A stretch of DNA of 64,000 nucleotides from Halapricum salinum (GTDB lineage: Archaea; Halobacteriota; Halobacteria; Halobacteriales; Haloarculaceae), in contig NZ_CP031310.1 in the NCBI RefSeq assembly GCF_004799665.1, forward strand, positions 2,100,887 to 2,164,886. The letters are read 5' to 3'. The notes below the pieces were generated by a model that worked only from the letters and a program-made list of their open reading frames with translations, made no database searches and had not been told where the DNA came from. Below are positions 1 through 64,000 of the stretch, one piece after another. The first letter of the stretch is position 1; every line of letters begins with the position of its first letter. Made by a program: the position numbers and the translations under genes.

Positions 1-2
1 TC

Positions 3-371
3 AACGTCGCCGACCAGTTGAACGACCCCGACTCGCTGCTCGAACGGATCAAACGGCTCATCGACGCCCGGACGATGTGTCCCGAGATCGGCCACGGCGA
101 CTACCACATCGTCGACGTCGATCCCAAGGAGGTGTTCGTCCACCGCATGGACCATCGCAACACCGTCCTGATCGCCGCGCACAACAGCGCGACCGACCCA
201 CGGACAGTCTCCTGTCAGTTCGAGGTCCCGGACGAGACCGCCGTCGATATCGTCGGCCCCGGCGAGTACGAGATCGAAGACGGTCGGATCACGTTCGAAC
301 TCGACGCCTGTGCGTACGTCTGGGTCCGGGGCGACAAGCGCGGCGAGCGCGTGCCAGTCGGTGAACCTTGA
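3..371 (+). CDS. GH13 alpha-amylase / trehalose synthase-like protein, C-terminal part (partial)
   Basis: The reading frame is open from the first bases of the window to the TGA at 369-371, so this is the 3' end of a gene that starts upstream. The visible part is the end of the catalytic region (a helix with LLERIKRLIDAR and then CPEIGHG) followed by an all-beta C-terminal domain. In GH13 enzymes of the trehalose synthase / alpha-glucosidase type, the stretch 'dPdSlL...rlI..R..cPe.G.G' directly precedes that C domain. The catalytic residues lie outside the window, so trehalose synthase, amylase and glucosidase cannot be told apart. It converges on the sugar cluster that follows, which fits a carbohydrate island. 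Family call good; exact activity unknown. Confidence 0.7.
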   Translation, partial: NVADQLNDPDSLLERIKRLIDARTMCPEIGHGDYHIVDVDPKEVFVHRMDHRNTVLIAAHNSATDPRTVSCQFEVPDETAVDIVGPGEYEIEDGRITFELDACAYVWVRGDKRGERVPVGEP

Positions 372-400
372 GGGGACGATGACGACGACGTCGCCCCCTC
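370..400 (+). terminator. Possible terminator hairpin after the GH13 gene
   Basis: GAGGGG at 370-375 overlaps the stop codon and can pair with CCCCTC at 395-400. There is only a weak T-containing stretch after it, so this is a tentative call. The remaining bases up to 596 show no other clear structure. Confidence 0.3.
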
Positions 401-596
401 CAAGAGTTAAGCCGCTTGCTCGCCAAGTCAACTGCAATTGTGATAGAGACACCAGTCGGTCGCCGTTCACACCGACCGTGACGAGCGCCTGTACGCGGCT
501 CGGACGCGAGTCCTTTGACAGCGCCGTTCGGGCCGTCGATCTGCCGGTCGGCCCGGTCGTCTATCACCCCGTTTCCGGCAACCGAGTACACAACTC

Positions 597-1394
597 ATGA
601 GTTCGTACCCACTCCTCGATCGATTGCGTCGTCCCGAGTATACCGGGCAGAATCGCTGTCGGCCGTGCACCGTCCTCAATCTCGTGATTATCGCGGCCGT
701 CGGTGTCGTGGTCGCCGTCTGGAACACTTTCGCGGCCGTCCTCGTCGTCGGCGTCGGGCTCGCGCTGCTCGCGCTTCGGGGCTACGTCGTCCCCGGAACG
801 CCGCGGTTCGCGCCGCGGATCGCCGAGCGGCTGCCGTTCGATTTCGGCCACACCGGGCCGCCACGCGAAACCGAGACCCTCTCGGACACGGACGCGGGGA
901 CGGACGGCCCGGATTCGGAAGCCGTCCTCGAATCGCTCGTCGAAGCGGGCGTCATCGAGGGTGACGGCGAACAGCTGTTCCTGAACGACGCGTTTCGCGA
1001 GGCCTGGACCGACCGCATGGCGACGCTTCGGACCGCCGACGACTCCGAGTTGCTCGCCCGGGTCGAAGCCGCAGCCCCGGCGGATTTCGAGGTTCAGTTG
1101 CACGACGATCTCGTGCTCCTGGCTGGCGGTCGAGACGTCTGGGTGCGCCGTGCCGTCGCGATCGCAGAGACCGCTGCGGTCGAGACGCTCGAAGACTGGG
1201 AGCTGCCCGAAGCGATCCGAGTCCACGCCGCGCAGCCGTTGCGGAACTTCCTGGAGACGTGTCCGGTCTGTGGCGGCCCGGTGCGGGAGTCGACGCGCAA
1301 GAACTGCTGTGGCGGTCCCGGATCAGTGTACGAGAACCCGGAACAGCCGGTCCTCGCGTGTGCGGACTGCGGAACTGTCGTCATCGAGCTCTGA
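597..1394 (+). CDS. Membrane-anchored zinc-ribbon protein, function unknown
   Basis: 265 residues. Two hydrophobic segments span about residues 25-60. A soluble acidic region of about 160 residues follows, with a possible helical or winged-helix-like stretch (SEAVLESLVEAGVIEGDG). The C-terminus has a treble/ribbon pattern: CPVC at 222-225, CC at 237-238 and CADC at 255-258. This suggests one bound zinc at the cytoplasmic end of a membrane-tethered protein. No enzyme motif is visible. It is transcribed towards the trmB-like gene on the other strand. The product is probably a conserved haloarchaeal protein; I do not recognise a characterised family. Confidence 0.75.
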   Translation: MSSYPLLDRLRRPEYTGQNRCRPCTVLNLVIIAAVGVVVAVWNTFAAVLVVGVGLALLALRGYVVPGTPRFAPRIAERLPFDFGHTGPPRETETLSDTDAGTDGPDSEAVLESLVEAGVIEGDGEQLFLNDAFREAWTDRMATLRTADDSELLARVEAAAPADFEVQLHDDLVLLAGGRDVWVRRAVAIAETAAVETLEDWELPEAIRVHAAQPLRNFLETCPVCGGPVRESTRKNCCGGPGSVYENPEQPVLACADCGTVVIEL

Positions 1395-1414
1395 GCTTCA
1401 GCCGATACGAACTG

Positions 1415-2494
1415 TCACTCGTAGCTGACGTCTTCGATGACGATCCGGGTCGCTTCGTAGTCTTCGATCACGGCGCCCCAGCCACCGACTTTGCTAACTC
1501 CTTCGTCGGTCTCGACGATGATCGTCGCCTGCCCGCCGAGATACGAGAACAGCGAATCGCGGCCGGCGTCTTCGAGACTCGGATAGTCGATGTCGACGAT
1601 CTCCCCTTCGAGCGTGACTTCTGCGCCCGATTCGACGTTGATCCCCTGTATGGTTGCGGTGATCGTCGCGCCGTCTTCGAGCAACGGTGCGATGTCGCGG
1701 ATACAGTTGCGGATGTTGACGTACGTCCGCGGCACGGATTCGCCCTCGTCCGTAAAGAGCGGTTCCGTCGACTCCCAGAGTCCGGCCATAAAAAACCAGT
1801 GGAAGACGTAGGCGTGCGTCCGGTCCTCGACGATGATGCCGTAGCGGTTCGTCGAGAGGTTGTGCGGGGCAAAACAGGTCGCGGTCCGATCGACGAGGAC
1901 GATCAGCGGCATCGGGATCGACCGGTGCCGGACTTCCGTCGCGACCGTTCTGAATTCCGACTCGGGAGGCAGCGAATGATTTGACGAGTCTTCCGCGTAT
2001 ATCGCCAGCCGCACGTGGACCCCGCGGTCGTGTGCGTCCTGTAGGGCGTCCCGAAGCCGGACGTACTGACTCTGGCTGACGGCAACCAGGACCTGATTTT
2101 CCGCCGCACGGATCTTCGCCTCCGCCTTGTCCAGGACGGTGTCGATCCGCTTGACCAGACTCACGGTGTGGGAGTCTATCTCCGGGGATTCCCAGAGCCC
2201 CTCTATCTCCTTTGCGGCGTCCTCGAACCGCTCGGCGCGCCCACGAAGGTCCTCGAGGACCGATTCGGGGCTGTAAGCTCTGACGTGGAGACTGTCCTGT
2301 TCGTACGTCTCGACGTAGCCACGCTGCTCGAGATCTCGGAGCACGTCGTAGATTCGCGGATCGGGAACACCGCTCTTGTCGGCGACATCGGTCGCCGATG
2401 CTGATCCCAACTCTAGGACCGTCACGTACGCCTCTGCCTGGTACGGCGAAAGGCCGGCATCCTCGAGTACTGTCGTGAGTGTCGATTCGTTCAT
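1415..2494 (-). CDS. TrmB-family sugar-responsive transcriptional regulator
   Basis: 359 residues from the ATG at 2494. A longer frame exists upstream, but a TATA-like TTTATAA at 2520-2526 lies about 27 bp before this ATG, the normal spacing for a leaderless haloarchaeal message, so the inner start is preferred. The N-terminal winged helix (about residues 8-80: LSPYQAEAYVTVLELGSASATDVADKSGVPDPRIYDVLRDLEQRGYV) is the TrmB type. It is followed by a coiled linker, a PLD-like effector region (about 100-240) and a C-terminal beta domain. TrmB proteins bind maltose, trehalose or glucose and control sugar ABC importers. Position downstream of the importer and glycosidases on the same strand makes it the likely local regulator. 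Confidence 0.88.
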   Translation of the reverse strand: MNESTLTTVLEDAGLSPYQAEAYVTVLELGSASATDVADKSGVPDPRIYDVLRDLEQRGYVETYEQDSLHVRAYSPESVLEDLRGRAERFEDAAKEIEGLWESPEIDSHTVSLVKRIDTVLDKAEAKIRAAENQVLVAVSQSQYVRLRDALQDAHDRGVHVRLAIYAEDSSNHSLPPESEFRTVATEVRHRSIPMPLIVLVDRTATCFAPHNLSTNRYGIIVEDRTHAYVFHWFFMAGLWESTEPLFTDEGESVPRTYVNIRNCIRDIAPLLEDGATITATIQGINVESGAEVTLEGEIVDIDYPSLEDAGRDSLFSYLGGQATIIVETDEGVSKVGGWGAVIEDYEATRIVIEDVSYE

Positions 2495-2519
2495 TGTCGG
2501 TATCGGTGTGTTATCAGCG

Positions 2520-2526
2520 TTATAAA
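2520..2526 (-). promoter_or_regulatory. TATA box for the TrmB-family regulator
   Basis: On the minus strand it reads TTTATAA. The distance to the ATG at 2494 is about 26 bp, which predicts a leaderless transcript and shows that trmB can be transcribed apart from the enzyme genes. Confidence 0.6.
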
Positions 2527-2602
2527 CCGCCCGCTTTCGTATCACTCTACACGGTGCCACGCTGTTGGTCTGGTCGGTTCGCCTCGAATAGTTTGATACC
2601 TG

Positions 2603-2794
2603 TCACCTCCCTCCTCCCTGTGAGAACTTCGGCGCGGCGATTCGGTCGCCACCCTCGCGGCTATTCGTGTGGTCATCGACCGCCCACTCCGCGTCGCTCC
2701 CGAAAGGCAGACAGTCCCGACACAGACGCGATAGCTCTCTCTCGTCTGTGCGGAACGTCGTATACCACACCGCGCCGCTGTCCATGTCATGCAT
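2603..2794 (-). CDS. Putative small protein next to a palindromic operator
   Basis: 63 codons on the minus strand, starting at the ATG at 2794-2792 (a second in-frame ATG is at 2785). The product has one CRDC pair and a following His, is rich in Asp/Glu/Arg, and has a Gly-rich end. I recognise no family. It is listed because the perfect palindrome at 2796-2811 lies one base before the first ATG, and the same palindrome lies 5 bp before the glucosylglycerol-hydrolase-like gene. An AT-rich stretch GATATTTA (2812-2818) directly upstream could be a TATA box. It fills the gap between the alpha-glucosidase and trmB genes. Without homologs to compare, it may instead be a non-coding leader. Confidence 0.4.
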   Translation of the reverse strand: MHDMDSGAVWYTTFRTDERELSRLCRDCLPFGSDAEWAVDDHTNSREGGDRIAAPKFSQGGGR

Positions 2795-2795
2795 A

Positions 2796-2811
2796 TACAA
2801 CCCACGTTGTA
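2796..2811. promoter_or_regulatory. Palindromic operator TACAAC-N4-GTTGTA (site 1)
   Basis: Perfect 6+6 inverted repeat with a 4-bp spacer. It is shared with 7078-7093. It overlaps or abuts the presumed promoter of the small ORF at 2603-2794. The TrmB-family regulator encoded next door is the obvious candidate ligand (inference). Confidence 0.65.
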
Positions 2812-2901
2812 AATATCTTGCCACGGTGTGGTTGCCGCGGGTGAGTGGCTGTTTCTCACTGTGTGTGGAAAAACAGCCAGACAACGGTCGATCTGGCTAA
2901 T

Positions 2902-4629
2902 TCAGTTCACGCGATAGACACGTGCTTCGTAGGGGCGAAGCGCGAGAGAGCCGAGGTCGGTTCCCGGGTCGTCGTAGTTGCAGGCCAGGACCGACCGGAC
3001 GGTATCGGCGTCTCCGAGGGCGACTCGTGAGGGTCGGCCGGCCCAGTTCAGCACGACCAGGATCGTGTCCTCTTCGAGCGTGCGCTCGTAAGCCCACACG
3101 CGGGGGTGGTCCTCGGCGAGGAGATCGTAGACGCCGTAGGCGAGCGCCTCCTCGTCGTGGCGAAGGTCGATCAGGTCCTGGTAGTACGACAGAATCGAGT
3201 CCTCGCGACCGCGCTGGTCGGCGGCGTTGATCGCCTCGTGGGCCGGATTGATCGGAATCCAGGGCTCGCTCTCGGTGAAACCAGCCTGCTCCCGATCGGA
3301 CCACTGCATCGGCGTTCGAGCGTTGTCCCGCGACCGGTAGCGCACCACGTCTTGCACGTCCGCGAAGTCCTCGGCGCGGCCCTCCTCGAGGGCGAGTCTG
3401 ACCCGGTTGGTCGCGTCGGCGTCGCGCATCTCCTCGCGACTGGACCAGGGGTAGTTCGTCATGCCGAGTTCGTCGCCCTGATAGACGAACGGCGTCGCCG
3501 GGAACGTCGACAGGAGCGTCGCGAGCATCGTCGCCGACTCGTAGTGATACCGGTCGTCGTTGCCGAAGCGCGAGACGATCCGCGGGGTGTCGTGCGTGCC
3601 GAGATAGACCGTGTTCCAGGCGTCGGTCACCTCCAGTTGCTGGACCCATCTCGTCAAGACTTCGCGCATCTCCTCGACTTCCCAGTCGACGATATCCCAC
3701 CAGCCGTCTTCGCCGTAGTCGAGCAGGGTGTGGCCGTAGTGGTAGGTCATGTTCAGGCCGTCGCCGCTCTCCCCGCAGTAGCGTTTGGCTTCGCGCGGCG
3801 AGAGATTCATCCCCTCGCCGACGGTCATGACGTCGTAGTTCGAGATGACCTCGTCGTAGAGGTCGCGGTAGTACTCGTGGATGTTCGGGCCGTCGGCGAA
3901 CTGATCCATCCCGACCCAGTCGTCTTCGGGGTCACCGTCCGGATAGCCCTCGGGCTTGGACATGATGTTGAACACGTCCAGTCGGAAGCCGTCGATCCCC
4001 TTTTCGAGCCAGAACTCGACGACGTCCTGCATCTCCGCCCGGACCTCGGGATTGCGCCAGTTCAGGTCGGGCTGTTTCTCGTGAAAGAGGTGGAGGTACC
4101 ACGCTTCGCGCACCTCGTCGTACTCCCAGGCAGAGCCGCCGAAGCCGGAGGTCCAGTTGTTCGGTGGTTCCTCGGGGTCGCCGTCGACCCAGTGGTAGTA
4201 GTCCTCGTAGCCCTCGACCTCCCGGCGGGACTGCTCGAACCACTCGTGCTCGTCGGAGGTGTGGTTCAGCACCATGTCGAGGATCAGCCGGATGTCCCGG
4301 TCGTGGAGTTCCGCGAGCAGGCGCTCGAAGTCGGCCATGTCGCCGAAGTCGTCGAGGATCGAGCGATAGTCGCGGATGTCGTAGCCGTTGTCGGCGTGTG
4401 GGGAGTCGTAGGGCGGGGTCAGCCAGACGACGTCGATCCCCAGGTCGTCGAGGTAGTCGACCTTCTCGATGATACCGGGGATGTCACCGATCCCGTCGCC
4501 GTCGCTGTCGTTGAAGCTCTGCGGGTAGATCTCGTAGACGACGGCTTCTTTCCACCAGGCTGGTTCGCCGTCGCCGACGGTCGCGCTGTCAGGTTCGATC
4601 GTGCGTGGGTTGTCTCGTGGTTCGGGCAT
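2902..4629 (-). CDS. GH13 alpha-glucosidase of the oligo-1,6-glucosidase type
   Basis: 575 residues, the usual length of oligo-1,6-glucosidases and alpha-glucosidases. The (beta/alpha)8 barrel regions are all visible: DMVLNH (D118, H123), the domain-B signature QPDLN (186-190) typical of the oligo-1,6-glucosidase subfamily, GFRLDVFN with nucleophile D218, VGEG with acid/base E272, and THDTPR with H346/D347. No signal peptide, so it is cytoplasmic and acts on imported sugars. It starts 22 bp after the stop of the upstream GH13 gene and must be co-transcribed with it. The region-IV residue before HD is Thr where most relatives have Asn, which may bear on substrate choice. Likely substrates are short alpha-glucosides delivered by the adjacent ABC importer. 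Confidence 0.9.
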   Translation of the reverse strand: MPEPRDNPRTIEPDSATVGDGEPAWWKEAVVYEIYPQSFNDSDGDGIGDIPGIIEKVDYLDDLGIDVVWLTPPYDSPHADNGYDIRDYRSILDDFGDMADFERLLAELHDRDIRLILDMVLNHTSDEHEWFEQSRREVEGYEDYYHWVDGDPEEPPNNWTSGFGGSAWEYDEVREAWYLHLFHEKQPDLNWRNPEVRAEMQDVVEFWLEKGIDGFRLDVFNIMSKPEGYPDGDPEDDWVGMDQFADGPNIHEYYRDLYDEVISNYDVMTVGEGMNLSPREAKRYCGESGDGLNMTYHYGHTLLDYGEDGWWDIVDWEVEEMREVLTRWVQQLEVTDAWNTVYLGTHDTPRIVSRFGNDDRYHYESATMLATLLSTFPATPFVYQGDELGMTNYPWSSREEMRDADATNRVRLALEEGRAEDFADVQDVVRYRSRDNARTPMQWSDREQAGFTESEPWIPINPAHEAINAADQRGREDSILSYYQDLIDLRHDEEALAYGVYDLLAEDHPRVWAYERTLEEDTILVVLNWAGRPSRVALGDADTVRSVLACNYDDPGTDLGSLALRPYEARVYRVN

Positions 4630-4651
4630 AGTGATCTTCTGGTATCGTGCG

Positions 4652-7072
4652 TTAGTCGTTCTGTCGTGTCCAGACGACTGCCTCGCCGTTGTCGAGCGAG
4701 AGGCTGTCGGTGTCGGCCGACTCGACTCCCGGCGACGCGAGTGCGACCTCCCAGCCACTCTCGGGGATCGATTCGTCGAGCGCCGTCGGTTCGACCGTCG
4801 TCTCTGGCCCCTCCATGTTGCCGACGAACAGAATTTGCTCGTCGCCGTCCGGTGATTCGCGGAAGCCGTAGTAGACGACCGTCCCGTCGACCGGGTGGAC
4901 GTAGTCGAACGCCTCCGTACCGTCGACGTCGATGTCTTCGAGCAGCCACGGTCGGTCCTGGCGGAACTCCCGGACGCGGTGCATGAACTCGGCGCGGTCT
5001 TCGTCGAGGCTATCGAGCCAATTAGCGAGATTTGCGAACTCGTTGACGTCGGCCATCCAGTGTTCGCCGAAACGTTCCAGATCCTCGGCAGTGACAGTCT
5101 CGACGTCCAGCGGCGTACCGAGTGCCTCGACAGTCGCGGCCATGTCCTCGAGTTCCCAGTCGGTCGCTTCACCGACGTCACGCAGAACGTGGACGAAGTG
5201 ATCGAGATCGTCGCGTTCGTCGATACCCAGATCCTTCAGACGGCGGAAAAAGCGCTCGTCGTCGTACAACTCGGCGGGGACGTGCCAGTCGAGGACGTTG
5301 TCCTCTTCGGCGACGACCTTGACGTTCCACAGGTCGTCGGTATCGCGCATGAACGACCAGGGAGCGTGGGCGTTGGCGTTGAGGAAGTCCATCGGCACTC
5401 CCGGAAGCAAGCAATGGAGGAGCATGTTCGTCGAGGGCTGATCGTAGGCCTCGTCGATGATCTCCGGTCCATCGTCACCCAGGTAGGGGTTGATCGGGTC
5501 CTCTTCCCAGCCTTTCGGCAGGGGTTGCTGGGTCCCCCGGCGGAGCGTGTCGTGATTGGCGACGCCGGTGATCCAGTTCTCGCCGAAGTCCGCGACCTCG
5601 AAGACGCGCCACCACTTGCTCGCCCAGAAGGTCAGCAGCGCGGGCTTGTTGTGCGCGAAGGTGATCGGCGACCACTGGAAGGAGTGGGGGTGTTGCTTGA
5701 TGAGTTCCCGATACGTCGAGGCCAGTTCCCAGTCCCCGCGGGGCCAGGGCCGGCCGTCCTCGTAGATCATCCAGGGGCGGTACTCGGTGCCGCCGACCTC
5801 CTGGGTGACCGCGTCCATCTCCGCGAGGAACTCGTCGTCGTGGAACAGTTCGTCCGGCCCGGGGTCGTGGTACTTGAAGTCCTGCGCGCCGTCGACGCGG
5901 ATGCCGTCCGCGCCGAAGTCCATCTTCCGCCGTTGCAGATCGAGGACGATGGCGCGGACGACCGGATGGAGATAGTCCAGTTCCAGGCCGTACATCCCGG
6001 GCCCTTCGATGAACTCCGAGTTGAGCAGTTCGTCCGCGCGACCCTCGGCGTGGCCCAGTGCGATGTCGAAGACGACCCGGATCGGATCGGGGAGGTCGTG
6101 GCAGGCCGCGATGAAGTCGACCAGTTCGTGCGGCCGTCCCGTCTCCAGAATCGCGGGATTCGGTGCGGAGAACGCCCTGATGACGATATCGTAGCCCCAG
6201 TTTATCAGGTCGGGCTGTTCGGCGATGAGTTCGGCCGTCTCACCGCCCTGTGGGGCGACGCGCTCGCCCTCGACACGCCAGAAGTCGTGGTTGTCGCGGT
6301 GCTCGGTGATCGGCTCGATCGGCATCAACTGGATCGCGTCGTAGCCCAGGTGGATGTGCTCGCCAGCGGTGAGCGTTTCGTCCGAGCGGAGTTTTTCGCC
6401 GATTCGCTCGTATCGTCGGGCGAGGCCGCCGAGTGACCCGTTCTCCGTGGCCGTCCCGGGGTGGATCTCCACCATGCTCGTCGCGGGGTCGATTCGCGGC
6501 AAGCCGTCGTCCTCGTTCGTCGGGATCGGCTCCTCGTCCGTTCCCAGGGTCTGGAAGTATTCGCGGTCGGACCGCTCGGCGTCGAGCGTCTCCAGGTCGA
6601 TCAGTTCCGCCGGGCCGAACACCCCGAACGGAACTGAGTAGGCCAGCGGGTCCTGGATCGTGTGCCACTCGCCGTCCTGGCGGTAGACCAGCTGGTAGAG
6701 GGCGCCGAACTGCTCGCGCGTCCCAGGTTGCATCCCCTCGACGACCGCCCAGTGGTACTCCCCCTCTCGATAGATAGGGAGTCGGTCACGTCGGACTTCG
6801 ATCGTCTGTTGGTCGACGCCGTCGTCGAACACCTCGACGGATTCGGTCGGCGTCAACACCTCCAGGTACACGTCGTCGTGCGGGACACCGTCTTTGACGA
6901 TTTCGGGCGTCCAGAAACCGATCTCGGCTACCCCGTCTCTGTAGTGTGCGCCCAGCCGGGAGACGATCTCTTTGGCCACCTCGAAATCGTCGTCGTGCTT
7001 CTCCCGGCGCTGTCGATGCCACTCGCAGAGGTCTTCGGTCGGTCCGGTTAGTAGTTGAATGTGTTCTGCCAC
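4652..7072 (-). CDS. gghA: GH13 glucosylglycerol hydrolase-like enzyme
   Basis: 806 residues. A long N-terminal region (to about 235, including LGAHYRDGVAEIGFWTPE) precedes the barrel. Catalytic elements: region I FDIALGH (D336, H341), region II ADGIRVDGAQDF (nucleophile D394), region III YEDGRPWP (acid/base E438) and region IV NHD (506-508). The N-terminal block and the unusual region I match my memory of GghA, the enzyme that splits the compatible solute glucosylglycerol into glucose and glycerol. This recognition was made by eye, so substrate is not proven. No signal peptide; cytoplasmic. It sits between the ABC importer ATPase gene and an alpha-glucosidase in one transcription direction, with its own operator (7078-7093) 5 bp before the ATG. 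Confidence 0.75.
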   Translation of the reverse strand: MAEHIQLLTGPTEDLCEWHRQRREKHDDDFEVAKEIVSRLGAHYRDGVAEIGFWTPEIVKDGVPHDDVYLEVLTPTESVEVFDDGVDQQTIEVRRDRLPIYREGEYHWAVVEGMQPGTREQFGALYQLVYRQDGEWHTIQDPLAYSVPFGVFGPAELIDLETLDAERSDREYFQTLGTDEEPIPTNEDDGLPRIDPATSMVEIHPGTATENGSLGGLARRYERIGEKLRSDETLTAGEHIHLGYDAIQLMPIEPITEHRDNHDFWRVEGERVAPQGGETAELIAEQPDLINWGYDIVIRAFSAPNPAILETGRPHELVDFIAACHDLPDPIRVVFDIALGHAEGRADELLNSEFIEGPGMYGLELDYLHPVVRAIVLDLQRRKMDFGADGIRVDGAQDFKYHDPGPDELFHDDEFLAEMDAVTQEVGGTEYRPWMIYEDGRPWPRGDWELASTYRELIKQHPHSFQWSPITFAHNKPALLTFWASKWWRVFEVADFGENWITGVANHDTLRRGTQQPLPKGWEEDPINPYLGDDGPEIIDEAYDQPSTNMLLHCLLPGVPMDFLNANAHAPWSFMRDTDDLWNVKVVAEEDNVLDWHVPAELYDDERFFRRLKDLGIDERDDLDHFVHVLRDVGEATDWELEDMAATVEALGTPLDVETVTAEDLERFGEHWMADVNEFANLANWLDSLDEDRAEFMHRVREFRQDRPWLLEDIDVDGTEAFDYVHPVDGTVVYYGFRESPDGDEQILFVGNMEGPETTVEPTALDESIPESGWEVALASPGVESADTDSLSLDNGEAVVWTRQND

Positions 7073-7077
7073 GAATA

Positions 7078-7093
7078 TACAACTCCTGTTGTA
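7078..7093. promoter_or_regulatory. gghA: Palindromic operator TACAAC-N4-GTTGTA (site 2)
   Basis: Perfect repeat of the motif at 2796-2811, 5 bp before the gghA-like ATG. A TATA-like GTTTTTAGG on the minus strand (7112-7120) puts the expected transcription start inside the palindrome, so a bound protein would block initiation. Confidence 0.7.
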
Positions 7094-7111
7094 ACACTAT
7101 TCTCCGTCCAT

Positions 7112-7120
7112 CCTAAAAAC
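7112..7120 (-). promoter_or_regulatory. TATA-like element of an internal promoter before gghA
   Basis: The minus strand reads GTTTTTAGG. It lies about 40 bp before the gghA start and 20 bp upstream of the operator. The 107-bp gap between the ATPase gene and gghA is large for this otherwise compact cluster and leaves room for an internal promoter. Confidence 0.45.
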
Positions 7121-7179
7121 ACCTCGTGTGTTCGACGACACACGGACTATTCCTGATGAAATCCGTGGTAGGCGACCTC

Positions 7180-8307
7180 TCAGACGATCCTGTGCGTGAT
7201 CGCCTGCTCGCTGGCCGAATCGAAGAGGTGGACGTTATCCTGGTCGAAAACGACCTCGATGTCCTGGCCCTCTTCGACCGGAGTCTGCGGGTCCAGACTG
7301 AGGAGGAGTTGTCCCTCCCCGCGGCCTTCAGCGCTGGCCTCGACGTCCGAGCCGAGTACCAGATACGAGAAGACCTCGTCGCCCATCGGCTCGAGGACGT
7401 CCACTTTCGCCGTGATCGTGTTCGACGGTCTCGTCGCCTCGGACCGGTTCCGTTCGAGGTAGACGTCTTCGGGGCGGATACCCAGCACGATGTCCTGTCC
7501 GACATCGACGTCGTTGGCGTCGGGATCGAACTCCATCTGGATGTACTCCGAGTCGAACCCGTCTTCGGCTCCCTCGCCGTGGAAGAAGTTCATCGCAGGC
7601 GACCCGATGAACCGGGCCACGAACAGGTTGTCCGGCGTGTTGTAACAGGTCAGTGGCGGATCGACCTGCTGGAGATTCCCGTTGTTGATGACGGCGATGC
7701 GATCGGACATCGTCATCGCCTGGGCCTGGTCGTGGGTGACGTAGATGATCGTCGTGTCCAGTTCCCGGTGGAGTCGCTGGAGCTGGGTGCGCATGTGGAT
7801 GCGCAACTCGGCGTCCAGATTCGCCAGCGGTTCGTCCATCAGGAACACGTCGGGTTCGCGGACGATCGCGCGTGCGATGGCGACGCGCTGGCGCTGCCCA
7901 CCGGACATCTCCGAGGGCATGCGGTCCATCATTCCTTCGAGCTGGACGATCTCGGCCGCGCGATCGACGCGCTTTTCGATCTCTGTCTGATCGTACTTTC
8001 GGAGTCGAAGCCCGAAGGAGATGTTGTCGTAGACGTCCATGTGCGGGAACAGCGCGATGTTCTGGAAGACCATCGCGATCCCGCGATCCTTCGGTGGCTT
8101 GTTCGTGACGTCTCGATCGCCGATGTACACCGAGCCTTCGGTCGGCTGGGTCAGCCCGGCGATCGTCTGCATCGTCGTCGACTTACCACACCCCGAGGGA
8201 CCGACGAGTGTGAGGAACTCGCTGTCTCTCACCTCGAGGTTCATGTCTTCGACTGCGATCTCGTTCCCGTACGCCTTCGTAATGTGGTCTAGTGTAACTG
8301 ATGCCAT
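7180..8307 (-). CDS. Carbohydrate ABC transporter ATP-binding protein (MalK/UgpC type)
   Basis: 375 residues. Walker A GPSGCGKST (about 36-44), Q-loop FQN, signature SGGQRQR, Walker B VFLMDEP and the His switch THD are intact. The C-terminal third is the TOBE/MalK regulatory domain (GIRPEDVYLE). Such ATPases energise CUT1-type import of di- and oligosaccharides and glycosylated polyols, including the cyanobacterial glucosylglycerol importer. It is the last gene of the importer set and lies 6 bp after the permease gene at 8314. Confidence 0.93.
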   Translation of the reverse strand: MASVTLDHITKAYGNEIAVEDMNLEVRDSEFLTLVGPSGCGKSTTMQTIAGLTQPTEGSVYIGDRDVTNKPPKDRGIAMVFQNIALFPHMDVYDNISFGLRLRKYDQTEIEKRVDRAAEIVQLEGMMDRMPSEMSGGQRQRVAIARAIVREPDVFLMDEPLANLDAELRIHMRTQLQRLHRELDTTIIYVTHDQAQAMTMSDRIAVINNGNLQQVDPPLTCYNTPDNLFVARFIGSPAMNFFHGEGAEDGFDSEYIQMEFDPDANDVDVGQDIVLGIRPEDVYLERNRSEATRPSNTITAKVDVLEPMGDEVFSYLVLGSDVEASAEGRGEGQLLLSLDPQTPVEEGQDIEVVFDQDNVHLFDSASEQAITHRIV

Positions 8308-8313
8308 CTGCGA

Positions 8314-9291
8314 TCACTCCTTGAGCGCTCCTGCGGTGAGTCCGCTGACGATCTTTTCCTGTGCAACGATGACCAGTATCGCGACCGGGAGCACGGCGAC
8401 GATACTCGCCGCCGCCATGAGGTTGAACAGCACCTCGTACTGCCCCCGGAACGCGAGGATTCCTTCGAGCATCGGGGCCCACTTCTGTGGGTCACCACTC
8501 GTCATCAGCGACGAGAAGAAGTACTCGTTGTAGACGGTGATGAACGTCAACACGCCGGCAGTCGCGACGCCGGGTGCCGACAGCGGCACGATGACCCTGA
8601 ACAGTGCGCCGAGCCGCGTGGTCCCCTCGACCCGTGCTGCGTCTTCGAGGCCATCGGGGATCTGTGAGTAGAACGTCATCAGGATGAAGATCGACAGCGG
8701 CAGGTACAGCGCCGACACCGGGATCATGATCGCAAACGGCGTGTTGAACAGCGACCCGTCGGCCAGCAGCGGCCGAAGCACGTCGAAGTTCTGGTTGAAC
8801 AGCCGGTTCAGCGGGATGAAGAACGCCGCTGGCGGGAAGAACGACACGACCAGCACTATCAGCAACAACGGGGTCTTGCCGCGGAAGCGCAGGCGGCCGA
8901 AGACGTATCCCGCGAGGCTGGCGACGAATAGCACCAGGACGGTCGAGACCGTCGCGATCAGGAAGCTGTTGAAGATGTACCGGTGGAACGGAATACCGAA
9001 CCCGACGAAGATGTCGATGAACGCTTCAGGGTTGAAGCCCCCGGGCGTCAACACCCCGACGTCCCCGATACTGTTGCTCGGTGTAATCGCCACCATGAAC
9101 AACCAGTAGAACGGGAACAGCGTGGTGACGAGGAAGAAGATCGTCGCGACGTAGAACGACGCCTTGTAGGCGCGGTCAGGGTTCGAGATCATCTTCGCTG
9201 CCCACGCCTCGACGATCCCGCGGTCGAGGTCAGGCTCTTCGCTCCGCTCCTGTGCGGCTAGATCCGGGTGCTCTGGTTCAGATTCACTCAT
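8314..9291 (-). CDS. Carbohydrate ABC transporter permease (MalG type)
   Basis: 325 residues with six hydrophobic segments. The first is near residue 45 after an acidic cytoplasmic N-terminus. The EAA loop is recognisable (GLEDAARVEGTTRLGALFRVIVP, with the conserved EAA..-G pattern). This is the second inner-membrane component of a CUT1 importer. Its ATG overlaps the stop of the upstream permease gene by 4 bp, which indicates translational coupling. Confidence 0.92.
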   Translation of the reverse strand: MSESEPEHPDLAAQERSEEPDLDRGIVEAWAAKMISNPDRAYKASFYVATIFFLVTTLFPFYWLFMVAITPSNSIGDVGVLTPGGFNPEAFIDIFVGFGIPFHRYIFNSFLIATVSTVLVLFVASLAGYVFGRLRFRGKTPLLLIVLVVSFFPPAAFFIPLNRLFNQNFDVLRPLLADGSLFNTPFAIMIPVSALYLPLSIFILMTFYSQIPDGLEDAARVEGTTRLGALFRVIVPLSAPGVATAGVLTFITVYNEYFFSSLMTSGDPQKWAPMLEGILAFRGQYEVLFNLMAAASIVAVLPVAILVIVAQEKIVSGLTAGALKE

Positions 9292-10265
9292 GCCATACCA
9301 CTCTCCGAGTCACGCAGGCCGATCAGATAGACCAGCACGATGACGCCGATCGTCACGGCCGTCAGGAACGCGACGGCGGATGCAGTCGCCCAGCGTCTGG
9401 ACTCGTTGAACGCCGTGACCACCAGACAACTCATCGACGGGACTGTCTGACAGCCGGCCGTCGAGTCGATCAGCCCGTAGATACGCATCGCGTCCATCGT
9501 CCGGAACAGCATCGCGACCAGCAGCGCCGGCGCGATCAGTGGCAGCGTGATGTACTTGAATCGCTGCCACGGCGACGCGCCGGTAACTCTCGCGACGTCG
9601 TACAGCTGGCGATCGATACTCTGCAAGCCTGCGAGGATCAGCAACGCCATGAACGCTGACGTCTTCCAGACGTCGGCGACCAGGACGATGAAGAACGACT
9701 CGGTCGTCGACGACAGCGGGTTCGAGCCGAACAGCCCGAGCGACTGCATGAACTCCGTCGCGAAGCCGACACGCGGGCTGAACATCAGGTAGAAGATCAT
9801 CCCCTGAATGACGATCGGAATCGCGTAGGGGATGATGATCGCGACGCGCACCCATCGACGGCCGTAGAACTCCTTGTCGATGATGAGCGCCTGTCCGAAC
9901 CCGATGAGTGTCTCGAACAGGACGCTGAGAATCGCGAACGCGAGCGTCACGAACAGCGCCTGCTGCAGGATGGGCGTCTCGAACGTCAGGTCGAGAAATT
10001 GCTGGGGCAGTAACGCCTCTCCCGTCAACAACGCCTCGTAGTTGTCCAGCCCGACGAACGCACCGAACGGGTCTGCCGACCGAATCGCGTCCTCGCGCAG
10101 CGAGAACTCGAACGTTCGGACGAGTGGGTAGAACGCGACGACCGCTAGCAGCAGGAACGCAGGTGCTAGCAGGACGTACGCGAACACGGCGTCGCCCTTG
10201 GTTTCGAGCCAGTTGAGCGGGCGCGCCCAGAGTCGTGTGTTCTGCTCTGACGTGTCTGGTGTCAC
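9288..10265 (-). CDS. Carbohydrate ABC transporter permease (MalF type)
   Basis: 325 residues, six predicted membrane spans, EAA motif in LYDVARVTGASPWQRFKYITLP. This is the first permease in gene order after the binding protein gene (15 bp gap) and overlaps the next permease by 4 bp. Together with the MalG-type subunit it forms the membrane channel that accepts solute from the binding protein at 10281-11723. Confidence 0.92.
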   Translation of the reverse strand: MTPDTSEQNTRLWARPLNWLETKGDAVFAYVLLAPAFLLLAVVAFYPLVRTFEFSLREDAIRSADPFGAFVGLDNYEALLTGEALLPQQFLDLTFETPILQQALFVTLAFAILSVLFETLIGFGQALIIDKEFYGRRWVRVAIIIPYAIPIVIQGMIFYLMFSPRVGFATEFMQSLGLFGSNPLSSTTESFFIVLVADVWKTSAFMALLILAGLQSIDRQLYDVARVTGASPWQRFKYITLPLIAPALLVAMLFRTMDAMRIYGLIDSTAGCQTVPSMSCLVVTAFNESRRWATASAVAFLTAVTIGVIVLVYLIGLRDSESGMA

Positions 10266-10280
10266 GGTTTGGACACTCCG

Positions 10281-11723
10281 TTATCCCTGTTCGAAGTTGT
10301 TGAGTCGACCTTCGAGGTCGGACATCGCCCCTTGCGGTGATTTCTCACCGAGGTAGGCGGCGTGGACCTCTTCGGCGACGACGGCCTCCTGGTCCGGCCA
10401 GACTGCCGTCACCGGACGCGCGACCGTGTTCTCGCCCGCGACGGCCAGCGTCTCGAGGTGTGGACCGATCGGTCCGACGTTGTCCGGGTTCGCGTTCGCC
10501 GTGACCGACGGCACCGGCGGCAGGTTCCCGACCTCTTCGAGGATCGTGAGCATCACGTCCTCGTTGGCGAAGGATTCGAGGACCGACGCGGCGTCGCTGA
10601 CGTTGTCGCTGTTGGGGTTGACAGTCAGGTGCCAGCCACCGAGGGCGTGGGCCGGCCCACCGGTTCCCTCATAGTTGCCCTGGCCATCTTCGACGCCGTA
10701 CGGCAGCGGCATCGTGCCGTAGGTTTCCTGAGTGATCGGCGAGTCTTCCGCGCCCAGCGTCGACGCGATCGCGTACGGCCAGTTGCGCATGAACACCGCG
10801 TCGCCACCGGTGAACGGCTCTCGGGCGTCTTCTTCGGTGAACTCGAAGATGTCGGTGTTCGTGATCTTGGGGTACCCCGAAAGGGTGTTGTTGGCGTCCG
10901 GCCCGCGGACGAACGACCGCATCATCCGGATCGTGTCGTGGACCGGCTGTTCGTTGACCGTGATCGGCCGGTCGCCGACGGGGCCAAAGAGGTTGCTGTG
11001 ATCGCCGAAGTACGACCCGCCCCACGACGTCATCGTCTCACTGAACGTACAGCAGGCCAGTCCGAGGTACTCGGCGGCCTGTGTCGTGAACCCGTATTCG
11101 ACGCCGCTCTGGTCCCAGACGTCGGCCGCGATCTCGGCGAACTCCTGCCAGGACATCGGCTCGGTCGACCAGTTTTCGCCTTCCGGATCGTAGCCGGCCT
11201 CTTCGACGAGGTCCTTTCGGTAGTGCATCACCGGGTAGTCCGGGAACAGCGGGAGTCCGTAGAGGTCTCCCGAGTCGGGATCACTCGCAGTCTGGACCGA
11301 CGAGGACAGGTAGTCGCTCTGAACGAAGTCCAGCGTGTCCTGGGACAGCTCGTCGCTGAGGTTGACCAGCTGATCGCGGACGATGAACGGAATCGTCCAT
11401 CCCGAGTCCATCATGAAGATGTCCGGGTCCGACCGGCCCGCGTCCAGTGCGGAAATGAACGAAGACCGGCGCGCGCCCGACTCGAAGTCGCCCGCGTTGA
11501 TGGTAACGTCGATGTCCTCACTGAGGCCCGCATCGTACAGCGCGTCGGTGACCGCGCCTGACGCGTCAGCGTATTCTTGATCGGCCGTGATCTGGATACC
11601 GCCGCCGCCACCACCACCGCCACAACCTGCAAGAGTCAGCGCAACACCAGCTGCACCGGTTGTTTCGATAAATCGTCGGCGCGACACTCCGGAACCTTTC
11701 TCACCGCTCTCTGAGCGATTCAT
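10281..11723 (-). CDS. Extracellular solute-binding lipoprotein of the sugar ABC importer
   Basis: 480 residues. The N-terminus has a twin-arginine signal (SRRRFIE) and a lipobox (TLAGC) followed by a poly-Gly linker, so the folded protein is exported by Tat and anchored to the membrane by a lipidated Cys. The rest is a family-1 type periplasmic binding fold, the size of maltose- and trehalose-binding proteins. It heads the operon. A TATA-like element (AAATAAAT on the minus strand, 11750-11758) is about 27 bp upstream of the ATG. A degenerate half of the operator seen elsewhere (GTTGTT, 11731-11736) overlaps the start region. Substrate is inferred from the adjacent GH13 enzymes. Confidence 0.92.
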   Translation of the reverse strand: MNRSESGEKGSGVSRRRFIETTGAAGVALTLAGCGGGGGGGGIQITADQEYADASGAVTDALYDAGLSEDIDVTINAGDFESGARRSSFISALDAGRSDPDIFMMDSGWTIPFIVRDQLVNLSDELSQDTLDFVQSDYLSSSVQTASDPDSGDLYGLPLFPDYPVMHYRKDLVEEAGYDPEGENWSTEPMSWQEFAEIAADVWDQSGVEYGFTTQAAEYLGLACCTFSETMTSWGGSYFGDHSNLFGPVGDRPITVNEQPVHDTIRMMRSFVRGPDANNTLSGYPKITNTDIFEFTEEDAREPFTGGDAVFMRNWPYAIASTLGAEDSPITQETYGTMPLPYGVEDGQGNYEGTGGPAHALGGWHLTVNPNSDNVSDAASVLESFANEDVMLTILEEVGNLPPVPSVTANANPDNVGPIGPHLETLAVAGENTVARPVTAVWPDQEAVVAEEVHAAYLGEKSPQGAMSDLEGRLNNFEQG

Positions 11724-11748
11724 TACAGGTGTTGTTATTGAGTACTTC

Positions 11749-11758
11749 CTATTTATTT
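11749..11758 (-). promoter_or_regulatory. TATA box of the ABC importer operon
   Basis: Minus-strand AAATAAATAG about 27 bp upstream of the ATG at 11723, giving a leaderless operon transcript. Between it and the ATG the plus strand has GTTGTT (11731-11736), matching 5 of 6 bases of one half of the TACAAC-N4-GTTGTA operator. The other half is poorly kept. Confidence 0.55.
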
Positions 11759-11922
11759 GTTTTGTTAATTATTATCCAACACACCCTTTCTATCGTACAA
11801 TAAATGGGGCTAATCAATCCATGTGGGTTGTCACCAACGCACTGGAAGAACTTAAAACACTCGCGAGGAAAGGGTCTGCTATCCGTGTCGAGCACACCAA
11901 TCGCACGTCGTCTGCGAGGAGC

Positions 11923-12354
11923 GTGGTGAGCGTGGGAGTGCGTGCGTGGTTAGGACAGGTATTCTTCGGCGGAGCGGAGCTGTCGGTCCTCTCGACCCCG
12001 AGCTTCGCTGTCGTCGTGTTCGCTCAGATACTGTATCCCGACGCCGTGCCCCTGGCAGGACTGACCGCGATCGTCTCGGGAAGCATCGCTCTCGCCGCGT
12101 TTCGGGGCGACTCGCCGAACGTCGGCAAGTGGCCACGTCGGTCGGAACTGACGTCGATGCCGCTGCGCGTCAGCTACTTCAGTGTCGTGTTCTTCCTGGC
12201 TTCGATGGGCGTCGGCTTCGTGGCAGTTTCGCTGGACGCGCTCTGGCTCACGCCGCTGGGCGGGGTCGTGCAAGTCCTCGGACTGGCTGCGTTCCCTGCT
12301 GTCTATCACGCAGTCTATGGCGAACCCGTCCAGAAGCCGGTCGAGCAAATCTGA
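11923..12354 (+). CDS. Small integral membrane protein, function unknown
   Basis: About 143 residues with four hydrophobic segments, each pair separated by a short loop (around LSTPSFAVVVFAQILY, GLTAIVSGSIALAAF, VSYFSVVFFLASMGVGFVAVSL and GGVVQVLGLAAFPAVYHAVY). No characterised family recognised. The start is uncertain: in-frame GTG codons at 11923, 11926, 11932 and 11938 follow a GAGGAG ribosome site (11916-11921) and a TATA-like CTTAAAAC (11851). An in-frame ATG at 11821 would lie upstream of that promoter and is less likely. It diverges from the sugar importer operon. Confidence 0.65.
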   Translation: MVSVGVRAWLGQVFFGGAELSVLSTPSFAVVVFAQILYPDAVPLAGLTAIVSGSIALAAFRGDSPNVGKWPRRSELTSMPLRVSYFSVVFFLASMGVGFVAVSLDALWLTPLGGVVQVLGLAAFPAVYHAVYGEPVQKPVEQI

Positions 12355-12363
12355 CCGACTTCG

Positions 12364-13650
12364 CTACTCCTGGTCTGCCAGAAAGTCCTCGGTCGCGAAC
12401 GGTTCGTCCTCGCCTTCGACCGCGAGCACGTCCAGTGCGGTCACGACCGCATCCGTCTCGAGCAGGCCCGCGAGACTCGGCTCCGTCCGTCCCTCGTCGC
12501 CCGAGACCAGTTCTTTGACGTAGAGGCCACCTTCGCCGTGGAGTTCGATCGTGGCGTGGGTGTCGTCCTCCAGTTCGCCCTCGACGTCGTAGACCTCTCG
12601 CGTGCGGTCGATGTCCGCCCGGCGGTGGTCGACGCGCTGGGGCGTCCGCTGGGTGATGGTCGCTCCTCGAAGCTCGTCCAGCGCGTCCTGCAGCGTGTCC
12701 TCGCTGACGGGCGCGTCGAACTCGACGGCCATCCGGTAGGTCTTCGAAGCGTCGTGTTCTTTGACGCGCTCGACCATCTCGTAGGTCGGAATCGCCAGGT
12801 CCGTGACCTCGACTTTCCCCTCGGCGAATGCGTTGATCTCCCGTTCCAGGGCCTCGGGGTCGACGGCTCGGGTGTGGGGATCGTCGACCTCGATGACGAA
12901 CGGGCGTCCTGTGCCGAGCATCAGCGCGTCGACGTCCTCGCGACCCGCGCCGTGGAAGGTCGCGGACTCGCCCGCGTAGGCCTCGACCACGGGCGGGGCG
13001 GTGAGTTGCTCGACGCTCTCGGGGTAGCGAAAGCCCCGTCCGTCACAGCCCGGGCACTCAGCGCCGCGTTTGAGCCCGGAGCCACCGCACTCGTTGCAGG
13101 GCCACTTCGTCTGGGGGATATCCCGCTCTAATTTCTTGTAGCGGCCGTAGACAAAGGCGGAGTTGACCTGCAGCTCGACCTCGTCCGTGCCCAGATCCAG
13201 GAGCAACTGAACGTCGGGCCGCTCGAAGTCGACTTCGGTCTCCGTCTCGCGGCCGAAGCGCTTGCCGACTTCCCTGTTGAGTTCGGACTTCAACAACTCG
13301 CCCGCTTCTTCGTCCAGCCCGACGTCTTCGCGCAGGAGGACGTCGTTCTCTTCGAGCATGGGCGGGACGCGCGAGCCGACCTGGTAGGTGTCGAAGTCGT
13401 ACTCTGCGACGGCTTGGACGGCACGCTCGGCCCAGACGTCGATCCGGTCGCACTCGCCTTCGCAGACCCAGCACGACTCCTCTGGTTCTTCGTATGGCTC
13501 GTCGTCTTCGAGCGCGACGGCCGTCCGGAGTGCCCGGCCACGTTCGTCGTTGCCGAGGCCGAAACTCCGGTCGGCGACCAGCCGCCCGAGACAGGCGTTA
13601 CAGAGCGGCCCGGTCGCCAGCGCGTCGCGTGCGATGTCGAGAACAGTCAT
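12364..13650 (-). CDS. pus10: tRNA pseudouridine synthase Pus10
   Basis: 428 residues, normal for archaeal Pus10, which makes pseudouridine 54 and 55 in the T-loop of tRNA. The N-terminal zinc site uses CNAC (about 18-21) and CWVC..C (about 60-66). A THUMP-like region follows. The C-terminal catalytic part contains GREDVDALMLGTGRPF with the catalytic Asp, the RTPQRV..RRAD block, and GLYVKELVSGDEGRT near the end. An additional CNEC/CPGC pair lies in the middle. Its start is about 70 bp beyond the second copy of the nnrE 3' end. Confidence 0.95.
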   Translation of the reverse strand: MTVLDIARDALATGPLCNACLGRLVADRSFGLGNDERGRALRTAVALEDDEPYEEPEESCWVCEGECDRIDVWAERAVQAVAEYDFDTYQVGSRVPPMLEENDVLLREDVGLDEEAGELLKSELNREVGKRFGRETETEVDFERPDVQLLLDLGTDEVELQVNSAFVYGRYKKLERDIPQTKWPCNECGGSGLKRGAECPGCDGRGFRYPESVEQLTAPPVVEAYAGESATFHGAGREDVDALMLGTGRPFVIEVDDPHTRAVDPEALEREINAFAEGKVEVTDLAIPTYEMVERVKEHDASKTYRMAVEFDAPVSEDTLQDALDELRGATITQRTPQRVDHRRADIDRTREVYDVEGELEDDTHATIELHGEGGLYVKELVSGDEGRTEPSLAGLLETDAVVTALDVLAVEGEDEPFATEDFLADQE

Positions 13651-13719
13651 TACCCGTCTGTGGCCGTCGCCGACGTAATTCCCTTTCGAGTCGTGGCGTC
13701 GCTGGCGCTCCCTGGTCGT

Positions 13720-13753
13720 TCACTCCACGACCAGTGGGAGGACGTACTCGCCC
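13720..13753. repeat. Second copy of the nnrE 3' end (distal to vapBC)
   Basis: 34 bp matching 14484-14517 with two mismatches. On the minus strand it encodes GEYVLPLVVE and a TGA stop, exactly like the end of nnrE. Both differences are synonymous (GTC/GTG and GAA/GAG). It has no start or body of its own and is a gene-end remnant. Confidence 0.9.
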
Positions 13754-13812
13754 GTAACCGATGAGCCGAGCGCACCAAAAGACACAGTATTCTGTGTCTC
13801 CTGTGTATACAT

Positions 13813-14043
13813 ATGCCGACGATTACGGTCAACGTCGACGACGATCTCAAAGACAGGATGGAACGACATCCCGAGATCAACTGGAGCGAGGTGACACGGC
13901 AGGCAATCGAAGACAAGATCGAGAAACTCGAATTGGTGGACGAGTTGACTGCTGACAGCGAATTCACCGAGACAGACGTCTCCGAGATCGCTGCTGCCAT
14001 CAACGAGCGCGCTCGCGAACGAGTCGAATCCGAGGCGGAGTAG
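13813..14043 (+). CDS. vapB: VapB-type antitoxin (ribbon-helix-helix)
   Basis: 76 residues. The N-terminus PTITVNVDDDLKDRMERHPEI is the beta strand plus helix of ribbon-helix-helix DNA-binding antitoxins, and the rest is an acidic helical tail that would wrap the toxin. It lies 7 bp before the PIN toxin gene, the usual toxin-antitoxin order. Antitoxins of this kind autoregulate; the AT-rich stretch CTGTGTATACATATG directly before the ATG would be the natural operator. The pair is flanked by direct repeats of the nnrE 3' end and is less GC-rich than its neighbours. Confidence 0.85.
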   Translation: MPTITVNVDDDLKDRMERHPEINWSEVTRQAIEDKIEKLELVDELTADSEFTETDVSEIAAAINERARERVESEAE

Positions 14044-14050
14044 ACGAGCG

Positions 14051-14467
14051 ATGAGACTTGTCGTCGATGCGAATGTCTTGCTGTCAGCGCTAATTACGGA
14101 TGCGAAAACACGTGAGCTACTGGTCACGCTCGAACCGGACTTACTTACACCGGAAGTGATCGAAGACGAACTCGAAAAGTACGATGATCTGATCGTCGAG
14201 AAATCCGGGATGAGCATGGAGAAGGTATCGAAATTCCTCGACTTGCTGTTTCAGTACATCGAGATCGTCCCGACAGAGGAGTTGGTCCCGGAAATCGATC
14301 GTGCTGACGATGCACTCTGTGATACGGATCCGGACGACGTGCTGTATCTCGCCTGTGCACTCGCCCGCGACGCTGCCATCTGGAGTGATGACTCTGATTT
14401 TGAGGCACAGTCGCTCGTCTCAGTCTATCCGACAGCAGCGGTAGTCGAATCGTTCGAAACAAAATGA
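14051..14467 (+). CDS. vapC: PIN-domain ribonuclease toxin (VapC type)
   Basis: 138 residues. PIN-domain acidic residues are visible: the first in LVVDANVLLSAL (D6), a second acidic cluster at TPEVIEDELEKYDD (about 34-46), then DPDDVLYLACAL and WSDDSDF in the C-terminal half. These bind the metal ions used to cut RNA. Length and order match VapC/COG1569-like PIN toxins. Partner antitoxin is immediately upstream. Cytoplasmic. The pair is a probable insertion between nnrE and pus10 (see the repeats at 13720 and 14484). Confidence 0.85.
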   Translation: MRLVVDANVLLSALITDAKTRELLVTLEPDLLTPEVIEDELEKYDDLIVEKSGMSMEKVSKFLDLLFQYIEIVPTEELVPEIDRADDALCDTDPDDVLYLACALARDAAIWSDDSDFEAQSLVSVYPTAAVVESFETK

Positions 14468-14483
14468 GGCGGTGAGCAGCGAC

Positions 14484-14517
14484 TCATTCGACGACCAGTG
14501 GGAGGACGTACTCGCCC
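14484..14517. repeat. First copy of the nnrE 3'-end repeat (in the intact gene)
   Basis: The last 34 bp of nnrE including the stop. 32 of 34 bp match 13720-13753, with 27 consecutive identical bases. The two copies flank the 730-bp vapBC segment in direct orientation. Confidence 0.9.
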
Positions 14518-15203
14518 TCGAACGGCGACTCGTAATCGATTCCCACCTGTTCGTAGACCACCGCCGGAATCCCGATGTCGCCGAGGTAGAGCGGCCCGTC
14601 GAGGTCGGTGAGGCCAGTTTTGGGCAGCGCGAGCGTCAGCGTGCGGTCGGGCTCGACGGCCACGCCGGGTCGCTCGCCCGTCGTGGCGTCCACGCCCGAC
14701 GGGACGTCAAGTGAGACGAGATACGCGGCTTTGGCAGCGATGTCGACGAATTCGCCGATCCGGTCGTCGGGCGCACCGTCGAGACCGTATCCGAGCAGTG
14801 CGTCGATGACGACGTCGGCCTCGACCACGGCCGCGGTCGCGTCCGTGGTTCGCTGGACGTCCATCGCCTCGAGCGTCTCCCACTGGGTCGCCGTCGCGCC
14901 CGAGAGGTCGTCCGGGTCGCGGTCCAGAACGACCGTCACGTCGATCCCGTGGTTGGTGAGGTGACGTGCAGCGCACAGTCCGCCGCCACCGTTGCCGCCC
15001 GGGCCCGCGAGGACGGTCACGCTTCGGAGCCCCGGTCGGGCGGCCATCGCGTTTCGAGCGAGGTTGCGGCCCGCGTTCTCCATCATCTGGAGGAGTTGGG
15101 GGCCGGTTTCCGAAACGGCGACGTCGTCGACGCGGCGCATCTGGGCGGCCGACACGGCGGCCACGCGCTGGCCGCGCTCGGTTCGAAACGGTGTCTGGGC
15201 CAT
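14484..15203 (-). CDS. nnrE: NAD(P)H-hydrate epimerase (YjeF N-terminal domain)
   Basis: 239 residues. The Rossmann-like YjeF_N fold is seen from VSAAQMRRVDDVAV (the usual start of the domain) through VLAGPGGNGGGGL (nucleotide loop), VVIDALLGYGLDG and SLDVPSGVDATTG. The enzyme interconverts the R and S epimers of hydrated NAD(P)H so that the dehydratase can repair them. Many archaea fuse this domain to the ADP-dependent dehydratase; here it is stand-alone. Its last ten codons plus stop are repeated 730 bp downstream, beyond vapBC. Confidence 0.92.
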   Translation of the reverse strand: MAQTPFRTERGQRVAAVSAAQMRRVDDVAVSETGPQLLQMMENAGRNLARNAMAARPGLRSVTVLAGPGGNGGGGLCAARHLTNHGIDVTVVLDRDPDDLSGATATQWETLEAMDVQRTTDATAAVVEADVVIDALLGYGLDGAPDDRIGEFVDIAAKAAYLVSLDVPSGVDATTGERPGVAVEPDRTLTLALPKTGLTDLDGPLYLGDIGIPAVVYEQVGIDYESPFEGEYVLPLVVE

Positions 15204-15233
15204 AGTCGTCCAAAGAGTGCGGGCGGGAAAAGG

Positions 15234-16343
15234 TCAGTCGTCGACTGCTTCCGGGACACCCTCGCCGTGCGAGAGCGGGGCCTCGGGAGATTGCTCGTCG
15301 CCGAAGCTGACCACGCGCTGGGGGAACGGGATCTCGATGTCGGTCGCCCGCAGGGCCTTGTAGACCTCGGTGTTGAGTTCGTGGGTCGCCCGCCCGCGCA
15401 AGACGGGATCGTTGACCCAGCACAGCAGTTCGTACTGCAGCGCCGAGTCGCCAAAGGAGCGCAACCGCACGCGGGGTTTGGGCCGCTCGATCGCCAGTGC
15501 CTCGGCCTCGGCGACACCGAGCAGCGTCTCCTCGACGGCGTCGGGGTCGCTGCCGTAGGCGACGCCGACGGCGATCCGGACGCGTCGCTCGCGTTCGGGC
15601 GTCGACTCGTTGATGATCCGGGCGGCGTTGAGCACGCTGTTGGGGACGGTCACGAGCATGTCGTCGCGCGTTCGAATGACGGTCGAACGGATCGAGATGT
15701 CCTCGACCCGCCCTCGCTCACCGGATTCGAGGACGATGTAATCTCCCACTTTGTAGGTGCCGTCGAAATAGAGCGCGATCGAGCCGAAGAAGTTCGCGAT
15801 GGTGTCGCGAGCGGCGAAGCCGATGACGATCCCGATGATCCCCGCGCTGGCGAGAAACGGCGTCGGGTCGATCTCCCAGAACGCGAGCAAGAGATAGATC
15901 GACACGGCGACGACGAGCACGCTCCAGATGTTCTGGAAGATGGGGACGACCTGCGCGTCGACGTGGCTGTTCTCGGTGAGTTCGTTCGAGACCTTTCGCC
16001 CCAGCTTCGTCAGCGTCAGCGCCCACAGGACGACCAGAATCGACAGCACCAGCGCTTCGACCTGTGCCGTCGTGTCCGGTGCCATCCCGAGGCCGAGCAC
16101 CGAGAGATAGCTGCCCACCAGAACCACCGTCACGTACAGCGGCGGGTGAATCGTCTCGAAGACGATGTCGTCGACCTCGGTCGGAATGCGTTTCGTAGCA
16201 CGTCGGATCAACAAGTCACCGCCGATCTGGACGAGTTTCGCGAGAACCACTGTCCCCAGCACCAACAGGAGAAACCCTTGCCACCGCGGGAGCGAGAGAA
16301 TCCACTCCCAGGCCGCGTTTACGTAGGAAGCCGCGTTCGCCAT
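15234..16343 (-). CDS. MscS-family mechanosensitive ion channel
   Basis: 369 residues. About four membrane spans in the first 160 residues are followed by the pore helix region (GIIGIVIGFAARDTIANFFGSIALYFDGTYKVGDYI), which is the MscS signature, and then by the beta domain (GRVEDISIRSTVIRTRDDMLVTVPNS) and an alpha/beta C-terminal domain. Such channels open under membrane tension and release solutes on osmotic downshock. It lies 30 bp downstream of nnrE's start on the same strand. Confidence 0.93.
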   Translation of the reverse strand: MANAASYVNAAWEWILSLPRWQGFLLLVLGTVVLAKLVQIGGDLLIRRATKRIPTEVDDIVFETIHPPLYVTVVLVGSYLSVLGLGMAPDTTAQVEALVLSILVVLWALTLTKLGRKVSNELTENSHVDAQVVPIFQNIWSVLVVAVSIYLLLAFWEIDPTPFLASAGIIGIVIGFAARDTIANFFGSIALYFDGTYKVGDYIVLESGERGRVEDISIRSTVIRTRDDMLVTVPNSVLNAARIINESTPERERRVRIAVGVAYGSDPDAVEETLLGVAEAEALAIERPKPRVRLRSFGDSALQYELLCWVNDPVLRGRATHELNTEVYKALRATDIEIPFPQRVVSFGDEQSPEAPLSHGEGVPEAVDD

Positions 16344-16449
16344 GCCCCTCTAGTCGCGGCCAGGTGATATAACGACTCTGTCGTGCCCGGGATTGGCACG
16401 GCAGCGAGGAACCGAACCCTCTTTTCGTCCCGGGCACACCGCCTTCGGT

Positions 16450-17268
16450 ATGGACGAGTGGCTGGTTGCGGTGCTGCTGGGGCTCATTCAGGGCACGCTG
16501 GAGTGGCTCCCGGTGTCGAGTGAGGGAAGCGTCGCGCTGGCGCTGACCGCGCTCGACGTCGGCGAGTCAGCTGTCGCAGACACGCAGTTCGCCCTCTTCT
16601 TGCACCTCGGGACGGCCGTCGCGGCGATGGTCTACTACCGCGCGGAGGTCGGCGAGCTGCTGGCCGACGTTCCCTCGTGGCGTCCTGGTGATTGGTTCGC
16701 GGCCGAGCAGGCGACGCTGACCTTCGTCGTCGTCGCGATGGGCGCGTCGTTCGCGACCGGCGGCGTGGCCTACCTCACGCTGGAGACGGTCGTCTCCTCG
16801 CTCTCCGGCGGGGCCTTCGTCGCCCTGATCGGCGCGCTGCTAGTTGGGACCGGACTCTTGCAGTGGACTGCACAGGACCGCGCGATCGAGCGGCGTACGG
16901 AGATCGATCTGCTCGATGCCGTGCTCGTGGGCGCACTCCAGGGACTAGCGATCCTCCCGGGCGTCTCCCGGTCGGGGACGACCGTGAGCGCACTCCTCCT
17001 CCGGGGCCATCCCGGCGAGGACTCGCTGCGGCTCTCGTTTCTCCTCTCGATCCCCGCGGCGCTGGCGGCCGGCGCGCTCGTATTCGTCGAGGTCGGCGTC
17101 CCTTCGATCGCGCCCGGTCCGGCCGCGCTGGCGCTCGCCGTCAGCGCGGTCGTCGGCTTTCTGACCGTGGGGGCACTGGTCGCACTCGTCAGGCGGGTCG
17201 CCTTCTGGGCGGTCTGTGTCGGGTTCGGGGGGCTCGCGGTCGTCGGTGGTGCGCTGCTGATCGTGTGA
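16450..17268 (+). CDS. uppP: Undecaprenyl-diphosphatase family protein (UppP/BacA)
   Basis: 272 residues from the ATG at 16450; an extended frame to 16393 is unlikely. Eight or so membrane spans. The two UppP signatures are present: GLIQGTLEWLPVSSEGS near the N-terminus and GLAILPGVSRSGTTVSALLL in the second half. In bacteria it recycles the lipid carrier for wall synthesis. In archaea, which use dolichol-type carriers, it presumably dephosphorylates polyprenyl diphosphates for glycosylation. The end of motif 1 reads EGS where bacterial enzymes usually have a His after Gly. Confidence 0.9.
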   Translation: MDEWLVAVLLGLIQGTLEWLPVSSEGSVALALTALDVGESAVADTQFALFLHLGTAVAAMVYYRAEVGELLADVPSWRPGDWFAAEQATLTFVVVAMGASFATGGVAYLTLETVVSSLSGGAFVALIGALLVGTGLLQWTAQDRAIERRTEIDLLDAVLVGALQGLAILPGVSRSGTTVSALLLRGHPGEDSLRLSFLLSIPAALAAGALVFVEVGVPSIAPGPAALALAVSAVVGFLTVGALVALVRRVAFWAVCVGFGGLAVVGGALLIV

Positions 17269-17344
17269 GATCGACCGAGATGCCACAGTATCAGCTACCA
17301 GAACCGTCGACGTCCGCCGGGACCAGTGAAAACCCGTGCGTGCG

Positions 17345-17437
17345 TCAGTCGCTGTCCAAGGCCAAGAGGTGGTCGATACCGCGCTCGTCGGCGATTACGC
17401 TGGTCGCGTCGAACCAGACCTGACCGACAGCGATCAC
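17345..17437 (-). pseudogene. C-terminal remnant of a PIN-domain (VapC-like) gene
   Basis: 30 codons, opening with a GTG that overlaps the stop of the next gene and ending at TGA (17345-17347). The translation contains FDATSVIADERGIDHLLALDSD, which looks like the last helix and strand of haloarchaeal PIN toxins (the pattern 'D..s.a....Gid.lLa.D.DF'). The first part of the domain with the catalytic aspartates is absent, so this is a fragment, not an active toxin. Confidence 0.5.
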
Positions 17438-17670
17438 TCTCGAATCCGCGTGCCGAGTCGCCGTGCGATCAGTGCGACGACCACCGTCATGACCGTGAAC
17501 ACGAGCGTCGCTACGATTGGACTGGACGGGGCCGTCGGTAGCGGAGCCGTCAGCAGTACGACGCCCGCGGTCAGGACGAGTGCGAGCAGGACGCCGACCA
17601 CGCCAGCGTACCCGAGGAGGCGATACCAGGTGTCGCCGTGGTCGTCCATCTGTCGTGGGTAGTGTACCAT
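17434..17670 (-). CDS. Small two-span membrane protein
   Basis: 78 residues from the ATG at 17670. A TATA-like TTTAAA on the minus strand (17695-17700) about 26 bp upstream fits a leaderless start there; an in-frame ATG at 17649 is the alternative. Two hydrophobic segments (YAGVVGVLLALVLTAGVVLLTAP and SSPIVATLVFTVMTVVVALIA) and a basic C-terminus. Function not recognised. It lies 44 bp past the 5' edge of the copper ATPase gene's 3' end and may be transcribed after it or independently. Confidence 0.7.
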   Translation of the reverse strand: MVHYPRQMDDHGDTWYRLLGYAGVVGVLLALVLTAGVVLLTAPLPTAPSSPIVATLVFTVMTVVVALIARRLGTRIRE

Positions 17671-17714
17671 GGGAGACAAATCGTCGGACGTCGATTTAAA
17701 CGGTGTCGGGATTC

Positions 17715-20108
17715 TCACTCGTCTGGAACCAGGGTTCGACTGGAGTTGAGCACGACGATGGTGCTGCTCGCGGCCATCGCGAGCGCGGCGAACAGCGGGT
17801 TCAGCGCCCCGGTCGCGGCGAGGGGGATCGCGACCGCGTTGTACCCGAACGCCCACCCGAGGTTCTGCCTGATCCGCGAGCGCGTCCGCTCGGCGACGCG
17901 AAACAGCGTCGGGACGGCGTCGAGTCGCCCGCCGATCACCACCGCGTCGGCGGCGTCGGCGGCCAGGGTACCGTCCCGGGCGAGCGCGATCCCCACGTCC
18001 GCAGCGGCCAGCGCGGGCGCGTCGTTGGCACCGTCACCGACCATCGTGACCCGGCCTCGATCTCGGAGGCGCTCGACAGCGGCGACTTTGCCGTCCGGCG
18101 GGACCCCGGCGAAGACCTCCTCGACCGCCGGGTGTGCCCTGAACCGGTCGGCCGCGGCGGTGTCGTCGCCGGTCAGGACCACCACGTCGCGGCCGTCAGC
18201 GGCGAGCGCGGTGACGACGTCCTCCCAGTCGTCGCGTGGCTGGTCGCTGACGACCAGGAGCCCGCGGCACCGCCCGTCCCAGCCGACCGCGACCGGGACC
18301 TGTCCGGCCTCGGCGGCGGCTGTCGCGGCCTCGCGGTACTGCTGTGGGATCGTCAGTCCGCGGTCGGTCAGCAGGTCCGGGTGGCCGACGACCGTCCGGA
18401 CGCCGTCGACGGGGCCGACGACCCCCCTGGGCTCGATGGAGACTCCATCGGGGACGGCGACCCCGGGACTGTCGTCTCCCGGTTCGCCTCGCTCCGTCAC
18501 CGTCGCGTTCCGGCCGCCGTCGGTCCGGGACGCGTCGCCGGCGTGGGCGACGACCGCGTCCGCCACCGGGTGGTTCGAGTATCGCTCCAGTGCGGCCGCC
18601 CGGTGGAGGGCCGCGTCGTCGTCGAGGCGGCTGTCGACGACCGTCATCCGGCCGGTCGTGAGCGTCCCGGTCTTGTCGAGGACGACCACGTCGGTTTCCG
18701 GCAGCGTCTCGAAGAGGGTCTCGGAGGCGACGACGACCCGGTCGGCGGCCGCGCGCCCGACGCCGACGGCCACGGCCAGCGGCGTCGCCAGTCCGAGCGC
18801 ACACGGACAGGAGACGATGACGACAGTGAGCCCGATCAGGAACGCGCCGGTCGCCGTCCCGCCGGTCGCGACGACGACGAGCGCCGCCAGTACGGCCAGC
18901 GTCGCCACAAGCGGGACGAAAACCGTCGCGAGTTTGTCGGCCAGCCGCTGTGCGCCGGGGCGTGCGCTCTGGACGTCCCACAGCAGGCCGACGATCCGAT
19001 CGAGCGTGCTCGTGGCCGCCTCGGAGACTTCGACGACCAGCGGACTGTCGGTGACGACTGCGCCGCCGGGGACAGTCTCGCCGGGCCGCCGTGTCACCGG
19101 GAGCGACTCGCCGGTGACCAGCGCCTCGTCGACGGCGGCGACGCCCTCGACGACCGTGCCGTCGAGCGGGACGCGCTCGCCGGGTTTGACCAGCAGTTCC
19201 GCACCCGGCTCGACTTTCTCGATCGGAACGGTCTCGCCGTCGCGACGGCGGGCCTCCGAGACGGACTCGCTCGTCAGCTCCGAGAGCAGCGAGACGGCGC
19301 TTCGCTTCACACGCTCCTCGTAGTAGTTGCCGGCGGTCACGACGAGGACGATGGCGATGGTCACGTCGAAGTAGACGTCGATGCCGCCAAGGAGCACGAC
19401 TGCGGTGCTGTATCCGTAGGAACCCAGGGCCGCAAGCGAGACGAGCAGATCCATGTTCGGCTGGCCGGCGCGGAGACTGACGTACGCTCCTCGCAACAGC
19501 GGGAACCCGGTGTAGCCCAGGACGATCGTACTGAACAGCCAGATCTGCCCGAGGAGGTACAGCCGACCGTAGGTCCCGAACTCCACGACGGGTTCGAACC
19601 CGAAGTGCTGGGGGTAGATGAACAGGACGTACCACAGCATCGTCATCATCCCGAAGAAGCCCCCGCCCAGCAGGAACCGGACGGCCGGGGAGTCGGGGTC
19701 GTCCGGGTCCGGATCGGACCGTCGTCTGGCCTCGTACCCGGCCCGGGAGACCAGCTCCGGAAGCGCCGATTCCTGGACGGAGTCGGGATCGTAGACGACT
19801 TTCATCGTGTCCGTCGCGTAGCTGGCCGACGCGGCCGCGACCCCTGCCTGGCGAGTGGCGGTGTCCTCGAGGAACAGCTCGCAGGTCCCGCAGTGCATCC
19901 CGTCGACCGACAGGTAGGCGACCTCGCCGTCGGCGTCGTCGACGTCGGCGGTATCCACTTCGTCGGCCGGGTCCTCGACGTCCGCAGGCGCCTCGTCCAG
20001 CGATCGAGCGACTGCCAGACAGCCGCGACAGCAGTACTGTCCGTCGACGTCGTCGCCGGTGATCGGCTCGGCCGGCAGGTCGAGTCCGCAGAGCGTACAC
20101 CCCGTCAT
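17715..20108 (-). CDS. Copper-transporting P1B-type ATPase (FixI/CcoI-like)
   Basis: 797 residues from the ATG at 20108. The N-terminal Cys-rich metal site has C4, C7, C26, C27 and C30 and is the type seen in oxidase-linked FixI/CcoI ATPases. It is followed by an HMA domain with GMHCGTC (C73, C76), about eight membrane spans, the A-domain TGES, the membrane metal site SCPCALG, the phosphorylation motif DKTGT and the hinge MVGDGANDAPAL. It exports Cu(I), or delivers it outside for cytochrome oxidase assembly. It overlaps the SafE-like gene by 4 bp and is divergent from the ba3 oxidase operon, which supports the assembly role. Confidence 0.92.
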   Translation of the reverse strand: MTGCTLCGLDLPAEPITGDDVDGQYCCRGCLAVARSLDEAPADVEDPADEVDTADVDDADGEVAYLSVDGMHCGTCELFLEDTATRQAGVAAASASYATDTMKVVYDPDSVQESALPELVSRAGYEARRRSDPDPDDPDSPAVRFLLGGGFFGMMTMLWYVLFIYPQHFGFEPVVEFGTYGRLYLLGQIWLFSTIVLGYTGFPLLRGAYVSLRAGQPNMDLLVSLAALGSYGYSTAVVLLGGIDVYFDVTIAIVLVVTAGNYYEERVKRSAVSLLSELTSESVSEARRRDGETVPIEKVEPGAELLVKPGERVPLDGTVVEGVAAVDEALVTGESLPVTRRPGETVPGGAVVTDSPLVVEVSEAATSTLDRIVGLLWDVQSARPGAQRLADKLATVFVPLVATLAVLAALVVVATGGTATGAFLIGLTVVIVSCPCALGLATPLAVAVGVGRAAADRVVVASETLFETLPETDVVVLDKTGTLTTGRMTVVDSRLDDDAALHRAAALERYSNHPVADAVVAHAGDASRTDGGRNATVTERGEPGDDSPGVAVPDGVSIEPRGVVGPVDGVRTVVGHPDLLTDRGLTIPQQYREAATAAAEAGQVPVAVGWDGRCRGLLVVSDQPRDDWEDVVTALAADGRDVVVLTGDDTAAADRFRAHPAVEEVFAGVPPDGKVAAVERLRDRGRVTMVGDGANDAPALAAADVGIALARDGTLAADAADAVVIGGRLDAVPTLFRVAERTRSRIRQNLGWAFGYNAVAIPLAATGALNPLFAALAMAASSTIVVLNSSRTLVPDE

Positions 20109-20911
20109 AGCGGCTGATAGTACGGTACGTCCGGGTACGGAAGGTCGACGCCGAACAGCATCAGGCCGTGAGCGAGCGGCAGGTAGCCGAGGACGACGAA
20201 GACGCCGCCCATCACCCGGTGCAGGCGCGTTCTGTGGCCAGCCGAGAGCGATCCGAGAGCCAGTCCGTACGGGAGCAGCGTCAGGATGGTCCCGAGGCCG
20301 AGCACGCCGAGTGCGAGCGCGCCCCGCACCGGGTCGCCGAGCGCGAGCGCGTAGAGGTACGCCGGGTACAGGATCGGGCACGGAAGCAGGGCGTGGACGG
20401 CCCCGAGGCCGACGATCCCCGGCGAGTTGACCAGCCGGTCGAGTCGCCCGGCGAGCACCCCGGTAAAGCGCCCGACGGCCGCGTTCAGTCCGGGCAAGAC
20501 CGACAGCGTCCCGGTCGCGGTTCCCGACCTGAGGTAGCCGACGCCGACGAGGACAATCGCCGACCCGACGACGATCCCGACGCCGCCGCGGACCGCCGAG
20601 GAGACGGGTTCGATCGCTGCCGCATCGACGGCGACACCGCCGAGCAGTCCGAGCACCGCACCGACCCCGGCGTACCCGGCCGTCCGCCCGAGGTTGAACA
20701 GGGCGTGCTGGCGAACGTCGCGAGTGGTGAGACGACCGTCTCGTCGCTCGCGGCCGTCGGTCATGCGGTCGGCGTAGGTCGTCACCAGTGGTCCACACAT
20801 CCCCAGGCAGTGAGCGCCGCCCAGGACCCCGATAACGGCGAACAGCAAGAGATCGACGTTCCCGGTGAGGAGTGCACCGTCCGCTGCCAGTACGACTGTC
20901 CCGGTGGCCAT
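20105..20911 (-). CDS. SafE/DsbD-like membrane protein linked to the copper ATPase
   Basis: 268 residues, about six to seven membrane spans. The signature GGAHCLGMCGPLV near residue 30 and HALLPCPILYPAYLYALA in the second half place it in the 'sulfite exporter TauE/SafE family' group (the DsbD_2/UreH-like fold) that accompanies CcoI-type copper ATPases in bacteria. The Cys and His residues suggest handling of copper or thiol groups during oxidase assembly (inference). It is coupled to the ATPase gene by a 4-bp overlap and is 1 bp from the small upstream gene. Confidence 0.85.
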   Translation of the reverse strand: MATGTVVLAADGALLTGNVDLLLFAVIGVLGGAHCLGMCGPLVTTYADRMTDGRERRDGRLTTRDVRQHALFNLGRTAGYAGVGAVLGLLGGVAVDAAAIEPVSSAVRGGVGIVVGSAIVLVGVGYLRSGTATGTLSVLPGLNAAVGRFTGVLAGRLDRLVNSPGIVGLGAVHALLPCPILYPAYLYALALGDPVRGALALGVLGLGTILTLLPYGLALGSLSAGHRTRLHRVMGGVFVVLGYLPLAHGLMLFGVDLPYPDVPYYQPL

Positions 20912-20912
20912 G

Positions 20913-21101
20913 CTACGTTCCGTTCGGGGCCGTGTCCGTCGGGGGTTCGTGCGGCGAGAGCGCGATCGCGAGGCTCGCGGCGATGAGGACGACGTTGAGT
21001 ACCGCGACGACGGCGATCAGTTCGTCGAACACCACGTACGCTCCGACCGGGGCGATCGCGAGGAGAGCCAGTAGGCCGACGACCCGTGGGGTCACGTTCA
21101 T
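20913..21101 (-). CDS. Small membrane protein at the head of the copper ATPase operon
   Basis: 62 residues with two hydrophobic segments covering most of its length and a short Pro/Asp-containing tail. It ends 1 bp before the SafE-like gene. A TATA-like ATTAATAC (minus strand, about 21121-21128) lies 20-25 bp upstream of the ATG, so it is probably the first gene of a leaderless operon. Function unknown, but position divergent from the oxidase operon suggests an accessory role. Confidence 0.75.
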   Translation of the reverse strand: MNVTPRVVGLLALLAIAPVGAYVVFDELIAVVAVLNVVLIAASLAIALSPHEPPTDTAPNGT

Positions 21102-21200
21102 GCGAGAAACCCATCGTTTGGTGTATTAATGCGTTGTGGTCGTTCCAGCACTCTGAGAAGAGGGATACTTATTATTTTGCCCAACATATCAGGGTGATTT

Positions 21201-21434
21201 ATGAGCGATGGGCCATCGTCGATCGAGGAGCGAACTGCACCCGTGACACAGCCCGAACGGAGTGTGTCCGCGCCGCCGGACCAGTCGGAACAGGTCCGAG
21301 AACTCACCCACGAGGAGTTCGACCCGAAAGGGACGCTGGCGCTGATACTGCTTTACTTCGTGATCCTGGCGGTCATGTGGGCGTTCATGTACTTCGTCGA
21401 GTTCCTCGGAAACGATCTCGTCGTCGTGGGGTGA
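21201..21434 (+). CDS. cbaD: Small subunit of ba3-type cytochrome oxidase
   Basis: 77 residues: a soluble N-terminus of about 45 residues and one C-terminal membrane span (LALILLYFVILAVMWAFMYFVEFL). In the Natronomonas ba3 oxidase a short single-span subunit gene comes first, before subunit II and subunit I; the same order holds here with a 6-bp gap to subunit II. An AT-rich promoter (CTTATTATTTTG, about 21167-21178) precedes it by about 25 bp. The symbol follows that organism's cbaDBAC naming from memory. Confidence 0.75.
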   Translation: MSDGPSSIEERTAPVTQPERSVSAPPDQSEQVRELTHEEFDPKGTLALILLYFVILAVMWAFMYFVEFLGNDLVVVG

Positions 21435-21440
21435 TCAGGC

Positions 21441-21941
21441 ATGCACATTCACGACTACGAGAAACTCTGGCTGGGCCTTTCACTCGTCATGATAGTCGGG
21501 TTCATCGCGACGGTCACCTACGGCGCGGTCGGTGCCGGCGTGGAGATGATCGACGACAGCGGCGACACGGTCGATCCGAACTCCCTGGCGGACCATCCCG
21601 AGTTCGGGGATCCGGGCGTCGAGCAGGTCGGCCCGAACGAGTACGACGTTCACGTCATCGCCCGGCAGTTCGTCTTCCAGCCCGACCCGATCGTGGTACC
21701 AGCCAACAGTACTGTCACCTTCTACGTCACGTCAGCGGACGTCACCCACGGGTTCGAGGTCGTGGGGACCAACGCGAACGCGATGGTCATCCCCGGCGAA
21801 GTAGCGGAACTGACTGTCGAAGTCAACGAACCGAACGAGTACGGCATCATCTGTCACGAGTACTGCGGCAGCGGTCACCACGACATGGAGGGATTGCTCA
21901 GAGTCGTTCCCGAGGACGAGTACGACGGAGGTGACCGATGA
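21441..21941 (+). CDS. cbaB: ba3-type cytochrome oxidase subunit II (CuA)
   Basis: 166 residues. One N-terminal membrane span is followed by a cupredoxin domain. The binuclear CuA ligands are visible: His in TSADVTHGFEV and the cluster CHEYCGSGHHDM (two Cys, His and Met). It accepts electrons from a blue copper protein or cytochrome and passes them to subunit I. It overlaps the subunit I gene by 4 bp. The short length with one span is typical of B-type oxidases rather than the two-span A-type. Confidence 0.93.
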   Translation: MHIHDYEKLWLGLSLVMIVGFIATVTYGAVGAGVEMIDDSGDTVDPNSLADHPEFGDPGVEQVGPNEYDVHVIARQFVFQPDPIVVPANSTVTFYVTSADVTHGFEVVGTNANAMVIPGEVAELTVEVNEPNEYGIICHEYCGSGHHDMEGLLRVVPEDEYDGGDR

Positions 21942-23707
21942 GTTCGCAGACCGGAACGCCGACGTTCGTGGATCGCTACCCCGAGGAAGCCAGCGTCGTC
22001 CGCCAGGCGTTCCTGGTGTCGTTCGTCGCGTTAGGGCTGGGCGCGCTGTTCGGGATCATCCAGGCCCTCCACCGGACGAACGTCCTGCGACTGATCGACT
22101 CGGCGGATTACTACACCGTCCTGACGGCTCACGGCGTGTTGCTCGTGATCGTCTTCACGATTTTCTTCCTCGTGGGACTGTACCAGTGGGCCATCACGCG
22201 CAGTCTAGACAGGCCCGCGGAGAACATCACGTTCACGCGGGCCTGGCTCGGGTTGATGTCGCTCGGGTCGGTGCTCACCGGCGGGACGATCCTGCTCGGG
22301 TTCGTCGACGAGATCGGAATCAGCGCTGACGTGCTCTTCACGTTCTACGCGCCGCTTCAGGCACATCCGCTGTTCTACACCGGACTGGCCGTGTTCCTGA
22401 TCGGGACCTGGCTGGCCGGCGTCGACTGGTTCCGGTCCTACCTCGCCTGGCGCGGGGACAACCCGGGCGAGCGCATCCCGCTGCAGACGTTCATGGTTCT
22501 CACGACGATGGTGATGTGGTACATCGCGACGATCGGCGTCGCGATCTCGGTGCTGTTCTTCCTGTTGCCGTGGTCGCTCGGGCTCATCGACACCGTCAAC
22601 CCGCTGTTGACCCGGACGCTCTTCTGGTTCTTCGGACACCCGGTCGTCTACTTCTGGCTGCTGCCGGCGTACCTGCTGTGGTACACCGTCCTGCCGAAGA
22701 TCGCCGGTGGACGGCTGTTCAGCGACCCGCTCGCTCGCGTCGTGTTCGTCCTCTTCGTGCTGTTGTCGACGCCGGTCGGCATCCACCACCAGTACCTCGA
22801 TCCCGGCATCGCCGAGGGGTTCAAGTTCATCGCGATGACCAACACGATGTTCCTGCTGTTGCCCAGCCTGCTCACGGCCTTCACCGTGGTAGCCAGCATG
22901 GAACACGGCGCACGCCAGCGCGGCGGCACCGGACTGTTCGGCTGGCTGAAAGCGCTCCCGTGGCGCGACCCGGCCTTCACGGGGATGGCGCTCGCGGGGT
23001 TGATGTTCGCCGCAGGCGGGTTCTCCGGGATGATCAACGCGGGGATGAACATCAACTACCTCGTCCACAACACCCTCTGGGTGCCGGGTCACTTCCACCT
23101 GACCGTCGGGACGGCCGTCGCGCTGACGATGATGGCCGGCACCTACTGGCTGTGGCCCCAGCTCACCAACCGGCCGCTGTACTCCCGTCCGATCGCACTC
23201 GCCCAGGTCGTCATCTGGTTCGGTGGGATGGGGCTGATGTCCAACGCGATGCACGTCTCGGGACTGTTCGGGATCCCCCGGCGGACGGCCGAACCGCAGT
23301 ACGAGGGGTTCGACTTCGCGACCTCCTTCGGCAGCGTCTCCGAGTTGAACCTCCAGCTGGCTATCGGCGGGTCGCTACTGTTCGTCTCGACGGTCCTGTT
23401 CCTCGGGAACCTGGCGCTATCGATGGGCACACCCACCCGTGACGGGCTCGGCCAGACGCTGCCGCCGGCACTCTCCGGTCCCACAGACAGCCCGGCGGTG
23501 CTCGACAACCTCCGACTGTGGACCGTTATCGCACTGGTACTGGTCGTCCTGGCCTACGCCCTGCCGCTCGGTTCGATCGTCGCCGAGAGCGGGCTGTTCG
23601 GCTCGGGCGGGAATCCGTACCCGGTGGTGATCGAGCCGCTCGTCGGCTGGATCGATCCCGGAGCCGTGATCGAGATATTCCACGATCTGCTGGAGGTGCT
23701 CCCATGA
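21938..23707 (+). CDS. cbaA: ba3-type cytochrome oxidase subunit I
   Basis: 589 residues, 12-13 membrane spans. The haem-copper core is seen: a low-spin haem His in TAHGVLLVIVF, the CuB region WFFGHPVVYFWLLPAYLLWY with His-Pro followed by Val-Val-Tyr, the tandem His in VGIHHQYLDPG, and the proximal histidines in LVHNTLWVPGHFHLTVGTAVAL. It reduces O2 to water and pumps protons. Overlaps at both ends (4 bp with cbaB and with the next gene) show one operon. Confidence 0.95.
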   Translation: MSSQTGTPTFVDRYPEEASVVRQAFLVSFVALGLGALFGIIQALHRTNVLRLIDSADYYTVLTAHGVLLVIVFTIFFLVGLYQWAITRSLDRPAENITFTRAWLGLMSLGSVLTGGTILLGFVDEIGISADVLFTFYAPLQAHPLFYTGLAVFLIGTWLAGVDWFRSYLAWRGDNPGERIPLQTFMVLTTMVMWYIATIGVAISVLFFLLPWSLGLIDTVNPLLTRTLFWFFGHPVVYFWLLPAYLLWYTVLPKIAGGRLFSDPLARVVFVLFVLLSTPVGIHHQYLDPGIAEGFKFIAMTNTMFLLLPSLLTAFTVVASMEHGARQRGGTGLFGWLKALPWRDPAFTGMALAGLMFAAGGFSGMINAGMNINYLVHNTLWVPGHFHLTVGTAVALTMMAGTYWLWPQLTNRPLYSRPIALAQVVIWFGGMGLMSNAMHVSGLFGIPRRTAEPQYEGFDFATSFGSVSELNLQLAIGGSLLFVSTVLFLGNLALSMGTPTRDGLGQTLPPALSGPTDSPAVLDNLRLWTVIALVLVVLAYALPLGSIVAESGLFGSGGNPYPVVIEPLVGWIDPGAVIEIFHDLLEVLP

Positions 23708-23928
23708 CGAAGACGACCCCGTTCGCCGGGACCCGGGGCGGCATTCTGGTCGGGACTGTCGTCGTCGGGATCATCGCCTTCGAGATCAGAACGGTCCTGG
23801 GGATGCTCTTCGGGATGGACGTCCCGCTGGAGCCGTACGCGATCGCCGTCCTCGTGGTACTCGGGGTGTTCACGTTCCTGGCCGATGTCCTCGGACGACT
23901 GCCGGAGCGAGCGAAACGGAGTGAGTGA
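23704..23928 (+). CDS. cbaC: Small membrane protein of the ba3 oxidase operon
   Basis: 74 residues from the ATG at 23704, which overlaps the subunit I stop by 4 bp. Two hydrophobic segments (GILVGTVVVGIIAFEIRTVLGMLFG and EPYAIAVLVVLGVFTFLADVL). Position matches the fourth gene of the haloarchaeal cbaDBAC order; the protein itself is too short for a firm family call. Probably a small structural or assembly subunit. Confidence 0.7.
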   Translation: MTKTTPFAGTRGGILVGTVVVGIIAFEIRTVLGMLFGMDVPLEPYAIAVLVVLGVFTFLADVLGRLPERAKRSE

Positions 23929-23929
23929 C

Positions 23930-24559
23930 GTGCACACCACGGGGTTCCGACCGCCGCTCTCGCGCGGACAGGGCGTCGCTGCTGCGCTCGTCGGAATGGT
24001 GATTGGCTACGGCCTCGCGGTCGATCCGGTCGTCCACTCGGCAGAACAGGTCCTCTATCCGCTCCTGTGGCTCGTCGCGAGTGCGATCGCGCTCCGGTAT
24101 CTCGTCGCGCCGCAGTTGGGCTCGCTCTCGCTCCGTAGTGCCGCCGCCGGGGTGAGCTACGCGCTGGTCTTGCTGTCGATTGCCGGACTCGTGGGTCCAG
24201 CGAGCGGTCACCAGGGGCTGAGCGTTCACCTCGGGATCCCTGGCTGGGGGCCGGCGGTGTTCTACACGGGGCCCCTGCTGTCGGTGTCGATCATCCCGTT
24301 TCTGACCGTCGGCTATCTGACGCTGGGGTTGCTGGTGGCCGTCACGATCGATCGGAGCTGGAAGGCGTCGGGCGCGGGACTGCTGGGAGTGTTCGCCTGC
24401 GTCGGGTGCAGCGCCCCGCTGCTGGCCGGCGTCGCCGGATCGGTCGGAGCCGGGTCGCTGTCGGCCACGCTCTCGCAGGCACAGTACCCCATCGCCACGG
24501 CGGCGTTTCTGCTCAGTATCGCGGGCCTGGGGCTGGCGCTTTCACGGATCGATCCGTAG
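23930..24559 (+). CDS. Polytopic membrane protein at the end of the oxidase operon
   Basis: 209 residues from a GTG that lies one base after the preceding stop, so it is surely in the operon. Six hydrophobic segments. A distinctive GVFACVGCSAPLLAGVAGSVGAGSL near the C-terminus holds two Cys in a membrane segment, a possible copper or thiol site. I know it only as a haloarchaeal protein without defined function. Context suggests a role in oxidase assembly or regulation. Confidence 0.75.
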   Translation: MHTTGFRPPLSRGQGVAAALVGMVIGYGLAVDPVVHSAEQVLYPLLWLVASAIALRYLVAPQLGSLSLRSAAAGVSYALVLLSIAGLVGPASGHQGLSVHLGIPGWGPAVFYTGPLLSVSIIPFLTVGYLTLGLLVAVTIDRSWKASGAGLLGVFACVGCSAPLLAGVAGSVGAGSLSATLSQAQYPIATAAFLLSIAGLGLALSRIDP

Positions 24560-24661
24560 CACCTCGCCACTGATCGCGAATACGCGCATGTTTCGGTGCG
24601 CCCGCACATCCGGAATGGCGACGCCGAATCGTGGATACAGCACGTCCCCTTCTGGTGAGAA

Positions 24662-24668
24662 TTTATAA
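24662..24668 (+). promoter_or_regulatory. TATA box before the first cheF gene
   Basis: TTTATAA about 40 bp upstream of the ATG at 24705, giving a leader of roughly a dozen bases. Confidence 0.5.
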
Positions 24669-24704
24669 CCGCTGGCGAACCTACGTTCCAGCAACGACGC
24701 CCTC

Positions 24705-25571
24705 ATGAGCGGCGACGAACGCAAGATCCTCGATTCGGCAGGCGATGTCTGTTACGTGGTACGTAACGGCGAGTCCGTCGCCAGCCCCGAGTGGACCTCC
24801 TGTCGACTCATCCTGACGAACAGACGACTCCTCGTCGCCGAGAACGGTTCGAAACAGACCATCCCCCACGCCAAGGTGACCATCCCCCGGGGAGAGTCGC
24901 CCGTCCCCGAGGACGTCGACACGACCGGCGCGGTGACACTCAGGTTCGGCAATGCGGTCCTCGTGGTGGCCGCGACCGACGTCGACGATTTCGTCGACAC
25001 CTACTGCCGGGCGAACCTCGGCGGCGGCGTCATCCTCGCGAAACACCCGGCGATCGTCGGCGGCGTCGTCCAGGACGAGGCCTCGTGGTCGAAAGCCCGC
25101 TTCGCCATCGAAGACGGCCTGTTCACGCTGCAGTTTCCCGACGGCGACAGCATGGCCTGTGAACTCGACGACGTCGGGACGATCGAGGAGCGCAGCGGCG
25201 AGGTCATGGGCGAGCACCGCGACGTCGTCGCCATCGAGCACACCGACGAGGAGGGTCGCAGCATGGAGACCCACCTCTCGGGCAACGCTCGCCACACCAC
25301 CGTGCTGGCGACGCTGTTCGAGCACATCGTCCAGTCGCGCGAGGACGACTACGAACTCTCCGAGGCAGAGAGTCAGGTCCTGATGGCGCTCTACTCGGGC
25401 GTCTCGCCGTTCGAGATGGCCGACTTCGTGGGGCTGAGCGTCGACGAGGTCGAGGAGATCTACCAGCACTTGCTCGAAGTCGGGGCTGTAGACGAGGTGC
25501 GGACACGGACCGAGGTGACGCTGAACGCCCAGGGGCGGAACATGGCGAGCGAAGCGATGAGTGAGAAGTAG
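24705..25571 (+). CDS. cheF: Archaeal taxis protein CheF (paralog 1)
   Basis: 288 residues. CheF proteins link the bacterial-type Che system (CheY, CheC/D) to the archaellum motor. The protein has the CheF-type beta-rich N-terminal two thirds (a conserved WTSCRLILTNRRLLV strand pair) and a C-terminal winged helix with MALYSGVSPFEMADFVGLSVDEVEEIYQHL. That block is closely matched by the second paralog at 45797-46660. No che or arl genes are in the window. The last 75 bp are duplicated about 270 bp downstream with only synonymous changes. Confidence 0.85.
   Translation: MSGDERKILDSAGDVCYVVRNGESVASPEWTSCRLILTNRRLLVAENGSKQTIPHAKVTIPRGESPVPEDVDTTGAVTLRFGNAVLVVAATDVDDFVDTYCRANLGGGVILAKHPAIVGGVVQDEASWSKARFAIEDGLFTLQFPDGDSMACELDDVGTIEERSGEVMGEHRDVVAIEHTDEEGRSMETHLSGNARHTTVLATLFEHIVQSREDDYELSEAESQVLMALYSGVSPFEMADFVGLSVDEVEEIYQHLLEVGAVDEVRTRTEVTLNAQGRNMASEAMSEK
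25492..25566. repeat. 3'-end repeat of cheF, proximal copy
   Basis: 75 bp at the end of cheF, matching 25762-25836 with four mismatches, all synonymous in the cheF frame (V, T, R and N codons). The copies lie in direct orientation around a 195-bp hairpin-rich insert. Confidence 0.9.
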
Positions 25572-25580
25572 GTCTGGCAT

Positions 25581-25599
25581 ACGCCGCCGAAGGCGGCGT
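25581..25599 (+). terminator. Terminator-like hairpin directly after cheF
   Basis: Perfect 8-bp stem ACGCCGCC / GGCGGCGT with a GAA loop, 10 bp past the stop codon, followed by TTTC. Confidence 0.5.
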
Positions 25600-25603
25600 T
25601 TCA

Positions 25604-25700
25604 CCGGACGCGAGCAGTGCGCGGTTCCGAACCTGTGAGGAACCGCGAAAGCGAACGGCGTAGCCGTGAGCAGGGAGCGTCCGGCTCGTTTTTCCCCAAG
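25604..25700 (+). ncRNA. Possible structured RNA: three-way-junction fold plus T-rich end
   Basis: An outer 8-bp stem (CCGGACGC 25604-25611 with GCGTCCGG 25677-25684) encloses two perfect hairpins: CGCGGTTCC/GGAACCGCG (25620-25628 with 25639-25647, 10-nt loop) and ACGGC/GCCGT (25655-25659 with 25663-25667, 3-nt loop). It is followed by CTCGTTTTTCCCC, a T-run of the archaeal terminator kind. It lacks tRNA arm geometry. It could equally be a DNA-level repeat (REP or MITE remnant); no expression evidence is possible here. Confidence 0.35.
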
Positions 25701-25753
25701 TTTTTACGACGAGTGGTGGCCGAACTACGTGAGGCCACCCGAGGAAGTAAAAA
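25701..25753. repeat. Long imperfect inverted repeat inside the cheF insert
   Basis: TTTTTAC (25701-25707) pairs with GTAAAAA (25747-25753), and inside it GGTGGCC (25715-25721) pairs with GGCCACC (25733-25739). Internal loops are 7 nt on both sides. The apical loop GAAC...GTGA resembles the loop of the hairpin at 25620-25647, so the two structures may be related repeat units. Confidence 0.55.
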
Positions 25754-25761
25754 GTGGTTGC

Positions 25762-25850
25762 ACGAGGTCCGGACGCGAACCGAGGTGACGCTGAACGCCC
25801 AGGGGCGGAATATGGCGAGCGAAGCGATGAGTGAGATAGCGAGACTCTGA
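25762..25850 (+). pseudogene. Detached second copy of the cheF 3' end
   Basis: Encodes EVRTRTEVTLNAQGRN...SEIARL and a TGA. The first 25 residues are the same as the end of intact CheF, but the terminal residues differ (SEIARL versus SEK). It has no start of its own; an apparent frame back to 25617 runs through the hairpin block and is not gene-like. Because the only base changes in the shared part are synonymous, it probably descends from a working cheF end. Confidence 0.8.
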
Positions 25851-25868
25851 CCGAAGGGAAGAGTCTCG
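25840..25868 (+). terminator. Hairpin spanning the stop of the detached cheF end
   Basis: Perfect 9-bp stem CGAGACTCT / AGAGTCTCG with an 11-nt loop containing the stop codon. It looks like the original cheF terminator, now separated from the intact gene. Confidence 0.5.
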
Positions 25869-25883
25869 AACCGGACGCCCGAA

Positions 25884-27977
25884 TCAGTTCGGCGGCGTGT
25901 CGGACTCGCCGGGGACGCCGCGGCCCTGGTAGAAGTCCCCGGCCCACTGGCCGATCCAGATGTCCTGGTTGGCGAGATAGAGTGCGCCTTCGGTGTCGAA
26001 CGAATCGTCGGTGACCGACCACTCGTCGGCCGTCGTGTCGTACTCGATCTCGGCGTTGTAGACGGCGGCCTGGCCGTGCTCGCCGCCCGCCGCGGGCGGG
26101 AGCGGCAGCGTGTACTCGGCGCTCTCGTCGCGTGATTGTGGTCGCTCGGCGCGCTGGAGGCGGCCGCGGTTGAACGTCTGGTTGAAGTACCGGGCGTAGA
26201 TGTCCCTGACGTCCATGTCGAGGACGGCGTCGGCGGCGTTGATCCCGCCGGTGACGTCGCCGGCGTCCCGGGCCGTGATCGTGTAGACGTCGTCGTCGGT
26301 CCCGGTCGCGAACGTTCCTGCTTGCTCGTCCCAGAGCTCGTCGATCATGTAGCCGAGGACGTCGCTGGCGAGTGGTTCGCGGTCGACGCCGTCGAGTTGG
26401 CCGGCCCACAGCAGGCCCTGGCCGACGATCCCCTGGGTCGCGGCCTGGTTGGCCGCGCCGTCGGCGACGCGGCCGTCGCCCTCGACGTGGGTCGCGAGTT
26501 CGTCGGCCAGCGCGTTGGCGTAGTCTGCGGCGCTCTCCGTGGCTTCCTCGCTACCGGCCTGGGTGCCGTAGTAGCCGATCGCGGCCAGCATGAGCCCGAC
26601 CGACCGGGTCGACTCCATCTCGACGATCTCCGCGGGCGTAAAGAAGTTCATCGTCGCCTCGGCGACGCCGTCGGCGATCTCCTGAATCCCGATGTCCATA
26701 TCGAAGACGCCGTCAGCGCCGGCCTCCTTCGGAATGAGCGGGCGGGGGTTGACGTAGCCGAACCAGCCGTTCTGGGCGAGGCTGGTGATGTCCGAGAGGA
26801 ACCAGACCATCGCGGCGTGGTGGTGCGGTCGGCGCGTCTCGTCTTCGATCTGCCCTTCGGCTGGCCGATACTCCGAGAGGAACTCGAAGGAGTCGCCATG
26901 GGTGAGCGCGCCGTTGCCGCGGGAGCCGCCGACGAGGATCGCGGCGTTGATCCCGACCTGTGCGAGCGTCGTGAGCAACTGCGCGCGGAACTTCGCGGCG
27001 ATCTCGGCCGGCAGGGTCTCGAAGTGCGTCTCGAAGTTCTTCGCCCAGGTGACGCCCTTGAGGTGCGTCCAGGCCAGCGACGAGGGGCTGACGACGCCAG
27101 AGGAGTTCGATTTGTCCCACGCGAGCGTCGTCCCGTCGGGCCGCCCGGTGTCGTCTTCGAGCACCGGCTGCTGGGTAAAACTCGGGTCGCCCTCGGTGAA
27201 CGCCGCGAACGTCAGGTTGGGCTGGTTGATCGGCGGCCGGTCGGTGTCGGCGGCCTCCAGCATCGCGGGCATGCGCTGGGACTGTAGCTCCTCCATCTGC
27301 TCGTTGAGCGGGAACGGAACCCCGTTGCCGCTCATCGCGATGTTCGTGCTCATGTTGTACAGCGAGTACCAGTACGAATCCCAGGTGGCGTCCTCCCAGC
27401 CGTAGTCGCTGGTGTCGCCGTCGTCGGTGTCGTCCGCCTCGCTGCCCTCGCCAACGACGACGACGCCTTTCATCCCGGACTGTCGATGTGGGTTGCAGTA
27501 GTACTTGACCGTCGCGTCGTCCTCGAAAGTCTGTTCGAAGGTGTTGCCGGCGTCGCCCGTCGGGTCGCCGCTCCGGAAGTCCATGTTCTCGCCGACGACG
27601 TTGTGTACGCCGCCGTCGCCCGTCCACTCCCAGACGACCGTCGTCCCGGGGTCGACAGTGACGACTGGCGGTGCGAAGCCAAACGAACCGCCGTTGGCCG
27701 ACGCGCCGACGTCGATGGTGACCTGGCTCTCGCCAGTCGCGTCGACGACCGTCCCGTCGAAGTTGTCCGTGCCATCGAGCCAGCCGTCGAACGACGCCGT
27801 CCCGTCGCCATTTCCGTTGCCGTTTCCGTTCCCGCTGTCGGTGGTCGTGGTGGTGTCACCGTTGCTGTTCCCGTTTCCATTGCCGTTGCCGTTTCCGCCG
27901 GTGGACGAACAGCCAGCGATCGCGGCGAGCGCGGCTGCGCCACTGAGGTGGAGGAATCGTCGTCTGTTTTGTTGCAT
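25884..27977 (-). CDS. Halocyanin-domain lipoprotein fused to a large unknown domain
   Basis: 697 residues. Twin-arginine signal (RRRFLHL) and lipobox (AIAGC) lead into a low-complexity Asn/Gly/Thr linker (about 26-60). A blue-copper halocyanin domain follows (about 60-180): His in GDGGVHNVV, then Cys, His and Met in YYCNPHRQSGMKG. The remaining 500 residues are a helical domain with TTLAQVGINAAILVGGSRGNGALTHGDSFEF, a PHHHAAMVWFLSD cluster, and a regular repeat-like pattern (ADYANALADELATH, NQAATQGIVGQGLLWAGQLDG). I do not recognise its family. Exported and anchored outside, it could couple an extracellular oxidation to the copper centre (inference). Halocyanins are normally about 150 residues. 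Confidence 0.85.
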   Translation of the reverse strand: MQQNRRRFLHLSGAAALAAIAGCSSTGGNGNGNGNGNSNGDTTTTTDSGNGNGNGNGDGTASFDGWLDGTDNFDGTVVDATGESQVTIDVGASANGGSFGFAPPVVTVDPGTTVVWEWTGDGGVHNVVGENMDFRSGDPTGDAGNTFEQTFEDDATVKYYCNPHRQSGMKGVVVVGEGSEADDTDDGDTSDYGWEDATWDSYWYSLYNMSTNIAMSGNGVPFPLNEQMEELQSQRMPAMLEAADTDRPPINQPNLTFAAFTEGDPSFTQQPVLEDDTGRPDGTTLAWDKSNSSGVVSPSSLAWTHLKGVTWAKNFETHFETLPAEIAAKFRAQLLTTLAQVGINAAILVGGSRGNGALTHGDSFEFLSEYRPAEGQIEDETRRPHHHAAMVWFLSDITSLAQNGWFGYVNPRPLIPKEAGADGVFDMDIGIQEIADGVAEATMNFFTPAEIVEMESTRSVGLMLAAIGYYGTQAGSEEATESAADYANALADELATHVEGDGRVADGAANQAATQGIVGQGLLWAGQLDGVDREPLASDVLGYMIDELWDEQAGTFATGTDDDVYTITARDAGDVTGGINAADAVLDMDVRDIYARYFNQTFNRGRLQRAERPQSRDESAEYTLPLPPAAGGEHGQAAVYNAEIEYDTTADEWSVTDDSFDTEGALYLANQDIWIGQWAGDFYQGRGVPGESDTPPN

Positions 27978-28114
27978 CGTCTATACAGTGATGGCAAGTT
28001 GTTAAACTGGTACCTCGAATGGGTGTGTGGGTAACAGACGGGCGATTTCCCCAAACGGATTTATACTGGAAAGGGGCCAAACGCTCATTACTCGACGAAC
28101 GGAATAGACGTCTC

Positions 28115-28369
28115 ATGGCCGAACCGCTCGTCGTCACGCCTGGGGAAGTATCGCCCGAAGAGATGCTCGACGCTCTCAACGACGGCCAGCGGGTCGTCGT
28201 CAATACCGAGTTTCTGGGGTCCGAACACGAGGTGACGCTCCGGTGGGACGGCGAGACCTACTACTGCGACACCCCGACGCGGCTCCACAAACACGAGACC
28301 GAGGCGGAGATGCGGGCCTGCCTCGAACGGCAGGGCTACGTCGAGGGCGCCGCCGAGCAGGACGGGTGA
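28115..28369 (+). CDS. Small conserved haloarchaeal protein, function unknown
   Basis: 84 residues from the ATG at 28115, with a TATA-like ATTTATACT at 28056-28064. It starts with a short acidic helix (SPEEMLDALNDGQRVVVNTE), then a beta-rich segment with DGETYYCDTPTRLHKHETEAEM and a helix at the end. One Cys and two His are present but do not form an obvious zinc site. Cytoplasmic. No family with known function comes to mind. Confidence 0.7.
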   Translation: MAEPLVVTPGEVSPEEMLDALNDGQRVVVNTEFLGSEHEVTLRWDGETYYCDTPTRLHKHETEAEMRACLERQGYVEGAAEQDG

Positions 28370-28419
28370 GGTCGAGGTAACGAGGGTGTTTATTTCACTG
28401 GCTACCGAAGCAACAGGCA

Positions 28420-28806
28420 ATGTCACAGGCCGACCTCTCCCCCGATCGGTTCCGGGAGCTCCTCCGTGAGTCCGAACCGTCTTTCGAGGAAGTGCTCGCG
28501 TGTGTCTTCGACCTCCAGCCACACGAGGTCCGGACCTACGAGACTCTTCTGGACCAACCCGCGAGTACGGTCGAGGAACTGGCGACCGAACTCGATCGCG
28601 ATCGAAGTAACGTCAATCGCTCGCTCTCGACGCTGCGGGAGAAGGACCTGGCTGATCGGACCCGCCGACTGCTCGACAGCGGGGGACACGTCTATCAGTA
28701 CAGGGCGACCGACATCGAGGACACGCGCGAGCTGATGCACGAGACGCTGGATGCCTGGGCGGCGTACGTCCACGACCGTATCGACACGTTCGGTAACGGG
28801 AACTGA
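28420..28806 (+). CDS. Winged-helix transcriptional regulator
   Basis: 128 residues. The central part LQPHEVRTYETLLDQPASTVEELATELDRDRSNVNRSLSTLREKDLADRTRRLLDSGGHVYQY is a TrmB/MarR-like winged helix with recognition helix RSNVNRSLSTL and a beta wing. A C-terminal helix (ELMHETLDAWAAYVHDRIDTF) could dimerise. No effector domain. It converges on the DsrE-like gene 27 bp away, so the two may form a small redox-control unit (inference). Confidence 0.8.
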   Translation: MSQADLSPDRFRELLRESEPSFEEVLACVFDLQPHEVRTYETLLDQPASTVEELATELDRDRSNVNRSLSTLREKDLADRTRRLLDSGGHVYQYRATDIEDTRELMHETLDAWAAYVHDRIDTFGNGN

Positions 28807-28833
28807 CCGCGGCACCCCGAGGTACCGTCGTTC

Positions 28834-29190
28834 TCAGAAGGTAATAACCTCGTAGTCGTCGGCGACGAGCGATCGGATACTCGGATGACCGTCGTGGTCG
28901 TCGAGCGTGACGACGCCGGAATCGGAGACAGCGTCCTCGACACCGAACGCACCGGCACAGAACTCACAGACGGCCGTATCGTCACGCACAGCCTGGTAGA
29001 GATCGTGGTAGTCGCTGTCCTCGTCTTCGAGTTCCGGAATCCACTGCGTCCCGGCACCATCGAAAATCAGTTCGACCTCGTCACCCGCCGTCTCGGCGAA
29101 CTCCTTGGCCGTCTCCAGTCCGTTGACGAGTCGTCCGGTGTCCGCGTGCGATTCCGTTCCGGCGAGAATGATGACTGCTACCTTTGTCAT
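28834..29190 (-). CDS. DsrE-family protein
   Basis: 118 residues from the ATG at 29190 (MTKVAVIILAGTES); a longer frame upstream is not used. The fold is DsrE/DsrF-like: an N-terminal strand and GT loop, ETAKEFAETAGDEVELIFDGAGTQW in the middle, and AVCEFCAGAFG with a Cys pair near residue 83, where sulfur-relay members carry the persulfide-forming Cys. A short palindrome TAACAC-TC-GTGTTA lies about 60 bp before the start. Role in sulfur or redox metabolism is inferred. Confidence 0.8.
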   Translation of the reverse strand: MTKVAVIILAGTESHADTGRLVNGLETAKEFAETAGDEVELIFDGAGTQWIPELEDEDSDYHDLYQAVRDDTAVCEFCAGAFGVEDAVSDSGVVTLDDHDGHPSIRSLVADDYEVITF

Positions 29191-29277
29191 TGCAAGCGAT
29201 AGTAGCACTGTGCCCAGCAAAAGGTCACGCGAACACGCGAGTAACCGAGTAACACTCGTGTTATCGTCCCTTCCGAG

Positions 29278-30717
29278 TCAGTTGTGGTGCTGGTGGTCGT
29301 GGCTGCTGCCGCGGCTGAACTTCCCGGCGAACGCCCGGTCGACGACTTCGGGTAGCGCCGGGTGGATGTGGACCGCGTTCCGGATATCCTGTACTGTTCC
29401 GGAGCCCGATTTCATGGCGACGACGACCTCCTGAATCAGCGTCGAGGCTTCCGGCCCGATGATGTGACAGCCAAGAATCTCGCCGTTCGGATCGATGAGG
29501 ACCTTCACGAACCCGTCTGCTTTCATCGCGTCACCGCGGGCCGTATCCTCGTACTGGTAGGTGTTGACCGCGTAGTCGCGACCCGACGACTGGAGCTCCT
29601 CTTCGAGCGCGCCGACGCCGGCGACCTCCGGGGAGGCGAAGACGGCGAAGGGCATCGCGCTGTAGTCGACCGCCGAGAGCCCCTCGCCGAAGATGTTCCG
29701 CGCCGCCGTCCGGGCCTCGTGGTTGGCGCTGTGTTTGAGCAGGTACTCCCCGACGATGTCGCCCAGCGCCCAGACGCCCTCGGCGGTAGTCCGGAGGTAC
29801 TCGTCTGTCTCGACGAACCCGCGCTCGTCGGTCTCGACGCCGGTGGCCTCGACGTTCAGGACGTCTGTGTTGGGCACGCGACCCGCAGCGACGAGAAGCT
29901 CGTCGCCCGTAACGGTGACCCCGTCTTCGCCCTCGACGACACCTGCATTCTCGCCGTACTCGTAGGGCTGGGCCTCGACAGTGAATTCCCCGTTCGACTG
30001 GGAGACGGCGGTCGCTGCGTGGCCGGTGTGGAGCGTGAACCGCTCCGCGTAGCGGTCGGTAAAGGCCGCGGCGACCTCGTCGTCAGCCTCGGGCAGCAGG
30101 TTCGGGCGACGGCCGACGATGGTCACGTCGCTCCCGAAGGTCCCGAAGAAGTGGGCCAGCTCGGCCGCGATGTAGCCGCCGCCGACGATCACGAGGCGCT
30201 CGGGCGGCGTCTCCAGCTGGAGGGCCTCGGTGCTGGTCAGGTAATCGACGTCCTCGATGCCGTCGATCGGTGGCACTGCCGGACGCGTCCCCGCGGCGAT
30301 GAGCACCGTTTCGGCCCTGAGCCGAGCACCGTCGTCTTCGCCGCCCGAGATCTCGACGGTCTTCTCGTCGACGAACCGGGCTTCCCCGTCGAACAGGTCG
30401 TGCTTCGCGGAGGACGTGAGCCCCCGGCGGATCGACTCGGCGTCGCCGCTGACCTCCTCGTTGACCTCCCGGACGATCTCCGCGAAGTCGACGTTCTCGA
30501 CTGTGGCATCGATCTTGAACTCGTCGGCGCGCTCGACGGTCTCCAGGACGTCGGCGTGATACAGCAGGAGTTTCGAGGGGATACAGCCGCGGTTGAGACA
30601 GGTCCCGCCGAGCGGCCCCTTCTCGACGATAGCGACCGACTGGCCCTGGTTGGCCGCGACGTTGACGACGTCCAGGCCCGACCCCGAGCCGATGACCATG
30701 AAGTCGAAGGTTTCCAT
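29278..30717 (-). CDS. FAD-dependent pyridine nucleotide-disulfide oxidoreductase with His-rich tail
   Basis: 479 residues from the ATG at 30717 (METFDFMVIGSGSG). FAD-binding GSGSG, redox-active disulfide GGTCLNRGCIPSK, NAD(P) site VGGGYIAAE, FAD ribityl site GVWALGDI and the C-terminal interface HIHPALPEVV with the His-Glu type active-site base are present. The family includes dihydrolipoamide, mercuric and mycothione reductases, and in haloarchaea bis-gamma-glutamylcystine reductase. The tail ends SSHDHQHHN, which could bind metal. It is a paralog of the protein at 36377. No 2-oxoacid dehydrogenase genes are nearby, so a thiol reductase role is more likely than E3. Confidence 0.88.
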   Translation of the reverse strand: METFDFMVIGSGSGLDVVNVAANQGQSVAIVEKGPLGGTCLNRGCIPSKLLLYHADVLETVERADEFKIDATVENVDFAEIVREVNEEVSGDAESIRRGLTSSAKHDLFDGEARFVDEKTVEISGGEDDGARLRAETVLIAAGTRPAVPPIDGIEDVDYLTSTEALQLETPPERLVIVGGGYIAAELAHFFGTFGSDVTIVGRRPNLLPEADDEVAAAFTDRYAERFTLHTGHAATAVSQSNGEFTVEAQPYEYGENAGVVEGEDGVTVTGDELLVAAGRVPNTDVLNVEATGVETDERGFVETDEYLRTTAEGVWALGDIVGEYLLKHSANHEARTAARNIFGEGLSAVDYSAMPFAVFASPEVAGVGALEEELQSSGRDYAVNTYQYEDTARGDAMKADGFVKVLIDPNGEILGCHIIGPEASTLIQEVVVAMKSGSGTVQDIRNAVHIHPALPEVVDRAFAGKFSRGSSHDHQHHN

Positions 30718-30836
30718 ACCACAACTACCCGTGGCCTCGCTAATGAACGTCAAGTTACGTTGCGGTAAGCCGATCGACGACGAACTCTCCCGGAGCGGCC
30801 CGGGGCTTGACGGTGGTGAGGCCCCTCTCCCCACAC

Positions 30837-31796
30837 ATGAACGTCCGCCAGGTCCTGCCGCGTGACGCGATTCCGAGCGTCGACGACCCGACGTTCGGCG
30901 ACCAGTACGCAGGTGACCCCGACGATCAGATAGTCGTCGTCGAGTCACCCGACTCCTCCCGGGCCTATCCCGTTCGCTATCTCCACTACCACGAGATCGT
31001 CAACGACGCGATCGACGGCGACCCGATCGCGGTGACGTGGTGCCCACTCTGTGGCAGCGCCGTCGTCTACGAGCGCGAGCACGCCGGCCGGACCCTTGAA
31101 TTCGGCGTCTCCGGGAAACTCGCCGACGACGACCTCGTGATGTACGACCGCGAAACTGGCTCGGAGTGGAAACAGTCCAGCGGCGCGTGTATCGCCGGCG
31201 AGTTCGCGGGCGATTCGCTCTCGGTGCTGCCGGCCTCGATGCTGTCCTGGCAGCGGTTCGAGGCGGCCTATCCCGAGGGGGTGGTCCTCCAGCGGCCCGG
31301 TGGGAAGAGCGAAGCCGCAAGTGAGGACGACACGCCCGAGTCGATCGACTACGACGAGACGCCCTACGAGACCTACTTTGAGATGGACGGGTTCGGCCTG
31401 GACGCCCACCGCAGTGGTGATGGGTCTCGTGAGTGGGATCGCGAGGACGACATCGAACCCAAGACCGCCGTCCTCGGGGTGGAGACAGACGACAGCGCGC
31501 TCGGATTCTCACTGCCCCGAGTGCTGGACGCTGATGGAATCGTCCAGACGACGGTGGGCGACCGAGATGTCCTCGTTGTCGCTAGCCCCGACGCCGGTAT
31601 CCACGGGTTCGCCGATCCGGGCCACGACTTCGAGTGGTCTGGGGGTGACCTCGTCGGCGACGGGACGACCTGGGATCTGGCAACCGGACGGGCGCCCGAT
31701 GGGCGGCGGCTGGAACGACTCCCCTCGAGGCGGGTGTTCGCGTTCGCCTGGCAGGACGATCACGGGCCCGAGGTGTTCTACAACGACACTGCCTAG
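30837..31796 (+). CDS. DUF3179-type protein
   Basis: 319 residues from the ATG at 30837. DUF3179 features: LPRDAIPSVDDPTFG at the N-terminus, AVTWCPLCGSAVVYER with the Cys pair of the family, and the later LEFGVSGKLADDDLVMYDRETGSEWKQ and SVLPASMLSW blocks. Haloarchaeal members appear in this form with or without a signal peptide; none is clear here. Function is not established. It is divergent from the flavin oxidoreductase gene. Confidence 0.85.
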   Translation: MNVRQVLPRDAIPSVDDPTFGDQYAGDPDDQIVVVESPDSSRAYPVRYLHYHEIVNDAIDGDPIAVTWCPLCGSAVVYEREHAGRTLEFGVSGKLADDDLVMYDRETGSEWKQSSGACIAGEFAGDSLSVLPASMLSWQRFEAAYPEGVVLQRPGGKSEAASEDDTPESIDYDETPYETYFEMDGFGLDAHRSGDGSREWDREDDIEPKTAVLGVETDDSALGFSLPRVLDADGIVQTTVGDRDVLVVASPDAGIHGFADPGHDFEWSGGDLVGDGTTWDLATGRAPDGRRLERLPSRRVFAFAWQDDHGPEVFYNDTA

Positions 31797-31901
31797 CCAC
31801 TTTTCAGAACGGAATGCGTTTGGTTACACCGTCTCGTCCGACCGTGCGCGGCGGCCGACAGCCCCCAGTAGTATTTAGCCCAGTGCGACTGACTGGCAAG
31901 T

Positions 31902-32687
31902 GTGCTACTGGGGCTCTCGCCCGGACTGCTCGTCGCTATGACCGTCGTCATCGTCGTCGCGGGCGCGGTCAACGGCCTCGCCGGCTTCGGCTTCGCCCTC
32001 GTCGGGACGATGGCGCTGGCGACGGCGATCGATCCCGCGACGGCCGTCGTCTTCATGATCGCGCCGATTCTGGGCGTCAATCTCTCGTTGATCCGGGACC
32101 TCTCGGTCGCAGAACTGACGACCTGCGGCCGCCGGTTCGCGCCACTGATGCTCGCCGCACTGGTCGGGACGCTCCTCGGACTGGTCGTCCTCGACCGCCT
32201 CCCGCAGGCCCCGCTCAAAGTCGGCCTCGGCGTGATCTCGCTCGCGTTCGTGATCAGTGCCCAGGACACCGTTCCGGTTCCGGGTCTCGACCGCGCGAAG
32301 GAGGGCTGTTTCGTCGAGTCGACGCCGGCGATGATCGGCGTCGGCGGCGTCTCGGGGCTGCTGTTCGGCGGGACGAACGTCGGCGTCCAGTTGATCGCGT
32401 ATCTCCGTAGCTGTGACCTCTCCCATGGGACGTTCGTCGGGGCCGTCGCGATGGTCTTTCTCGGTCTCAACGGCGTCCGGATCGGCGCGGCCGGCGCGCT
32501 CGGCCTCTATCCGAGCACCGCCATCGCGCTCGCCTCCGCCGTCGCCGTCCTGCCGGCCGTCGCGGGCGTCGCCGCCGGCAAGCGACTCCGCTCGACCGTC
32601 GGCGAATGCTACCGCAAGATGATCGTCCTGGGGCTGTTGACCGCGATCGGCGTCCGCCTCGTGCTCGGCGGCCTCGGGATCGCGTAG
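31902..32687 (+). CDS. TauE/SafE-type membrane transporter
   Basis: 261 residues, eight or nine hydrophobic segments, duplicated architecture with the family motif GLAGFGFALVG near the N-terminus and GVGGVSGLLFGGTNVGVQL at the start of the second half. The start is a GTG at 31902, supported by a TATA-like GTATTTAG at 31870-31877. These proteins export or import organic sulfonates, sulfite or other small anions. It is followed, after 42 bp, by an SDR gene on the same strand. Confidence 0.85.
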   Translation: MLLGLSPGLLVAMTVVIVVAGAVNGLAGFGFALVGTMALATAIDPATAVVFMIAPILGVNLSLIRDLSVAELTTCGRRFAPLMLAALVGTLLGLVVLDRLPQAPLKVGLGVISLAFVISAQDTVPVPGLDRAKEGCFVESTPAMIGVGGVSGLLFGGTNVGVQLIAYLRSCDLSHGTFVGAVAMVFLGLNGVRIGAAGALGLYPSTAIALASAVAVLPAVAGVAAGKRLRSTVGECYRKMIVLGLLTAIGVRLVLGGLGIA

Positions 32688-32729
32688 GCCGTCAGTACGG
32701 TTTTGTCGTGCGGTCGACAACGCACAGAT

Positions 32730-33449
32730 ATGACACGCACAGCAGTCATCGCTGGCGTCGGCCCCGGACTCGGCGAATCACTCGCGCGAAAGTTCGCGGC
32801 AGAGGGCTGTCAGGTCGCGCTGTTCGCCCGGTCGAGCGAGTACATCGAGGACCTCGCGTCCGACCTCCCGGACCCGGGAGAGGGACTCGCCGTCCAGACG
32901 GATCTCGCCGACGTCGAGCAGATCCGCGAGGGTTTCGAGGCAATCCGTGCGGAATTCGGCCCGGTCGACGTCCTCGTCAATCACGCCAGCGCCGCCTCCT
33001 GGACGGGCCTCATGGACACGACCGTCGAGGCGTTCGAGAACGCGTGGGCGGTCAACGGCCGCGGCGCGTTCGTCTGCTCGCAGGAGGCCGTCGGGGACAT
33101 GCTCGAAACCGGTGGCGGCACAGTGTTGTTCACCGGCGCGACCTCCGCGGTGCGAAGTCTCGGCGGGGCCATCGGCTTCACGGCCGCGAAGTTCGCGGCC
33201 CGCGGGATGGCGATGGACATCGCCCAGGAGTTCGGTCCCGAGGGGATCCACGTCGCCCACGTCGTCATCGACGGGCAGATCGACACGCCGGGTGTCAAAG
33301 AGCGGTATCCCGACCGCGATCCCGACACCTTCCTCGACCCTGACGAGATGGCCGAGACCTACTGGCACCTCGTCGAACAGGACGACCTCAGCACCCAGCC
33401 CTTCGAAGTCCACATAACCAACGGGCCACAGAACACCGAGTTCCTCTAA
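32730..33449 (+). CDS. SDR-family protein with Phe in place of the catalytic Tyr
   Basis: 239 residues from the ATG at 32730. Rossmann motif GVGPGLGES, NHASA for the NNAG motif, and FTGATSA for the catalytic Ser strand. Where a classical short-chain dehydrogenase has YxxxK, this protein reads GFTAAKFA, so the Tyr that donates the proton is Phe while the Lys is kept. The rest of the fold is normal length and the C-terminus (DLSTQPFEVHITNGPQ) is intact. It may be a non-catalytic or atypical SDR. Cytoplasmic. Confidence 0.85.
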   Translation: MTRTAVIAGVGPGLGESLARKFAAEGCQVALFARSSEYIEDLASDLPDPGEGLAVQTDLADVEQIREGFEAIRAEFGPVDVLVNHASAASWTGLMDTTVEAFENAWAVNGRGAFVCSQEAVGDMLETGGGTVLFTGATSAVRSLGGAIGFTAAKFAARGMAMDIAQEFGPEGIHVAHVVIDGQIDTPGVKERYPDRDPDTFLDPDEMAETYWHLVEQDDLSTQPFEVHITNGPQNTEFL

Positions 33450-33462
33450 CTCGGACGAGCGA

Positions 33463-34749
33463 TCACAACTCGTGCCCGCAGGCGCACTTTCCGAGACAGT
33501 AGGTCGTCTCGCTTGGTTCGTCTTCCAGGCCGACGCGGGCCATCCGGGCCTCGATCGAGGACGCCGAATCCGTCTCCGGGCGGACCTGCGCCGCCGTCGC
33601 GCCGTAGGGACTCGACTCGACGGCGATCCGCTCGACGATCCGGCGCTGGTCGTGATCGATCACCGCGACCTCGTCGCTCGTCTGAACCGGGACGTAGAGC
33701 TTGGTCCGGGCGGGGTTCCAGGTTCCGACGAACGCCGATCCGCCCAGATCGAGTCGGTCGGTCACGGCCGCCTCGGCGAGGTCGACGACGGTCACGTCGT
33801 TCGAGCCGGGCGTGAACACGTAGCCGATCTCGGAGTCGGGCCCGATCTCGCTGGTCAGTGGTCGGCTCCCGAGATTATCGGCTGCAGTCAGCCGCGCCGT
33901 CTCTGTCGGCGCGGCTGGATCACTAAGGTCCCAGACACTCTCGGTTCCCGTCTCGCCCTCGTTGTGTTCGACTAACAGTGTCTGGCCGTCGGGCGCGGCG
34001 GTGCCCATCCACGGCGCTGCCGGGCCGTCGCCGACGGGCTCGACGTCGATCTGGGTGACGATCTCGAAGGGTTCGATCGACAGGACCGTCAGCGTGTCGC
34101 CGAACAGGTCGGGGACGTAGGCGTACGCACCCTCGGGGTGGATCGTCACGTCACACGGGCCGGGACCGTCGTTGCTCCCGCGGCCGCCCTCCGCGGTGCG
34201 ATCGAGTTCGCCCGTAATCTCGCCGAACGTCTCCGAGTCGGGATCGGCGTCGAGTCGGAACTGCGTGTGAGCGGGCTCGCGGGCGCTGACGAGGAGGTGC
34301 TGGCCGTCGGGCGTCTGTTCGAGCCAGTTGGCACCCGACCCCGTCTCGACCGACGCCGTCTCCGAGAGCGATCCGACTTCGAGCGCGCGCACGCCGCGTC
34401 CGACGTTGAGCCACAGGGAGTCCGTCGACGCGTCGGTCAGCTCTGGGGTGTACTGGTTCGAGGGGAACGACGAGGACAGCCCCAGCGACTGGGTCGCGAC
34501 CACGCTGTCGCTACCCGGATCGAGCAGGCTGACCGTCCCGTCACCGGTGTTGAACACGAAGACGGTGGCGCCGTCGCTGTCTGGTTCTCGGTTGTCGTCA
34601 TCGCCGTCGTCTGCACCGGTGCAACCAGCGGTCGCGGCAGCGCCGGCGGTCGCACCGCTTGCGAGCAACAGCCTGCGGGAGACCCCCCTGGGGCCACCGT
34701 CAGCGTCGGACTCGTTCGGATAGAGCATCGGGTCGGGGTCCTGGGTCAC
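33463..34749 (-). CDS. Exported lipoprotein beta-propeller with Cys-rich tail
   Basis: 428 residues from the ATG at 34749 (an in-frame ATG at 34728 is possible). Tat signal GVSRRLLLASG and lipobox TAGC anchor it outside. The body is a YncE/40-residue-like propeller: repeated blades such as ATVFVFNTGDGTVSLLDPGSDSVVATQSLG, GAYAYVPDLFGDTLTVLSIEPFEIVTQI, IGYVFTPGSNDVTVVDLAEAAVTDRLDLG and TKLYVPVQTSDEVAVIDHDQRRIVERI. The protein ends with CLGKCACGHEL: three Cys and a His after the propeller, a plausible metal site. Substrate unknown. Confidence 0.85.
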   Translation of the reverse strand: MTQDPDPMLYPNESDADGGPRGVSRRLLLASGATAGAAATAGCTGADDGDDDNREPDSDGATVFVFNTGDGTVSLLDPGSDSVVATQSLGLSSSFPSNQYTPELTDASTDSLWLNVGRGVRALEVGSLSETASVETGSGANWLEQTPDGQHLLVSAREPAHTQFRLDADPDSETFGEITGELDRTAEGGRGSNDGPGPCDVTIHPEGAYAYVPDLFGDTLTVLSIEPFEIVTQIDVEPVGDGPAAPWMGTAAPDGQTLLVEHNEGETGTESVWDLSDPAAPTETARLTAADNLGSRPLTSEIGPDSEIGYVFTPGSNDVTVVDLAEAAVTDRLDLGGSAFVGTWNPARTKLYVPVQTSDEVAVIDHDQRRIVERIAVESSPYGATAAQVRPETDSASSIEARMARVGLEDEPSETTYCLGKCACGHEL

Positions 34750-34950
34750 GGGCTAGCGTTCGGGCCGGGCCCCATAATCAGTACCGCCTCGATGGTCGGC
34801 CGGGGTTCCACTGGCCCGGCCGGACCACGTTCGCGTCCTCGGCCGGGGCGGGTAAGCTCACAGTAACACGGTTTCTCCGGCGTTAGCAACGCGTATACGG
34901 GCTGGTTTCGCACTCGTTCGTATGCTGCGTGACCGTTCCTGAGTGTTCCT

Positions 34951-35211
34951 ATGTCCCCGTCACCCCACAGCGTACTCGTCACGATCGTCGAGCGGACCCG
35001 AGAGACTGGCGAGGCGGTGACGGCGCGGGAGATCGCGCTGGCGATCGACGCCTCCGAGGCGGCGCTGGATGAACCGATCGACGCGCTCTGTGCGTGTGAC
35101 CTCCTCGAAGCGACCGCACGGGGATATCGGCCGACGGTCACTGCCCACGAACTGCTCGCGCTGGACGTCGACTTCGAGGACGTCCTCGTCGTGGACGTCG
35201 TCGAGGAGTGA
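34951..35211 (+). CDS. Small winged-helix domain protein
   Basis: 86 residues. SVLVTIVERTRETGEAVTAREIALAIDASEAALDEPIDALCACDLLEATARGYRPTVTAHEL is a compact winged helix; the C-terminal strand (DVDFEDVLVVDVVEE) is acidic. No effector domain. Probably a local DNA-binding regulator; haloarchaea carry many such short proteins. It is followed 69 bp later by another HTH gene on the same strand. Confidence 0.75.
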   Translation: MSPSPHSVLVTIVERTRETGEAVTAREIALAIDASEAALDEPIDALCACDLLEATARGYRPTVTAHELLALDVDFEDVLVVDVVEE

Positions 35212-35280
35212 CTCGAAGTTTCAAGTCCCTGCCCGCTGTATGATACGCCGTGAAGCGGACTGTCCTCTCCCATCAAAACC

Positions 35281-35910
35281 ATGACTGACCACGCCGCAGA
35301 CGCCGCCGGTCGCTCGATACAACCGGCGGACCGTGACGACGAGCGCCGCCAGATCGATCTGACCGATCGTGAGTACGCTATCTATCGCTGTATCGACTGC
35401 AACAACGTCGTACTCACGATGCAGGACTGCGACGGCGGGATGACATGCCACGACGAACCGATGGAACGAGTCACCGAGACGGGACTCGACGTCAGACCGC
35501 CCGACATCCGGCAGGTGTTGCTCGACGCCTTCGGCCTGCCCAAGCCGGGTCTGGACATCTGTCTGTGTGTCATCGGTGACGGTCCGCTCTCACCCAGCGA
35601 ACTGGCCGACCGGCTCGATTACGATACGAGCACCGTCCGGACCTACCTCAACGAACTCGTCGAGTTCGGCCTGCTGGAAAAGTCACAGCTCAATCGCGAG
35701 TCCGGCGGCTTCGTCAACGTCTATCACTCGATCGACCTCGAGGAGATGCGCGAGGAAACGCTCGTGGGATTCTACGCGTGGGCGGGCGAAGCCGCCTCGC
35801 TCATCGAGGAGGCCAATCTCACCAAAGCGGACTACCGAGACGCGAACACCGAGGACGGACTGAACGAAGTGTTCTGGGAGCGCTTTCAGGACGGCCGCCC
35901 GACCGAGTGA
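35281..35910 (+). CDS. HTH regulator with N-terminal zinc-finger-like domain
   Basis: 209 residues. The N-terminus has YRCIDCNNVVLTMQDCDGGMTCHDEPMERV, with Cys-x2-Cys and Cys-x6-Cys-His, similar to a small ribbon. The HTH is in the middle (LSPSELADRLDYDTSTVRTYLNELVEFGLLEKSQLNRESGGFVNVYHSID), and a helical end (EETLVGFYAWAGEAASLIEEAN) could dimerise. Haloarchaeal regulators of this design are often thiol- or metal-responsive, which fits the redox neighbourhood; ligand not known. Confidence 0.8.
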   Translation: MTDHAADAAGRSIQPADRDDERRQIDLTDREYAIYRCIDCNNVVLTMQDCDGGMTCHDEPMERVTETGLDVRPPDIRQVLLDAFGLPKPGLDICLCVIGDGPLSPSELADRLDYDTSTVRTYLNELVEFGLLEKSQLNRESGGFVNVYHSIDLEEMREETLVGFYAWAGEAASLIEEANLTKADYRDANTEDGLNEVFWERFQDGRPTE

Positions 35911-35993
35911 ACTTATATCTGGCGGTGATGCGGGAGCGTACTCCCGTCCAGAGGGGCCTTAACTATCCATTCGAGTCTCTGTTGAATCAGCAT

Positions 35994-36380
35994 ATGAGTT
36001 CAGACTCGAGCGCGGTTTCCTGGCAGCGATCGACTACTGAGACCGAGACGCCGCTGTTCGTCGACCCCTCTGAGGTCTTCGACAGCGTCCAGGACGTGCT
36101 GGGCCGGAAGTGGCACCTTCGGATCGTCTACCAGTTGCTGGAGCACGGCACCCTCGGGTTCAGCGGGTTGAAGAGCGAGGTCGAGGGGGTCTCCTCGAAG
36201 ATGCTCTCGGAGAGCCTCACCAATCTGGAAGACGGGGGAATCGTCGATCGCGAGATCGTCAACGATCAGCCCGTTCGCGTCGAGTACTCACTGACTGAAC
36301 GCGGCCAGGCCTTGGATGGCGTGGTTTCGGAACTGGTCAACTGGGGCAGCGAGCACGGGCTGGAGGACCGAGACGGATGA
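35994..36380 (+). CDS. HxlR-family transcriptional regulator
   Basis: 128 residues from the ATG at 35994. HxlR features: VLGRKWHLRIVYQLLEHGTLGFSGLKSEVEGVSSKMLSESLTNLEDGGIVDREIVNDQPVRVEYSLTERGQAL. HxlR-type proteins often sense thiols, quinones or aldehydes. The gene overlaps the next oxidoreductase gene by 4 bp (ATGA), so regulator and enzyme are translated together. The enzyme is probably under its control. Confidence 0.88.
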   Translation: MSSDSSAVSWQRSTTETETPLFVDPSEVFDSVQDVLGRKWHLRIVYQLLEHGTLGFSGLKSEVEGVSSKMLSESLTNLEDGGIVDREIVNDQPVRVEYSLTERGQALDGVVSELVNWGSEHGLEDRDG

Positions 36381-37744
36381 CCCACTACGACGTCCTCGTG
36401 GTCGGCGGCGGTACCGGCAACAACGTCGCGGCGGCCGCGGCCGACGCTGGACTCGATACCGCGCTGATCGAGAAGGGGCCGCTCGGGGGCACGTGTCTCA
36501 ACCGGGGTTGTAACCCCTCGAAGATGCTCATCCAGGCGGCGACCGCTGCCAACCACGTCCGGGACGCCGGGACGTTCTTCATGGAATCGGCTCTCGGCCA
36601 CGTCGATTACGAAGCGATCATCGACGACATGGACGAGACGCTCTCGCCCATCGCCGAGGGGATGGAAGAACGCTACCGCGAGAAGGACCACCTCACGCTG
36701 TACAAGGACGAGGCGGTCTTCGTCGACGACCGCACCGTCGAGGTCGGTGGCGAGAAAGTGAGCGCCGAGAAGGTCGTCGTCGCCGCCGGCTCGCGGCCCC
36801 TGGTCCCGCCCATCGAGGGGCTGGACGAGGTCGAGTACATGACCAGCCAGGAGGCGCTGTATCGTCGCGACCAGCCCGAATCACTGGTCATCCTGGGCGG
36901 GGGCTACATCGCCGTCGAACTGGGCTACTTCTTCGAGTCGCTCGGGACGGACGTGACGATCGTCGAGATGATGGACACGCTCGTGCCCCGCGAGGACCCT
37001 GACATCGCCGAGGCGTTCACCGAGATCGCCGCGGAGCGCCACGAGGTGTACACGGGCCACCGCGCCACGCGGGTCGAGGCAGACGGCGGCGGCGTCACCG
37101 TCCACGCCGAGACCGAGGCTGGCGATACCGTTGCGGCACATGGCGATGACCTGCTGGTCGCGCTTGGCCGTCGGCCCAACACGGACACGCTCGACGTGGA
37201 GGCAGCGGGCATCGAGACCGACGACAACGGCTTCATCGTCACGAACGACCGTCTGGAGACCTCCGCGGAGAGCGTCTGGGCCCAGGGCGACATCGCCGAC
37301 AACGCGATGTTCAAACACTCCGGGGACTACGAGACGGGGGTCACGATCGACAACGTCGTCCACGGGAACGCCAGCGAGGCCGACTTTACGGCGATGCCCC
37401 ACGCCATCTTCACCGAGCCACAGATGGCCGGCGTCGGGAAGACCGAGGCCGAACTGAAAGCGGAGGGCCGCGAGTACGTCGTCGGGCGCGAGGACCTCCC
37501 GGGGACGCCGATGGGCCGGGCGAAGAAACTCGAGCACGGCTTCGTGAAGGTGCTGGCGGCCTCCGACGGCGAGATCCTGGGCTGTCACATGCTCGGCTAC
37601 GAGGCCTCGACGATGCTCCACGAGGTCGTCGTCGCGATGCGCTCCGGATCAGGGTACGTCTCGGACATCACCGACACGATCCACGCCCATCCGACGCTCA
37701 ACAAGGTCGTCGAGTACGCCTTCGACGACGTAGACATCCAGTAA
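36377..37744 (+). CDS. FAD-dependent pyridine nucleotide-disulfide oxidoreductase (second paralog)
   Basis: 455 residues. FAD motif GGGTGNN, redox disulfide GGTCLNRGCNPSK, NAD(P) motif LGGGYIAVELG, SVWAQGDI and the C-terminal IHAHPTLNKVVEYAF are all present. It resembles the protein at 29278 in domain layout but differs in detail (NPSK after the second Cys, no His tail). Bis-gamma-glutamylcystine reductase and mycothione reductase are candidate activities for haloarchaeal members; lipoamide dehydrogenase is less likely without a dehydrogenase complex nearby. Coupled to the HxlR gene by a 4-bp overlap. Confidence 0.88.
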   Translation: MTHYDVLVVGGGTGNNVAAAAADAGLDTALIEKGPLGGTCLNRGCNPSKMLIQAATAANHVRDAGTFFMESALGHVDYEAIIDDMDETLSPIAEGMEERYREKDHLTLYKDEAVFVDDRTVEVGGEKVSAEKVVVAAGSRPLVPPIEGLDEVEYMTSQEALYRRDQPESLVILGGGYIAVELGYFFESLGTDVTIVEMMDTLVPREDPDIAEAFTEIAAERHEVYTGHRATRVEADGGGVTVHAETEAGDTVAAHGDDLLVALGRRPNTDTLDVEAAGIETDDNGFIVTNDRLETSAESVWAQGDIADNAMFKHSGDYETGVTIDNVVHGNASEADFTAMPHAIFTEPQMAGVGKTEAELKAEGREYVVGREDLPGTPMGRAKKLEHGFVKVLAASDGEILGCHMLGYEASTMLHEVVVAMRSGSGYVSDITDTIHAHPTLNKVVEYAFDDVDIQ

Positions 37745-37795
37745 TGATGATCGAAAACGAATGGAGTGGCACGCGGAAAACGGACGATGAGCGCG

Positions 37796-37915
37796 TCAGT
37801 CGCCGAAGTTCTCCTCGTAGGCGTCGGGGTGGTTCTCTTTGGCATGCTCTTTCAGTTGATCGAGTGTCTCGAACGTGGCACCACAGTCACAGGCGTGGAC
37901 GTCTTCGTCGGACAT
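37796..37915 (-). CDS. 39-residue C2H2-like zinc-finger microprotein
   Basis: 39 residues with CDCGATFETLDQLKEHAKENH: Cys-x-Cys, 12 residues, then His-x4-His, the layout of a classical zinc finger. A TATA-like ATTTAATC on the minus strand (about 37941-37948) lies about 27 bp before the ATG at 37915, giving a leaderless transcript, which makes a real gene likely. Haloarchaea encode many such small zinc-finger proteins; target unknown. It converges on the oxidoreductase gene at 36377. Confidence 0.7.
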   Translation of the reverse strand: MSDEDVHACDCGATFETLDQLKEHAKENHPDAYEENFGD

Positions 37916-37958
37916 TACCTCTGATAATTGGCCATCAACGATTAAATATCTCTGTCGT

Positions 37959-37978
37959 TTGTGTACGCATAGCACACA
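37959..37978. promoter_or_regulatory. Inverted repeat between the zinc-finger gene and the transducer gene
   Basis: TTGTGTA (37959-37965) and GCACACA (37972-37978) frame a 6-bp spacer; the core TGTGT/ACACA is perfectly inverted. A near copy with a shorter spacer lies at 44193-44209, before another small zinc-finger gene. Confidence 0.4.
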
Positions 37979-38014
37979 GTTGGTCCTGCGGCAGTCCCCC
38001 CAAATACACCGACA

Positions 38015-38755
38015 ATGTCTGAAGAGACCGGAACCACTGGAATCGAATCGGATCGCCTCGATAGTCTCACTCGCAATCACGCCCAGTTGCTCTCGGTGAT
38101 CGGGACCGAACTCAGCGAGTCCAGCGACGTCATCGAGACGCTGTCGCGCAACGCCGCGGAGGCCAACCAGTCGAGTACCGAGACCGTCGAGCGTGCCGAG
38201 ACGGCTCAGCAGTCGGCCCACGAGGCCCACGAAGACGTCGGCGAGGCCCGGCGAGCGGCGACGGAGGCCCACGACCGACTGGAGCAACTCCAGGACGCGG
38301 TCGGCGAGATCGACGAGATCACGGCGATGCTCGACGAGATCGCCGACCAGACCAACATGCTGGCGCTGAACGCCTCCATCGAGGCGGCCCGCGTCGGCGC
38401 GGAGGGCGACGGCTTCGCCGTCGTCGCCGACGAGGTCAAGACGCTGGCCGAGGAGGCCCAGCAACAGGCCACGGAGATCGAAGCCATCGTCGACGAAGTG
38501 CGGGCCGACGCCGAGGACACCATCGCCGAGATCGAGGCCGTCGACGAGAAGACCGAGGCGGCCGCGGGTTCGATCACCGAGACCGTCAGCGACCTGGACG
38601 ATATCGCCACGAGCGCCGTCGAGACCTCAGCCAGCGTCGACGAAGTCGCCGATACGACCCAGGCCTTCGCCGACGACGTCGACGGTCTCGCCAGCAAGGT
38701 CATCGACGCGATCAACCAGGCAAACGAACTTGACGAGCTGGTCGGGCAACGCTGA
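38015..38755 (+). CDS. Soluble methyl-accepting chemotaxis transducer, signalling domain only
   Basis: 246 residues, almost all coiled coil. The signalling hairpin EIADQTNMLALNASIEAARVGAEGDGFAVVADEVKTLAEEA is intact (about residues 108-150). There is no membrane span, no HAMP domain and only about 30 residues before the coil, so it must be cytoplasmic and lacks a recognised sensor. Typical haloarchaeal soluble transducers carry PAS or GAF domains and are 400 or more residues. It could sense through a partner protein. Glu/Gln-rich helices may be methylated by CheR. Confidence 0.88.
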   Translation: MSEETGTTGIESDRLDSLTRNHAQLLSVIGTELSESSDVIETLSRNAAEANQSSTETVERAETAQQSAHEAHEDVGEARRAATEAHDRLEQLQDAVGEIDEITAMLDEIADQTNMLALNASIEAARVGAEGDGFAVVADEVKTLAEEAQQQATEIEAIVDEVRADAEDTIAEIEAVDEKTEAAAGSITETVSDLDDIATSAVETSASVDEVADTTQAFADDVDGLASKVIDAINQANELDELVGQR

Positions 38756-38764
38756 TTCTCGCTC

Positions 38765-38929
38765 CACTGGCCTGCCGTCTGGGCGGCCATCTCCGTCCAC
38801 TTCCAGTTGCGCGACTTCCCGCGGAAACCGGAAGAGATCGACGACTTCGGATCGGTTCGCTCGGAGGAAGTGCCGGGGATTCCGGACGCCCTGCTCGAAC
38901 AGGCCGTGGACTTTCACACCTACGAGTAG
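38765..38929 (+). pseudogene. C-terminal gene fragment
   Basis: An open frame of 54 residues ending at TAG (38927-38929) without a start codon. The translation has haloarchaeal composition and clear amphipathic and aromatic content (HWPAVWAAISVHFQLRDF, then PRKPEEIDDFGSVRSEEVPG and ALLEQAVDFHTYE). This suggests the tail of a gene whose front was lost when the neighbouring transducer or IS segment came in. Parent gene not recognised. Confidence 0.45.
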
Positions 38930-39084
38930 AGAGCGTCGTCGATATCTCTGGCACTCATCTTCTCACCCTCGTAGGTTTCTGCGTCCCAGAACCTATCGTC
39001 CGGTGAGACATACCGGGAAATATACTCCCGATCGGTATGCTCGGGCTGAAAGTACCCGCGCTCGCCCCGGTTGTTCTCGCCCAT
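38920..39084 (-). CDS. Putative small acidic protein next to the IS element
   Basis: 54 residues from the ATG at 39084: charged and aromatic (GYFQPEHTDREYISRYVSPDD...). It ends inside the last codons of the fragment on the other strand. It has no recognisable domain or clear promoter, though the composition is that of a haloarchaeal protein rather than random frame. Possibly a real small gene or another remnant. Confidence 0.4.
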   Translation of the reverse strand: MGENNRGERGYFQPEHTDREYISRYVSPDDRFWDAETYEGEKMSARDIDDALYS

Positions 39085-39124
39085 AATAGGGTGTATCAAC
39101 GGGACTCACTTCACTTTTTGTTAC

Positions 39125-40419
<1,295 letters not shown>

Positions 40420-40421
<2 letters not shown>

Positions 40422-40433
40422 TACAATTGTAAT
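40420..40433. promoter_or_regulatory. Palindrome over the tnpB start codon
   Basis: ATTACAATTGTAAT is a perfect 14-bp palindrome and contains the ATG at 40421-40419. A dimeric repressor, or hairpin formation at the start codon, would shut off tnpB. Confidence 0.5.
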
Positions 40434-40578
40434 TAGGTAGGCTGTGGTAAGTATTTGTTGGAATATCGGGCCGTGCTGTCAACGGTGGTTTGTGTCGTGG
40501 GGTATCGGATTCTTCCCCGCGCTAAAGCACGGGGCTTTCTCCTTGATTCTCCGTAACCCGGAGAACGGACTTCGACGT

Positions 40579-41583
40579 TCAGCTTCCGTCCCGGTCGTCG
40601 AGAAACGCCCTCGCACGCTCAGCCCCGAGATTACGGAGTTCGTCCAGAAACTCAGGGTCGCGATCCACTTTCGTCGAGCAGTGGAACCGCTTGCCCATGT
40701 TGATTCGTTGGATCTCCGTCCGCTGAAACTCGTCCCCTGGCAACGTCCCGTCCTCGACCCAGTCGTTGACCTGCTCGATGAATCCCAACTCTTGGTTGAG
40801 CGAGATATTGCCCGAGAGTTCGTTCCGGCGGTCGGCGATGACCTCGGAGGTGGTCGGCTCGCCCTCGAACTCCTGGGGGTTGATCTGGATGATCCACAGC
40901 TCCTCGGGCTTGCGCTCGGGCGGCTGGTGCATGAGGTCGCTCACCGGCGGGTTCTGGGAGAACAGGCCGTCCCAGTGCAGATGGCCGTGAATCTCGACGG
41001 CCTCGAAGAGGTTGGGAACGGCCGCCGAAGCCAGCACTGCGTCGACGGTCACGTCTTCGTTGGTGAACGTCTCGAAGACGCCGGCGTTGATGTCGACCGT
41101 GCCGACGACGAGCTCCGGCGCGTCGGTGCCACAGAGGTCCGGGATCGTCTCGAAGTCGATGTGGGCTTCGAGCACCTCACGGATGCGCTGCTTGCCCGCT
41201 TCCGGGCCGGGGATCTGGTAGGGACTGACGACCGGCAGCGGGAACCCGGCGCTCTCCATGCGCGAGAGGCTCGTCACCATCGAGTTGACCCAGCGGTCCT
41301 GCACGCCGGAGACGGCGAGGTCGTCCCAGAGGCTCCCGACGACCTCGCGGGCCGTCTCGGGACCGTCGGTGACCAGCCCGTACCACACCGCCAGTGCGTT
41401 GAACGCGCCGCCGGAGGTACCGGAGATCCCGACGAGCTCGTAGTCGTCGTCCCACGACTCGAGTAGCTCCCGGAGCACGCCGCAGGTGAAGGCGGTGTGA
41501 CTGCCCCCGCCCTGACAGGCGATCGCGACGCGCGTCGGATCGTCGATGTCCGCAGTCGCGCCGTCGGCTTGCGTGTCACTCAT
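40579..41583 (-). CDS. Patatin-like hydrolase, probable PHA depolymerase (PhaZh1 type)
   Basis: 334 residues from the ATG at 41583. Patatin features: oxyanion GGGSHTAF, nucleophile elbow GTSGG (GISGTSGGAFNAL) and the dyad Asp in WDGLFSQNPPV. In Haloferax mediterranei the patatin-like PhaZh1 degrades stored polyhydroxyalkanoate and its gene is paired with bdhA, the 3-hydroxybutyrate dehydrogenase. The same pair is found here with the genes overlapping by 8 bp, which supports the depolymerase role over a phospholipase. No signal peptide; acts on intracellular granules. Confidence 0.82.
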   Translation of the reverse strand: MSDTQADGATADIDDPTRVAIACQGGGSHTAFTCGVLRELLESWDDDYELVGISGTSGGAFNALAVWYGLVTDGPETAREVVGSLWDDLAVSGVQDRWVNSMVTSLSRMESAGFPLPVVSPYQIPGPEAGKQRIREVLEAHIDFETIPDLCGTDAPELVVGTVDINAGVFETFTNEDVTVDAVLASAAVPNLFEAVEIHGHLHWDGLFSQNPPVSDLMHQPPERKPEELWIIQINPQEFEGEPTTSEVIADRRNELSGNISLNQELGFIEQVNDWVEDGTLPGDEFQRTEIQRINMGKRFHCSTKVDRDPEFLDELRNLGAERARAFLDDRDGS

Positions 41584-42487
41584 ACGTGTGCGTGTAACCC
41601 CCGTCGAACAGCAGATCACCGCCGTTGAGGTGTTTCGCGTGGCTGGAGAACCCGAAGACGAAGAGGTTGGCCACCTCGACGGGCGTCATCATCTCCTTCG
41701 TGCGGGCCTGGCCGAGCATCACGTCCTCGATGACCTCCCGTTTCGAGATGCCGCGCTCGTCGGCGGTGTCCTCGATCTGGTCGACCATCAGCGGGGTCAG
41801 GACGTACCCCACACTGACGGTGAAACTCCGCAACGTGCCCTCGCCCTCGGCGGCGATCGACCGGGTGAGCCCGGTCAGCCCGTGCTTGGCGGTGATGTAG
41901 GCCGGCTTGTCCTTCGTGGCGTAGTGGCCGTGGACCGAGGACATGTTGGCGATGGCGCCGACGCCGTCACCGGACTGCGTCCGGTTGCCCGAGGCGTCGT
42001 CCGACGCCTCGCTGTCCTCGGTCTCACGGATGTGTGGCATCGCGGCCTGAGCCATCTTGAACGGCGACCGGAGCATGATGTCGGTCAGCAGATCGTATTT
42101 CTCCATCGGGAAGTCGGGGATCGAGGCGATGTGTTGCATCCCGGCGATGTTCGCGACGAACCGCAACTGGCCTTCCTCCGCCGCGGCCTCGACGACCGTC
42201 TCGACGTCGTCGTCGTCGGTCAGGTCCGTCGGCACGCCCACGAACCAGCCCTCGACGTCGTGGTCTTCGACGATGTCGCCCGTCTCGGTCAGGCCGTCCT
42301 CGTCGATATCGGCCCCGACGACGGTGAGGCCGTTCGTCGCGAGGGCGACGGCCGTCGCACGACCGATTCCCGAAGCCGCGCCGGTCACGATCGCGACGGT
42401 CTCGGTCGTAAAGTACGGGTCGTCGATACGGAGCACGTCCTCGGGCGTCAGTTCCGGCGCACTGAGATCGAGTTCGGAATCACTCAT
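41576..42487 (-). CDS. bdhA: SDR, probable 3-hydroxybutyrate dehydrogenase
   Basis: 303 residues. TGAASGIGRA cofactor loop, NIAG, catalytic NMSSVHG and YITAK are intact, and the C-terminus ends FDGGYTHTYE as in 3-hydroxybutyrate dehydrogenases. An insert of about 20 residues rich in Glu/Ser/Asp (ETEDSEASDDASGNRTQSGDG) lies before the Ser strand. It would oxidise 3-hydroxybutyrate released by the patatin-type enzyme to acetoacetate. The gene overlaps the patatin gene by 8 bp and is divergent from the CMD gene. Confidence 0.82.
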   Translation of the reverse strand: MSDSELDLSAPELTPEDVLRIDDPYFTTETVAIVTGAASGIGRATAVALATNGLTVVGADIDEDGLTETGDIVEDHDVEGWFVGVPTDLTDDDDVETVVEAAAEEGQLRFVANIAGMQHIASIPDFPMEKYDLLTDIMLRSPFKMAQAAMPHIRETEDSEASDDASGNRTQSGDGVGAIANMSSVHGHYATKDKPAYITAKHGLTGLTRSIAAEGEGTLRSFTVSVGYVLTPLMVDQIEDTADERGISKREVIEDVMLGQARTKEMMTPVEVANLFVFGFSSHAKHLNGGDLLFDGGYTHTYE

Positions 42488-42542
42488 TGGCAGTCACGTT
42501 CGACGTATGGACCGCTGCCCGCTTAACTGCCCCTCACAGTCG

Positions 42543-42568
42543 GGTAACCCCCGAGGCAGGCGGTTACC
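42543..42568. promoter_or_regulatory. Inverted repeat between bdhA and the CMD gene
   Basis: GGTAACC (42543-42549) and GGTTACC (42562-42568) are perfect inverted half sites 12 bp apart in a 125-bp divergent intergenic region. A similar pair is at 45568-45590. Confidence 0.45.
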
Positions 42569-42612
42569 GGACCGTGAGCTACGGTTAATGGCTGCCGATC
42601 CGATGTTCGGGT

Positions 42613-43170
42613 ATGACGCGCCTGGAGTTACTTTCGAGAGACGAAATCCCCGAACAGTACCACTATCTCTTCACCGACGACTACCTCGGCGACCGACACA
42701 TCTTCCGGGTGTGGGCGCACAACCCCGAAGTGCTCGAAGCGACCCTCGAATATCTCGAGACGCTGTACGACCAGTTGACCCCGCGGACGAAGGAACTGGT
42801 CATTCTCACCGTCGCCAGGGCCCGCAGCGCGCGCTACGAGTGGCACCAGCACGTCGACATCGCGCGGGGCAAGGGGGTCGAGACCGACGAGATTCGCGCG
42901 ATCGGCGGCCGGGACTTCTCTGGCTTTGCCGACGCGGAGTTCGTCCTGTTGCAGTACGCCGAGGCGGTCGCGACCGGCGAGGTCACCGACCAGATCCACG
43001 ACGCGCTCGCACGGGCTTACTCGCCCGCCGAAATCGTCGCAGTCGGCCTGCTCGTCGACTTCTACGTCGGGCTGTGTAACTACGTCGCCTCGGTCGAGAT
43101 ACCCTTCGAGGGCGGGAAGTTCGTCGGCTGGACGCCCGACGAGGAGACTATCGCCGAACTGTTCGAATGA
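42613..43170 (+). CDS. Carboxymuconolactone decarboxylase-family protein
   Basis: 185 residues, all-helical. The CMD/AhpD-like core is seen in LTPRTKELVILTVARARSARYEWHQHVDIARGKGVETDEI. The CXXC pair used by AhpD peroxidases is missing, while the downstream His (WHQHV) is kept, so it is of the Cys-free CMD type and its reaction is unclear. Overlaps the TauE-type gene by 4 bp. Confidence 0.85.
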   Translation: MTRLELLSRDEIPEQYHYLFTDDYLGDRHIFRVWAHNPEVLEATLEYLETLYDQLTPRTKELVILTVARARSARYEWHQHVDIARGKGVETDEIRAIGGRDFSGFADAEFVLLQYAEAVATGEVTDQIHDALARAYSPAEIVAVGLLVDFYVGLCNYVASVEIPFEGGKFVGWTPDEETIAELFE

Positions 43171-44177
43171 GACGGAGCGCTATCGGCTTCCTGCTCGGGA
43201 TCGTCGGGGTCGTCGTGCTCGTCGAGCCGGCGACCGGTGGCGTCTCCGCCGCCGGCGAGCGCGTCGGATCGCCGCTGACAGCCGCCATCGTCGGACAGCT
43301 CGACGGACTCTTCGGACCCTCGTTCACGGGGCAGTTCCTCGAACACTGGTGGGTGTTCCCCGCGTCGATCGTCTTTTCCGGGATCGCACTGGCATCGGGC
43401 GTCTCCGGGGCGCTGTTCTTCAGCCCCTTTTTCATGCTAGTCGTCGGGCTCACGCCCTCGCAGGCGATCGGTGCCGGCCTCCTGACGGAGGTGTTCGGGA
43501 TGGGCAACGGCCTGCGCTCGTACGTCAAACAGCGCGTCGTCGACTTTCAGACTGCGAAGTGGCTGCTGCTGGGCGCCGTCCCGGCGGTCGTCGTCGGTGC
43601 GCTTGCCGCCCACTACGTTCCGACGACGATCCTGAAAGGGATCTTCGGCGTCGGACTCGTCGTGCTGGGGGCGTTTCTCGTCTACTACGAGTCGCCCGAG
43701 AACTGCGAGCCCGGCGAGTGCGAGGGCGACTATCTCCGCGAAAAGAACACCGGCCGGGGGACGACGACGATCGAGGCCGCCGACGGTGAGGTCTTCACCT
43801 ACGACACCTGCTGGCGAGCGCCCGGCGTGACCCTCTCGACGATCGGCGGCTTCGTGACGGGACTGATCAGCGCCGGCCTCCCCGAGATCGTGACGACCCA
43901 GCTGATCGTCCGCTGTCGGATCCCGCCCCGGGTCGCCGTCGCGACGAGCGTGTTCGTCCTCGCCATCGCGGCGACGGCCGGCGCGCTCGTGCACGCCCTG
44001 ACCGCGACCCCGGTCTGGTACGTCGTCGCGTGGTCGATCCCCGGCGTCGTCGTCGGCGGGACCGTCGGGACCCGCGTCGGCAAGTACGTCCCGAGCGAAC
44101 TCATGGAGACCGGACTGGGCGTCGTCTTCGGCCTCGTCGGCCTCGTCGTTCTCGTGACCGAGTTCGTCGTCGCGTGA
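43167..44177 (+). CDS. TauE/SafE-type membrane transporter
   Basis: 336 residues. About eight membrane spans in two halves, with the family blocks GIALASGVSGALFFSPFFMLVVGLTPSQAIGAGLLTEVFGMGNG and GGFVTGLISAGLPEIVTTQLIVRCRIPPRVAVATSVFVL. Between the halves is a soluble loop (ESPENCEPGECEGDYLREKNTG...) with two Cys that is not typical of the family. It starts inside the CMD stop (4-bp overlap), so the two are co-translated. Substrate probably a small organic or sulfur anion; not determined. Confidence 0.85.
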   Translation: MRRSAIGFLLGIVGVVVLVEPATGGVSAAGERVGSPLTAAIVGQLDGLFGPSFTGQFLEHWWVFPASIVFSGIALASGVSGALFFSPFFMLVVGLTPSQAIGAGLLTEVFGMGNGLRSYVKQRVVDFQTAKWLLLGAVPAVVVGALAAHYVPTTILKGIFGVGLVVLGAFLVYYESPENCEPGECEGDYLREKNTGRGTTTIEAADGEVFTYDTCWRAPGVTLSTIGGFVTGLISAGLPEIVTTQLIVRCRIPPRVAVATSVFVLAIAATAGALVHALTATPVWYVVAWSIPGVVVGGTVGTRVGKYVPSELMETGLGVVFGLVGLVVLVTEFVVA

Positions 44178-44192
44178 TCGACTCGATTTCAC

Positions 44193-44209
44193 TTGTGTAT
44201 TGCACACAA
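44193..44209. promoter_or_regulatory. Inverted repeat before a zinc-finger microprotein gene
   Basis: TTGTGT (44193-44198) and ACACAA (44204-44209) with a 5-bp spacer, located 40-55 bp before the ATG at 44249, just upstream of a TATA-like CTTATCT. It resembles the site at 37959-37978. Confidence 0.45.
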
Positions 44210-44248
44210 CCGACATACCCTTATCTGAGATGAGCGCGTACGTGATGT

Positions 44249-44443
44249 ATGGGAGATTCACTGACCTGCCCGGAGTGCGGCGCGGAAGTCGACTCGATGG
44301 ACCAACTCGAAGCCGACCACGAGGTTCACGAGATCGAAGCCCAAGAGGATGGCTCGTTCACGCTCTACGGGAATCGAGACCTCTTCCTCTGCAAGAACTG
44401 CAAGAGTCACCTCGGCGTCTCGCGCTCGAAACGCGGTGAGTGA
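44249..44443 (+). CDS. Small double zinc-finger protein
   Basis: 64 residues. CPECGAEVDSMDQLEADHEVHE at the N-terminus is a C2H2-like finger and CKNC near residue 48 gives a second Cys pair, so one or two zincs could bind. A TATA-like element about 27 bp before the ATG predicts a leaderless message. Cytoplasmic, probably a nucleic-acid or protein interaction module; function unknown. Confidence 0.75.
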   Translation: MGDSLTCPECGAEVDSMDQLEADHEVHEIEAQEDGSFTLYGNRDLFLCKNCKSHLGVSRSKRGE

Positions 44444-44552
44444 CTCACACGGTCTTTCGACGGTGACCAGCACGTAATCCCGTGAGCCGTTGCTTCCCGA
44501 GTTACCATAACGTTACGGAATTCTGATATGATGGTCGGACATTCGATGACGT

Positions 44553-45098
44553 ATGTCGAGTCACCAACTCGAGCGCGGGGATATCGCACCGGAGTTCGAA
44601 CTACCGAACGCGGGGAACGGGCCGGACCCACTGTCACTGGGTCGCGTCGTCGAGCAGGTGGATTTCGCGGTGCTGCTCTTGCTCCGTGACTATCACTGCC
44701 CGAAGTGCAAGAACCAGGTGCAGACCCTGGCCGAGCACGCGCGGGAGTTCGCCGAGCTGAACGCGGTCGTGTTGCCGGTGTTGCCCGAGCCGGTCGACCG
44801 AGCACAACAGTGGCAAGAACAGTTCGACCTGCCGTTCCCGTTGCTGGCAGACCCCGAGAAGAACGTCGCCGAGAAGTACGACCAGCCGACCCAGTACGGA
44901 AAACTCGGCGAACTTCACGACCTGATCGGGCGGCTCCCCGAGAGCGTCGTCCTCGATACGCGGGCCGACGAGGCCGAGATCGTCTTCACCTACGAAGGGG
45001 ACTCCCCCGGGGATCGACCGGAGATATCGACGCTACTCGACGAGATCGACTCGCTGCAGGAGACGTTCGTCTACGACTGTTCGCTGGTCGATTGCTGA
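44553..45098 (+). CDS. Peroxiredoxin-like (AhpC/TSA) protein
   Basis: 181 residues. Thioredoxin-fold peroxiredoxin: LERGDIAPEFELPNAGNGP start, VLLLLRDYHCPKCKNQVQTLAEH with a CPKC motif in place of the usual single peroxidatic Cys, and PFPLLADPEKNVAEKYDQ. It reduces peroxides, or acts as a thiol oxidoreductase because of the CXXC. Two further Cys are at the C-terminus (VYDCSLVDC). Cytoplasmic. Confidence 0.82.
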   Translation: MSSHQLERGDIAPEFELPNAGNGPDPLSLGRVVEQVDFAVLLLLRDYHCPKCKNQVQTLAEHAREFAELNAVVLPVLPEPVDRAQQWQEQFDLPFPLLADPEKNVAEKYDQPTQYGKLGELHDLIGRLPESVVLDTRADEAEIVFTYEGDSPGDRPEISTLLDEIDSLQETFVYDCSLVDC

Positions 45099-45114
45099 AC
45101 GAATTCCGCGACGA

Positions 45115-45546
45115 TTATAGTAGCCCGAGCTGGAGCCAGACGCCCAGGACGCCGCCGTAGACGAGGTGAAAGAACAGGAACATCGCGACCATCGGCGGTT
45201 CCGCGTCGATATCGAGGACGATCTTCATCCAGAAGATCGCCGCGCCGACGAACAGGACGAACCCGTAGGCGAGCCCGACGCCGGCCGCGACCGCCATCGA
45301 ACTAACGCTGACGCCGATCGCCGGGAGCGCGAGCACCAACACGACGCCCGCGCCGATGCCGTACAGCATGTGCAAGACCATCCCCTGCATCATGTACGCC
45401 TCAGGCCCCTCGCCACCGATATACTGCGACCAGAACAGCGCCGTCGGCGGCGGCGAGTCGTCGCCCAGTGTCAGCATGAATATCGTCATGACGATCGTCG
45501 CGACCAATCCACCTGCGAGTCCGTTGAGTATCGTGAGTTCTGCCAT
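45115..45546 (-). CDS. Four-span membrane protein, function unknown
   Basis: 143 residues, four hydrophobic segments (GLAGGLVATIVMTIFML, GMVLHMLYGIGAGVVLVLALP, MAVAAGVGLAYGFVLFVGAAIFW and MVAMFLFFHLVYGGVLGVWLQLGLL). Met- and His-containing segments could bind copper or haem, but no defined motif is seen. It converges on the peroxiredoxin gene. The inverted repeat at 45568-45590 is close to its start. Confidence 0.72.
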   Translation of the reverse strand: MAELTILNGLAGGLVATIVMTIFMLTLGDDSPPPTALFWSQYIGGEGPEAYMMQGMVLHMLYGIGAGVVLVLALPAIGVSVSSMAVAAGVGLAYGFVLFVGAAIFWMKIVLDIDAEPPMVAMFLFFHLVYGGVLGVWLQLGLL

Positions 45547-45567
45547 TGTTGGAGTCTCCAGTTGTAC

Positions 45568-45590
45568 GTAACCCTTTGAAACTGGGTTAC
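45568..45590. promoter_or_regulatory. Inverted repeat before the membrane-protein gene
   Basis: GTAACCC (45568-45574) and GGGTTAC (45584-45590) are perfect inverted half sites 9 bp apart, about 22 bp before the ATG at 45546. The geometry is close to that of 42543-42568. A third half site GGGTTAC is at about 45647. Confidence 0.5.
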
Positions 45591-45796
45591 CTATTGTAAT
45601 CCTCGTCGGGAGGGGGTGTAAGTGTCTGCTGATGGGGGCGAAACCGGGTTACATGTGCGTTATCTGCCGACTTTGGAAACAGCTGTGTCCGACAGTCCAT
45701 CACCTCGGGTATCCGTCACGTACCCGAAAGCCCTAATCGGGTGTGCGTCCAATTTCGTGTCGAACTGGTCGGCCGCGCCGCGGTCGACCGCTACAC

Positions 45797-46660
45797 ATGA
45801 GCGAGGGCGAAACCAAACTCTACGACGATCGCGGGCAGTATCTCCTGGCCCAGAAAGACGGCCGGGAGATCCGCGACGCCAGCTGGAACGCCTGTCGGGT
45901 GGTCCTGACCACCCAGCGGGTCGTGATGATCGCCGACGAGAAGCACACGGTGGCGATCGACGCCCTCGAACAGGTCAACGATCGTTTCGACGTCAACCAG
46001 GCCGCCGCTGGCGAGGGCAGCTACACTGCCGTTCGGACCGACGAGACGGTCTATCTGGTCTCGGTGCCCGAGCAGGACGAGTTCGAGACGGCGCTGTACA
46101 AGGCCTCGCTGAACAACGGTATTCTGTTCGTCCAGCACCCGGCCGTCGAGGGCGGGGTCGTCCAGAGCGTCGAGTGGACCAAAGCCAAGGTCAAGATTTC
46201 GGCAGAAGCGATCAACCTCGCGATGGCCGACGGCCAGAAGGTGACGATCGACCGGAACGACATCGGCGACGTTGGCACCGACGAGCGCACGATCAAGGGC
46301 GAAGAGCGGACCGTCTACGAGGTCGAACACACCGACGCGGAGGGACGCAGCGTCGAGACTCACGTCACGGGCGAGTCCCACCACACCGCAGTTTTGGGGG
46401 CGCTTCTGGAGGAAGGCGTCGAGCGCCACCGTGCGAACCTCGATCTCAGCGGGACGGAAAAACAGGTCATCATGGCCCTCCACTCCGGTGTCTCGCCGTT
46501 CGACCTCCCCGAGTTCGTCGGGATGGACGTCGAGAAAGTCGAGGCGATCTTCGACGAACTCGTCGAGTACGACGTCATCGAGGTCGAGCGCGAACGCACC
46601 GAGGTCGCGCTCACGCCGCAGGGTCGACAGGCCGCCGGCGAGACGATCGGCGATCGGTAG
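45797..46660 (+). CDS. cheF: Archaeal taxis protein CheF (paralog 2)
   Basis: 287 residues from the ATG at 45797. Same domain layout as the 24705 paralog: TKLYDDRGQYLL, the strand pair WNACRVVLTTQRVVMI, ILFVQHPAVEGGVVQ (paralog ILAKHPAIVGGVVQ), and the C-terminal winged helix with MALHSGVSPFDLPEFVGMDVEKVEAIFDEL. Genomes of motile haloarchaea often carry two cheF genes beside each other in the che-arl region; here they are 20 kb apart and away from che genes in this window. Confidence 0.85.
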   Translation: MSEGETKLYDDRGQYLLAQKDGREIRDASWNACRVVLTTQRVVMIADEKHTVAIDALEQVNDRFDVNQAAAGEGSYTAVRTDETVYLVSVPEQDEFETALYKASLNNGILFVQHPAVEGGVVQSVEWTKAKVKISAEAINLAMADGQKVTIDRNDIGDVGTDERTIKGEERTVYEVEHTDAEGRSVETHVTGESHHTAVLGALLEEGVERHRANLDLSGTEKQVIMALHSGVSPFDLPEFVGMDVEKVEAIFDELVEYDVIEVERERTEVALTPQGRQAAGETIGDR

Positions 46661-46738
46661 TCTCGTCGACGACTGCACGGCTCGCAACACTCGCCAGCCT
46701 CCAGAAGACTTTCCTCACCGCTGGCCCTCCATTCGCCC

Positions 46739-47929
46739 ATGGTCTACACTGCTGTCGTCCTCGCCGCCGGCGAAGGGATGCGGTTGCGCCCGCTGACGCG
46801 CAACCGTCCCAAACCGATGTTGCCCGCGGCGAACCGGCCGATCCTCGAATACGTCCTCGACGCGCTGATCGAGGCCGGGACCGAGGAGATCGTGATGGTC
46901 GTCGGCTACAAGCACGACCGCGTCCAGAACCACTTCGGCCCGACCTATCGGGACGTCCCGATCACCTACGCTCGCCAGGAAAAGCAGTTAGGAACGGGTC
47001 ACGCCCTCCTGCAGGCCCGCGAGCACGTCGACGAGCCGATGCTCGTGGTCAACGGCGACTGCCTCATCGAGAGCAGTCTCGTCGAGGACGTCTGTGACAC
47101 CTACGACGAGGGCGACGGCGAGCCAACCCTCTCCGTTCTCGCGGGACCTGACGCCCGGCAGTACGGCGCGGTCGTCCTCCGGGACGGGTTCGTCGAGGAC
47201 ATCATCGAGAAGCCGACGACCGACGAGTATCGGCTGATCAACGCCGGGATCTACGCCTTCGACACCGACATCTTCGCGGCGATCGACGACACCCCCCGAC
47301 AGGAGGGCGAACTCGCGCTGACGGATACGCTGTCACGCGAACTCGAAACCAGGCGGGTTCGCGGCGTCGAGACGGGCGGCCTCTGGGTCGACGCGACCTA
47401 TCCGTGGGACCTCCTCACTGTGGCTCGCGAGGTGCTGGCCCACGACCTGACGGACGAACCCGAAGTCGAGGAGGGAATCTGGATCGACGAGACGGCCATC
47501 GTCCACGAGGACGCCACGCTACAAGCGCCCGTCGTCGTCGGCCCGGACTGTGAGGTCGGCCCCGGCGCGGTCGTCGGCCCGCAGACGGCGCTCGGCCGAA
47601 ACGTCACGGTCGGCGCGAACTCGACCGTGATCAACACGGTCCTGGACGTCGACACGCGCGTCGACCCCGGCTCGACGTTGCTGGAGACAGTGACGGGCCA
47701 GCACGTCCGGTTCGGTCCCAGCACCGTGGTTTCAGGTGGGCCGGCCGACGTCCGGGTCGGCAACGAGATCTTCGAGGACGAACGCCTCGGCGCTGTCGTG
47801 GCTGATCGCGTCCGGGCAGACGGTAACGTCAGCTTCGCACCCGGCTCGCTCGTCGGGCCGAGCGCGCACCTTCACACCGGCGTGACGATCGACGGCCAGA
47901 TCCGGGAGAACACGGAGGTGCGTCGCTGA
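46739..47929 (+). CDS. glmU: GlmU-type sugar-1-phosphate nucleotidyltransferase / acetyltransferase
   Basis: 396 residues. The nucleotidyltransferase signature VVLAAGEGMRLRPLTRNRPKPMLPAANRPIL is at the N-terminus, with LVVNGDCLI holding the metal-binding Asp. The C-terminal 130 residues are a left-handed beta helix of hexapeptide repeats (VVVGPDCEVGPGAVVGPQTALGRNVTVGANSTVI). This matches archaeal enzymes that make UDP-N-acetylglucosamine from glucosamine-1-phosphate. It overlaps glmS by one base (TGATG), so the two steps are co-translated. Confidence 0.9.
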   Translation: MVYTAVVLAAGEGMRLRPLTRNRPKPMLPAANRPILEYVLDALIEAGTEEIVMVVGYKHDRVQNHFGPTYRDVPITYARQEKQLGTGHALLQAREHVDEPMLVVNGDCLIESSLVEDVCDTYDEGDGEPTLSVLAGPDARQYGAVVLRDGFVEDIIEKPTTDEYRLINAGIYAFDTDIFAAIDDTPRQEGELALTDTLSRELETRRVRGVETGGLWVDATYPWDLLTVAREVLAHDLTDEPEVEEGIWIDETAIVHEDATLQAPVVVGPDCEVGPGAVVGPQTALGRNVTVGANSTVINTVLDVDTRVDPGSTLLETVTGQHVRFGPSTVVSGGPADVRVGNEIFEDERLGAVVADRVRADGNVSFAPGSLVGPSAHLHTGVTIDGQIRENTEVRR

Positions 47930-49719
47930 TGTGCGGAATCATCGGCGCGGTCGGCCGCGGTTCGGACACGCTGGACGTGCTCGTCCACGGCCTCTCGAAG
48001 CTCGAATATCGCGGGTACGACTCGGCGGGAGTCGCACTCGCCAGTGACTCCATCGATGTCTGCAAGAAAGCCGGCGAACTCGACGAACTCCGCACGGCCC
48101 TGGAAGGCCGTAGCGTCGCCGGGAGCGTCGGGATCGGCCACACTCGCTGGTCGACCCACGGGCCGCCGACCGACGCCAACGCCCACCCCCACCAGGACTG
48201 CTCGGGCGACGTCGCCGTCGTCCACAACGGGATCATCGAGAACTACCAGGAGTTGCGTGACGAACTCGCCTCGGCGGGCCACACCTTCCGCAGCGACACC
48301 GACACCGAGGTCGTCCCCCACCTCGTCGAGGACGAACTCCGCGGCGGTGCCGACCCCGAAGCCGCCGTCCGGGCCGCGCTCAGTCGTCTGGAGGGGAGTT
48401 ACGCCGTCGCCGTCGTGATCGCGGGCGTCGAACGGATCTTCGCCGCACGTAACGACTCGCCGCTGGTGCTCGGAATCAGCGACGACGCGTACTACCTCGC
48501 GAGTGACGTCCCTGCCTTCCGGGATCACACCGACCGCGTGGTCTACATGAACGACGGTGAGTTCGCCGCGCTCGATGCCGGCGGCTGGACCGTCACGACG
48601 CTGGATGGCGAGCCAGTCGAGAAACCGGTCGACACCGTCGACTGGGACCCCGAGGAAACAGGAAAAAGCGGCTACGACCACTACATGCTCAAGGAGATCC
48701 ACGAGCAACCCCGCTCGCTCCGACAGTGTCTCTCCGAGCGCGTCGACGAACTCGCCGGCACCGTCGATATCGACGACCTCGCGGATCTCAATCCACGCGG
48801 CGTGCAGTTCGTCGCCTGTGGGACGTCCTATCACGCGGCGCTCTACGGCGCAGAGCTGTTCCAGCAGGCCGGGATCCCGGCCCAGGCCTTCCTGGCGAGT
48901 GAGTACGCCTCCTCGCCGCCGCCGATCGGCGACGCGCTGGTGATCGGCGTCACCCAGAGCGGCGAGACTGCAGATACGCTCTCGGCGCTGCGGGAAGCCG
49001 ACCGTCGCGGGGCGCGGACACTCGGCGTGACCAACGTCGTCGGGTCGACGGTCGCTCGCGAGTGCGATCACGTCTTCTACATCCGGGCCGGCCCGGAGAT
49101 CGGCGTGGCCGCGACCAAGACCTTCGCCTCCCAGCTGGCCGCGTTGAACCTGCTGGCGCTCGGGATGGCCGGCGGCGACGACACCCGCGAGCTGATCGGC
49201 GCGCTACGGGACTTGCCCGGGCAGGTCCAGGAAGTGCTGGACGAGTCCGGTGCGCGCGCGGTCGCCGAGACCTATCTGGAGTCGGACGCGTACTTCTTCA
49301 TCGGCCGGGGACTCAACTTCCCCGTCGCGCTGGAGGGGGCGCTGAAGATGAAAGAGATCACGTACAAACACGCCGAGGGCTTCGCTGCCGGCGAATTGAA
49401 ACACGGTCCGCTGGCGCTGGTGACCGATCAAACGCCCGTGTTCGCGGTCGTGACTGGCGACGGAGAGCAAGCGCGCAAGACCATCGGCAACGTCAAAGAA
49501 GTCGAGGCCCGCGATGCACCCGTGATCGCCGTCACAGACGGTCAGAGCGACGTGGAACGGTACGCCGACCACGTCCTGCGCGTGCCCGAAACCCATCCGC
49601 GGACGGCGGCCGTGCTGGCGAACGTCCAGTTGCAGTTGGTCTCCTATCACACCGCGGCAGAACTGGGGCGATCGATCGACAAGCCGCGGAACCTGGCGAA
49701 GAGCGTGACCGTGGAATGA
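47929..49719 (+). CDS. glmS: Glutamine-fructose-6-phosphate aminotransferase (isomerising)
   Basis: 596 residues, standard length. N-terminal Cys2 in MCGIIGAVG is the glutaminase nucleophile; GHTRWSTHG and HNGIIENY are family blocks; two SIS domains follow (FVACGTSYHAALYG, GVTQSGETADTL and FIGRGLNFPVALEGALKMKEITYKHAEGFAAGELKHGP). It makes glucosamine-6-phosphate. The end RNLAKSVTVE is a conserved terminal sequence and its 33 bp are repeated after the inserted fic gene. Confidence 0.95.
   Translation: MCGIIGAVGRGSDTLDVLVHGLSKLEYRGYDSAGVALASDSIDVCKKAGELDELRTALEGRSVAGSVGIGHTRWSTHGPPTDANAHPHQDCSGDVAVVHNGIIENYQELRDELASAGHTFRSDTDTEVVPHLVEDELRGGADPEAAVRAALSRLEGSYAVAVVIAGVERIFAARNDSPLVLGISDDAYYLASDVPAFRDHTDRVVYMNDGEFAALDAGGWTVTTLDGEPVEKPVDTVDWDPEETGKSGYDHYMLKEIHEQPRSLRQCLSERVDELAGTVDIDDLADLNPRGVQFVACGTSYHAALYGAELFQQAGIPAQAFLASEYASSPPPIGDALVIGVTQSGETADTLSALREADRRGARTLGVTNVVGSTVARECDHVFYIRAGPEIGVAATKTFASQLAALNLLALGMAGGDDTRELIGALRDLPGQVQEVLDESGARAVAETYLESDAYFFIGRGLNFPVALEGALKMKEITYKHAEGFAAGELKHGPLALVTDQTPVFAVVTGDGEQARKTIGNVKEVEARDAPVIAVTDGQSDVERYADHVLRVPETHPRTAAVLANVQLQLVSYHTAAELGRSIDKPRNLAKSVTVE
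49687..49719. repeat. 3'-end repeat of glmS, proximal copy
   Basis: The last 33 bp of glmS (RNLAKSVTVE plus TGA). It matches 51098-51130 with synonymous differences and a different stop codon. The two copies are in direct orientation around fic. Confidence 0.85.
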
Positions 49720-49922
49720 CTACCATTCCTGCGTGTCGATCGCCGTTTGCTGTTTCAGATACACTTTCTTCTCCGAGCGACAGTGCTGCAGAGAGATCAC
49801 TCCGATGACGCTGTCGATGCGTACACTGGGATGGTAACAACAGTAGCCACTTTCAGTAGCCTTTGTTTGCATTCAGATCCAACAAATACATCCGAACAGG
49901 GGCTATAGCCATCAGTACGTGC

Positions 49923-51119
49923 ATGAGGGACGGTGAGATCGAAGAGAGCGCGCCTGGTGAACTCGTCTCCTACGGGCGGGAGTCGTATTATCGACCGGAT
50001 CCACTCCCGCCGTCGGGTGATATCGAGCTGGAGACAGACCTGTCTCATCTACTGGCAGACGCCACGTTCTGGCTCGGGAAACTCAGCGGGATCAGTCTCG
50101 AACTCGACTTCCCACCGGTTCTGTACACGTCACTCCTCCGAAAAGAGGCGATGGAATCGGCCCAGATCGAGGGCGCGGACGTCGATTACAATGCCCTCTA
50201 TAGCCTCGAAACACGCAGACTCGGTGCAAGTGACGATGGCCAACCTGGCTCCGAGACGGGCGTGTCTGGGACCAAAGACACGCAGGAAGTCCTCAACTAC
50301 GAGCGGGCTATCGAGGACGGGATCGCGACGCTCGACAGTGGTGGCGAACTGTCCGTTTCGCTTCTTCACACGCTCCACGAAGCGCTTCTCACGAACGTGC
50401 CGGACGAGCGTGTCGAAACCGAGACGATCGGTGCGTACAAGACGGTCCCGAATCACCTCGGGGATTTCCTCCCGCCGGTACCGGGTGAGGTCGATGGGCT
50501 GATGGACGCGCTGATGACGTATTATCGGACTGGCGGCCGGTATCACGCGCTCGTAGATATCGCGCTGTTTCACTACCAGTTCGAGACGATCCATCCGTAC
50601 GGTGACGGCAATGGGCGTCTCGGCCGTCTACTGCTCACGCTCCAATTGTACGACAACGACTTTCTGGAACGGCCCAATCTCTATCTCAGCGAGTACTTCA
50701 ATCGGAACAAAGCCACGTACGTCGATCGCCTGGAAGCTGTTCGCGCTCGCGGTGACTGGAACGCGTGGGTGTCGTTCTTCCTTACCGGTGTCGCCCAGCA
50801 AGCCCGCGAATCGGTCGATCGGACGCTGGCGCTCGATTCGTTGCGACGTCGGTACGAGGAGGAGTACGGCGGTGTCCAGTATGCCAAAAACCGGCTCGCA
50901 TGCACGCTCTTCGAGCAGCCCTATGTGACCACCAGATCAGTTGCAGACAGACTCGATGTCGAGCGTTCGACAGCCTACCGTGCGATCGACGCCCTGGTCG
51001 AGGCGGATGTTCTGGAAGAAGTCACGGGTAACGACCGGAACAAGGAGTATCGTGCGACGGAAATCTTCGAGATTCTGGAGCAGCCACCGCAGACCTACGG
51101 AACCTGGCCAAGAGCGTGA
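49923..51119 (+). CDS. Fic-domain adenylyltransferase-like protein with own inhibitory motif
   Basis: 398 residues from the ATG at 49923. Fic core IHPYGDGNGRLGR (catalytic H224, full HPxxDGNGRxxR at 224-235) follows the flap region TETIGAYKTVP. An N-terminal inhibitory helix motif SAQIEG (79-84, the S/TxxxEG/N form) is in the same chain, so activity is self-restrained (class II). The C-terminus is a winged helix (VTTRSVADRLDVERSTAYRAIDALVEADVLEEV). Fic proteins transfer AMP or other groups to targets. It lies within a segment of lower GC bounded by copies of the glmS end, and the last codons of fic overlap the distal copy. Confidence 0.92.
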   Translation: MRDGEIEESAPGELVSYGRESYYRPDPLPPSGDIELETDLSHLLADATFWLGKLSGISLELDFPPVLYTSLLRKEAMESAQIEGADVDYNALYSLETRRLGASDDGQPGSETGVSGTKDTQEVLNYERAIEDGIATLDSGGELSVSLLHTLHEALLTNVPDERVETETIGAYKTVPNHLGDFLPPVPGEVDGLMDALMTYYRTGGRYHALVDIALFHYQFETIHPYGDGNGRLGRLLLTLQLYDNDFLERPNLYLSEYFNRNKATYVDRLEAVRARGDWNAWVSFFLTGVAQQARESVDRTLALDSLRRRYEEEYGGVQYAKNRLACTLFEQPYVTTRSVADRLDVERSTAYRAIDALVEADVLEEVTGNDRNKEYRATEIFEILEQPPQTYGTWPRA

Positions 51120-51130
51120 CTGTGGAGTAG
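51098..51130 (+). pseudogene. Second copy of the glmS 3' end
   Basis: 33 bp encoding RNLAKSVTVE and TAG in the glmS sense frame, immediately overlapping the fic stop in another frame. Compared with 49687-49719 only third positions (GCG/GCC, ACC/ACT, GAA/GAG) and the stop (TGA/TAG) differ. Confidence 0.85.
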
Positions 51131-51159
51131 ACGACGAGGGACGACTCGGAGTAGTCCAG

Positions 51160-51184
51160 CAGTGTTTCTCGGCCGGAAACACTG
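51160..51184 (+). terminator. Hairpin downstream of the detached glmS end
   Basis: Perfect 9-bp stem CAGTGTTTC / GAAACACTG with a 7-nt loop, followed by a T-rich GGTTTTGTC. It sits about 30 bp after the detached glmS stop, as if it were the original glmS terminator. Confidence 0.55.
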
Positions 51185-51226
51185 CGAGCGTGGTTTTGTC
51201 CGGCGAGACGATACACTCATCGAGAG

Positions 51227-51904
51227 ATGACGGAACAGAATGCTGCTGGCGCGACCACCCGCTCCACTCTCGTGGATGTCTTCGGCGTGGTCACGGACGC
51301 ACAGACGTATCGGAACCTGCTGTATCTCGTGGTTGCGTTCCCGCTCGGGCTGTTCTACTACACGGTTCTGGTACTGGGATTCACCCTGGGACTCGGGCTG
51401 TCGATACTGCTCGTCGGACTGGGAATCCTGCTGGCGACTGTGGTCGGACTGCGATACGTCGCCGCCTTCGAGCGTCGACTCGCCAACAGGCTGCTCGGGA
51501 CGGCGATCGCCGATCCGGACGATCTCGAACGGGAGGGCGAGGGGATCGTCGCAGCCGTGAAAGCGTATCTCGGGGCGTCATCAACGTGGCGGGGACTGGG
51601 GTTCGTACTGGTGAAGTTCTGGCTCGGTATCCTCGCGTTCGTCCTCCTCGTGTCCGTTCTCGGGACGGGGATCGAACTCGCCGTGCTACCGCTGTCTCCC
51701 GAGGGCGTGTTCAACGTTCAGGTGGCGGGGTGGCGAGTCGCCGACAGCGTCGGGACGCCGATCCAGCGCGCGGTTGCCGTGCCCGTGGGACTCGTGCTCG
51801 TGCTCGTGGCCTTGCACGTCCAGAACGCCGTCGCGCGCGTGAACGCTTCGATCGCGTCGTCTCTGCTTGGGCCCGACACGGACGAACAGGGTGAGACAGA
51901 ATGA
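51227..51904 (+). CDS. Membrane 'sensor domain' protein
   Basis: 225 residues with four membrane spans in two pairs (LLYLVVAFPLGLFYYTVLVLGFTLGLGLSILLVGLGILLATVVGL and LVKFWLGILAFVLLVSVLGTGIELAVLPL ... AVPVGLVLVLVALHVQNAV). The pattern matches the putative Sensor domain found at the N-terminus of some histidine kinases, here stand-alone. It overlaps the DUF3592-type gene by 4 bp, so the two products probably work together. Confidence 0.8.
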   Translation: MTEQNAAGATTRSTLVDVFGVVTDAQTYRNLLYLVVAFPLGLFYYTVLVLGFTLGLGLSILLVGLGILLATVVGLRYVAAFERRLANRLLGTAIADPDDLEREGEGIVAAVKAYLGASSTWRGLGFVLVKFWLGILAFVLLVSVLGTGIELAVLPLSPEGVFNVQVAGWRVADSVGTPIQRAVAVPVGLVLVLVALHVQNAVARVNASIASSLLGPDTDEQGETE

Positions 51905-52881
51905 ACGGGGAAATCAGCGGGATCCCGGTCGAGATATCCCGAGTACGGGCTGTCTTGCTGCTGGTCGGGCTGGCAGTGACCGCCTATGGCGGGTACGACT
52001 ACGTACAACAAACGTCTGCGATCGACGACGCCGAGCCCGTCGAGGCGACGATCGAGGAGATGTCTATCTCCGAGACGGACGGGCGCCGAAGCCACTACTA
52101 CAGCGCATCGGTGACGTTCACCTACGCGTATCAGGGTACGACCTACACGAGCGACGACCTGTATCCGGGGACTCTCGACGCGACGTTCGATACGAGATCG
52201 GAAGCCGAATCTGCGCTCGAACCGTACGAGGAAAACGCCACGGCGACGGCGTACGTCGAGCCCGCCACTCCCGGGGAGGGATTCCTGAAACGCCAGACGA
52301 CGCAGGGCCCGCTCAAGATGCTCGCGGGCGGCGCACTTCTAGTGCTGGTGCTCACGCTCGACGCGGTCGGCGCGCGAAAACCCGGACAGGGGACGGAACT
52401 GCAGCCGGTCGACGACCGCGAGCCGAGACGGTATCAGACGCTGTTCGGGATCGACCGTGACACGGTCAACGACACCAGCAAGCGACTGATCAAGCTGGCC
52501 GTTATTGTCGTTCCGCTCTCGCTAATCGGCGTCGCAGTGTTGCTGTTCGCCACGGAGACGGGCGCTCGCGAGGAGCCGACGCAGGTCGGGCTGACTGATC
52601 CGATCGGCTTCCTGCTCGGGACGGCGTTTCTCGCGATCGTCGTGTTGATCGCCTCGATCTTCCTCTATGGAATCTGGTCGTACACCGAGTATCGACGCCT
52701 CCGGGCACGAATCCCGGAACCGAGACCGCCGAGCCCGTTCACGCGGCCCACGCGCCTCGTCTCCATCCTGTTCACGAACGACGGTCTCGATCCCTACGGG
52801 ACGCGCGTCAAGCGAACCGGCTTCGCGTTCGTGGTGGCGCTGTTCCTCTGTGGCGTGCTCTTCGAGATCCTCGTCCTGTGA
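51901..52881 (+). CDS. DUF3592-type membrane protein
   Basis: 326 residues. An N-terminal span is followed by an extracellular beta domain (VEATIEEMSISETDGRRSHYYSASVTFTYAYQGTTYTSDDLYPG), which is the DUF3592 pattern, then further spans and a cytoplasmic tail with IPEPRPPSPFTRPTRLV. Five membrane spans in all. Co-translated with the sensor-like gene before it. Function unknown. Confidence 0.8.
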   Translation: MNGEISGIPVEISRVRAVLLLVGLAVTAYGGYDYVQQTSAIDDAEPVEATIEEMSISETDGRRSHYYSASVTFTYAYQGTTYTSDDLYPGTLDATFDTRSEAESALEPYEENATATAYVEPATPGEGFLKRQTTQGPLKMLAGGALLVLVLTLDAVGARKPGQGTELQPVDDREPRRYQTLFGIDRDTVNDTSKRLIKLAVIVVPLSLIGVAVLLFATETGAREEPTQVGLTDPIGFLLGTAFLAIVVLIASIFLYGIWSYTEYRRLRARIPEPRPPSPFTRPTRLVSILFTNDGLDPYGTRVKRTGFAFVVALFLCGVLFEILVL

Positions 52882-53466
52882 TCAGTTCCCCTGGATGGCG
52901 TCGATGACCATCGCGGCGGCGACGATCGGCTCTTTCGGGACGTCGCTGGTGTCGTCGACGGCGATGTCGTAGCGGTCTTTCAGCGAGAGCTGGCCCGAGA
53001 TGTTCCCGACGTGGTCGCCGTCGAGATCGGTGATCTCGTACTTGTGGGGGATCAGACCGCCGACGATCGGAATGAGGTTTCGCGCGAGGGTCGTGGCTGC
53101 ACCGCGGGAGTTGATCTCGGCGATCTTCGCTTCCGTCCGGGGGTGGCGGAGCTTCCAGGTGTCCTGGAGGATCGAGTAGTCGTTGTCGAGGATGACGATC
53201 TCCTCGCCGGTCTGGGCGTCGCTGAGGACGTAGTCACCGGCGACGTCGACGATCCCGCCCGCTTTGACGGTGAAGACTTCCTCGCCATCGCTGTCGACGA
53301 ACGGAAACTCCTCTTTCATCTTGAGCATCTTCTGCTTGCCGCGCAGGACGACGTTGCCCGCCGAATCCTCGGCGCGGTACTTGTTGCGGATCAGCGACTG
53401 GACCACGGTGTAGTGGTCGTCCGTGAGTTCGATACCTTCGATCGTGTCGAGTTCTGCTGTCGACAT
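52882..53466 (-). CDS. LURP-one-related (Tubby-like) protein
   Basis: 194 residues, a beta-rich fold: DDHYTVVQSLIRNKYRAEDSAGNVVLRGKQKMLKMKEEFPFVDSDGEEVFTVKAGGI, then AKIAEINSR and VGNISGQL..KDRYDIAVDD. This is the LOR/Tubby C-terminal layout (PF04525 type), soluble and without signal. It converges on the DUF3592 gene; role unknown. Confidence 0.8.
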   Translation of the reverse strand: MSTAELDTIEGIELTDDHYTVVQSLIRNKYRAEDSAGNVVLRGKQKMLKMKEEFPFVDSDGEEVFTVKAGGIVDVAGDYVLSDAQTGEEIVILDNDYSILQDTWKLRHPRTEAKIAEINSRGAATTLARNLIPIVGGLIPHKYEITDLDGDHVGNISGQLSLKDRYDIAVDDTSDVPKEPIVAAAMVIDAIQGN

Positions 53467-53629
53467 CGTGAGTAGAACGTCGGTCCCCTGAAAGGTGTAT
53501 CCGGAGGCCGTGTTTCCGGGACAGAAACAGACGGCCCCCTCTTCAGCAATCGAATGTCAGTGTTCGAAAGACGAACGAAACGGGGCTTTCGGTGTGCGAT
53601 CGAACCGGTAAATCGCTACAGCGAAGATA

Positions 53630-54403
53630 TCAGAGGGAGACAGTCTCGTCGAACCAGCTGTCGAGCAACTGTATCAACACCGTTGCAAACCCGGATTCGC
53701 GGCTCCAGATGGCCGCTTCAGAGCTAGTAGAACACTCCGCATCGTCGTACCCGAGAATGCTGAGCAGCACGGCTTCTTGATCGACGATCAGGACCCGGCC
53801 ACTGTATCTCTCGGTCGTCTCGTCGCTATCGACGAGGAACGTGCGGACGTTCGTCAGTGCGTCGAACTGGTCTACGACTGTCGGATTCGCGCTCAGTCCA
53901 GTGACAGTCGGCCCTTCTGTCGCCTTCTCTTCGAGGGCCACGGCAGTGGACTCGGTAAGTCGGTCGGGCGCTCGGACGCCGTAGACGACCGAATCGTCTG
54001 CCTCGTCGATCAGTGCCTGGATCCGGTGCTCGACGTTCTCACGCCCGCGAATCGTCCAGACGTCAGCCGAGGATTCGGCGTCGTCGACGCGAGTCGACCG
54101 GACGGCTTCGAGAAATTCGAAGGCTTTCGCTTCCGCATCCTCGTATCGTGCCTGAAACCGGGCGCGTGCTTCCGAGAGATCGACGGAATGGTATCGGCGT
54201 GGCTCGGACTGTTGCTCTTCGACGAGGCCCTGCTCGGCGAGGCTGGCAGCGGTCTCGTAGACTTGCGAGCGAGGGACATCCGAAACCGCTGCGATCTCAC
54301 TCGCTGTCCCGGTCTGGAGTCGCTGCAACGCGACGAAGACGCGCGTCTCGTAGGTGGTCAACCCGAGATACTCGAACGCGTCGGTCGGGATCTCCTCGCT
54401 CAT
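53630..54403 (-). CDS. TrmB-family transcriptional regulator linked to the RND exporter
   Basis: 257 residues from the ATG at 54403. TrmB winged helix TDAFEYLGLTTYETRVFVALQRLQTGTASEIAAVSDVPRSQVYETAASLAEQGLVE is followed by the PLD-like region (DVWTIRGRENVEHRIQALIDEADDSVVYGV). It lacks the long sugar-binding C-terminal part of the 1415 protein. It follows the RND gene with 1 bp between stop and start, so both are made from one transcript under the palindrome at 57488. Confidence 0.85.
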   Translation of the reverse strand: MSEEIPTDAFEYLGLTTYETRVFVALQRLQTGTASEIAAVSDVPRSQVYETAASLAEQGLVEEQQSEPRRYHSVDLSEARARFQARYEDAEAKAFEFLEAVRSTRVDDAESSADVWTIRGRENVEHRIQALIDEADDSVVYGVRAPDRLTESTAVALEEKATEGPTVTGLSANPTVVDQFDALTNVRTFLVDSDETTERYSGRVLIVDQEAVLLSILGYDDAECSTSSEAAIWSRESGFATVLIQLLDSWFDETVSL

Positions 54404-54404
54404 C

Positions 54405-57400
54405 TCAATCCTCCGCCGCGGCGGCAGTCGCGGCTGGGGTATCCTCGACACTAGCGTGATCGGGTCCGAAGAACCGCGTCCAGACGACGAGCAGACTCGG
54501 CAGAACGAGTACGCTCGCGAGGAACGCGTAGATGATCGTCATGCCGGTGATGATGCCGAACTGCTGGAGCGGCGGCAAGATCGCGAATGCAAGCACGCCG
54601 AAGCCGCCGACGGTCGTCGCGGCACTGCCCAGCAGTGCGCCACCGGTCCCGGTGACCGCCGTCTCCATGGCCTCCCACATAGTGTCGGCCCGTTCGAGTT
54701 CCTGATTGTACCGCTCGGAGAGGTGGATACTGTAGGCGACGCCGAGTCCCACAGTGAGACTCGTGATCATCCCCGTGAGGATGTTGAACGGAATCCCCAG
54801 CAAGAACATCGTCCCCAGGATCCAGGTCACGCTCAACACGACCGGCATGAGCGTGAACGCCCCCAGTGACGCGCTCCCCTCGGTGATGCGGTAGGTAAAC
54901 ATCAGGAAGGCGAACACGGCGACGAGCGTGATGAGCAGACTCTCGATCACCGTGTCGAGCAACTGGTCCTGGATGATCTTGAACAGAATCGTCTGCCCGG
55001 TGGCTGTCGCGGTGAACGTCTCACCGTCGACCGTCCCCGCGATGTCCCGCATCTGGGACGTCACCGCACTGCCAGAGGCGCCACCCTCGACGGAGATGAC
55101 CATCCGGACGGCCTCGTAGGAACCACTCTCAGTGCGGTGGATCACGCCGGCTGCCTCACCAGGAGCGGTGGCGAACAGCGAGTCGTAGACCGCTTCGACG
55201 TTCTGGTCAGGTACGCCGTCGCCGTTCGTATCCGCCTGTTGGAAGGTGGCGTTGAACGACTCGTTTTCGGCTGCGACTGACTCCATGACCGACAGCGGGC
55301 TCCGGATGTCGGGGTTGCCGTCAGAGAGGACCTGCACGTTCGGTGCGACCGAATCGTTCCCGGCGGCTGTCCGGGCCGCCTGTAACTCGGTCATCCCCTC
55401 GGTAGTGGCGACTGGCCCTTCGATCAGGACCTGTGCCTGGGAGTCCTGGCGCAGGAAGTTCTCGTTGACGTACTCGAGGTTTTCCTTCGCGGAGTAGTCC
55501 CCGGGCTTGAACGGCTCGGGTAGATTCTTCGTCCAGTCCGGCGGGTCTTCGGCGAGGAAGTCCTCCTGATTGAAGCTGGTATCGACCTGCGAACCGCCGA
55601 CGGCACCGACCGCGCTGATCAAGACTGCCCCGAGGATGACGACGTACGGCGCTTTCCGAGCAGCGGTCGAACCCGCGCTCAGCAACGAGCTGAAGCGGCC
55701 GCCCCCGGTCCCGAAGGCGGTCTTCTTGCGGTCGATCCCTCGACCTTCGAGGAACTCGTCGATCTCGACTTTCAGTGCCGGAATCAGGACGCCGAACACG
55801 GCCAGGGCCGCGAGGATACCGACGGCACTGACGATCCCGAAGTCCTGGATCGGCGGGACTGGGCTCGTCAGGTTCGAGAGGAAGCCGATGGCGGTCGTCG
55901 CTGTCACCCAGATCAGGGCGACGCCGACGCCAGCTAGTCCTACGCGCATGGCACCGCGGACGTCACTGGCGGTGTACTCGTTGTGTCGCTCCTCGCGGTG
56001 GCGCATGAAGGTGTGGATCGCGTAGTCGATACTGAGCCCGATCAACAGGACGGGCACGGCGACGAACATCTGGTTGAACGGAATCTCGGCCCAGCCCATG
56101 AACCCGAACGTCATGACGAGGACCGCACCGATTCCGACGATTCCCAGCAAGATATCCAGCAGATCTCGGTAGGCGACCACGAGCGCGAGGACGACGAACA
56201 GCAACGCGAGCGGTCCGACGATCGCCAGTGAGTCGGCCATCGAACGGTTGATCTCGTCGGAGATCTTGCCAGTCCCGAAGACCAGGGCATCGTCGTTCTC
56301 CTCAGCCGCCGCCGAGACCACCGTCTCCATGGCGAGCTGAGAATTCACCAAGCGATCGCTGGCAGCACCCGTCGCCAGCTCACCCTCGGTCGTCTGGGTG
56401 ACGATCCACATCGTGGCGCTGGCGTCGGTGCTGCCCGGGTCGTAATCGGTCGGCATGAACGCGAACGCCTGGCCGCCGCCACCGTTCTGGCTCAGAACCT
56501 GCGTGATGGTGGCGTCGATCTGAGACTCGTTCATCGAGTCCAACTGCTCACGCTGGGCAGCTAGCGAGGCCGAGCTTGCGTTTTCCAGGCGCGATTGCAA
56601 CCGCTGGAGCTCCGCACCGAGCGACTGGAGACGGTTGGCCTTCGACTCCAGTTCATTGCCACGGTCTTCGAGTGTTGCTCGATCACGCTGGAGCTGCTGA
56701 TACTCACTCTGGAGGACACCGCGCGTCCCGAGTCTGAAAGCCGCCTCGACCTGGGACTGGTTCGTCGCGGCCCGGAGCCGCTGGACCGACTGATTGAACG
56801 TCGCAAAGTCCTCGGCGTCCAGTTCGACACTCGTGTTCGCCGAGACCTGCTCGAACTGCGTGCGGGCGTCCACGCTAGATTGCTGTTGTATCGTCTGCAA
56901 GGCACGTTCGAGTCGGTCGGCAGTCTCGTTCAGCGTCGCTGCACGCTGCTCGAGCCTGGCCGTCTGCTGTTGGATGGCCGAACGCTCACTTGTGACGGTG
57001 GCGTTCAATCGCTCGAACTCGGCCGCAGTCGGCTCCAGTTCGCGGGCGATCTCACCCTGGATCCCCGCAGTCGCGACGATGTTCGGGATGCCGACGATGG
57101 CGTTCTGTCCGGCGAGTGTCCCGTTTACCGACTCGTTCGCACGGAGCTCCGCCTGCATCTCCAGCATCTCCGTCAACGACTCCTTGTCGAGGACGTTCTC
57201 GTCTCTGACGATCACCTGGACCGTCGTCGTGTTCTCCTGTCCGGTCGAGAAGTTGCCCTCGATGTAGCTGAGCTTCTCTGACTCGGTCGTCTCGCTCTGG
57301 AACTGATCGAGCGAAGACGACTGTGACACCTGCGTCGCCCCGGCACCGACTGCCAGCGTCAGTACCAGCATCACGGCGATGGCGATCTTGCTGTGTTTCG

Positions 57401-57434
57401 TCACCTGCTCGAAGGCGTCTTCTATCAGTCCCAC
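54405..57434 (-). CDS. RND-superfamily (MMPL-type) exporter
   Basis: 1009 residues. Two halves each with a membrane-span bundle; the first soluble loop (about 60-380) is unusually rich in coiled coil (EQRAATLNETADRLERALQTIQQQ...). SSD-like segments include VLLIGLSIDYAIHTFMRHREERHN (GxxxDY) in the first half and SLTVGLGVAYSIHLSERYNQE in the second. The pump would export lipophilic compounds or lipids. Own promoter: TATATAA on the minus strand at 57501-57509 with the operator just inside it. Regulated by the TetR encoded at 58071 (inference). Confidence 0.9.
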   Translation of the reverse strand: MGLIEDAFEQVTKHSKIAIAVMLVLTLAVGAGATQVSQSSSLDQFQSETTESEKLSYIEGNFSTGQENTTTVQVIVRDENVLDKESLTEMLEMQAELRANESVNGTLAGQNAIVGIPNIVATAGIQGEIARELEPTAAEFERLNATVTSERSAIQQQTARLEQRAATLNETADRLERALQTIQQQSSVDARTQFEQVSANTSVELDAEDFATFNQSVQRLRAATNQSQVEAAFRLGTRGVLQSEYQQLQRDRATLEDRGNELESKANRLQSLGAELQRLQSRLENASSASLAAQREQLDSMNESQIDATITQVLSQNGGGGQAFAFMPTDYDPGSTDASATMWIVTQTTEGELATGAASDRLVNSQLAMETVVSAAAEENDDALVFGTGKISDEINRSMADSLAIVGPLALLFVVLALVVAYRDLLDILLGIVGIGAVLVMTFGFMGWAEIPFNQMFVAVPVLLIGLSIDYAIHTFMRHREERHNEYTASDVRGAMRVGLAGVGVALIWVTATTAIGFLSNLTSPVPPIQDFGIVSAVGILAALAVFGVLIPALKVEIDEFLEGRGIDRKKTAFGTGGGRFSSLLSAGSTAARKAPYVVILGAVLISAVGAVGGSQVDTSFNQEDFLAEDPPDWTKNLPEPFKPGDYSAKENLEYVNENFLRQDSQAQVLIEGPVATTEGMTELQAARTAAGNDSVAPNVQVLSDGNPDIRSPLSVMESVAAENESFNATFQQADTNGDGVPDQNVEAVYDSLFATAPGEAAGVIHRTESGSYEAVRMVISVEGGASGSAVTSQMRDIAGTVDGETFTATATGQTILFKIIQDQLLDTVIESLLITLVAVFAFLMFTYRITEGSASLGAFTLMPVVLSVTWILGTMFLLGIPFNILTGMITSLTVGLGVAYSIHLSERYNQELERADTMWEAMETAVTGTGGALLGSAATTVGGFGVLAFAILPPLQQFGIITGMTIIYAFLASVLVLPSLLVVWTRFFGPDHASVEDTPAATAAAAED

Positions 57435-57487
57435 TGTCCGACCTCCGTCCCTGTTTGTAGTCGCATACTTACTAACCTCTGTAGCTG

Positions 57488-57501
57488 ACTAAACGTTCAG
57501 T
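57488..57501. promoter_or_regulatory. TetR-type operator 1 (RND promoter)
   Basis: ACTAAACGTTCAGT, one of five 14-mers of the form ACTRAANNTTCAGT. It lies directly downstream of the minus-strand TATATAA (57501-57509) for the RND gene, so binding would block transcription. Confidence 0.7.
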
Positions 57502-57509
57502 TTATATAA
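57501..57509 (-). promoter_or_regulatory. TATA box of the RND operon
   Basis: Minus strand reads TTATATAAA, about 70 bp before the RND start codon; the operator follows immediately. Confidence 0.6.
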
Positions 57510-57549
57510 CCGTGGCGATTTCCTGACCGCTCATTCAGGGAATCTTTCC

Positions 57550-57951
57550 TCAGCAAGATGGGAGTCGAAAGACGGAGAAGAACCGGCCAATAAGTGAGTA
57601 ATCGAATCGGCGCGCAGTACGGTCGACGACCGGCTCGAGCTCGGTTTCACTTGGTACCTTAGAGAGTGTCCCCTGTTGTATCGCCTGAGTCAACCTGCAC
57701 AGTAGAAATTCCGTTGCGTCCATTGCGGTGTCTTCGTCGGCCGTCTGAACCACGATCTGGTCTTCGGATCGACCACTGCTCACTGACAGCGTGTACGTCA
57801 CGGACCCCGAATCGGACGCCGCACCTCGCAACGTCACGTCCAGAGACTGACTCGCTTCTGTTGCGTACGTGAACTGAAAATCCGTGTCGTCGTATCGGCC
57901 GACTGCGGTCTCTATGTTCCACTGCTCGGGGACAGTAATCGACGTTGCCAT
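57550..57951 (-). CDS. Unknown soluble protein under the same operator
   Basis: 133 residues. Beta-rich (ITVPEQWNIETAVGRYDDTDFQFTYATEASQSLDVTLRGAASDSGSVTYTLSVSSGRSEDQIVVQTADED) with a C-terminal helix and a basic end. No signal peptide or known domain. Start at 57951 is 9 bp from operator 2 (57960-57973), with a TATA-like CTATAC upstream, so it is expected to be co-regulated with the exporters. Confidence 0.7.
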   Translation of the reverse strand: MATSITVPEQWNIETAVGRYDDTDFQFTYATEASQSLDVTLRGAASDSGSVTYTLSVSSGRSEDQIVVQTADEDTAMDATEFLLCRLTQAIQQGTLSKVPSETELEPVVDRTARRFDYSLIGRFFSVFRLPSC

Positions 57952-57959
57952 CGTGGCTG

Positions 57960-57973
57960 ACTAACTATTCAGT
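57960..57973. promoter_or_regulatory. TetR-type operator 2
   Basis: ACTAACTATTCAGT, with an extra CAGT repeat after it. It is 9 bp before the 57951 start codon. Confidence 0.65.
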
Positions 57974-58050
57974 CAGTATAGGTGTTTCGCTCGTTCCAGC
58001 GACTTGAAAGACCGTCACTACGCGTAGAGCCAACGCTTTTGACCGTCGGC

Positions 58051-58064
58051 GCTGAATCTTCAGT
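58051..58064. promoter_or_regulatory. TetR-type operator 3 (autoregulation)
   Basis: GCTGAATCTTCAGT, 7 bp before the tetR start codon at 58071. Confidence 0.65.
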
Positions 58065-58070
58065 CAGGAA

Positions 58071-58670
58071 ATGAGCGATTCAGACGGGGAAGGCGACACG
58101 AAAGTCGCGATGATGGAGGCGACCTATCGAGCGTTGTGTCAACACGGGTATTCCGATACGAGTATCTCGAAGATCGCCGCTGAATTCGAGAAGAGCAAAT
58201 CGCTCCTCTATTATCACTACGATGACAAAGAAGAGCTACTCGAAGACTTTCTCCACTACATTCTTGATCAACTAGAAACTGATCTCGAGTCGATCGAGGC
58301 GGAGACCGCTCACGAGGAACTCCTCTCGATCGTTGATCGGTTGCTTCCTGAAGACATCGACGGCGAACAGATGCGATTCCGGCGAGCGGTGCTGGAGTTG
58401 CGGGCGCAGGCACCGTACCACGACGCGTACCGCGAGCAGTTCGCTCGTTCCGACGAACTGATCCTCTCGACGTTGGTCGATGTTATCGAGCGCGGTATCG
58501 AAAACGGTGAATTCAGATCCGTCAATTCGAGAGAGAAAGCAGAATTCGTCTACTCCCTCACTTACGGGGCGATGGAGCGAGGGATTCCACTCGACGATCC
58601 AGGGGTCGTCAACTCCACACGTGAGATTGTCGTGTCCCACCTCGAATCGCAACTGGTGAAATTTGCATAG
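58071..58670 (+). CDS. TetR-family repressor of the efflux island
   Basis: 199 residues. The N-terminal HTH (ATYRALCQHGYSDTSISKIAAEFEKSKSLLYYHYDDKEELLEDFLHYI) is classic TetR, and the C-terminal ligand-binding helices follow. Its gene is surrounded by five ACTRAANNTTCAGT palindromes: one at its own start and the others before the RND exporter, the two small genes and an unannotated promoter. Release by a drug or lipid would open all of them. Confidence 0.92.
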   Translation: MSDSDGEGDTKVAMMEATYRALCQHGYSDTSISKIAAEFEKSKSLLYYHYDDKEELLEDFLHYILDQLETDLESIEAETAHEELLSIVDRLLPEDIDGEQMRFRRAVLELRAQAPYHDAYREQFARSDELILSTLVDVIERGIENGEFRSVNSREKAEFVYSLTYGAMERGIPLDDPGVVNSTREIVVSHLESQLVKFA

Positions 58671-58701
58671 CTCGTTTTCAGTCAGCGATGGAATTAAGGT
58701 G

Positions 58702-58715
58702 ACTGAATGGTTAGT
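58702..58715. promoter_or_regulatory. TetR-type operator 4
   Basis: ACTGAATGGTTAGT, between a TATA-like GAATTAAGG (58690-58698) and an ATG at 58721, the same spacing as at the other operators. Confidence 0.55.
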
Positions 58716-58720
58716 CAGTA

Positions 58721-58740
58721 ATGCTGGTAGTAACCAGCAT
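58721..58740 (+). other. Hairpin with promoter and operator but no clear gene
   Basis: ATGCTGGT-AGTA-ACCAGCAT is a perfect 8-bp inverted repeat placed 29 bp downstream of a TATA-like element and 5 bp after operator 4. An open frame of about 53 codons starts here but overlaps the next gene's promoter and start in another frame. Either a short regulatory RNA or a tiny protein. Confidence 0.35.
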
Positions 58741-58831
58741 AGATGTCAGAGGCAATCGGGATTTTGGCGCTCCTCCTCTGGCTCCCGACTCCATCCCCCT
58801 CTTTCGAATGTTGTGCGAAGGATTAATACTG

Positions 58832-58845
58832 ACTGAATGTTCAGT
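58832..58845. promoter_or_regulatory. TetR-type operator 5
   Basis: ACTGAATGTTCAGT, a perfect palindrome except for the central bases. It lies between TATA GATTAATA (58821-58828) and the ATG at 58852. Confidence 0.7.
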
Positions 58846-58851
58846 ACAACT

Positions 58852-59244
58852 ATGGGACGTCAACACTCGAACCGGCGCCCAGTGATCGCTGTACTCCTGG
58901 CAGCAGTGCTGACTGGGTTGGGACATCTCTATTTGGGGCGGCACAAACGAGCATTCGGTTGGGTCGCTCTATCACTGTCGGTGGTAGCACTCTCGATACC
59001 TGACCCGCCACCGGCATCGGTGGTAGCGCTGCTGCCAGCACTGTTTGTGTTCACTCTGAGTGTCCTCGACGCCTTCTGGATCGCTGTACGAGATCGCGGC
59101 AACAACGGATTGCAGAGAGATTCGTGGTCGTCTCACTCTCCTGGAGAGTGTCCCGTCTGTGGGGAGGATCTCGATCCCGAACTGGACTTCTGTCCGTGGT
59201 GTACTAGCCGACTCGACCGGCAGACGGAGACGGCAGAGGAGTGA
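58852..59244 (+). CDS. Small membrane protein with C-terminal zinc ribbon
   Basis: 130 residues from the ATG at 58852 (27 bp after the TATA, leaderless). Three short hydrophobic segments (VIAVLLAAVLTGLGHLYLG, AFGWVALSLSVVALSIPD and ASVVALLPALFVFTLSVLDAFWIAV) are followed by CPVCGEDLDPELDFCPWC. The start GLGHLYLGRHKRAFGW resembles TM2-type proteins. Probably a membrane-associated accessory of the MATE pump that follows 96 bp later. Confidence 0.78.
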   Translation: MGRQHSNRRPVIAVLLAAVLTGLGHLYLGRHKRAFGWVALSLSVVALSIPDPPPASVVALLPALFVFTLSVLDAFWIAVRDRGNNGLQRDSWSSHSPGECPVCGEDLDPELDFCPWCTSRLDRQTETAEE

Positions 59245-59340
59245 CGTATCGGTGTCTGGTATCCTGTACCCGGTTGCAGACGATCTCGAACTCATCCGGA
59301 TACTCGTTGGTGAGCATCGAGCGATCCGAGGAGGAAACGC

Positions 59341-60807
59341 GTGAGTGAGACTGATCGGTCGGTCGACGTGACCGATGGCGACCTCCTGAAACCACTGGTC
59401 GTCCTCTCGCTGCCGATCGTGCTCTCACAGTTGTTGCAGGTCGGCTACAACCTCGCGGATACGTTCTGGGTGGGCCGACTCGGACAGGAGGCGGTCTCGG
59501 CGTTGTCGTACTCCTGGCCGCTGGTCTTCCTGATGATCTCGGTCGCAGGTGGATTCACAGTCGCCGGGACTGTCCTCGTAGCACAGAACAAGGGCGCGGG
59601 CAAAGAGGACCGTGTCGACTACGCCGCGGGCCAGACTATCGCCTTCGTCGGCCTCGTAGCCGCTGTCTTCTCTGTGCTGGGATACGCCTTGACTCCTTGG
59701 CTGGTCAATCTCATCGGTGCGACGCCCGGTACCGCAGAGTACCGACTCTCTGTCGCATATACCCAAACGATCTTTGTCGGGGTCGTCTTCATGTTCGGGT
59801 TTTTCGTCTTCCAGGCGCTGCTCCGCGGTTGGGGTGATACGCGAACGCCGCTGTACCTGATGGCACTCGGTGTCGCACTGAACGTCGTCCTCGACCCGTT
59901 CTTGATCCTCGGATTCCAGGAGAACGTGCTATTGAGCGGACTGGGTCTCGACGGCCTCCAGGCGTGGTTATATGCGGTTACCGGATTCGAGGGCTACGGT
60001 GTCCAGGGAGCCGCGATTGCGACAGTCCTCTCACGGGGGCTGGGTGCAGTGCTAGGTCTGGTATGGCTGTTCTCCGGGCGGATTGGGATCCACATCTCGC
60101 TGTCTGACCTACGGCCCGATCCCACGATGGTTCGTCGGATCGTCTCAATTGGGGCCCCATCGTCGATCGAACAGTCCACACGAGCACTGGGTATCGTCGT
60201 CCTCACCGCACTTGTCGCGTTCGCCGGGGACGACGCCGTCGCGGCACTCGGTATCGGCAACCGGATCAACTCCTTGGTGTTCCTCCCGGCAATGGGGCTA
60301 GCCCGGGGTACCGAGACTGTCGTCGGGCAGAACCTCGGCTCCGACCAATCGGGACGGGCCAAGCGTGCTGTCGGCTACAGTGCGGGTATCGTCGCCACCG
60401 TTCTCGCGGTCATTGGCGTCGTCGCCTACGCCTTCGCTGAACCCATCACAGCCGTGTTTATACCGGGTGCAGAAGACGTTATCTCGATCGGCGCCGACTA
60501 CCTCCGGATCATCGGTCCGACGTTCCTGTTCATCGGCGTCTTCCAAGTCGTCCAGGGGGCCTTCCGCGGCAGCGGATCTACGAGGGTCGCGATGGTCTTC
60601 GCAATCCTCTCGCTGTGGGTGTTCCGTCTTCCGCCCGCCTACGTATTCATGGAGTGGGTCGGACTCGGCGCGACCGGCGTCTGGTTCGCTATCGCGCTCT
60701 CGAACGTGCTCTCGATGGTCGCGGCGACGCTCTGGTTCCTTCGTGGAACCTGGACTGAGTCCGTGATCGAGGACCGCCCTACGCCAATGGTCGAGGACGA
60801 CGCCTGA
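59341..60807 (+). CDS. MATE-family efflux pump
   Basis: 488 residues, 12 spans in two MATE repeats: VVLSLPIVLSQLLQVGYNLADTFWVGRLGQEAVSALSYSWPL and RIVSIGAPSSIEQSTRALGIVVLTALVAFAGDDAVAALGIGNRI. Start is GTG at 59341 with GAGGAGG upstream. A 30-codon open frame (from 59255) ends within this GTG and could couple translation. The pump exports cationic or organic compounds using Na+ or H+. Under operator 5 through the preceding gene (inference). Confidence 0.92.
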   Translation: MSETDRSVDVTDGDLLKPLVVLSLPIVLSQLLQVGYNLADTFWVGRLGQEAVSALSYSWPLVFLMISVAGGFTVAGTVLVAQNKGAGKEDRVDYAAGQTIAFVGLVAAVFSVLGYALTPWLVNLIGATPGTAEYRLSVAYTQTIFVGVVFMFGFFVFQALLRGWGDTRTPLYLMALGVALNVVLDPFLILGFQENVLLSGLGLDGLQAWLYAVTGFEGYGVQGAAIATVLSRGLGAVLGLVWLFSGRIGIHISLSDLRPDPTMVRRIVSIGAPSSIEQSTRALGIVVLTALVAFAGDDAVAALGIGNRINSLVFLPAMGLARGTETVVGQNLGSDQSGRAKRAVGYSAGIVATVLAVIGVVAYAFAEPITAVFIPGAEDVISIGADYLRIIGPTFLFIGVFQVVQGAFRGSGSTRVAMVFAILSLWVFRLPPAYVFMEWVGLGATGVWFAIALSNVLSMVAATLWFLRGTWTESVIEDRPTPMVEDDA

Positions 60808-60851
60808 TGTTTCCACCGAGATTATGATAAGTAATATCACAGTATCGCCTG

Positions 60852-60929
60852 ATACGGACTGCTGTACGTCTGTTTCGCATTGACCGCACGACTGTGCTCG
60901 TCACGGTACATCGCTACAGCGGTCCGTAT
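60852..60929. repeat. Imperfect 15-bp inverted repeat, MITE-like remnant
   Basis: ATACGGACTGCTGTA (60852-60866) and TACAGCGGTCCGTAT (60915-60929) are inverted with one mismatch. The 48-bp interior is not gene-like. I recall similar ACGGACNGCTGT sequences in other haloarchaeal intergenic regions, but cannot verify this. Confidence 0.5.
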
Positions 60930-60972
60930 GATACGTCCACGGTGGTGGGGAGCGCCATCCGAAGTCGACTGA

Positions 60973-62475
60973 TCAGACCCTCCACGAGACGATGTACGCC
61001 AGGAACCCGAGCCCGAACAGCCCGATCCCGAGAGGGACAGTACTCGCCTCGGGAACTCCGGCCACGACGTCGAGTCCACCGACGAGTCCCGCCGCGATCG
61101 CGAGGCCAGCAGGGAACGGAACCGCGTCACGACCGAGCGATCGACCGGCAGTAACGGACTCGAACAGACGCGAGGCGACGGCCAGCCCCATCGCACCTCC
61201 GAGGACGACTGCGATCGTCGACAGCGTCGAGAGGAAGATTCCCGCGAACACTGTCAGGATGCCGCCCACGGCTACCCCTGAGGCAACCCCACCGAGCAGC
61301 CGGCCGACCGTCCAGGATCGGTTGTCGACGGTATCGTCTGGCTCCGTCTCCGTGGCTGTCTGGTCCAGCTGGTCGGCCTGGCTGACGCGCTGGCCGACGT
61401 GGACGTACTGTCGCTCCTCCTCGGTGTCGGGAGCCGTCCAGTCGGCGGTCTTCGTGACGTCGGTACCCGGCGTCTCGACCTCGATGTCGTCGAAGGCGAT
61501 CGGGAGCCCGGCAGCGAGTTCGAACGCAGGGTGGTCCTGCATCTGAAAGTGCAGGTGTGGCTCCGCGGAGTTGCCCGAGTGGCCACAGCGCCCGATCTGT
61601 TCGCCCCGCTCGACGCGGTCGCCGGGTTCGACCGCGATACTGCCGGGGACGAGGTGGACGAGCGTGCTGTACTCCGACTCGGCGTGGCGGATCGTCACGG
61701 AGTTGCCGACGACCGAGCGCTTGAGCGGGTGGGAGAAGCCGCCGCCACGGGGAAACTCGGGGTCGCCGTCGCCCACTGCGACGACGGTGCCGTCCGCGGG
61801 CGCGACCACGGGCGCGTCGTAACAGTAGTAGTTCTCGATGGACGTGTCCGCGTCTTCAGGTCGAGTCCGGCCTTCCTCGTCGGTGATCACGAAGTCGTAG
61901 GCGTAGCGCTGGGTCGCGGGGAACCAGGAGTGCGAATAGTCCTTGATCGGGCTGCCGTTGACGACGGCCCAGTCCCCTTCGACGGGCAGTCGGTAGGACG
62001 CCGACTGGGCGTACGTCTCCGGACTGGGGAGCGATCCGCGGTGGCGGACGATGGCGACGACGCTTCCCAGCAGTTGCATCACGTCCTGGCGGAGCACGAG
62101 CGGGTTGAGAAACGTCGGGATCAGACTCCCGAGGAAGGCGAGCGTCGGTCGCAAGCCGTCGTCCATCACGAGCCAGTCGCGCGGATCAGTCTCGTCGGCC
62201 TCGTCAGTCTGCTCCTCGTCGCTGAACGCGTCTCGTACGGCGCTCACCAGCATCGCGGCGAACGGCCAGAACGCGAACAGGCCGAACAGGTAAAACAGTT
62301 TGAATATCTCCAGCGATGGGAACTGGTCTCCAACGAAACCCAGCGGGCCGAGCAGGGCGAGCGAAAACGGGCTGATCGACGTGAGTCGATCCAGCACCCG
62401 CGAGTGAACCGGTGGGGGATCCGATTCGGCAGCGGGGTCCGATTCGGTGGCGGTTTCAGTCATAGTCGATGACAC
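60973..62475 (-). CDS. Membrane protein with M23-like domain
   Basis: 500 residues (an in-frame start at 62463 is possible). N-terminal and C-terminal membrane segments surround a soluble domain of about 230 residues (residues 155-380). In the soluble part DAPVVAPADGTVVAVGDGDP, LVHLVPGSIAVEPGDRVERGEQIGRCGHSGNSAEPHLHFQM is the M23 beta fold with the HLHF metal site, but the usual first motif HxxxD reads YAYDF, so the first His is missing. Haloarchaea have no murein, so it is probably a regulatory or structural relative rather than a murein hydrolase. Confidence 0.82.
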   Translation of the reverse strand: MSSTMTETATESDPAAESDPPPVHSRVLDRLTSISPFSLALLGPLGFVGDQFPSLEIFKLFYLFGLFAFWPFAAMLVSAVRDAFSDEEQTDEADETDPRDWLVMDDGLRPTLAFLGSLIPTFLNPLVLRQDVMQLLGSVVAIVRHRGSLPSPETYAQSASYRLPVEGDWAVVNGSPIKDYSHSWFPATQRYAYDFVITDEEGRTRPEDADTSIENYYCYDAPVVAPADGTVVAVGDGDPEFPRGGGFSHPLKRSVVGNSVTIRHAESEYSTLVHLVPGSIAVEPGDRVERGEQIGRCGHSGNSAEPHLHFQMQDHPAFELAAGLPIAFDDIEVETPGTDVTKTADWTAPDTEEERQYVHVGQRVSQADQLDQTATETEPDDTVDNRSWTVGRLLGGVASGVAVGGILTVFAGIFLSTLSTIAVVLGGAMGLAVASRLFESVTAGRSLGRDAVPFPAGLAIAAGLVGGLDVVAGVPEASTVPLGIGLFGLGFLAYIVSWRV

Positions 62476-62566
62476 GGCCGAGCGATAGTTAGGTATTCTG
62501 CGAACTCGAATTCACAAGAAGTTCTAGCACACCAGTCGGGAGATTCAATGTCGTGCCCGAGAAACG

Positions 62567-63508
62567 ATGGATATGGCCGACGAGGGCGATCCCAGTACCT
62601 CTGACGACGAGCAGGTCGTCTCGAACGCGGCGTTCGCGCTGCTCGGCCACCAGGTTCGCCTGGACATCTTGCGGGCCTTTTTCGATTCCTACGACCCCGT
62701 CGACCCGGACTCGAGGGACGACGTCCGAGCCGACCGAACGCGGTCGTACTCCGAGCTGATGGCTAGCGTCGGCTTGCGAGACAGCGGGAAGTTCAACTAC
62801 CACCTGGAGAAGCTTCGCGGGGTCTACGTCGAACAAGTCGAGGACGGCTACGTCCCGACGGCGAGCGCGGTCGCGCTGTATCAGGCCGTCGTCGCGAACC
62901 GGCCGACCGAGTCCGTCGCGGTCGACGTCGATATCGACACCCCGTGCCCCGCCTGTGGGGCCGACCTGACGTGGGGATACGAGCAGGAGTATCTCACCAT
63001 CGAGTGTGAATCGTGCGAGCAGTTCTGGGGACTCACCTATCGCTTTCCCAAGAACGGACTGCTCACGCAGGACGCCGAGGACGTCTACGAGGCGCTGTAC
63101 GACCGGCTGATGCACCACGTCGGGCTGGCGCGAACGGGCCAGTGCCCGGCCTGTGCCGGCGTTGTCGAGCGAACGATTCCCCCGTCCCGGCTGGACGGCT
63201 CGGCGACGCCCACGGTCGAACTCGACTGCGGGACCTGCTCGTGGCACGCCACGGTCGATATCGTGAGTGCCCTGCAGTTCGAACCTCGCGTCATGCGGGC
63301 GCTGTTCGAGCTCGGGATCCCGCTCGACAGCGGGACGCAGGCCACGGAGGAAGTCTTGCCGACGGTGACCGGCCGGGAAGCCGAGGAGTCGACTCACGCG
63401 ACCATCGAGATCGCGACCGACGAGGGGACGGCGACTGTCATCGTCGACGAGACGCTTGGTGTCGAGAGAGTCGAGGTAGACGGAGAGACCGGCTCATCAG
63501 CGCGGTGA
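62567..63508 (+). CDS. Winged-helix protein with zinc ribbons
   Basis: 313 residues (start could also be the ATG at 62573). The N-terminus is an ArsR-like winged helix (AFALLGHQVRLDILRAFFD, then SYSELMASVGLRDSGKFNYHLEKLRGVYVEQVEDGY). Two ribbon-like Cys sets follow (CPACGADL..CESC and CPACAGVVER..CGTC), then a tail. Such proteins are haloarchaeal transcription regulators. It lies divergent from the M23-like protein; ligand unknown. Confidence 0.82.
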   Translation: MDMADEGDPSTSDDEQVVSNAAFALLGHQVRLDILRAFFDSYDPVDPDSRDDVRADRTRSYSELMASVGLRDSGKFNYHLEKLRGVYVEQVEDGYVPTASAVALYQAVVANRPTESVAVDVDIDTPCPACGADLTWGYEQEYLTIECESCEQFWGLTYRFPKNGLLTQDAEDVYEALYDRLMHHVGLARTGQCPACAGVVERTIPPSRLDGSATPTVELDCGTCSWHATVDIVSALQFEPRVMRALFELGIPLDSGTQATEEVLPTVTGREAEESTHATIEIATDEGTATVIVDETLGVERVEVDGETGSSAR

Positions 63509-64000
63509 TTCTTCACGGCCGATCCCTTCGAAGCGGTCGAGGACGGTTTCGTCTCTGAGGAGTCGGCGGGCGCGATTACGAAGCCGATCCGCTCGCTCGA
63601 CGACCGCCGCATAGCCGTCGTGATCCTCCCGGTGGTGCTCGCTGGTCTGGGCGTCGACGACGGCCCGTTTCGACTCGGCGCTGAAGTACGCACCGAGCAC
63701 CTCGTAGGCGAGGATCTGGCGCTGCTGGTCGATCACTGTACGCAGATCTTCGCGTTCGACCGGCTTGCAGAGGTAGTCGTCGAACGGGAGTTCGAGCACG
63801 TCGAAGTCCGGGTCGACCGCAGTCACCATGACGACGCGACCGTCGTACTCCCGGTCTGTGAGTTCGGCGAGGACCTCGTCGCCCGACAGCCCGGGCATGT
63901 GCCGATCCAGGAGGACGATGTCGATCTCTTCGTCGTCGATCGTCGCCAGTGCCTCCTGACCGCTGTAGGCCGTCTCGACGTCACAGAACCCTCTCAGACG
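63497..64000 (-). CDS. Response regulator receiver protein with HalX-type C-terminus (partial)
   Basis: The frame is open to the window edge, so the N-terminus is missing. Receiver features: phosphoacceptor Asp in DIVLLDRHMPGLSGDEVL, conserved Thr in VVMVTAVDPDF, Lys in YLCKPV, followed by an acidic helical C-terminal domain (HalX type) of about 70 residues. It has no DNA-binding HTH in the visible part. Converges on the zinc-ribbon regulator with a 12-bp overlap. Kinase not in the window. Confidence 0.85.
   Translation of the reverse strand, partial: RLRGFCDVETAYSGQEALATIDDEEIDIVLLDRHMPGLSGDEVLAELTDREYDGRVVMVTAVDPDFDVLELPFDDYLCKPVEREDLRTVIDQQRQILAYEVLGAYFSAESKRAVVDAQTSEHHREDHDGYAAVVERADRLRNRARRLLRDETVLDRFEGIGREESPR

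Follow-up and report, generated by a model that had tools for sequence, protein, structure and literature searches.

A dispersed terminator-like element behind cheF and other haloarchaeal genes, putatively mobile and associated with duplicated gene ends

The cheF gene of Halapricum salinum is followed by a second copy of its own 3' end, which raises the question of what lies between the two copies and how such an arrangement came about. The locus was analysed in a window of 64,000 nucleotides (the whole stretch of DNA under study, positions 2,100,887 to 2,164,886 of contig NZ_CP031310.1), taken from a genome that consists of a single contig of 3.45 Mb. The two copies form a direct repeat of 75 bp (window positions 25492-25566 and 25762-25836, spacing 270) with 71/75 identical positions (95%), and the four differences (GTG/GTC, ACA/ACG, CGG/CGA and AAC/AAT) are all synonymous, as an earlier note on this DNA had described. 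The 195 bp between the arms (25567-25761) are non-coding, and the note's view of an insert without a gene agrees with the lack of a Pfam match for the sole open reading frame that crosses it (25617-25850, 77 aa). This frame extends in phase beyond the element and into the distal cheF copy, and is probably not a gene. The insert is also as highly structured as had been proposed: its RNA fold has an energy of -88.7 kcal/mol, compared with -69.9 kcal/mol in dinucleotide shuffles (z -4.6), the DNA fold gives z -4.4, and the predicted structure has a multi-branched left part and a long right hairpin. An Rfam search of the cheF region returned matches at chance level only, with none above the gathering score. 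The element family to which the insert belongs is called E below, and the features of the locus are as follows.

24705-25571, plus strand: cheF, the intact host gene, 288 aa (PF04283 CheF-arch, E 4e-50; same end residue in relatives).
25492-25566, plus strand: proximal, functional copy of the cheF 3' end (direct repeat D1).
25577-25603, plus strand: left part of E, hairpin 1, GCATACGCCGCCGAAGGCGGCGTTTCA (fold; motif GCATACG...CGTTTCAC conserved in other copies).
25604-25684, plus strand: left part of E, branched hairpin 2, with stem CCGGACGC...GCGTCCGG (DNA and RNA folds).
25689-25705, plus strand: invariant core motif TTTTTCCCCAAGTTTTT (44 genome copies, reversed control 0; expected 0.03 per window).
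25689-25757, plus strand: E core hairpin, TTTTTCCCCAAG-TTTTT-stem-AAAAA-GTGG, with a covarying stem (covariation; covariance model hit 1.9e-19).
25749-25761, plus strand: fixed right end, AAAAAGTGG followed by TTGC; the minus strand reads CCACTTTTTAC.
25762-25836, plus strand: distal, displaced copy of the cheF 3' end, without a start and with a 2-nt deletion at the stop (D1).
25884-27977, minus strand: next gene, convergent, encoding a plastocyanin-like copper-binding protein (PF00127).

The full-length cheF gene ends with the proximal copy, and its product closes in SEK, where those of relatives close in SEK or SEQ. The distal copy is a headless, displaced remnant, whose SEIARL ending comes from the 2-nt deletion at the old stop codon. 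Thus the suggestion that the element had altered the C-terminus of CheF does not hold. Two more cheF-like 3' segments were seen, one in the window at 46490-46550 (G000:C1:2147376-2147436) and one at G000:C1:966120-966271 (79% and 74% identical, respectively); these are probably cheF paralogues.

Read from left to right, the cheF copy of E comprises 5 nt past the cheF stop, hairpin 1 (GCATACG...CGTTTCA), the branched hairpin 2, a T5C4 run at 25689, the core hairpin and the right end. Hairpin 2 holds two inner hairpins (25620-25647 and about 25651-25671), and in other copies a stem of different sequence is found at the same position. The right end (AAAAAGTGGTNNN) is constant across copies, whereas both left hairpins are variable or missing. 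In the core alignment, invariant feet (T5C4ANG...GTGG) flank a variable stem; about half of the core is invariant family-wide, which weakens any use of E-versus-gene identity as a sign of horizontal cassette transfer. Across 20 aligned copies 97.9% of stem cells pair, seven pairs show double changes, and 38 cells are double-changed compared with 11.7 in shuffles. The stem is therefore free in sequence and kept paired by compensatory changes. At L071, L081, L099, L102, L103 and L104 the right half of E carries an extra hairpin module (CTAGTGCGAGAGC...GCATACCATGCGAACGG...CGTGAGCAGAGAG), which suggests nested small insertions.

Partial matches to the cheF block number in the dozens in this genome, and all share TTTTTCCCCANGTTTTT, the stem and AAAAAGTGG. 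Genome copy numbers were taken from motif and pattern searches: with one mismatch allowed, they gave 44 occurrences of the 17-base motif of the TTTTTCCCCANGTTTTT-stem-AAAAAGTGG core, and a reversed-pattern control gave 0. Copy number ranges from 9 to 23 in the five genus-mates, and counts from draft genomes are low because repeats break short-read assemblies. Several contigs of the G004 assembly (e.g. C159, C191, C206, C251 and C259) begin or end at the TTTTTCCCC motif. A strict motif-stem-motif pattern was found in 72/391 genomes of the order, representing 21/87 genera (control 0), and the covariance search for further copies that the earlier note had called for detected E in 33/39 relatives, with up to 53 copies per genome. 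The viral contigs and plasmid records that were searched contain no copies. One 30-base pattern match (L160, JAUIFF010000011.1) comes from a contig assigned by binning to a Polyangia bacterium. No earlier description of E, or of the gene-end duplication that adjoins it, was found in the searchable literature (subscription papers being outside its scope). E is a real, order-wide family whose manner of placement at gene ends is unusual.

The T-run that had been noticed near 25690 is the T5C stretch at 25689-25694, a motif that does not vary across the family. In Haloferax volcanii such a stretch ends 95% of transcripts in vivo (PMC7237163), and by analogy the one at 25689-25694 is likely the cheF terminator. 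The minus-strand CCACTTTTTAC at the right end has the sequence of a likely terminator for the convergent transcript. With T5C following the upstream gene and CCACTTTTT immediately following the convergent one, termination in both directions is the most economical role, and E is regarded as a putative two-way transcription terminator.

Placement was examined in 188 copies of E with a readable right end, drawn from within the genus, from further genera and from named contigs. At about 47 loci (type A, to which the cheF copy belongs) 24-245 bp of the upstream gene's own 3' end are repeated past the right end, in most cases with 4-5 nt in between. At about 91 loci (type B) the right end is next to the stop codon of a convergently oriented gene, at a distance of 0-6 bp (mode 2-3 bp). 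In nearly all copies, the gene-end copy or the convergent stop begins 0-6 nt past GTGG, and in the placement tables hardly any copy has features of both types. About 50 of the 188 fall into neither class, some of them being contig ends or degenerate elements. Downstream gene-end copies accompany 23/139 genes adjoining E and 4/337 genes away from it (Fisher p 7e-10), so chance is excluded. Judging from C-terminal sequences, other type A hosts appear to include gyrA, ileS, hemE, elp3 and hisH. As these and many others are affected alike, cheF is not a dedicated target. Thus, of the earlier proposal of a structured RNA, a REP-like element or a mobile unit that uses cheF, what stands is a structured, dispersed, REP-like or mobile-looking element with many copies and a covarying stem. 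By eye, the C-termini of some type B neighbours (at L063, L069, L077 and L093, and the 499-aa neighbours) resemble EF-2, nucleoside diphosphate kinase and thermosome subunits. Next to many copies of E, among them L080, L094, L095 and L104 in G000 and many of type B, stands another dispersed repeat (CTTCCTGACCGCCCCGCGGTGGCCGGGAGCG...CGGGGAAGGGCAGGCCTGCTGTGCGG); some copies of E are inserted within it, with duplications of 24-31 bp.

The origin of the duplication can be read most directly at elp3, the only clean pair of filled and empty sites that was aligned. E is present in one species (G001) and absent from its sister species (G002); the two species have gene bodies of 96% identity and homologous downstream sequence, and the proximal and distal gene-end copies in G001 are identical. 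Here E was inserted with a gene-end duplication that left the gene intact. A second pair was tried, for the L124 gene, but its downstream sequence could not be aligned. The distal elp3 copy contains the motif TTTTTCCCCA, which could belong to an older element instead of being native target sequence. Elsewhere, copy identity at species-specific insertions is 100% of 70 bp at L117, 99% at L086, 97% at L064 and 95% at cheF. The length of the duplications, variable between 24 and 245 bp, does not fit a normal DNA transposase.

The later history of the copies is seen at seven genes that have the same E junction in two to five species. At these shared junctions, gene-end copies have a mean identity of 94% within genomes and 85% between species, with the higher value within genomes in 18/18 species pairs (p 8e-6; the pairs derive from the seven genes and are not independent). 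Therefore, the gene-end copies evolve in concert. Differences between proximal and distal copies are synonymous in 76/113 codons against 26% expected, and orthologues match the distal copy in 19 cases and the proximal copy in 15; both results fit concerted evolution. A decaying target duplication was rejected as the sole model for all loci, since too many of the differences are synonymous and orthologues agree equally well with either copy. Units of gene end plus E stand two or three in tandem at several loci, as unequal crossing-over would give. Gene conversion is efficient between genome copies in polyploid H. volcanii (PMC8223754, PMC11276520).

The gyrA ends are duplicated, in several versions, in 5/6 genus genomes. 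In G001 and G002 (L305 and L306; also L344 and L345), the E behind gyrA has the form TTTTTTCATCAACGG...AAAAAGGTTGA, with tandem units of gyrA end plus element, and its outer stem is changed on both sides, from CCAC/GTGG to TCAAC/GTTGA. A separate element family at gyrA was considered and rejected: among 194 genomes the pattern occurs only in G002, and the same element stands behind the G001 gyrA. It is best taken as a copy of E that diverged in situ, its outer stem carrying compensating changes. In G003, the two gyrA tails differ completely after 49 identical bases.

Several other origins were weighed against these data. It is possible, if rather unlikely, that alleles were juxtaposed, a foreign unit of gene end plus E having entered by one-sided homologous recombination and the end of E having been joined to the broken resident gene, so that the distal copy would be the resident end. 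Such an origin would account for copies that differ as alleles do, mostly at synonymous sites, for orthologues that match distal copies as well as proximal ones, for similarity that often stops at the stop codon, and for the wholly different gyrA tails in G003. However, the species-specific insertions at elp3 and L117 have identical copies, and concerted evolution explains the greater likeness within genomes at shared junctions without any import. Import of a foreign gene end is possible at some loci, such as the G003 gyrA, as in fungal mitochondrial gene hybrids (PMC3630166). Local tandem duplication, judged unlikely, would make the hairpin base of a terminator E a recurrent point of breakage or template switching, from which replication restarts upstream and duplicates the gene end together with E; the cheF-like pattern would then be a truncated second unit. 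Tandem units at L095, L110, L185, L191, L234 and L106 agree with this, as do a breakpoint always at the hairpin base combined with a variable one, and the different junctions of the VERTPVA gene in different species. Many loci, however, have no second E and a distal copy that ends exactly at the stop codon, and the elp3 sister species has no E at all, implying that E was gained together with the duplication.

That E is only a conserved native terminator evolving in place, its likeness between loci due to convergence or constraint, appears very improbable. The position behind stop codons and the T5C motif would be as expected, and the L099 gene has E beside its stop codon in 6/6 genus genomes, but an invariant 17-base motif and a 9-base right end flank a free stem in many copies (reversed control 0), presence of E differs between sister species, and the gene-end duplications are left unexplained. 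Applied to type B copies alone, this explanation could hold; their tight adjacency to convergent stop codons (0-6 bp) is not explained by insertion. Variable duplication lengths with a fixed right and a variable left end resemble target-primed insertion, and a gene 3' end with a template-like copy downstream recalls a diversity-generating retroelement (DGR). Nevertheless, a reverse-transcriptase process of either kind, be it a DGR or target-primed retroposition with long target duplications, is extremely improbable: a search for reverse transcriptase (RVT_1, PF00078) in the genome itself and 38 relatives found none, and the differences are synonymous rather than adenine-specific. With no RVT_1 in these 39 genomes, both models are largely refuted.

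The reading leaned towards here, with modest confidence, is that E is a putative non-autonomous mobile terminator-like element, whose insertion behind stop codons produces long target duplications and whose copies are kept alike by host recombination. E lies immediately behind stop codons; it would insert there with duplication of the gene end, so that the host gene survives. Factors acting in trans may join E to a pair of breaks that lie tens of bases from each other at the gene end, and filling of the gap between the breaks would duplicate the interval. Once in place, E would terminate transcription both ways, by T5C for the upstream gene and by CCACTTTTT for the convergent gene, and in polyploid cells the unit of gene end plus E may be homogenised, multiplied or cleanly excised through gene conversion and unequal crossing-over. 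A doubtful further possibility is that E, once formed, spreads without a transposase, the gene-end copies serving as homology arms: recombination would excise a circle of gene end plus E, leaving an intact gene, and the circle would re-insert in the same gene in other strains or species. E would then be a transcription terminator travelling with its own recombination arms of conserved coding sequence.

If the preferred reading of E as a mobile element is right, many haloarchaeal genes (gyrA, ileS, hemE, elp3, cheF and others) bear a mobile terminator module that copies the gene's own tail at insertion and so avoids damage to the host. Puzzling partial gene repeats in haloarchaeal genomes would be explained, and the family would offer a natural system for gene conversion in polyploid archaea and a tractable case of the spread of terminator sequences. 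It would also be a warning for annotation, as C-terminal gene fragments next to intact genes can be element scars rather than paralogues.

REP and REPIN sequences with RAYT transposases are short extragenic hairpins with conserved feet, often at gene 3' ends and in dozens of copies. E is likewise a short extragenic hairpin with a conserved foot sequence, but in the core alignment the foot is CCCCANG/GTGG and not GTAG, and E duplicates gene ends. Like archaeal MITEs (PMC10969869), E is short, non-coding, present in 44 copies and bounded by inverted-repeat ends (CCAC-TTTTT / AAAAA-GTGG); its outer stem, CCA(M)-G-TTTTT paired with AAAAA-GTGG, has the form of MITE terminal inverted repeats. Unlike in MITEs, the duplication is 24-245 bp and variable rather than short and fixed, and the stem sequence is free to change. 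The gene hybrids formed by mobile ORFs in fungal mitochondria (Glomus and Allomyces, PMC3630166) share with E an insert that follows a complete gene, the 3' end of which is repeated downstream. These encode homing endonucleases and bring in a foreign gene end, however, whereas E is non-coding, with no homing endonuclease or other coding region found by Pfam search of the cheF copy, and its young copies are identical. DGRs differ in that the 39 genomes have no PF00078 match and that all base classes are changed, mostly synonymously. The E core resembles haloarchaeal T-stretch terminators (T5C, PMC7237163), with T5C behind the gene and T5 behind the convergent gene, although dispersal as a repeat, invariant flanks and a covarying stem set E apart from ordinary T5C terminators. 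The SPRITE, RUP and BOX repeats of Streptococcus pneumoniae (PMC3049150; PMC10969869) are, like E, small, dispersed, non-coding palindromic intergenic repeats, and SPRITE is terminator-like; host and sequence differ, and long gene-end duplications are not among the features reported in the available portions of these sources. The E family is rated as belonging with such small dispersed terminator-like or palindromic elements.
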